The position numbers and the translations under genes were made by a program. 20,674 nucleotides of DNA. Source: a virus. This document shows positions 1 to 20,674 of the stretch, piece after piece. The notes under the pieces were generated by a model that was not told where the DNA came from, did not search any database, and worked only from the letters and a program-made list of their open reading frames with translations. Positions within the stretch are counted from its first letter, which is position 1, and every line of letters starts with the position of its first letter. Location of the stretch: positions 1 to 20,674 of IMG/VR virus record IMGVR_UViG_3300030329_005532; one strand, 5' to 3'.

Positions 1-665
1 CCAGTGAGATCTTTTACTGACCAACGTGTCATGACTAAAACAATCGCGCCGCCAGGTTGTAAACGCTGACGTGGACCAGAAGTATACCACTCGTAATGTG
101 ATTCTAGGACCGAGGGCGAAAGAGCGTCTTGCTCGGAATGTGGGTCATCAATAATAAGTAAATCAGCACCACGTCCGGTAATTGCTCCACCTACACCAGC
201 AGCAAAGTACTCGCCTTTATGATTAGATTCCCACCGGCCAGCGGCTTTGGAATCAGCAGCGAGGGTAACGTGCGGAAAGACAGAATTGTATTCCTCAGAT
301 TCAATAAGATTTTTTGCCTTACGTCCAAAACGAATAGCTAGTTCTCCTGTATGCGTAGTCTGTATTAACTTAGCAGTAGGATGCCTACCCATAAAGAATG
401 CCGGAAATAAATGCGAAGCAAATTCTGATTTTGTATGTCTTGGTGGCATATTAACAATCAGACGTTTTAATTCACCATTGGCAATACGATTAAGCTTTTC
501 AGCATAAATTTTGTGATGCTTTCCTTCGATAAATTCTGGCCAAACAGTTTTAACAAATTTTAAAAAATCTTTTTGAGCAGCCTCACGTTTTTCTTCCAGT
601 GCATTTTTAAGAATCAACTTCAGAGTATTGGTATCTAAGGATTCTAATTTAGAAACATTTTCCAT
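1..665 (-). CDS. terL: Terminase large subunit, N-terminal part (runs off window)
   Basis: Packaging ATPase that drives DNA into the prohead with the small terminase. About 221 residues are visible, starting at ATG 665-663; the C-terminal nuclease half lies beyond base 1. A Walker A-like loop NMPPRHTKSE sits near residues 72-81, the P-loop variant typical of phage terminases (PPRHxKSE). A Walker B block DLLIIDDPHSEQDA follows near 168-181, and the coupling-motif region near 210 reads VLVMTRWS. The start is preceded by a long A/T stretch without a clear Shine-Dalgarno sequence. A good promoter lies just upstream. The gene is separated from the small terminase by about 3.2 kb, which is unusual because the two are normally adjacent. 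The family assignment is confident. Confidence 0.95.
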   Translation of the reverse strand, partial: MENVSKLESLDTNTLKLILKNALEEKREAAQKDFLKFVKTVWPEFIEGKHHKIYAEKLNRIANGELKRLIVNMPPRHTKSEFASHLFPAFFMGRHPTAKLIQTTHTGELAIRFGRKAKNLIESEEYNSVFPHVTLAADSKAAGRWESNHKGEYFAAGVGGAITGRGADLLIIDDPHSEQDALSPSVLESHYEWYTSGPRQRLQPGGAIVLVMTRWSVKDLT

Positions 666-691
666 TTTTTAAAAATTTTTTTGAGACTCCA

Positions 692-720
692 ATTATAACG
701 TTTTTATACCCCATTGTCAC
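692..720 (-). promoter_or_regulatory. Sigma70-like promoter for terL
   Basis: On the minus strand, GTGACA (720-715) is followed by a 17-base spacer and TATAAT (697-692), a near-consensus host promoter. Predicted transcription starts near 685, giving a leader of about 20 bases before terL. Confidence 0.6.
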
Positions 721-984
721 TCTCAAACACTGTAAAACAAAAACTATATGGATGTTAGTTCAAAAGGGGGGGTTGGCCCCTTCTTCGGAGCTGGTGACAG
801 ACTTTTGCGCGGGTCCCAGGAGGCGAGCGTAGCGAGCCCGGGCGCAAGCCTGCGACAAATTGTCACATGCGACAAAGTCCCGGGCGAAGTTATCCACAGG
901 TTATCCACAACTTAATGTAATTAACTATATACTCTCATATCTAGCTATGATAAAAGAAAATTAGAAATAGAAAGGAGTCTAGTA
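721..984. other. Non-coding upstream region with GC-rich patch and DnaA boxes
   Basis: No convincing gene. From about 790 to 885 the sequence is GC-rich, in contrast to the AT-rich genes around it. It carries GCGAGC-GTA-GCGAGC, the palindrome GCCCGGGC (836-843), a direct repeat TGCGACAAA (851-859 and 868-876) and the palindrome GACAAATTGTC (854-864). It ends in a twin DnaA box and an AT-rich stretch with a possible -10 (TATACT, 928-933) leading to the 985 gene. Confidence 0.6.
890..909 (+). promoter_or_regulatory. Twin DnaA boxes, pair 1
   Basis: Two perfect TTATCCACA boxes (890-898, 901-909) in direct orientation, 11 bases start to start, so on the same DNA face. They are followed by an AT-rich stretch. 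The same 20-base pair recurs at 2754 and, with one change, at 3478. Confidence 0.7.
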
Positions 985-1254
985 ATGACGAAGTCCGAAT
1001 TTAAAACAAGAGTAGGAGTTGGTTTCTTTTCTTGTGAATGGATTAATAATGCTGGAAGTATCTCTAAAGTTAAACGAGGTATTCTTGGTCAATATGCTTG
1101 GCGACATACTAACAATCCTGTTCCAACAAATGTTAAAGAACATAACGATTATGTTCTAGCCTTTAGAGTTGGTAATGGATTGAAAGCTGAACACAGACGT
1201 TGGGCAAATATTAATCCTAATACTATTATTAAAATTAATGGACAAGAAGTATGA
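985..1254 (+). CDS. Hypothetical protein, 89 aa
   Basis: First gene of a four-gene plus-strand cassette. A strong Shine-Dalgarno (AAAGGAG, near 970) precedes ATG 985. The protein is basic and soluble-looking, with no signal peptide or membrane segment. The C-terminal half (AEHRRWANINPNTIIKINGQ) looks like a small beta-rich fold. I do not recognise the family. The stop overlaps the next start as ATGA (1251-1254), indicating translational coupling. Its leader (TTAGAAATAGAAAGGAG) closely resembles the leader of the minus-strand gene at 3039, which suggests shared control. Confidence 0.75.
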   Translation: MTKSEFKTRVGVGFFSCEWINNAGSISKVKRGILGQYAWRHTNNPVPTNVKEHNDYVLAFRVGNGLKAEHRRWANINPNTIIKINGQEV

Positions 1255-1364
1255 TTAAAACCATATTAGAAGGTCTTGTATTTGTGGCGACAATAGTCGC
1301 CACTTACTATTTTTTATTATTCATCTGTCTAATAATGGATAGATGTTATAACTCAATAATATAA
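1251..1364 (+). CDS. Single-pass membrane micropeptide, 37 aa
   Basis: Starts at the ATG overlapping the stop of the previous gene. Residues 5-29 (for example LEGLVFVATIVATYYFLLFI) form one hydrophobic helix after a short MIKT N-terminus; the tail is short and contains Cys and Arg. It ends two bases before the next start. The size and topology are compatible with a small holin-like or membrane-modulating peptide, but nothing in the sequence proves this. Confidence 0.6.
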   Translation: MIKTILEGLVFVATIVATYYFLLFICLIMDRCYNSII

Positions 1365-1366
1365 CT

Positions 1367-1597
1367 ATGGGTTGGTTTGATATGCATAAAAACTACAATG
1401 ACTGTGATAATTGTGGGTCAAGGGTATCTAAAAAAGAGATGGTTTGTCCTCATTGTCTAATGTCATCATCTGATAAACAATTACCATTAGATGAGTTAGT
1501 TAATAAAGCTAATGATAAATCTACCAATAGATTAAAACAAAATAAATATGAGTTTAAATCTCATAATTATTGGAAGAATAAACATAATATAAGATAG
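1367..1597 (+). CDS. Zinc-ribbon protein, 76 aa
   Basis: Two CxxC knuckles, C13-x2-C16 and C27-x2-C30 (CDNCGSRV...VCPHC), form a typical four-cysteine zinc ribbon. A Lys/Asn-rich polar C-terminal half follows. Such small ribbons often bind nucleic acid or partner proteins; the exact role is unknown. The start two bases after the previous stop fits the cassette, although no strong ribosome binding site is seen, and an internal ATG (residue 6) is an alternative. Confidence 0.7.
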   Translation: MGWFDMHKNYNDCDNCGSRVSKKEMVCPHCLMSSSDKQLPLDELVNKANDKSTNRLKQNKYEFKSHNYWKNKHNIR

Positions 1598-1608
1598 GAA
1601 GGACTATT

Positions 1609-1890
1609 ATGACTAAAAGAGAACTAACAACAATCAATAAGGTTGATGTTTCACCACTTCTTAAAGAAGTGGTGAATTACGCAAAAGACCAAAACGCAGT
1701 AGGTGATTTGGAATCATTAATTAGTAAAGTGCCAGTCAAAGATAGTTTAGACTGGAAGCTAATTAGTGGAGTATTAATGAATTCCATAGTGGAATGGATA
1801 AGCGAGGATAAAGATGAACGATTGAAACTACTTACCCACCTACAAAAAGATGTAGGATATTTACTAAAACGAATTGGTTTAACCCAATGA
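1609..1890 (+). CDS. Hypothetical helical protein, 93 aa
   Basis: Last gene of the plus cassette, with a good Shine-Dalgarno (AGGAAGG) seven bases before ATG 1609. The protein looks all-helical with regular Leu/Val spacing and no membrane segment. I do not recognise the family. Codons for VSPLLKEVVN lie within a 27-base near-perfect DNA palindrome (1650-1676). An intrinsic terminator follows 25 bases after the stop, so the cassette ends here. Confidence 0.75.
   Translation: MTKRELTTINKVDVSPLLKEVVNYAKDQNAVGDLESLISKVPVKDSLDWKLISGVLMNSIVEWISEDKDERLKLLTHLQKDVGYLLKRIGLTQ
1650..1676. repeat. 27-base inverted repeat inside a coding sequence
   Basis: Arms of 13 bases (TTCACCACTTCTT and its exact complement) flank a single central A. 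It lies about 40 bases into the 1609-1890 gene. At DNA level it could bind a dimeric protein; at RNA level it would fold, with a loop formed by opening the central pairs. Confidence 0.7.
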
Positions 1891-1914
1891 ACTAGACTCC
1901 CATTTGGGTTGATT

Positions 1915-1941
1915 AAAGGGCGATTTATTCGCCCTTTTTTT
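1915..1941 (+). terminator. Rho-independent terminator of the plus cassette
   Basis: A nine-base stem (AAAGGGCGA / TCGCCCTTT) with loop TTTAT is followed by a run of T to 1941. This is a textbook intrinsic terminator 25 bases after the 1890 stop. A second, weaker inverted repeat (AACCCAA...TTGGGTT, about 1880-1910) overlaps the gene end. Confidence 0.9.
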
Positions 1942-2409
1942 ATGCCTAAATTTTCCAGCATCTCTGGAAGCAGCCCGGGCGGCAGGACATCACATCACAT
2001 CTTATTATTTATTTAAGGAGTTTTGGGGAGTTTGGAGTTTTTGAGGCAAGAGCCGAATAACTCCGTTTATCTTGCCTCATCGAGTATAATCTAATGTTCC
2101 AATGTTTCGAACTATACTCTAGTTATCTAACTTATTAGAAATAGCTACCCACGAGGAAGTTTGGTTATATGAGTTATCACTCGTTTTTCCTATCTAACTC
2201 AATCTATTTCTATTTACCTTATACCACATTAATTCACCAATTACAACCTCTAACATAACTTATTATGTATAACTAAATCGTGTGGAATGTTCATGTTCCC
2301 CTGAACTGAGATGCCCGGCGCGCCCGGTGCGTCAGGACCCGTGGCCCACGGACCAATCACCCTGTTTAGTATTATTGGCGGAGTTTGGGAGTTTCAGGAG
2401 CTTGAGACA
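1942..2409. other. Non-coding repeat-bearing region
   Basis: No supported gene. It holds a small hairpin TTCCAG-CATCT-CTGGAA (near 1951-1968) resembling the sequence near 2524-2538, a GCCCGGGC palindrome near 1974, and the first GGAGTTT-type repeat (2018-2045). It also holds TATAAT (near 2086) and a segment near 2110-2140 that resembles the leader of the 985 gene (CTATACTCT ... TTAGAAATAG). The rest is a GC-rich 24-base repeat (2313-2336), the palindrome CCGTGGCCCACGG (near 2339-2351) and a second GGAGTTT repeat (2380-2396). Confidence 0.6.
2313..2336. repeat. GC-rich 24-base direct repeat, copy 1
   Basis: Identical over 24 bases to 3267-3290, beginning GCCCGGCGCGCC and ending GTGCGTCAGG. 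Each copy lies 66-67 bases upstream of a GGAGTTT repeat (2380, 3333), so the two form a duplicated module with diverged middles but a shared TTAGTATT before the repeat. Confidence 0.85.
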
Positions 2410-2499
2410 TCAGAACAGCAGCTGCAGCAGGAACCACGCTGCAATCACCAGCAGCACGAGCTTCACTGGAATCAACATGGCCATTAAAAAATCAAGCAT
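2410..2499 (-). CDS. Hydrophobic membrane micropeptide, 29 aa
   Basis: The ATG at 2499-2497 has an AAGGA Shine-Dalgarno five bases upstream and a near-consensus promoter above that, so expression is well supported despite the size. After MLDFLMAM the peptide is one continuous hydrophobic helix (LIPVKLVLLVIAAWFLLQLL) ending in Phe, with almost no charge. Codon use is striking: many CTG/GTG/GCG codons, whereas neighbouring genes prefer TTA/GTA/GCA. This suggests a different origin. Length and hydrophobicity resemble type I toxin or holin-like peptides, but no homology is claimed. Confidence 0.65.
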   Translation of the reverse strand: MLDFLMAMLIPVKLVLLVIAAWFLLQLLF

Positions 2500-2532
2500 T
2501 TCTGTCCTTTCTTAGACTCTAATTCTAGCATC

Positions 2533-2578
2533 TCCGGATGCCCTGGGGATCATATACGCATCCGGATCTATTTGTCAA
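2533..2578 (-). promoter_or_regulatory. Near-consensus promoter with flanking TCCGGA palindromes
   Basis: On the minus strand, TTGACA (2578-2573), 18 bases, then TATGAT (2554-2549). It drives the 29-residue micropeptide gene after a leader of about 40 bases. Two TCCGGA palindromes (2533-2538 and 2561-2566; the second extends to ATCCGGAT) are 28 bases apart and bracket the -10 box, as expected of a repressor operator. Confidence 0.65.
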
Positions 2579-2753
2579 GAGCCCGGGCGAAAAAAACTGG
2601 GAGTTTCCTTACCTTTTATACCGAAGGTAATACAGGAATTACCGGCGCGCGATCCCGTTAACTTAACTCCAACTTAAAACCCCAGACTTCTGCGATTTTT
2701 ATATTAAGGGAGTTTGGGAGTTTGAGCAGCGGGCGCCCGGTGCCCGGCCACAC
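2579..2753. other. Non-coding segment with overlapping hairpins
   Basis: No gene seen. It contains GCCCGGGC (near 2581-2588) and a short GGGAGTTT half-repeat near 2599. Alternative stems TTACCTT/AAGGTAA and GGTAAT/ATTACC share a central element (about 2608-2644). CCGGCGCGCG (near 2641), an exact GGAGTTTGGGAGTTTGA copy (2709-2725) and a GC-rich patch GCGGGCGCCCGG follow, leading to the next DnaA pair. Confidence 0.5.
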
Positions 2754-2773
2754 TTATCCACAGGTTATCCACA
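2754..2773 (+). promoter_or_regulatory. Twin DnaA boxes, pair 2
   Basis: TTATCCACA at 2754-2762 and 2765-2773, separated by GG, exactly as at 890-909. A GGAGTTT repeat begins 17 bases after the second box, matching the layout at 3478-3530. Confidence 0.75.
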
Positions 2774-2794
2774 GTGTTGTGAGTAACTAGGGAG

Positions 2795-2818
2795 TTTGGG
2801 GAGTTTGAGCTCCCCAAA
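2795..2818 (-). terminator. Hairpin after the 2827-3039 gene, possible terminator
   Basis: TTTGGGGAG / CTCCCCAAA forms a nine-base stem with a six-base loop, nine bases after the stop of the minus-strand gene. There is no T-run, so intrinsic termination is uncertain. The stem is built partly from the GGAGTTT repeat at 2791-2808. Confidence 0.4.
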
Positions 2819-2826
2819 CCTATGGT

Positions 2827-3039
2827 TTAATTTTCTTGTGGTCTAAATATATCTTTTACTTGCTGTGCAAATCCTCTCTCGAGCTCCTCGGCTTGTGATT
2901 CTGCTCGCTTTGCATTGCGTGTCATAACAGGAACAACCCCATCATAATGATTCGCAATTCTTTTTAACGTTTCATTCATTTCTTCTTGATTGTCAGCAAT
3001 CCTATTGAGTGCTGAACTTATACTTTCATCTACTACCAT
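2827..3039 (-). CDS. Small coiled-coil-like hypothetical protein, 70 aa
   Basis: The chosen start (ATG 3039-3037) has an excellent Shine-Dalgarno AAAGGAG six bases upstream; a longer frame to 3102 lacks one. The protein is polar with regular hydrophobic spacing (ISSALNRIADNQEEMNETLK ... ESQAEELERGFAQQVKDIF), predicting helices that could form a coiled coil. No family recognised. It is monocistronic, with its own promoter (near 3147) and a leader with alternative stems, so it may be regulated separately from the main operons. Confidence 0.7.
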   Translation of the reverse strand: MVVDESISSALNRIADNQEEMNETLKRIANHYDGVVPVMTRNAKRAESQAEELERGFAQQVKDIFRPQEN

Positions 3040-3051
3040 AGTATCTCCTTT

Positions 3052-3155
3052 TCTATTTCTCGAAATAGAGAGGACATCGAGCTTGACTATTTCCTTGATC
3101 AACTAGGACACAATGCCCACCTCAATCACTCTCTATTTCTGTAATCATTATAACA
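3052..3155 (-). promoter_or_regulatory. Extended -10 promoter and leader with alternative stems
   Basis: On the minus strand an extended -10, TG-T-TATAAT, lies at 3155-3147; no good -35 is seen. The leader contains GAAATAGAGAG (3139-3129), its exact complement CTCTCTATTTC (3072-3062), and a further GAAATAGA (3059-3052) directly next to the ribosome binding site. The middle element can pair with either flanking one, so two mutually exclusive folds are possible. Confidence 0.5.
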
Positions 3156-3193
3156 TTTCCGAATCACGAAATCTACAACTAGTTTAAATTAAT

Positions 3194-3202
3194 TGTGGAT
3201 AA
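3194..3202 (-). promoter_or_regulatory. Single DnaA box
   Basis: TGTGGATAA, a perfect TTATCCACA box on the minus strand, inside non-coding DNA between the 3147 promoter and the 3267 GC-rich repeat. Confidence 0.6.
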
Positions 3203-3477
3203 CTTTCCGAGCTTCACGGAACTTGGACATCTACCCGACTGGTATTAATCCACTCTTGACAGGAACGCCCGGCGCGCCCGGTGCGTCAGGGCTGGTGAGC
3301 CAAGATCCGCGGAAAACGGTTAGTATTTATAGGGAGTTTGGGAGTTTGACACCTGCATCTCGGATCCCGGCCTCCTGAAGCGTGATGCGAGCTTCACGAA
3401 AAAGTTAAGTATTCTGCGGAGTTTGGAGTTTGGGCTTGACAGGAAGCTGCTGCGCGCGCCGGGCGCCCAGCTGCGAG
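3203..3477. other. Non-coding segment built of short repeats
   Basis: No gene seen. It has GAGCTTCAC at 3209-3217 and 3389-3397 (also at 2458-2466), CTTGACAGGAA near 3255 and 3435, and the second 24-base GC-rich repeat at 3267-3290. GGAGTTT repeats lie at 3333 and 3418, with GC-rich palindromic patches near 3364 and 3452-3470. The patchwork suggests duplication followed by divergence. Confidence 0.55.
3267..3290. repeat. GC-rich 24-base direct repeat, copy 2
   Basis: Exact copy of 2313-2336, followed 66 bases after its start by the GGAGTTT repeat at 3333-3349. It contains GGCGCGCC, a strong contrast to the AT-rich surroundings. Confidence 0.85.
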
Positions 3478-3497
3478 TTATCCACAGGATATCCACA
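3478..3497 (+). promoter_or_regulatory. Twin DnaA boxes, pair 3
   Basis: TTATCCACA (3478-3486) and ATATCCACA (3489-3497, one mismatch), again 11 bases start to start. A GGAGTTT repeat starts 16 bases later at 3514. Confidence 0.7.
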
Positions 3498-3509
3498 AGT
3501 TTATTGTTA

Positions 3510-3917
3510 TTAAGGAGTTTGGGAGTTTGAAATGACTTGACAGAAATCGAGGTCCTCGAGACTTCCCTCGTACAACCCGGGCACTTGGTCCACGGTGCTT
3601 TGGCCCAGGTCCTTGGTTTTACACCCATGAAACAATTTAACCTTACCTCTAAGAGGTAAGTTAACAAGGATATAAGACTGTGAACCCATCATTGCATGCT
3701 TCATATTCCATGCAATTTGGAAGGGAGATAAGGTTACTTTATCGCTACTATTGACGACCTTCAATTCAACTGTAAAAAAACCTGTGTCTTTATGAAATAT
3801 TAAACAATCTGGGAATCCTGGCGTGACGTAGCTTTCCAGGCGTGAGACAACATACTCACCAGTGTCTAAGCATGTCTTTAAATTCTTCCAAAAGTTTGTT
3901 TCCGGTTTTACGGTCAT
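3510..3917 (-). CDS. VRR-NUC/Holliday-resolvase-like PD-(D/E)XK nuclease
   Basis: 135 residues. The motif series SYVTPGFPDCLIF ... FFTVELKVV ... LSPFQIAWN carries the GxPD aspartate, the ExK pair and the conserved Gln of the VRR-NUC branch of PD-(D/E)XK nucleases, so a structure-specific DNA nuclease role in recombination or packaging is likely. It starts at ATG 3917, overlapping the terS stop as ATGA, and is the last gene of the minus operon. About 25 C-terminal residues past the fold look unconserved, and the last codons (SNSQTP) plus the stop come from the GGAGTTT repeat at 3514-3530. The true ancestral end may therefore have been elsewhere. Confidence 0.8.
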   Translation of the reverse strand: MTVKPETNFWKNLKTCLDTGEYVVSRLESYVTPGFPDCLIFHKDTGFFTVELKVVNSSDKVTLSPFQIAWNMKHAMMGSQSYILVNLPLRGKVKLFHGCKTKDLGQSTVDQVPGLYEGSLEDLDFCQVISNSQTP

Positions 3918-4477
3918 ACTTTTTCCGGTCCTTCACCACTCTCTGATGGTACTTCGGTGATGTCTTTAGATCCTTCGCTATCGGATTTCTCTTCGACCGA
4001 AAGGATAGTTTGATTTCCTTCTTTTTTAAATTCACCTGTTAATCCTAACTCTTTTAATTGTTTTAAAACGTCATCACGCGACATAGAGTCGATACTTCCT
4101 GTCCTGATTTCTTTACGCTCAACGTACAGTCCTGCGGCTTGACCGCGCAACCGCTCAGCATTAACTGCAGCAGAATAAGACTTTTCAGACAAAGATTTTT
4201 CACGTAACCTTGCCAACTCCTGTACATGCTTGTTTAATTTTACCTCGTGTGTTTTTTCTAGTTCAGCTCTGCGTGCAATGACTGCTTCTACAACCTTTGG
4301 AAACCTTTTACCATTTAATAATTCAGATGCTGTCGTATTAGCTCGATCCTCTTTATATCCAGCTTGTCTTGCGCATTCTGTTGGAGTCAACCTACCTTCA
4401 TTCTCTGCATAGATTTTAACAAACACACGTTGTTTATCTGTCAATCCATCATTTCGTATTGGATATCTTTTTGCCAT
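3914..4477 (-). CDS. terS: Terminase small subunit (Terminase_2-like)
   Basis: DNA-recognition subunit of the packaging motor. The N-terminal helix-turn-helix region (LTDKQRVFVKIYAENEG, then ECARQAGYKED) matches the Terminase_2 pattern of 'LTxKQ.xFv..Y' followed by 'A..AGY'. A charged oligomerisation helix (ELARLREKSLSEKSYSAAVN) and acidic C-terminal tail follow. I chose ATG 4477 (187 aa). A longer start at ATG 4522 adds 15 residues (SGATSGAT) encoded by a tandem 12-base DNA repeat that belongs to a wider set of TGTGGCAC sites, so the extension looks like translated control DNA; neither start has a clear ribosome site. Downstream overlap with the nuclease gene is ATGA. Confidence 0.85.
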   Translation of the reverse strand: MAKRYPIRNDGLTDKQRVFVKIYAENEGRLTPTECARQAGYKEDRANTTASELLNGKRFPKVVEAVIARRAELEKTHEVKLNKHVQELARLREKSLSEKSYSAAVNAERLRGQAAGLYVERKEIRTGSIDSMSRDDVLKQLKELGLTGEFKKEGNQTILSVEEKSDSEGSKDITEVPSESGEGPEKV

Positions 4478-4480
4478 ATT

Positions 4481-4738
4481 TGTGGCACCACTTGTGGCAC
4501 CACTTAATCTTTTATCTACCATGCTATAACCCGCAGTATAGTTGAGTTTTTACTCATTTTATTTTCTAAAAAACAAAAAAGTGCCTTGCGTTGTCTAGAG
4601 TAGTGACACATAGGTGCCACAACATAAGTCATTGAATTATATAGCTTAATCACCAATTGTGTCACTGTGGCACCAGTTTGGTCCCCGGTAACAAAATAAA
4701 AAAAACTTTTTAGCAAATATACCACTAGTAGTGCCACA
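4481..4738. repeat. Cluster of TGTGGCAC sites upstream of terS
   Basis: TGTGGCACCACT occurs as an exact tandem at 4481-4492 and 4493-4504. TGTGGCACC recurs at 4666-4674 and, inverted, at 4613-4621; TGTGGCACT is inverted at 4730-4738. Variants TGTGTCAC occur at 4603-4610 (inverted) and 4659-4666. Seven related sites in 260 bases on both strands suggest a binding region for TerS (packaging site) or for the LexA-like regulator encoded next door. Confidence 0.6.
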
Positions 4739-4770
4739 TTACAAAATATAAATTGACCTATTTCTGCCAT
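4516..4770 (-). CDS. Doubtful small membrane protein, 84 aa
   Basis: An open frame fills the space between the LexA-like gene and terS, with a usable AGGAAGAGG before ATG 4770 and one hydrophobic stretch (CNVALLVVYLLKSFFYFVTG). Against it, the frame runs through repeated TGTGGCAC motifs that recur in several reading frames, and composition after residue 30 is erratic. It could be a genuine overlapping gene or only control DNA. Confidence 0.3.
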   Translation of the reverse strand: MAEIGQFIFCNVALLVVYLLKSFFYFVTGDQTGATVTQLVIKLYNSMTYVVAPMCHYSRQRKALFCFLENKMSKNSTILRVIAW

Positions 4771-4975
4771 TTCCTCTTCCTATCCATCCTCTGTTGATTA
4801 ATTGATGCACAAACGCATGCACATGGGCCTTGGACCGCGAGCCCATCAGCTGTTTCAACTCTTCATACGACGGGGCAAACCCATTCGCATTAATATAATC
4901 CTTGATGATATTATACACCTCCAATTGACGAGGTGTGAGTCCTTGTTTATCTGATTTCTTTGAGCCCTTTGGCAT
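4739..4975 (-). CDS. LexA-type winged-helix DNA-binding protein, 78 aa
   Basis: The whole protein matches the LexA N-terminal winged helix: LTPRQLEVYNIIKDYINANG, then FAPSYEELKQLMGSRSKAHVHAFVHQL and the wing RGWIGRGNGRNRSIYIL. There is no C-terminal S24 autoprotease domain, so it is a stand-alone repressor or adaptor that would not be self-cleaved after DNA damage. ATG 4975 has AGGA seven bases upstream and overlaps the preceding gene by 29 bases. It lies beside the TGTGGCAC cluster, a plausible operator. Function as a transcription regulator is inferred from the fold. Confidence 0.85.
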   Translation of the reverse strand: MPKGSKKSDKQGLTPRQLEVYNIIKDYINANGFAPSYEELKQLMGSRSKAHVHAFVHQLINRGWIGRGNGRNRSIYIL

Positions 4976-5342
4976 TTGGATGTCCTAAATAGTCTTTACG
5001 CACTTGACGCATCATTTCATTATGACCCCATTCGTCAATTGCTTCTTTAGTTATGGATTTCTCTAATGTTTCTTGTAATTCTTTTTCCTTCTCTGTCAGT
5101 TCTATTCGTGATGGTCCTTTTTTCTTAACATACGTGTGAACTTTAGCAAACGTAATAATATACTTATCAGCCTTAGGACGCACATATCCACGTTCTGGAT
5201 CAAGTGCAGGATACTCTGGATCTGGCTGTGTATCAAAATGTTCCTTGATGTATGCTTGAACCTTTTCTTCATTCTCAAACTCTTGTACCACCTTTTGGAT
5301 GACACGTTTGTTGTCCCATAAATTAATTTCATATGTTGGCAT
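4947..5342 (-). CDS. Hypothetical protein, 131 aa
   Basis: Charged, soluble protein without a recognised domain. The N-terminal 70 residues look alpha/beta (PTYEINLWDNKRVIQKVVQE), with a predicted strand YIITFAKVHTYV near residue 60-75 and a helical Glu/Lys-rich C-terminus. It starts at an ATG sharing one base with the stop of the metallopeptidase gene (TAATG), so translation is likely coupled. Confidence 0.7.
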   Translation of the reverse strand: MPTYEINLWDNKRVIQKVVQEFENEEKVQAYIKEHFDTQPDPEYPALDPERGYVRPKADKYIITFAKVHTYVKKKGPSRIELTEKEKELQETLEKSITKEAIDEWGHNEMMRQVRKDYLGHPNAKGLKEIR

Positions 5343-5674
5343 TATTTAAATTTATCTCTAAAATATGGCAATAGCCATTTGTTATCCCTAAACACCTGGG
5401 CAAGGGCATTGGTCATCGTATTAATAACCACTTCTTCCTTATTTTCGCTATCAAGTGGCTGTCCACTTTGCGTAAGCGAATTAATATACGCCACACCGTG
5501 CAGTATTTCATGTAATAATGTATTCGCTTCATCAAGCGGTGATAGCCCACTTTGTATTGTTATGGTATTCTTGCGATGATCATATTCACCGTAAGCATCA
5601 GATTGTTTTTGAAAGGTTGGTGTTTCCCTTTCAATAATAACATCCTGATATCCAATCTTTATTTTCTTATCCAT
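5342..5674 (-). CDS. HExxH zinc metallopeptidase-like protein, 110 aa
   Basis: NTLLHEILHGVAY places a gluzincin-type HEILH at residues 55-59, with a candidate third metal ligand in ENKEEVVIN near residue 80. This single-domain arrangement matches the small phage/ImmA-IrrE-like metallopeptidases, which can cleave regulators. The start at ATG 5674 was chosen because GGAGG lies eight bases upstream; a longer frame from 5698 is less likely. It overlaps the preceding nuclease gene by eight bases (ATGGATAA). Its target is unknown; the LexA-type protein two genes downstream is a thought, not evidence. Confidence 0.8.
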   Translation of the reverse strand: MDKKIKIGYQDVIIERETPTFQKQSDAYGEYDHRKNTITIQSGLSPLDEANTLLHEILHGVAYINSLTQSGQPLDSENKEEVVINTMTNALAQVFRDNKWLLPYFRDKFK

Positions 5675-6233
5675 TAATATTCCCTCCATAATAAGCATGA
5701 GTCCTTACTCTTCCTGAAGGAAAAATAGCCACAATTAAAACTCTAGAAAGTAGAGGTCCAAAGCTACAACCTTGCGCATCATTATACACTCTTTTATATC
5801 GATCCATTTGGTCGCAGTGATTTTCATAATAAAATTTTTTACCTACATACTTCCAATCAATTATCGTGCATTCACCACCATCATCTTTGCAATAAGCAAT
5901 AAGATCACATCTTATAGGCTTTTTATCATTGTCTGGATCTTTAATAATAGCTTCAACTCCAAGCACTTTATCAACATATTTATCTACAAATTTTTTCATG
6001 AGATTATTTACTAAACGTTCAATGATGGGGGCATGGGGTTGTTCCTTTCCCAATAGCCTACACGCCATGTGGTGATGCATGTATGCTCCTATCATTTCTC
6101 CTTCATTACTAAAAGGACCATCAGCTGAAGGTACACAATTAGATCCTTCCTCTATCATTCCCATATAATTGTCCCACTTCCCTTCGCTCAGCACGTCATA
6201 CATCCAATCGCCTGGTGTTGTTGGTTTTTCCAT
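5667..6233 (-). CDS. RecB/Cas4-like PD-(D/E)XK nuclease, 188 aa
   Basis: Core motifs are RCDLIAY (catalytic Asp), GECTIIDWKYV (D-x-K) and HCDQMDRYKRVY (the QxxxY helix of the RecB/Cas4 branch), together with an upstream helix GEMIGAYMHHHMACRLL. This is a complete PD-(D/E)XK exonuclease-type fold of normal size, probably used in recombination or host DNA processing. No cysteine cluster like that of Cas4 is seen. ATG 6233 overlaps the previous stop (TAATG). Confidence 0.82.
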   Translation of the reverse strand: MEKPTTPGDWMYDVLSEGKWDNYMGMIEEGSNCVPSADGPFSNEGEMIGAYMHHHMACRLLGKEQPHAPIIERLVNNLMKKFVDKYVDKVLGVEAIIKDPDNDKKPIRCDLIAYCKDDGGECTIIDWKYVGKKFYYENHCDQMDRYKRVYNDAQGCSFGPLLSRVLIVAIFPSGRVRTHAYYGGNING

Positions 6234-6487
6234 TAGTTAACGTTATTCCATTTCATTGCAGCTAGATCGTATGCTCCTTGAACATCATCATCTGTTTTAA
6301 CTGTACGATTATGACGATCGTCCACAAAGGCATCCATAATTTCAATGAGCATGAGGCGTGGAAAAACCACGCCGTGTACTTTTATCTCACTCAAATTACC
6401 CAAGGTTACATCAAAACTTTCCCCCCTGTTTTCTGCATTTATTAAAATTTTTTCAATCTTTTTTGATGCTTTAATTAATTCTTTCAT
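6233..6487 (-). CDS. Hypothetical protein, 84 aa
   Basis: Small soluble protein with helices at both ends (KELIKASKKIEKILINAENR and DDDVQGAYDLAAMKWN) around a short beta-like segment. No recognised domain. Its ATG overlaps the stop of the 46-residue membrane protein as ATGA, and its own stop overlaps the nuclease start, so it sits in a coupled chain. Confidence 0.7.
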   Translation of the reverse strand: MKELIKASKKIEKILINAENRGESFDVTLGNLSEIKVHGVVFPRLMLIEIMDAFVDDRHNRTVKTDDDVQGAYDLAAMKWNNVN

Positions 6488-6624
6488 TTGTATTCATCCC
6501 CGTATTTCTGCACATGCTTTCGTGCGCGTTTTAAAAAATTATTGATGCCCATGTTCCACCCCAAGTGAAAGGCAACAGCAAACAATCCTCCTAATAATAG
6601 TCCAAATAAAAAATATTCTAACAT
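6484..6624 (-). CDS. Single-pass membrane protein, 46 aa
   Basis: ATG 6624 has an excellent AAGGAGG six bases upstream. Residues 3-24 (EYFLFGLLLGGLFAVAFHLG) form one membrane helix, followed by a strongly basic tail (NNFLKRARKHVQKYGDEYK), predicting N-out/C-in topology. Overlaps upstream and downstream genes by 7 and 4 bases. Holin or membrane-anchored adaptor are possible roles. Confidence 0.7.
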   Translation of the reverse strand: MLEYFLFGLLLGGLFAVAFHLGWNMGINNFLKRARKHVQKYGDEYK

Positions 6625-6713
6625 TCATCCTCCTTCGTTGGTTCTATTTCTTCTTCTTGATTCTCCCACATCTCTTCGTAGTGGTCCATTATCCAATTAT
6701 CAAAATCACTCAT
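6618..6713 (-). CDS. Acidic micropeptide, 31 aa
   Basis: MSDFDNWIMDHYEEMWENQE followed by a Glu/Lys-rich tail. It overlaps the stop of the upstream membrane peptide as ATGA and the start of the downstream one by seven bases, and its 3' codons carry the downstream ribosome site (AAGGAGG). It could be a true peptide or mainly a translational coupler. Confidence 0.5.
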   Translation of the reverse strand: MSDFDNWIMDHYEEMWENQEEEIEPTKEDEC

Positions 6714-6808
6714 ATCCCTAACCATACTTTATAGATCCATATTAAAATTTGAAACGCAATCCATATCTTAATAGGAATTAAGAAAAACCAAAACAATGCC
6801 CAAATCAT
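6710..6808 (-). CDS. Hydrophobic membrane micropeptide, 32 aa
   Basis: Almost entirely a Trp/Ile/Phe-rich membrane segment (IWALFWFFLIPIKIWIAFQI). Start and stop both overlap neighbours as ATGA, which supports genuine translation. Function unknown; candidate holin-like or membrane-modulating peptide. Confidence 0.55.
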   Translation of the reverse strand: MIWALFWFFLIPIKIWIAFQILIWIYKVWLGI

Positions 6809-7044
6809 TTGCGCACCGCTATGTATTCATAATCCAACTCATCATGACGCCTTTGAACTAACGTAACCACATTACTGGTGTAAGCTTTGTACACGTGCTT
6901 ACGTAAACTTTCCGAACGACGCATGTCTGTTGTTGGTGAAAGCTTCTGTAAATACGGCGCCATTATATACCCACGGTAATAGGTAATCTTACTACCTGGC
7001 TTTGATTGATTGAGCCATTCATCAAATTTTTTTATGCTTATCAT
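6805..7044 (-). CDS. Small conserved phage-type protein, 79 aa
   Basis: First gene of the minus operon. The pattern FDEWLNQSKPGSKITYYRGY ... LVQRRHDELDYEYIAVRK resembles a common small phage protein with a compact alpha/beta, possibly winged-helix, shape; no function is known to me. The start at ATG 7044 was chosen because an extended -10 promoter (7062-7057) lies only 12 bases upstream, inside the longer frame from 7125. The mRNA would then begin only a few bases before the ATG, so translation may be nearly leaderless; no Shine-Dalgarno is seen. Confidence 0.7.
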   Translation of the reverse strand: MISIKKFDEWLNQSKPGSKITYYRGYIMAPYLQKLSPTTDMRRSESLRKHVYKAYTSNVVTLVQRRHDELDYEYIAVRK

Positions 7045-7056
7045 AATTCTTGTTGG

Positions 7057-7085
7057 ATTATACCATAATAATAAGAACAAAACAA
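7057..7085 (-). promoter_or_regulatory. Extended -10 promoter of the minus operon
   Basis: TTGTTT (7085-7080), a 17-base spacer ending TGG, then a perfect TATAAT (7062-7057). The TGG-TATAAT context is an extended -10. Expected start is near 7050, about six bases before ATG 7044. Confidence 0.75.
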
Positions 7086-7178
7086 GGACAATATTCCCTT
7101 GTTTTCTGTCATTTTTAAAAGTCAAGTAAAATAATTATCTTGACACCGTTACAAACCGTTACTCAAAAACCTGTCAAG
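7079..7178. repeat. Inverted and direct repeats between divergent promoters
   Basis: AAAACAAGG (7079-7087) and CCTTGTTTT (7097-7105) form an inverted repeat overlapping the minus-strand -35. CTTGACA (7139-7145) and TGTCAAG (7172-7178) form a second inverted repeat enclosing a direct repeat ACCGTTAC (7145-7152, 7155-7162; 10-base period). This is the expected layout of operators controlling divergent transcription. Confidence 0.55.
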
Positions 7179-7188
7179 CATTTTTTTC

Positions 7189-7217
7189 TTGCACAAAACA
7201 AGAACATCGGGTATATC
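7189..7217 (+). promoter_or_regulatory. Sigma70-like promoter of the plus operon
   Basis: TTGCAC (7189-7194), 17 bases, TATATC (7212-7217). It is weaker than the divergent promoter but well placed; transcription would start near 7224, giving a leader of about 70 bases to ATG 7295. Confidence 0.5.
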
Positions 7218-7246
7218 TAAAGTTCTCAACTTCATTTCATCTCGGT

Positions 7247-7279
7247 GGACTTTAGCACTCATTCGTAGTGCTAAGGTCC
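7247..7279 (+). promoter_or_regulatory. Strong 5'-UTR hairpin
   Basis: Arms GGACTTTAGCACT (7247-7259) and AGTGCTAAGGTCC (7267-7279) pair over 13 positions with one G-U wobble around a seven-base loop CATTCGT. It ends six bases before the AAGGA ribosome site of the 7295 gene. With only a short T tract after it, a role in mRNA protection, protein binding or attenuation is more likely than full termination. Confidence 0.6.
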
Positions 7280-7294
7280 CATTTTAAGGACAGC

Positions 7295-7387
7295 ATGGCA
7301 CGTAGAATCAGAAATATCTGGTATAAAATTAAAAAATGGTTAGAATATCACCCTGAAAAAAGATATTTCAGGGGACCAAGTGATTAA
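7295..7387 (+). CDS. Basic micropeptide, 30 aa
   Basis: First gene of the plus operon. AAGGA lies five bases before ATG 7295. The product (ARRIRNIWYKIKKWLEYHPE plus a short tail) is strongly basic and would form an amphipathic helix with Trp/Tyr/Ile on one face. It overlaps the next gene by eight bases. Unknown function; membrane- or nucleic-acid-binding is possible. Confidence 0.55.
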   Translation: MARRIRNIWYKIKKWLEYHPEKRYFRGPSD

Positions 7388-7622
7388 AATATGGTTTTTA
7401 TTAATGTTAATATCCATGCCCAACCAACCTTCCATAAAATATCAAGGAATGATATACCCAACGGAAGAACAGTGCATGGAAGCACGTGCAGGATTTCACA
7501 ACGCTTACGAAAGTAAGACGAAGAAATACAAGGAATCAATTGTCGTAGACTCATTTTGTTTACCTTTCGATGCATTTCCGATAAAAGGAATGAAGTATAA
7601 TAATTCATCGTTGGGGACATAA
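7380..7622 (+). CDS. Small exported two-cysteine protein, 80 aa
   Basis: Starts at GTG 7380 with AGGGGA upstream, overlapping the previous gene. A short hydrophobic N-terminus (IKIWFLLMLIS) acts as signal peptide or anchor. The mature part has a Tyr-Pro-x2-Glu-x2-Cys-x-Glu-Ala-Arg motif and a second Cys in VVDSFCLPFDAFP, suggesting one disulfide after export. The layout is shared with the 102-residue protein at 10747-11055 and with many small secreted phage proteins. Its stop is immediately followed by the next ATG. Confidence 0.7.
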   Translation: MIKIWFLLMLISMPNQPSIKYQGMIYPTEEQCMEARAGFHNAYESKTKKYKESIVVDSFCLPFDAFPIKGMKYNNSSLGT

Positions 7623-8198
7623 ATGAGATTCTGGTTTAGAAATTTAGTAATACTTACAGTACTTATAATAATATCAGTATACGCTAAACCTCTTTTAGCA
7701 GCTGATACGAACACTGTCTCTTCGACGGTAGTGACGGATAAAAGCGTACCTACCGCAAATGCACCATCAGTAGTGGTCAATAATTCAGACATATGTAAGA
7801 CTGCGGCGTCAACTGCCGTACAAACCCAGGTTTTGGGAATTGCGTCGGGAATCACAATCACTGATGAAAATTGTGAAAGAATAAAACTATCAAGATCTTT
7901 ATATTCTATGGGCATGAAGGTGGCTGCAGTGTCAACATTATGTGCTGATCCACGTGTATTCGACGCCATGCATATGGCAGGGACATATTGTCCTTACATG
8001 GGTGCAATAGGAGAAGATGCAAAAAAAGGATGGACAGAGAACCCTGACATGGTACCGGAAGGATCATTAGTATTTAAGAAAATAGAAATTGAACAAAGAG
8101 AACAACAAACAACTGGATTAACGGATGGACAAAAACTTGCGAAATTTATTTTATTTGGTATGGCTATGCATTCTGGTATCGTGGCCTTCTTCCCTTAG
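7623..8198 (+). CDS. Exported cysteine-containing protein, 191 aa
   Basis: A clear signal peptide (basic MRFWFRN, hydrophobic core VILTVLIIISVYA, cleavage near KPLLAADT) precedes a Thr/Ser/Val-rich linker. The conserved-looking domain with four Cys follows: DICKTAAS, DENCERIKLSRSLYSMGMK, STLCADPRVFDAM and GTYCPYMG. The NCERxKLSRxLYxMGMKVAA block looks like one that recurs in marine phage proteins of unknown function, but I cannot verify this. The C-terminus ends in a hydrophobic stretch (LAKFILFGMAMHSGIVAFF) that may be a second membrane segment. The last 74 bases also encode the start of the next gene in another frame. Confidence 0.75.
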   Translation: MRFWFRNLVILTVLIIISVYAKPLLAADTNTVSSTVVTDKSVPTANAPSVVVNNSDICKTAASTAVQTQVLGIASGITITDENCERIKLSRSLYSMGMKVAAVSTLCADPRVFDAMHMAGTYCPYMGAIGEDAKKGWTENPDMVPEGSLVFKKIEIEQREQQTTGLTDGQKLAKFILFGMAMHSGIVAFFP

Positions 8199-9840
8199 AG
8201 CCGAGTGCCCTGTTACTTCAACCGGTTTATGTACTCCAGGCGTTGAAGAAACAATTGTCATAGATGAAGTAGAAACTATTGAATATGAGGCTGATGGCTA
8301 CACAGTCACAACAGAAACCACAACTACAACCACAACAGTAACAACAACGAACCCTGATTCAGGTGACATTTTAGATGGTGATAATGATTATGTTTCATCA
8401 TCTAAATATGAAGGTGATATGGATATTGATTGGGGTGGCCAAGGTCCTGCAAGCATGCCCTCAGGCAACAGCTGCTACAATCTTGGAGCAGATAAATGTG
8501 CACAAATAACAGGTAGTGGTAATTCAACATCAACAATGGGTGTCTCAGGAATGGGCACGACATTTATTAACACGATTGATATATCAGAACTGGACATAGA
8601 GAACGGAGGGAGAACAAATTACACAATTAAAGTAGATAAACGTGATGCACAAGATCGTATCTACATGCACATTACTGGACGTGATGGTAATACAAATATA
8701 TTTCAAGGCACGGACATCTTATCAGAGTCTGGTGTTGCAAGTGGATTTCAACAATACACAGGTGGATGGGATTTTGCGGGATCTATTACAAAAATAATTG
8801 TCGAGGTAGGTGGACGTGATATCAACTTGGCAATCGGACCGCTATTTGATGATGTACAAATAAACGTATTATACAACGTGGTTAATACAATAGTCACAGA
8901 ACATATACTTAATGTTGAAATGTGGGTGTCTTATGGTGGTAGTACAGAGACGGAAGTAATTGATATTGTTGAAAATATATTTGAGCACAATGACGTGGTG
9001 GATGCACCAGGTGAAGATATGTATTTTGAACCAGAATTTGATGAACCAAATATGGAAATGTCTTATGAAACTGTAGAAATGGAAATGGAATTTGAAATAG
9101 ACTTCGAGATGGATTTTGAAATGGACATGCCTGAAATGGAAATGGAAATGGCTACTATGGAATTTGAAATGGAATTAGAAATGGAAATGGAAATGGATTT
9201 CGACATGCCTGAAATGGATATGCCGGAGCCAGAGATGGAGATGGCAGAATTAGATATGGAGATGCCCGAACCAGAGATGGAAATGGATATGCCGGAACCA
9301 GAAATGGAACCCGAACCAGCTACTGAACCAGACGTAGAGGAATCAACGACTGAAGCAGAAGCTGAACCAGAGATGGAGGAAACAAATGATGAACCTGTTG
9401 AAGAAACTACTGAGGAGCCTGCAGAAGAAGTGGCAGAGGAGCCAGAACCTGAAGAAAGCGCATCAGAGGCTTCTGAGGATGAAGGAAGCGAAGACGATAT
9501 GGATAAACCAAAAGATAAGGCTGAGCCCAAGAAAGAAATAAAAAAGCAGCAACAAAAGGAGAAAGCTGCTAAAAAAATTGTGAAAAAAATGGGGGATAAA
9601 GGTAAATATGACTCAATAAATCAAACCAAAACCCTCATTGTTATGCAAGTATTAGGAAATACTAAGACTTTTTTTGAGAGCCAGCAGGCCCTAAACGACC
9701 GTGCTGGCTTCTTTACAGATTTGTCATTACCTGATACAACGATATCTGATAATAACGTTGCTGGTTATTTACTATTTGCTGGAAGCGAAGGATTAATGAA
9801 TGATATGATAATGTCACAATGGCAAACAATTTCGGAATAG
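8125..9840 (+). CDS. Exported acidic protein with alternating Met/Glu repeats, 571 aa
   Basis: ATG 8125 gives a good signal peptide (NLFYLVWLCILVSW, cleavage near SSLRA-EC), and this start costs a 74-base overlap with the previous gene. The order is: Thr/Glu-rich segment (about 27-75); beta-rich domain (about 130-275, for example INTIDISELDIENGG, TGRDGNTNIF, GPLFDDVQINVLYN); tract of alternating Met/Phe/Leu with Glu/Asp (about 306-396), becoming MPEPEME repeats; Pro/Glu/Ala region (to about 455); Lys-rich helix (about 460-490); compact C-terminal domain ending TISE. No family is recognised. It could be a virion, surface or envelope-spanning component. The Met/Glu tract is built from GAAATG units prone to length change. 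Confidence 0.85.
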   Translation: MDKNLRNLFYLVWLCILVSWPSSLRAECPVTSTGLCTPGVEETIVIDEVETIEYEADGYTVTTETTTTTTTVTTTNPDSGDILDGDNDYVSSSKYEGDMDIDWGGQGPASMPSGNSCYNLGADKCAQITGSGNSTSTMGVSGMGTTFINTIDISELDIENGGRTNYTIKVDKRDAQDRIYMHITGRDGNTNIFQGTDILSESGVASGFQQYTGGWDFAGSITKIIVEVGGRDINLAIGPLFDDVQINVLYNVVNTIVTEHILNVEMWVSYGGSTETEVIDIVENIFEHNDVVDAPGEDMYFEPEFDEPNMEMSYETVEMEMEFEIDFEMDFEMDMPEMEMEMATMEFEMELEMEMEMDFDMPEMDMPEPEMEMAELDMEMPEPEMEMDMPEPEMEPEPATEPDVEESTTEAEAEPEMEETNDEPVEETTEEPAEEVAEEPEPEESASEASEDEGSEDDMDKPKDKAEPKKEIKKQQQKEKAAKKIVKKMGDKGKYDSINQTKTLIVMQVLGNTKTFFESQQALNDRAGFFTDLSLPDTTISDNNVAGYLLFAGSEGLMNDMIMSQWQTISE

Positions 9841-10388
9841 CTATGGCAGAATTTGAATTTGGAGGAATGAAATTCAGGGGTGGTAAGATATTTGTGATTC
9901 TTACTGCACTAACCACAGCTGGTGGAGCACTATGGGGTGGCTTTGAATTTTATAAAGACTACCTCGATATGAAAGAGCAGATACAAACGTATGTGGCTCC
10001 GGATCTGTCTGAATTTGATAAGAACATTGCACTGACAAAAGAAGAAATGAGTAGTAAGGCCGAGCTCTTGCAAACAGAAATTGAAATGATAAGTGGTGAA
10101 ATGGAAATGATGATGGCAGAAATTAGATTAGTATCTGATGTAGCCAATGAACTTAAGAATGATTTACGTACAGATGTGCGCAGAGTTGAATCAATTGTTA
10201 ATGATGTTGAGCAACAAGTAAAAGAAGATTCTAGAGACAATGCAAAAGATTTAAAAGTTACTATTGATACACTTGAAGATGATATGAAAAAATTAGAGGA
10301 AAGAATTAAACAAGCACAAAAAGAATTAGAGGAAAAAATGGACAAAAGAATTAAAATGGCCCTAGAAAATCCTCTAGGAGCAATGTAA
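9819..10388 (+). CDS. Membrane-anchored coiled-coil protein, 189 aa
   Basis: One membrane helix near residues 22-45 (GGKIFVILTALTTAGGALWG) is followed by a long heptad-rich coiled coil from about 55 to 180 (ELKNDLRTDVRRVESIVNDV, LEERIKQAQKELEEKMDKRI). Overlaps the previous gene by 22 bases; an internal ATG at 9843 is an alternative start. It probably oligomerises at the membrane, perhaps with the similarly built 120-residue protein next to it. Function unknown; spanin-like or envelope-scaffold roles are guesses. Confidence 0.75.
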   Translation: MANNFGIAMAEFEFGGMKFRGGKIFVILTALTTAGGALWGGFEFYKDYLDMKEQIQTYVAPDLSEFDKNIALTKEEMSSKAELLQTEIEMISGEMEMMMAEIRLVSDVANELKNDLRTDVRRVESIVNDVEQQVKEDSRDNAKDLKVTIDTLEDDMKKLEERIKQAQKELEEKMDKRIKMALENPLGAM

Positions 10389-10750
10389 TGAAAATTTCAG
10401 ATAGCACCAACGTGCAAATGCCCCTTAAAACAGTTGTTAGCCTTATCACGCTGGTAGCCGTAGGAACGTGGGCGTACTTTGGCCTGATCCAGAGAATTAC
10501 AGAATTAGAAACTGCTAAACAATTAATGGAAGCAGATCTATTAAAAAAAGCTGAGCAAACGCCTGTGGATATGGAGCAGTCAATGATTTTGGAATGGCTT
10601 GGCACAAAAAATGCTACGATGGAAGCAGAACTTGAGTCGATGATGCATAATAAAGTGAATATCGAGTTCCTAAAAGAGCAGGTAACGAAAATGCAGAAGG
10701 ACGTGGAACTGCTCAAGGACAAAGTTAGAGCCAATGGAGAATCCCAATGA
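10388..10750 (+). CDS. Membrane-anchored coiled-coil protein, 120 aa
   Basis: Same design as its upstream neighbour: a membrane helix at about 13-36 (LKTVVSLITLVAVGTWAYFG), then a coiled coil (ITELETAKQLMEADLLKKAE and FLKEQVTKMQKDVELLKDKV). Its start shares one base with the previous stop (TAATG) and its end overlaps the next gene as ATGA. The pair may be ancient duplicates or partners. Confidence 0.75.
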   Translation: MKISDSTNVQMPLKTVVSLITLVAVGTWAYFGLIQRITELETAKQLMEADLLKKAEQTPVDMEQSMILEWLGTKNATMEAELESMMHNKVNIEFLKEQVTKMQKDVELLKDKVRANGESQ

Positions 10751-11055
10751 AGATTGTTGCCGTTATAATTTTATTTGTATTTGGAAACATGAATGATCAG
10801 GAAACGCAAATGACACAGTATATTCCTATGGCTAATGCTGGTGAATGTTTATACGAAAAAAGAATGCTAAAGAAAAATAAAGATTTTCCTAAAGACGCTT
10901 TTTGTGGTCCTGCTTATGTAGAAATAAGTGACGATGGAGAAGTGTTAAAATTATATAATGAAATACCAGAGGGTGCTAACTTAGTTAATGAAAAAATATC
11001 TAAGGAAGCAATGAAAGCTTGGACATTAAGAGCAAAAGAAAAATGGAACCAGTAA
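10747..11055 (+). CDS. Small exported two-cysteine protein, 102 aa
   Basis: Short signal-like N-terminus (KIVAVIILFVFG) followed by GECLYEKRMLKKNKDFPKDA and FCGP: two cysteines about 20 residues apart, then a charged C-terminal domain (VEISDDGEVLKLYNEIPEGA). The Cys-x-Glu...FC-x-P layout parallels the 80-residue protein that opens the operon, so the two may be distant paralogues bracketing the module. Confidence 0.7.
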   Translation: MKIVAVIILFVFGNMNDQETQMTQYIPMANAGECLYEKRMLKKNKDFPKDAFCGPAYVEISDDGEVLKLYNEIPEGANLVNEKISKEAMKAWTLRAKEKWNQ

Positions 11056-11108
11056 CTATAGCTTATATAATTTTTGGAACTCTTTGGGTAGTAGGAGTAC
11101 TATCTTAA
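11043..11108 (+). CDS. Membrane micropeptide, 21 aa
   Basis: Starts within the end of the previous gene (13-base overlap) and is one hydrophobic helix (MEPVTIAYIIFGTLWVVGVL plus Ser). Its TAA stop (11106-11108) overlaps the stop of the opposing sufE gene in a shared TTAA. Translation is plausible but unproven. Confidence 0.4.
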   Translation: MEPVTIAYIIFGTLWVVGVLS

Positions 11109-11506
11109 ACTTTTGCATAATATTTAATTTTTTTTAACATACTATTAACACCATTATTTCTACCTGGTGTTAACAATGTATCAAGATTCATTTTATTAAA
11201 CTCTTTTTGATCAAACTCATTAATGTCCTGGGGCCTAGATCCACTATACACATCCGCAATGATACAGACCATGCCTTTAGATATAAGTGCAGCTGAATCA
11301 GAACTAAAATAAATTTTATCTTCAACAAAATGCGGGACCAACCATGTTTGGCTCTGGCAACCTCGAACCTCAAACTCTCTGATTTTGAGCGAATCTTCCA
11401 TGGGTCTTGAATTTTTTCCAAAATCCATAATCCACATAAATTTATCTTGTGCATCTTCTATGTTACTTAGAATTTGAACGTATCTTTTTAATTTTTCTTT
11501 TATCAC
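11105..11506 (-). CDS. sufE: SufE-like sulfur-acceptor protein
   Basis: SufE receives persulfide sulfur from a cysteine desulfurase and passes it to Fe-S cluster assembly. The 133-residue protein has the family's signature throughout: IMDFGKNSRPM, EVRGCQSQTWL with the active-site Cys50 (equivalent to Cys51 of E. coli SufE), YFSSDSAALISKGM, IADVYSGSRP, and LDTLLTPGRNNGVNSMLKKI. The length is normal, so it is likely functional. The start is GTG 11506, inside the previous gene by 44 bases. It is the last gene of the long minus operon and would act with a host SufS in the infected cell. Fe-S genes are known auxiliary metabolic genes of marine phages. Confidence 0.9.
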   Translation of the reverse strand: MIKEKLKRYVQILSNIEDAQDKFMWIMDFGKNSRPMEDSLKIREFEVRGCQSQTWLVPHFVEDKIYFSSDSAALISKGMVCIIADVYSGSRPQDINEFDQKEFNKMNLDTLLTPGRNNGVNSMLKKIKYYAKV

Positions 11507-11621
11507 TCTTTTTTTCTTTCACTTCTTTCATCCAATCAAGCTTCGGACCGAAGTACCAACCCTTAACTTTTTGATTTAACCAATTATAACTCCAAAACCA
11601 CTGTAAAACGTGTTTTACCAT
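11463..11621 (-). CDS. Small basic hypothetical protein, 52 aa
   Basis: ATG 11621 shares one base with the preceding stop (TAATG), preferred over a longer frame from 11651. The protein starts with an aromatic-rich part (VKHVLQWFWSYNWLNQKVKG) and ends with a strongly Lys/Arg-rich tail (EKKSDKRKIKKIRSNSK). No family recognised. It overlaps the sufE start by 44 bases. Confidence 0.55.
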   Translation of the reverse strand: MVKHVLQWFWSYNWLNQKVKGWYFGPKLDWMKEVKEKKSDKRKIKKIRSNSK

Positions 11622-11827
11622 TAAAATCCCGGGATGAATCCTACCACCCATGCCTTTAAAGCCTGATACCGGGTCATTATGAGCTTTTTTATTTGGCTAT
11701 TTTCTGCTATTTTATCTTGAGGGTCCCAAACAGCCATTCTTTCCGCTTTCTGCCGTAATGACTCACGGTAGCTTAAATCTAAGAGCTCTTGCTCTTTCTT
11801 CATGTGATCATAAAAATCTTCAGTCAT
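11621..11827 (-). CDS. Small hypothetical protein, 68 aa
   Basis: Start at ATG 11827, overlapping the stop of the oxygenase gene (ATGACTGA); a longer frame to 11986 only runs back through that gene. Predicted helical and charged (TEDFYDHMKKEQELLDLSYR), with a hydrophobic C-terminus (ALKAWVVGFIPGF). No known family. Confidence 0.6.
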   Translation of the reverse strand: MTEDFYDHMKKEQELLDLSYRESLRQKAERMAVWDPQDKIAENSQIKKLIMTRYQALKAWVVGFIPGF

Positions 11828-12455
11828 TTTTTTCCGGCATTTTAACAACGTTATCACGTTCTTTAACTTTAAATGTAGCATTAAAAGCAATTGTAATACG
11901 CTGTCGTGGGGATGGGTTACATACGACATCATGTAGTAAGTAAGATGGAAAGCACAATATATCCCCATCATTGGGTAGATGACCAATCATATTAGAATGA
12001 GGCATGTGTTCTGGAATCATTTTATAAATTTGTTCATGTGTTGCAAAACGAATTAAACCTGTATTAGTTCCTTGCACATAATAAACACCAGATAAATCTG
12101 CATCCGCACGGTAGTGCGTATGAAATATATTTGCCCCACCCGTGTTATTGACATTTGTCCAATAAGTAATGTTAGCATCAATAATTTTTTTTGGCATATA
12201 ATGATCCGTCCAAGCGGAAAGAATCATACCAATAGGTTTCATTAATTCTTTTTCACATTTATATTTAAACATGCTACGCCAACATCCTGGATTACTGGCA
12301 TCCATGCCTTGTGGATCTTTTTCTTTTTGCTCTTTAATCTCTGTCATTAACAGGTTATTAAGATTCTCTGTATTATCCCAACGTCTGTAAAATAATCTTA
12401 CATCCTGAATGGGAATCTTAGATATTACTACTTGCCCGTTTTTTTCTTGCGCCAT
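11820..12455 (-). CDS. 2OG-Fe(II) oxygenase-like protein, 211 aa
   Basis: Matches the small putative 2-oxoglutarate/Fe(II) oxygenases (TIGR02466-like). IFHTHYRADADLSGVYYVQG supplies the first iron ligands (His112/His114 and an acidic residue) with the typical LSGVYY strand. PNDGDILCFPSYLLHDVVCN supplies the distal His175, and PRQRITIAFN the Arg that binds 2-oxoglutarate. It probably hydroxylates an unknown target; phage members may act on host or virion proteins or on nucleotides. AGAGG lies eight bases upstream of ATG 12455. It is part of the auxiliary end of the minus operon. Confidence 0.82.
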   Translation of the reverse strand: MAQEKNGQVVISKIPIQDVRLFYRRWDNTENLNNLLMTEIKEQKEKDPQGMDASNPGCWRSMFKYKCEKELMKPIGMILSAWTDHYMPKKIIDANITYWTNVNNTGGANIFHTHYRADADLSGVYYVQGTNTGLIRFATHEQIYKMIPEHMPHSNMIGHLPNDGDILCFPSYLLHDVVCNPSPRQRITIAFNATFKVKERDNVVKMPEKND

Positions 12456-12532
12456 TTTGCTGACCTCTTCTTTCTTTTTTTCTTGCCTAACTTTCGTCGG
12501 CCTTTATGTTTACTTAATCCTACTTTTGCCAT
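12428..12532 (-). CDS. Very basic micropeptide, 34 aa
   Basis: An open frame from ATG 12532 (MAKVGLSKHKGRRKLGKKKR, then KKRSAKWRKKKTGK) in which more than half the residues are Lys or Arg. It bridges the space between the zinc protein and the oxygenase, overlapping them by 23 and 28 bases. No strong ribosome site is seen, and the A-rich spacer could produce Lys codons by chance. If real it would bind RNA or DNA. Confidence 0.4.
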   Translation of the reverse strand: MAKVGLSKHKGRRKLGKKKRKKRSAKWRKKKTGK

Positions 12533-12713
12533 CTGCTTTTAGTGCACACCCAGCACCACACAAGAAGACCATTTGGTATTCTTGCTCTGGATTAAATCGT
12601 TTGCTCGTCCAATATAATAAATTTTTAAACCATGCGCCACACTGTGAGCATTTAAATGCTGGTCCCGGTCGCACGGTGCTTTTATCATACTCCACAAAGA
12701 CCCTCGCATTCAT
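12510..12713 (-). CDS. Small zinc-binding protein, 67 aa
   Basis: FKCSQCGAWFKN followed by MVFLCGAGCALK gives a CxxC...CxxxC treble-clef or ribbon-like zinc site. The start is uncertain: ATG 12713 is given, GTG 12695 has a better-spaced AGGG upstream, and both lie inside the end of the preceding gene. Probably a nucleic-acid or protein-binding zinc module; role unknown. Confidence 0.65.
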   Translation of the reverse strand: MNARVFVEYDKSTVRPGPAFKCSQCGAWFKNLLYWTSKRFNPEQEYQMVFLCGAGCALKADGKSRIK

Positions 12714-13776
12714 CCGCAAATTCTTCATCAAATGTTTCACCAAATAATGAAGCCTGCTTTTTAGGTTCTAAAAAATTTATTTCTCTAAGCGGTTTAGCTG
12801 ATTTATGTAAAAACAATTCAGCTTTAGTATTTTTTAAACCGTGGCGTATTTTATCATCAACTTCACATGCATCTTCAAAATCCTCTGGATAGTTCTTTTG
12901 CATGTTTTTCCATTGGTCATTATGATGATAAGGACACCCTATGCACGATGATTTACCAGGCATGGGGTGCTTTTTAATATCACGATACCACTGAAGACAA
13001 TCCATACGGGACATCTTCATTTCTATTAAAGGCCAACGTGATGTTAACCATGGTAGCCTTGCATTTTTCATACGCATGGCTTCATCCGTGGATATACCAA
13101 TCCATTGTTCTACAACTGTTCCTTTTTTTACACGGTGTCTAGGTTTTACCCCAAGTAATTCTCTCATTTTCTTTTGAATAGGGATAACTTTATAATCATG
13201 GGTGCACTGACGATATAACATTCCAACTCTTCCACCAGGTTGCGCAGCAAACAGTGGAGGGTTTGGTACGCGTCCGGCGAAAGATTTATGTTCCTCATTA
13301 GACCCTTTAATAGGGTTCGCTGCACGAATTAAATCTTCACGAAGATTACCTCGTTCTACAGTAATGATTGGACATATTGTTATTGCTTTTTTGAGGTATT
13401 CCACATGTTCATAAACGAACTTAGGTTCCCACCCCGTATCAGCAAAAATCATGTAATCTGGTTTATGTTTTGTTAATCCTTCTTGCGCCATGAGTGCCAA
13501 ACAGGATGACTGAACCCCTGCCCCGAGTGATAACACGCGCATGGTTGGTTCTTTTTTATTTCCTTCCTCATCCAAATATTCTGGCTCTTTTGTTGCTGCC
13601 ACTGCTGCCATATTATTGAGCTTTTTTCGGTCAATTTTCGTAGACATTTGCTCCAAAACTTTTCTTCTTTCATATTCCATCTGCTCCGCGTTAATAGCAA
13701 AATTATTCTTTTTATTATTAGCTCTTGCTTTGCCTTGGGCTCGGTACCCGGGTTTTCCTTCACTTTTAGTTGTCAT
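12685..13776 (-). CDS. PAPS-reductase/PP-loop family protein, 363 aa
   Basis: The adenine-nucleotide alpha-hydrolase core begins after a basic 78-residue extension. The PP-loop is RVLSLGAGVQSS (80-91), followed by YMIFADTGWEP, RQCTHDYKVIPI (Cys191), WIGISTDEAMR, MDCLQWYRD (Cys260) and SSCIGCPYHHNDQW (Cys278, Cys281). Such proteins activate a substrate by adenylation or reduce sulfo-nucleotides; the phage branch has no settled role. The four conserved-looking cysteines could hold an Fe-S cluster, as in several relatives. The N-terminal extension may be a separate basic segment, or translation could begin at Met79. It overlaps the endolysin gene by 11 bases. Confidence 0.83.
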   Translation of the reverse strand: MTTKSEGKPGYRAQGKARANNKKNNFAINAEQMEYERRKVLEQMSTKIDRKKLNNMAAVAATKEPEYLDEEGNKKEPTMRVLSLGAGVQSSCLALMAQEGLTKHKPDYMIFADTGWEPKFVYEHVEYLKKAITICPIITVERGNLREDLIRAANPIKGSNEEHKSFAGRVPNPPLFAAQPGGRVGMLYRQCTHDYKVIPIQKKMRELLGVKPRHRVKKGTVVEQWIGISTDEAMRMKNARLPWLTSRWPLIEMKMSRMDCLQWYRDIKKHPMPGKSSCIGCPYHHNDQWKNMQKNYPEDFEDACEVDDKIRHGLKNTKAELFLHKSAKPLREINFLEPKKQASLFGETFDEEFADECEGLCGV

Positions 13777-14278
13777 TTAGTTCTCTCAATGTTCTGATGA
13801 TTTTTTGCGTATAGTATACATCTTCTGCATAAATTGCAAGTGTCATCGCTAGTTTTTCTAAGTCTATTTCATCGCTGAAATGCTGGTTTAATCGTTCTTC
13901 CCTAAACTCATTATAATGATGATTGTTATTCAACAATTCAATATAGTAAGATATGGATTCACATTTAGTCTCAAAGATCCTAAGCCCCCAGCTCACATTA
14001 GGTTTATTTAAGGGCTTCATTTGGTCATCTGCTGAGTTAAATGTTCGAATCCCTAATAGATTATTGCCTTCAACAGCAAACCTGGATCGACCCCATTCGG
14101 ATTCGTGAATAGTTTGTGCTACAACTAAATTTACAGGGACTCTTTCATAGTCATCATACATAGAATTATGGTGCACGACACATGCACGAACCTCCTCTAT
14201 AAATTCCTCATTGTTTGTATACTCCATAATGTGACTAAAGGGTAAACAAACCATTAATGTTACACACAACCAGTTCAT
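13766..14278 (-). CDS. Bax/FlgJ-like glucosaminidase endolysin, 170 aa
   Basis: Peptidoglycan hydrolase. VPVNLVVAQTIHESEWGRSR (about 48-66) contains the catalytic Glu59 of the GH73/Bax-type glucosaminidase fold, followed by GNNLLGIRTFN and WGLRIFETKCESISYYIELL, all typical of the family. A hydrophobic N-terminus (NWLCVTLMVCLPF) serves as signal peptide or signal-anchor, so export may not need a holin. The start at ATG 14278, overlapping the polymerase stop as ATGA, is preferred over an upstream TTG. The position within the replication operon is unusual for a lysis gene. Confidence 0.85.
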   Translation of the reverse strand: MNWLCVTLMVCLPFSHIMEYTNNEEFIEEVRACVVHHNSMYDDYERVPVNLVVAQTIHESEWGRSRFAVEGNNLLGIRTFNSADDQMKPLNKPNVSWGLRIFETKCESISYYIELLNNNHHYNEFREERLNQHFSDEIDLEKLAMTLAIYAEDVYYTQKIIRTLRELNDN

Positions 14279-16119
14279 CCGCCCCAACTTTCTCCAAGAT
14301 CTACATCCACTTTGGAAGGTACTTCTAATTCAACACAAGTTTCCATAACTTCTTTAATATCCTTTCCTTGTTTTTCATTCTGAACAGAACAATCTAATTC
14401 ATCATGTACTTGAATAAGAGGAATGACACCTAAATTTTCATAAACATCAACCATAGCTTTCTTAGTCTGGTCTGCCGCTGATCCTTGAATCAGTCTGTTT
14501 AATGCCTTATAGGTTCCATACCTTTTTATCGCCTCCCCGTATTCTACCTTTGCTTGATTCAATGGTAAAGGTTTATGAACCCCCCATTGTGTTGGTTCCC
14601 ATAAATCAAACCTACACTTACGGCCAAGTAATGTACGAATAACACCTTTTGAATTAGCACGATTCATCACAGCTTCTAGCATTCCTTGCATAAAAGGAAC
14701 CTTTTTTCTAAAGTCTGTTAGCATTACCTTTGCTTCTTGGGGCTCGAGATCTAGTTCACGCGCTAATTTATTATAGCCCATGCCATACATCACACCTAGT
14801 CCAATAGTCTTCGCAAGGCGTCTCTCGCAGCCTGCCATGTCTGCTGTTTGTTGGTGAAAGTCGAGGTCTTTTTTATGATATGCTTCCTGTACTTCCCTAG
14901 CACCGGCCTGTTCGACGAGGCATGCCCAGTGTGTGAGCAGTCTTGGTTCTTGTTGAGAGTAGTCGGCTTTAAGCCAGTATTGACCTGCCTCCGGAATAAA
15001 CAGCTTTCTAATTTCTGTAGCAAACTGCCCTCTACTTGGAACTTGTTGTAAATTTGGGTGGTTATAACTAAACCTACCACTGACAGTGCCCCCACTATCA
15101 GAGCGTATTTGATTAATATGAGCATGAATCCTTCCCTCCTCTGTATAATTCATTAGTCCATGCAAGAATGTTCCTCTTAACTTATTTAATTCACGTGCTT
15201 GCATAATTAATCTTGGCAGTTCATGTGGGTGATCTGTCAAAAACATTTTAGTAAATGATGGTGCATTAGTTTTATCTGTTCTTTCATATGGTAAATTTAA
15301 AGAATCAAAAGCTTTCGCAATAGAAGCTGCTGCCCATATTTCTATATTAAGATTAGTAAGATCTTTAATACGTTTCATTAATTTCTTTTCTTTATTTCTA
15401 AATTTATCATTTAATGTAACACATTTTTCTTGATCAAAACGAACACCACGGCGTGTCATTTGAAATATTACATTAATTAACCTACACTCTACATCATATA
15501 CGGTAGTAAGATTATCCTTGACAATCTCCCAGGATAATTTCTCATGTAATTTATAAGTAAGATCTGCATCAGCTTCTGCATATTCACCAACAAACTCTGC
15601 TGGTAATTTATACATCTCTGATTTAGCATCGACACCAAATGCATCTGCGGCTTCCTTAAGTTTTGTTTCATTCTTAAATTCACCTAGATATTCATGAACA
15701 ATACTATTTAATGTATATGAATATCTATTCTCATCTATAAGCGCAGCAGCTACCATAGTATCGTGAACTCTACCTTTTATATTAATTCCTAATACACTAA
15801 GCCATCCAATATCATATTGTGCATTATGAAATATTTTTTCTATTTTTTCATTATCACAAATATTTTTTATATATTTAATAACTTTCTTTTTATCCATATT
15901 ACCACCACCATCGTGATCAATAGGATAGTAAGCTTTAAAAGAAGATGTAGCTATTGCAATACCAATAACCTTACCGCGTTTAGTAGGCCATCCTGGTCCA
16001 TGCTTAATTAAGTCCGTATCACATGTCTCTAAATCAATAGCCACGCGTCCTTCTATATGTGGAAATTCTGTGGGTGCTACCCAATGAGATGTTACTTGTT
16101 TAAAAAGATCCTGAGTCAC
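14275..16119 (-). CDS. polA: Family A DNA polymerase with 3'-5' exonuclease
   Basis: Replicative polymerase of T7/pelagiphage type, 614 aa from GTG 16119 (GGGAGA upstream; earlier TTG codons are less likely). Exonuclease motifs are RVAIDLET (Exo I), FHNAQYDIGWL (Exo II) and YAEADADLTYKL (Exo III), all with their acidic residues. The polymerase has GGTVSGRFSYNHPNLQQVP, motif A WLKADYSQQEPRLLTHWA, motif B RRLAKTIGLGVMYGMG and motif C IQVHDELDC. There is no 5'-3' exonuclease domain. At the position of E. coli Phe762 the residue is Leu, a marker discussed for slow or temperate virioplankton phages. Overlaps its neighbours by 20 and 4 bases. Confidence 0.95.
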   Translation of the reverse strand: MTQDLFKQVTSHWVAPTEFPHIEGRVAIDLETCDTDLIKHGPGWPTKRGKVIGIAIATSSFKAYYPIDHDGGGNMDKKKVIKYIKNICDNEKIEKIFHNAQYDIGWLSVLGINIKGRVHDTMVAAALIDENRYSYTLNSIVHEYLGEFKNETKLKEAADAFGVDAKSEMYKLPAEFVGEYAEADADLTYKLHEKLSWEIVKDNLTTVYDVECRLINVIFQMTRRGVRFDQEKCVTLNDKFRNKEKKLMKRIKDLTNLNIEIWAAASIAKAFDSLNLPYERTDKTNAPSFTKMFLTDHPHELPRLIMQARELNKLRGTFLHGLMNYTEEGRIHAHINQIRSDSGGTVSGRFSYNHPNLQQVPSRGQFATEIRKLFIPEAGQYWLKADYSQQEPRLLTHWACLVEQAGAREVQEAYHKKDLDFHQQTADMAGCERRLAKTIGLGVMYGMGYNKLARELDLEPQEAKVMLTDFRKKVPFMQGMLEAVMNRANSKGVIRTLLGRKCRFDLWEPTQWGVHKPLPLNQAKVEYGEAIKRYGTYKALNRLIQGSAADQTKKAMVDVYENLGVIPLIQVHDELDCSVQNEKQGKDIKEVMETCVELEVPSKVDVDLGESWGG

Positions 16120-16393
16120 CAATTTCTCCCGCGATTGCTGAATAACCCGCCATGTCAACAAAATTATCCAAGTTAAATTTCTTTCCCTGATTAGAACGTG
16201 AAACTTTTAATAATATCATCATAATTGCTACATCTTGTGCATTAATAGATGCCATAGGTTGTAACTTTTTATCTAAAAATATATTCCAGAACTCTGCAAT
16301 TTCTGCATGATTCTTGAATGCATCTCCATGTGACTCATTTCTATCATTAGAAACAATCTCTTTAGCTTTAGCTAATATTTCTTCTTTGGTCAT
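16100..16393 (-). CDS. DUF6378-like phage protein, 97 aa
   Basis: The sequence follows the pattern of a common phage family: NDRNESHGDAFKNHAEIAEF, then DVAIMMILLKVSRSNQGKKF and DNFVDMAGYSAIAGE. It is all-helical, with a conserved Lys/Arg in the LLKVSR segment and an Asn-Asp pair. The function is unknown, though its helical design and position beside polymerase suggest nucleotide or replication work. ATG 16393 overlaps the helicase stop as ATGA; the longer frame to 16477 is rejected. Confidence 0.75.
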   Translation of the reverse strand: MTKEEILAKAKEIVSNDRNESHGDAFKNHAEIAEFWNIFLDKKLQPMASINAQDVAIMMILLKVSRSNQGKKFNLDNFVDMAGYSAIAGEIGDSGSF

Positions 16394-17895
16394 ATTATGA
16401 ACCCTCCTTCTCTTTGTGGTTGTACTATATGTAGTTGGTTGCGAGCGCGTGTAGCCCCTACATAAAATACACGGCATTCATCATCTGAATCTTTTTCCAT
16501 TGCTTCTTGTGACTTCCTTGATAAGTCTGTAAGCAACATAACATTATCTGCTTCCCCTCCTTTTGCTCCGTGAATAGTACTAAGGTGTAATTTAGGATTC
16601 GTTGATACATTCCCTCTCATCTCTATCGCACGTAGATATTCTTTATCTCTATTTCCTACTTTATCAAAAGCTACATCCCATGGTCTACCTGCCATAAGTA
16701 AACCGTGATGCATAACTAATTCTTCTAATTCATATTCTTCCTTATCTGCCATTTTTAAATTCTTATGTCCTCTTTCAATTCCAATCTGCGATGACATATA
16801 AGAGTAAATATTTTTTATATCCACAAGTGGAACTATTTCCTCTCTATTTAATTTCTTCCATGACTCTACCGCATTTAATAATTTAGTTGATACGGGTAAT
16901 TTATTATTTCTTTTGTATAACATTCCTTGTAATCTGATATCACGTTCTATTTCATCCAGCATATAATTAGTTCTAGCAAGCACCAACCAACTACCAGATT
17001 CTTTTAAATCAACTCCTTCTGGATAATTATGATATTGAACAAAACCTGCCCTGTCTGTGCCTTTCCACTGCTTAGCTCGTCTAAATTTAACTCTATTTAT
17101 TATTCTACCGGATAAATTTTGTATAACTTTAGAACAACGATAAGACTGTTTAAGTGTTTCTACTTCACCTGGTAATTTAATAAAATGTCTAACATCAGCC
17201 CCTGCCCAAGTGTATATAGCTTGATCATCATCCCCGCATACATAAACTTTTTTAGCATTTTGAGAAATCTTATTTACCATGCGCCACTGTAATGCACATA
17301 GATCTTGTGCTTCATCTATAAATACTACATCTAATTTAGGAACCATTCCTGAATCTAAATATAATTCTATCATGTCTGTAAAATCAAATATTTCTTTTTT
17401 CTTTTTAAATTCTTCCAAAGATCTTTGAGCTCTAAGTAATGCATGCCAAGAAATATCTTGTAAATTAGAATGATTATAATGTTGTTCTAAATCTAAACAT
17501 TTCATTCGGGATAAATTAACCTCATTTATCAATATGTTATCCGTTGTAAATACACCACCTGCATCATTACCATCAGTCACAGATCCTAAATCCATACCAA
17601 ATGTTTGTGCAAATTCTTTATAGTTATCGCGTGACATGACTTCTGCTTTAGTTAACCCTAATTGATGAAATGCAAATGAATGTAATGTTCTAAAATAAGG
17701 AAGATGTTGTTCTTCTAAATCAAACTTCTTCATTGCCCGGTCGCGTGCCTCGGTTGCTGCTTTCTTAGTAAAGGCTAAAAAAGCAATACGATCTGGCGGT
17801 GTGCCACGTGCCAATTCTTCTTCCACACGGTTCAATAACGTATGTGTTTTCCCCGTACCAGGAGGACCAAGTATTATCTTTGTCTTACTTTGCAT
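16390..17895 (-). CDS. UvrD/PcrA-like superfamily 1 helicase, 501 aa
   Basis: ATP-driven 3'-5' DNA unwinding is expected. Motif order: Walker A ILGPPGTGKTHTLL (about 8-21), AFLAFTKKAATEAR (Ia), VVFIDEAQDL (II, DEAQ), YVCGDDDQAIYTWAGA (III), LKQSYRCSKVI (IV), LSTIHGAKGGEADNVML (V) and FYVGATRARNQL (VI). The protein is shorter than cellular UvrD (about 720 aa), so the 2B accessory domain is reduced. ATG 17895 has AAGGA eight bases upstream and overlaps the nuclease gene by 22 bases. No DnaB-like helicase is seen in the window, so this may be the main replicative helicase. Confidence 0.93.
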   Translation of the reverse strand: MQSKTKIILGPPGTGKTHTLLNRVEEELARGTPPDRIAFLAFTKKAATEARDRAMKKFDLEEQHLPYFRTLHSFAFHQLGLTKAEVMSRDNYKEFAQTFGMDLGSVTDGNDAGGVFTTDNILINEVNLSRMKCLDLEQHYNHSNLQDISWHALLRAQRSLEEFKKKKEIFDFTDMIELYLDSGMVPKLDVVFIDEAQDLCALQWRMVNKISQNAKKVYVCGDDDQAIYTWAGADVRHFIKLPGEVETLKQSYRCSKVIQNLSGRIINRVKFRRAKQWKGTDRAGFVQYHNYPEGVDLKESGSWLVLARTNYMLDEIERDIRLQGMLYKRNNKLPVSTKLLNAVESWKKLNREEIVPLVDIKNIYSYMSSQIGIERGHKNLKMADKEEYELEELVMHHGLLMAGRPWDVAFDKVGNRDKEYLRAIEMRGNVSTNPKLHLSTIHGAKGGEADNVMLLTDLSRKSQEAMEKDSDDECRVFYVGATRARNQLHIVQPQREGGFII

Positions 17896-18176
17896 GTTCC
17901 ATCCTTGTCCACAAATATAAATTTCATTTTTAATTTCCTCTGCTCTAATGTTAATGCTCGAGGTATCCTTGTTCCAGGTTTCCAAGTCTTGCGGTAACTT
18001 TCACTTTTAACATCATATATATTAACTTTACCCTTTTCATTTATTGCTATTAAATCAGCTGGGCCTACACCATACAAATTTTTAAATACAAAAAATCCTT
18101 TCTCTAATAAATATTGTATAGCTATTTGTTCAGCTACCATGCCTTTTTTAATCTTTGGTAATTTAGAATGGGGCAT
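17874..18176 (-). CDS. PD-(D/E)XK endonuclease, 100 aa
   Basis: KKGMVAEQIAIQYLLEKGFF followed by GVGPADLIAINEKGKVNIYDVKSES gives the conserved E, D and D-x-K of the small PD-(D/E)XK endonuclease group (PF11645-like; also similar to archaeal Holliday resolvases). It likely cuts branched DNA during replication or recombination. Two ATGs are adjacent; 18176 has the best spacing to AAGGAGG, which is encoded by the last codons of the primase gene. Overlaps the helicase start. Confidence 0.85.
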   Translation of the reverse strand: MPHSKLPKIKKGMVAEQIAIQYLLEKGFFVFKNLYGVGPADLIAINEKGKVNIYDVKSESYRKTWKPGTRIPRALTLEQRKLKMKFIFVDKDGTCKVRQR

Positions 18177-19653
18177 CATCTACCTCCTTTATATCAAATG
18201 CTGAATCTTGTTGCTGATATGCAGGCACACCCCACACTCTTACTGTTCTACCTTTAAGATTATATTTCTCACTCTTACCTTTTAAATGTCTTAATGCTTG
18301 CACTAACTGACCTGTATTAAAATAAGTAAATTTATTTCTTGTAAGATAGTCTTGTAAATCTTTTAATCTAAACCAAGTAATTCCATCCTCGGTCCATGGT
18401 TTACGTAATAATAATTCATCGCGATTTAGAGCCTGGGCACGATCAGTACAAAACTCCTGGAGGAAAGCTTCAAACTGACCGGCCAAAGACCCATCATCAG
18501 AAACAGGAATTTTAATAAGATTAATCATTAATCTTTCAATAATTTCCTGCCATACTGACTGTTTTACTAAAGGAGGCATATGATTCAAACTATTCATACA
18601 TTTCTTTTGAAACTTAGTTTGTATCTGCAACTCCTCTGTTTGTAATTCCATTCGTGCATCACCAACATCCAAGAACCACACTGGTGGATCTGTCTCTAAT
18701 TTTGTTAATGCACTAAACTCTAATGCTGTTCCATTACCACCTATACCATATTTACGACCTCTACATACTTTAGCATTACAATAAGAATTAATAGGTGGCT
18801 CTTTACATCTATAATTGTAATCTTTTTTCTCTAATTGTTTTTGAACTGTTACCACCTCTGATGCGGATAATGGTGGTGTCATATAATTTCTATTATATTC
18901 TTCTAATAATGTTTTCCAGCTATCTGGATCAAACTTACGTAAATAAACTCCAATATTAAATAAACCATTATTACGTGTGCCTTCCGGAAATCCTTGTGTG
19001 CATAACTGCTGCAGACAAGGTGGACCATCCTTTATGACGTCACCGGATACCTGGATTGCAACTTCGTCGGTTCCATCCACTGCATATTTATTATATAAAG
19101 AAATGAACTCTGGCAATGTCGCCGCTGTTCCATCATCTTTATAGGCATACCTCGTTGTATTTTTTGAATTATAATATGGAAGATTTAGAAAATTACCTAG
19201 ATCTCCTTTTTCTATTAGTATGGTTGATTGCTTGGGGAATACTTCTACAGAAGAATATCCGAGACCAGATGCAACCTCTCGTAATTTCTCTCGTATTAAT
19301 TTGGCGGATACTGGGTTTTTAAAAAATAAAAATAAATGTAAACCACCACTTTTTGATCTACATGGAACTAATGGTAATTGTAATTTTCTTATATTATTAA
19401 TTATTTTGCGATAATCAATAGGATAAGTATCAATATCAATACAGCCCCACTTGGCAGTGTTATCAGCCCGAATAGGAATGATCCCCAAAGAAGGGCCCTC
19501 ACCATCAAGGTGCGCCTGCCATAATTTTTCTTCAACAATTTGTTTAACAATGTAAGATTTCCCTTCTTGCTTACCGTCAGCACGCTTCCCTTCGGATTGA
19601 TGCTGACCATAAGCTACGTCAAGACCTTCAAATATATTTTTGAATTCTTCCAC
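18163..19653 (-). CDS. Archaeo-eukaryotic (AEP/PrimPol-type) primase, 496 aa
   Basis: Synthesises primers, possibly also DNA. The AEP core has WGCIDIDTY (metal-binding Asp73/Asp75), RSKSGGLHLFLFF (102-111), VEVFPKQ (136-142) and GNFLNLPYYN (153-162), the motif set of the TOTE/PrimPol branch. A helical C-terminal part has five cysteines (213, 218, 283, 292, 297), in PPCLQQLC and YRCKEPPINSYCNAKVC; this spacing may hold Zn or an Fe-S cluster, like the large-primase C-domain. The protein ends EVDDAPF, similar to the SSB C-terminal tip. The start is GTG 19653 with GGAGG upstream. No DnaG-type primase is seen. Confidence 0.9.
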   Translation of the reverse strand: MEEFKNIFEGLDVAYGQHQSEGKRADGKQEGKSYIVKQIVEEKLWQAHLDGEGPSLGIIPIRADNTAKWGCIDIDTYPIDYRKIINNIRKLQLPLVPCRSKSGGLHLFLFFKNPVSAKLIREKLREVASGLGYSSVEVFPKQSTILIEKGDLGNFLNLPYYNSKNTTRYAYKDDGTAATLPEFISLYNKYAVDGTDEVAIQVSGDVIKDGPPCLQQLCTQGFPEGTRNNGLFNIGVYLRKFDPDSWKTLLEEYNRNYMTPPLSASEVVTVQKQLEKKDYNYRCKEPPINSYCNAKVCRGRKYGIGGNGTALEFSALTKLETDPPVWFLDVGDARMELQTEELQIQTKFQKKCMNSLNHMPPLVKQSVWQEIIERLMINLIKIPVSDDGSLAGQFEAFLQEFCTDRAQALNRDELLLRKPWTEDGITWFRLKDLQDYLTRNKFTYFNTGQLVQALRHLKGKSEKYNLKGRTVRVWGVPAYQQQDSAFDIKEVDDAPF

Positions 19654-19677
19654 TAAACCTCCAGTTTAGAAGATTAC

Positions 19678-20484
19678 CTAAAACGGTATATCTTCGTTGC
19701 TTTCTTTATTGTTAGATTTAGGTGCCTCTTTTACAGGCTCCCCCTCTACAGTAGGTTTAGCTTCGACATCTCCTCGTGATGCGGCAGTTGAAAATGATTT
19801 TGCCTCATTATAAGTATCAGCATCCTCAACTTGACCTGCTTTCTCAACTTGATACCCAAACCAACTACCACGATCATTAGATTCGCTAACAGTAGATAGC
19901 TTATAAATGACTGCGTATGTTGGTGGAGTAAAACTTCCCGATGGACCACTAACTTTTTGTGTCAACATCAAGCTATTCCAACGTCTGCTCTTTTTTAATT
20001 GAGTAGATGTCATGCTAATAACAGCTTGTGACCACGTACCATCTTTTCCTTGTACAAGGACATAGTGATATGCGGTTGTTGCGATGTAATTACCATTAGG
20101 CAATACATCTTTAAAAGTGACCTGGTCACGTTTAGTTTTAGATAGGATTCCACTATCTGCATGGTGTGATTCAACGAACCCTCCACCTTGCTCACGTGGT
20201 TTCCATTCTACGTATCGTAGTTGGTAAAGAACAGGAATCACGTTAAGTGAATCACTGACTTCTTGTGAGACAGTATTATAGAACTGTCCAACTTTAGCCC
20301 CTTCAACATGTTCCGCTTTTGACGGATTAAGTTGAGGACTATTAGATTGTAGTATGTTGATGTAAGGGATTGCAATATCTCTTGACATGTCAAGATTACC
20401 GAAACCACTTGCATCTTTAGAATCACTAGCAAGAACTGCTAGATCTAGTTTTGCCGCTTTAGCGACTGCTTGTGTTTTTGCCAT
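19678..20484 (-). CDS. Phage single-stranded DNA-binding-like protein, 268 aa
   Basis: Placed directly before the primase. A central beta-rich region (LNVIPVLYQLRYVEWKPREQ, IATTAYHYVLVQGKDG, TYAVIYKLSTV) fits an OB-like ssDNA-binding core. A disordered Glu/Lys/Asn-rich tail ends SNEDIPF, the acidic hydrophobic tip by which bacterial SSBs recruit partners. The length resembles phage-type SSBs rather than E. coli SSB. AAAGGAG precedes ATG 20484. The assignment rests on tail, composition and context more than on strict motifs. Confidence 0.72.
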   Translation of the reverse strand: MAKTQAVAKAAKLDLAVLASDSKDASGFGNLDMSRDIAIPYINILQSNSPQLNPSKAEHVEGAKVGQFYNTVSQEVSDSLNVIPVLYQLRYVEWKPREQGGGFVESHHADSGILSKTKRDQVTFKDVLPNGNYIATTAYHYVLVQGKDGTWSQAVISMTSTQLKKSRRWNSLMLTQKVSGPSGSFTPPTYAVIYKLSTVSESNDRGSWFGYQVEKAGQVEDADTYNEAKSFSTAASRGDVEAKPTVEGEPVKEAPKSNNKESNEDIPF

Positions 20485-20498
20485 ATGGCCGTTCTCCT

Positions 20499-20674
20499 TT
20501 AGTCTTTAATCGTTGTTTTTTGTCCTACGAAAGCCCCTAACAAATCCATAGGTAATGCTTTACCTGCTTCATGTTGCTCTCGTATGAATGCGCGAAGGGT
20601 GGAAGGTTCGACCCATTCACGTTGTGAAGATTGATATCCCTTTTCATTCAAAGTATCAATCAATCCTCTAGCTT
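20499..20674 (-). CDS. Unknown phage protein, C-terminal end only
   Basis: 58 codons before a TAA at 20501-20499; the start lies past the window edge. The visible part (QREWVEPSTLRAFIREQHEA, then LPMDLLGAFVGQKTTIKD) looks helical and soluble. It ends 14 bases before the SSB start and so heads the visible replication operon. Family not recognised. Confidence 0.6.
   Translation of the reverse strand, partial: ARGLIDTLNEKGYQSSQREWVEPSTLRAFIREQHEAGKALPMDLLGAFVGQKTTIKD

Follow-up and report, generated by a model that had tools for sequence, protein, structure and literature searches.

A conserved operon of exported and membrane-anchored proteins, often beside lysis genes, in marine phages

In the window analysed here (the whole 20,674-nucleotide stretch of IMG/VR virus record IMGVR_UViG_3300030329_005532), a run of eight overlapping plus-strand genes encodes proteins that probably help the virus to exit through the cell envelope, because the module is conserved, is headed by a folded RNA and, in relatives, often lies beside lysis genes. 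We therefore interpret it as an accessory envelope-breaching (lysis) operon of marine phages, a functional reading that we hold with about even confidence. What was a row of 'hypothetical proteins' is now a defined, testable operon with a strict gene order (Table 1), the features of which can be named: a four-cysteine protein (A), a lectin-like protein (B), an NPL-ended protein (C), a conserved cationic peptide and a covarying RNA leader.

Table 1 Features of the module and its leader in the window
Feature	Position	Strand	Basis
Structured 5′ leader RNA	7222–7280	+	Covarying hairpin, upstream of g1
g1	7295–7387	+	ORF call
g2 (P1)	7380–7622	+	ORF call; start codon GTG
g3 (family A)	7623–8198	+	ORF call
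g4 (family B)	8125–9840	+	ORF call
g5 (family C)	9819–10388	+	ORF call
g6 (P5)	10388–10750	+	ORF call
g7 (P6)	10747–11055	+	ORF call
g8	11043–11108	+	ORF call

Gene content, leader RNA and separable units

All eight ORFs proposed in the initial annotation were present, and its description of the products as mainly exported or membrane-located was borne out, with seven of the eight predicted to be exported, membrane-anchored or a cationic peptide. The individual proteins also fit that description: g2 and g7 have exactly two cysteines each; g5 and g6, the two membrane-anchored coiled coils, each have one N-terminal transmembrane (TM) segment followed by a coiled coil; g3, the multi-cysteine exported protein, has four cysteines and a strong N-terminal hydrophobic stretch; and g4, the Met/Glu protein, with 41 Met and 84 Glu residues, most of them within a linker spanning residues ~291–470, carries a net charge of −103. 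All eight genes are conserved in relatives, and the reading frames go beyond chance, since dN was well below dS for g3–g7 in comparisons with relatives and g8 (also with dN < dS) was kept in about 28 loci. An 'eight-gene module' is apt for a co-conserved set but not for a single block: the locus is a stack of separable units, made up of the leader RNA with g1 and g2, an A–B–C core (g3–g4–g5) that is sometimes absent, and a g6–g7(–g8) unit that swaps independently. The further claim of an undescribed, envelope-located phage gene set was supported by strong co-occurrence among relatives. All 108 loci that could be tested, from 33 independent A lineages, kept the core order, with C downstream of A–B in every one, and so did 18 of 18 loci in the reciprocal test seeded on C; P6 lay just downstream of P5 in 67 of 67 P5-seeded loci. 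A–B–C is thus a strict three-gene unit, found in phages of SAR11, Roseobacter and probably other hosts, and g6–g7 is a strict pair.

The leader hairpin and the frequent lysis-gene neighbours in relatives were both missed by the initial annotation. The leader consists, in order, of GTTCTCAACTTCATTTCATCTCGGTGGAC, a stem, a CATTCGT loop, a stem and GTCCC, and ends ~15 nt upstream of the start codon of g1. Folding of window positions 7205–7300 gave a minimum free energy z of −4.3, the leader pattern was present in 82 viral stretches, and module genes followed it in all 36 contigs with at least 2.5 kb downstream. Because a MAFFT alignment misaligned stems that differed in length, we scored pairing starting at the outer anchor; 88% of stem positions paired, versus 70% in shuffles (shuffle maximum, 77%), with three to five pair types per variable position, indicating covariation. 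Rfam yielded chance snoRNA hits and no match, and a sigma-70 promoter scan was uninformative (10 hits, fewer than the 18 in shuffles). The first gene, g1, encodes a Trp/Lys-rich 30-aa peptide (MARRIRNIWYKIKKWLEYHPEKRYFRGPSD; charge +6). The 81 leader elements yielded 55 different homologous versions of this first ORF (median length 28 aa, median net charge +8, Trp within the first 20 residues in all).

The family profile of g2, an 80-aa protein with a hydrophobic N terminus, matches lysis-gene-adjacent proteins in HTVC010P, HTVC104P and HTVC033P. Single-sequence tblastn with g2 and g7 retrieved nothing from phage records, and family links for both come through profiles only; the two were rejected as paralogues of one another (profile comparison probability, 1.6%). 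Members of the P5 family occur in 45 phage records, mostly pelagiphages, and adjoin holin or endolysin genes in several genome types. Its partner g7 is small, with a homologue in one lineage (L108) that carries a clear signal peptide, and g8 is a single-TM microprotein of 21–23 aa (MEPVTIAYIIFGTLWVVGVLS) that directly follows g7 and is too short for a holin-family search.

Within the core, A combines a signal sequence with a four-cysteine helical domain (alignment of 68 relatives; PHROG_20531, 3e-11, a family of unknown function). Its AlphaFold model (mean pLDDT 81, core 89–96) had no PDB match at E < 1, and PDB sequence searches with the A and P5 profiles gave no matches. The start of g4 overlaps g3 by 74 nt, and the AlphaFold model of B runs from a signal sequence through a β-hairpin, a carbohydrate-binding module (CBM)-like jelly roll (residues ~76–252) and the disordered, acidic Met/Glu linker (~180 residues) to a helical C-terminal domain. 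By VIA-align, the jelly roll resembled Fbs2 (Z 12.6, rmsd 3.1, 151 aligned), CBM16 (Z 11.7), and CBM4 and CBM61 (Z ~10), and Foldseek matched it to CBM4-2 (E 1.7e-4); B thus has, as modelled, a CBM-like jelly-roll fold and may bind a sugar. C has an N-terminal TM segment, a long coiled coil and a C-terminal NPL motif that is invariant in the alignment. Matches of g5 to FlxA, prefoldin, SMC, ZorA and tape-measure families were rejected as coiled-coil composition only; as an anti-phage defence protein (for example, Zorya ZorA), it likewise had matches in the coiled-coil region and no family match.

Sec-type N termini were predicted for 34 of 38 A and 29 of 37 B proteins, and these signal sequences make virion decoration, suggested in the initial annotation, unlikely. 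The view that the products are incorporated into the particle during assembly, as tail or other virion-associated proteins, draws on the position of the module inside the structural cluster, between capsid and tail genes, in several lineages (L016, HTVC023P), but the signal sequences recur across lineages, C and P5 have a single N-terminal TM segment, and searches for virion or tail structural families gave no homology beyond the coiled-coil composition of g5; we regard this explanation as highly improbable.

Lysis-gene neighbourhood and possible receptor masking

Among relatives, the A–B–C and P5–P6 units both show a preference for positions next to endolysin, holin and spanin genes. With lysis genes detected by profile (a detection that is incomplete), at least one such gene lay within 1.5 kb of the module in 21 of the 37 lineages. 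Endolysin density around the module, from seeds taken from phages lacking A–B–C, was 0.072 per kb at 0–1 kb, 0.046 per kb at 1–2 kb, zero at 2–4 kb and 0.007 per kb at 4–6 kb (lineage counts of 13 versus 2; binomial P = 6e-4); another, wider lysis-gene seed set was drawn partly from module flanks. Specific arrangements included lysozyme, i-spanin, o-spanin lipoprotein, A, B, C (L164 and L145, and L170 with an additional putative holin); A, B, C, putative holin, i-spanin, o-spanin (L183); spanins, P5, P6, A, B, C (L108); and lysozyme, holin-like gene, a g2-like P1, A, B, C (L105). The isolates HTVC033P and HTVC023P also carry A–B–C in lysis-gene cassettes, and P5–P6 follow the holin in HTVC010P, HTVC019P, HTVC104P and S35-C6. 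The 'lysozymes' beside A–B in Roseobacter CRP-810 and CRP-207 end in NPL and are homologues of C, and were therefore rejected as endolysins. That the initial annotation recognized no known lysis gene is therefore upheld for the genes themselves, which match no known lysis family, but their location in relatives, inside or next to endolysin–holin–spanin cassettes, counts in part against its reading of the module.

Several observations run against a lysis function: the module has no lysis-family match and no lipoprotein, canonical spanins coexist with it, the recognized endolysin of the window lies 2.7 kb away on the opposite strand, and about 16 lineages have no recognized lysis gene within 1.5 kb. 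Adjacency to lysis genes can also mark non-lytic late accessory genes, such as lambda bor.

Receptor masking is the main rival to the lysis reading, and host-surface remodelling, raised in the initial annotation, stays live in this form because B carries a carbohydrate-binding-like domain. As an exported lectin, B would mask or compete for a glycan receptor late in infection, so that further phages could not superinfect the cell or progeny could not adsorb again to debris, with A and C displaying or anchoring it. Some B homologues are annotated 'putative carbohydrate binding domain', and proteins so annotated were among the most variable phage genes in a study of metaviromic islands, where they were read as host recognition proteins (PMC3909814). 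However, within the clade of the window the conservation of B is similar to that of A and C (85–90% identity; L010, L011, L076 and L066), and it was rejected as a hypervariable receptor-type protein; moreover, CBM-like folds are common and no proof of sugar binding, and masking gives no reason to expect linkage to lysis genes (endolysin, holin and spanin). We consider it rather unlikely, and not the preferred reading. Less probable still, A (disulfide-bonded and periplasmic) and C could regulate the holin, as does the T4 antiholin RI, instead of rupturing the envelope. Such control of lysis timing would suit a periplasmic cysteine protein with inner-membrane partners encoded beside holins, but it leaves the size and lectin-like domain of B unexplained, and PHROGs, Pfam and NCBIfam revealed no similarity to RI-type antiholins.

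A proposed route through the envelope

Under the preferred accessory lysis reading, the leader hairpin, adjoining the ribosome-binding site of g1, would gate a late transcript. C and P5 would be anchored in the inner membrane with their coiled coils in the periplasm, and A and B would be exported. The carbohydrate-binding-like domain of B may grip an envelope glycan (peptidoglycan or LPS) while the helical domain, at the far end of its long, flexible, acidic tether, docks to C, creating a link across the envelope. Together with cationic g1 and the TM peptide g8, the module could weaken the outer and inner membranes at lysis, or time that step. It would be auxiliary where canonical spanins coexist, and in pelagiphages with no recognized spanin it may do the spanin's job. 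A bolder reading, which we hold to be less likely than not, is that these parts form a trans-envelope phage machine of a new class. Coiled-coil C in the inner membrane, disulfide-bonded A as an adaptor and B as a lectin on a tether, preceded by a new regulatory RNA and a cationic micropeptide, would then open or control the envelope as infection of streamlined marine bacteria ends.

Few biological entities in the ocean are as abundant as SAR11 and its phages. Our literature search found no paper on how pelagiphages open the outer membrane and no dedicated study of their spanins; for one isolate, a peptidase M15 is the only lysis protein named (PMC10504331). Should the module prove to be a lysis system, it would be directly relevant to the release of fixed carbon from the ocean's dominant heterotrophs.

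Comparison with known systems

Two-component spanins (Rz/Rz1; PHROG_812) are similar in layout and genomic neighbourhood: g5 and g6 have the i-spanin arrangement of an N-terminal hydropathy peak followed by a coiled coil (presumably periplasmic). In contrast, g2–g7 had no spanin or other known lysis-family match in PHROGs, Pfam or NCBIfam, and positions 7000–11500 contained, on either strand, no ORF of at least 25 aa with the strict lipobox of an o-spanin partner; the module also adds the lectin-like B and four-cysteine A. True i- and o-spanin genes adjoin A–B–C in 12 loci, sometimes with the module directly after the pair, and genes adjacent to A in lineages L164 and L170 match PHROG_812 (Rz-like spanin). 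A–B–C was thus rejected as the spanin itself.

Disruptins are cationic lysis peptides, such as gp28 of phage phiKT. Like these, g1 is short and strongly cationic, and it is Trp-rich, amphipathic as read from its sequence and part of a lysis-linked operon; the likeness is one of shortness, charge, composition and context. It is, however, half the size of disruptins, and its position immediately after a structured RNA leader would also suit a leader peptide with a regulatory function; we consider it a candidate for either role.

The pelagiphage 'fibrinogen-like coiled coil protein' family PHROG_20984, of which g6 is a clear member (1e-35), has no known function but is tied here to P6, a leader RNA and lysis genes. 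Finally, although their order differs (A–B–P5–P6–basic peptide–C) and all are annotated as hypothetical, gp49–gp54 of Pelagibacter phage HTVC115P bring homologues of A, B, P5, P6 and C together in one run.

Gene content of the module and its surroundings

All eight plus-strand genes (g1–g8) described in the initial annotation were present, with short overlaps, as an isolated block amid minus-strand replication and metabolism genes of the 20,674-base virus record (SSB-like, primase, UvrD-type helicase, PolA, PAPS-reductase-like, 2OG-Fe(II) oxygenase and terminase small subunit). Its protein descriptions also held: two cysteines each in g2 and g7, four in the multi-cysteine g3, a single N-terminal transmembrane (TM) segment plus coiled coil in g5 and g6, and g4 as the Met/Glu protein (export was called from hydropathy, charge and cleavage-like sites). 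Relative to same-clade relatives, g3–g5 had dN of 0.05–0.11 and dS of 0.5–1.0, and dN was likewise below dS for g8. The closest match to the window PolA was from a phage annotated to Gammaproteobacteria, followed by phage 023Pt and pelagiphages HTVC023P and HTVC027P. The endolysin, encoded between PolA and the PAPS-reductase-like gene on the strand opposite the module, has a hydrophobic N-terminus (MNWLCVTLMVCLPFSHI) from which self-export could be conceivable.

Coordinates of module genes and associated features (L handles, related loci or contigs)
Feature	Sequence	Position	Strand
Divergent intergenic region, holding the leader hairpin	window	7126-7294	
Leader hairpin	window	7222-7280	+
Module	window	7295-11108	+
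g1	window	7295-7387	+
g2 (P1)	window	7380-7622	+
g3 (A)	window	7623-8198	+
g4 (B)	window	8125-9840	+
g5 (C)	window	9819-10388	+
g6 (P5)	window	10388-10750	+
g7 (P6)	window	10747-11055	+
g8	window	11043-11108	+
Bax/FlgJ-like glucosaminidase endolysin	window	13766-14287	-
Basic ORF near P5/P6	L002	7569-7706	
Basic ORF near P5/P6	L004	7575-7706	
Basic ORF near P5/P6	L005	6778-6906	
Basic ORF near P5/P6	L006	8287-8424	
Basic ORF near P5/P6	L009	7575-7700	
TM coiled coil and exported Cys protein	L006 (HTVC027P)	6136-6989	
TM coiled coil and exported Cys protein	L003 (023Pt)	8023-8865	
174-aa protein	L108	5128-5652	
gp51	L091 (CRP-810)	7165-7587	
gp73	L095 (CRP-207)	3292-3873	

Conservation and predicted structure of the A-B-C core

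Related IMG/VR loci (367 retrieved by g4 alone, and at least 594 by a g3 profile) were compared using the best-scoring 80 per search, a sampling that favours relatives. A long B gene directly followed a g3-like A in all 108 loci with at least 3.5 kb downstream, a set comprising 33 A lineages that share less than about 65% identity; C was detected by the first C profile in 105 of these and by a refined profile or sequence reading in the remaining three (L091, L095 and L101). In the reverse test, A was present in 18 of 18 C-bearing loci with room upstream. Isolates with A-B-C belong to unrelated phage types: HTVC115P, HTVC023P, HTVC033P, HTVC202P, Baldr, the myovirus Mosig (Kyanoviridae), Roseobacter phages CRP-207 and CRP-810, and a podovirus from spring water, joined by phage-like contigs from marine MAGs. 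These contigs (L101, L105 and L106/L108, binned to Gammaproteobacteria, Maricaulis and Porticoccaceae) are probably phage contigs, and would then extend the host range past SAR11.

Layout was constant across lineages: A has a signal sequence, a Ser/Thr/Asn-rich stretch and a helical domain with four conserved cysteines; B has a signal sequence, a beta domain, an acidic linker of ~50–270 residues and a helical end; and C has a TM segment, a coiled coil and a C-terminal NPL. Annotations of CRP-810 gp51 as lysozyme and CRP-207 gp73 as putative lysozyme were rejected and are likely errors, as both sequences read as family C (TM, coiled coil, NPL end). AlphaFold predicted A as a novel-looking helical domain with a beta-hairpin (core pLDDT 89–96; no PDB match at E<1), and B as a confident jelly roll to ~residue 252, with residues 300–469 disordered and a moderately predicted helical end. 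The jelly roll resembles carbohydrate-binding folds (Fbs2, Z 12.6; CBM16, Z 11.7; CBM4 and CBM61, Z ~10) and phage tailspike sugar-binding-type domains, making B lectin-like by predicted fold, which is no demonstration of sugar binding. Receptor masking by B is the main alternative to a lysis role. In an early note, host recognition is the role given to fibrinogen-like coiled coils and to carbohydrate-binding proteins (PMC3909814).

Leader RNA and flanking genes

The strong hairpin (z −4.3) directly 5′ of g1 has, among relatives, a variable stem and a nearly invariant loop and 29-nt upstream stretch. A sequence-only pattern search of the viral collection returned 82 stretches; all 36 with at least 2.5 kb downstream were followed on the same strand by P1, A-B-C and/or P5-P6, A-B-C not being found in half of them. 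Across 40 distinct stems, 88% of outer pairs formed versus 70% in shuffles (maximum 77%; this control ignores relatedness), and each variable stem position took three to five standard pair types. Rfam gave no match. As the g1 start codon lies ~15 nt past the end of the hairpin, a natural candidate role is control of operon translation. The 3′-arm GTCC of the hairpin is complementary to GGAC within TAAGGAC, the Shine-Dalgarno region of g1, and the two might act as a switch with two states.

Each of 55 distinct cationic Trp/Lys-rich peptides (form RIRNIWYKFKKWLKYQPHKTYMRGK), g1 among them, is the first ORF behind this leader. The g6 family (PHROG_20984) has members in 45 phage records, almost all of them from pelagiphages spanning several genome types, and the small two-cysteine P6 directly followed P5 in 67 of 67 testable loci. 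The exchange of g6 is independent of g3–g5: its identity was 37–39% to L011 and L076, versus 85–90% for g3–g5 there, and about 80% to L015 and L016. The TM peptide g8 (21–23 residues) is conserved after g7 in about 28 loci. Very basic 41–46-aa ORFs (MAK..F...RDKPKKR...KKYRGQGR type) beside P5/P6 in many pelagiphages form a second candidate cationic peptide family. In HTVC027P and 023Pt, another TM coiled coil and exported Cys protein just before P5 are possibly an unrelated A-B-C replacement. A 174-aa protein between P6 and A in L108, with an internal TM segment and a Cys-rich tail (DCLKNKRE, resembling the P6 motif CLKxKR), is a possible additional member.

Lysis-gene neighbourhood and interpretation

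Several loci place the module beside lysis genes; proteins were called holins by their size, position and TM pattern (one PHROG confirmation, L086). L164 and L145 share the arrangement lysozyme, i-spanin, o-spanin lipoprotein, A, B, C, to which L170 adds a putative holin after the lysozyme. L183 reads A, B, C, putative holin, i-spanin, o-spanin; L108 reads i-spanin, o-spanin, P5, P6, a further exported gene, A, B, C; and L105 reads lysozyme, holin-like protein, P1-like protein, A, B, C. In HTVC033P, an amidase-like gene annotated as lysozyme and a holin-like gene come before P1, A, B and C, and in HTVC023P an M15 endolysin comes after A, B and C. P5-P6 adjoin holin and/or endolysin in HTVC010P, HTVC019P, HTVC104P, HTVC027P and S35-C6, and the P1 profile also hits proteins adjoining lysis genes in other pelagiphages.

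With endolysin seeds taken solely from phages without A-B-C, against circularity, endolysin density was 0.072 per kb at 0–1 kb from the module, 0.046 at 1–2 kb, zero at 2–4 kb and 0.007 at 4–6 kb (lineage counts 13 versus 2, P about 6 × 10−4). Around P5, endolysin density dropped from 0.139 per kb to zero past 3 kb. Using all seeds, an endolysin, holin or spanin lay within 1.5 kb in 21 of 37 lineages, profile detection of lysis genes being incomplete.

Together, these results establish that the module is a lysis-linked group of predicted envelope proteins, conserved and inherited together behind an RNA leader of its own; we found no description of the operon in the open-access literature. We infer a role in envelope breaching from topology and gene neighbourhood, from the cationic and TM peptides, and from a search, seeded with one spanin family only, that turned up no canonical spanin next to most P5-P6 loci. 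Since the window is a fragment, holin or spanin genes of its own may sit elsewhere. The module itself was rejected as a spanin by membership, having neither a lipoprotein partner nor a sequence match to spanins.
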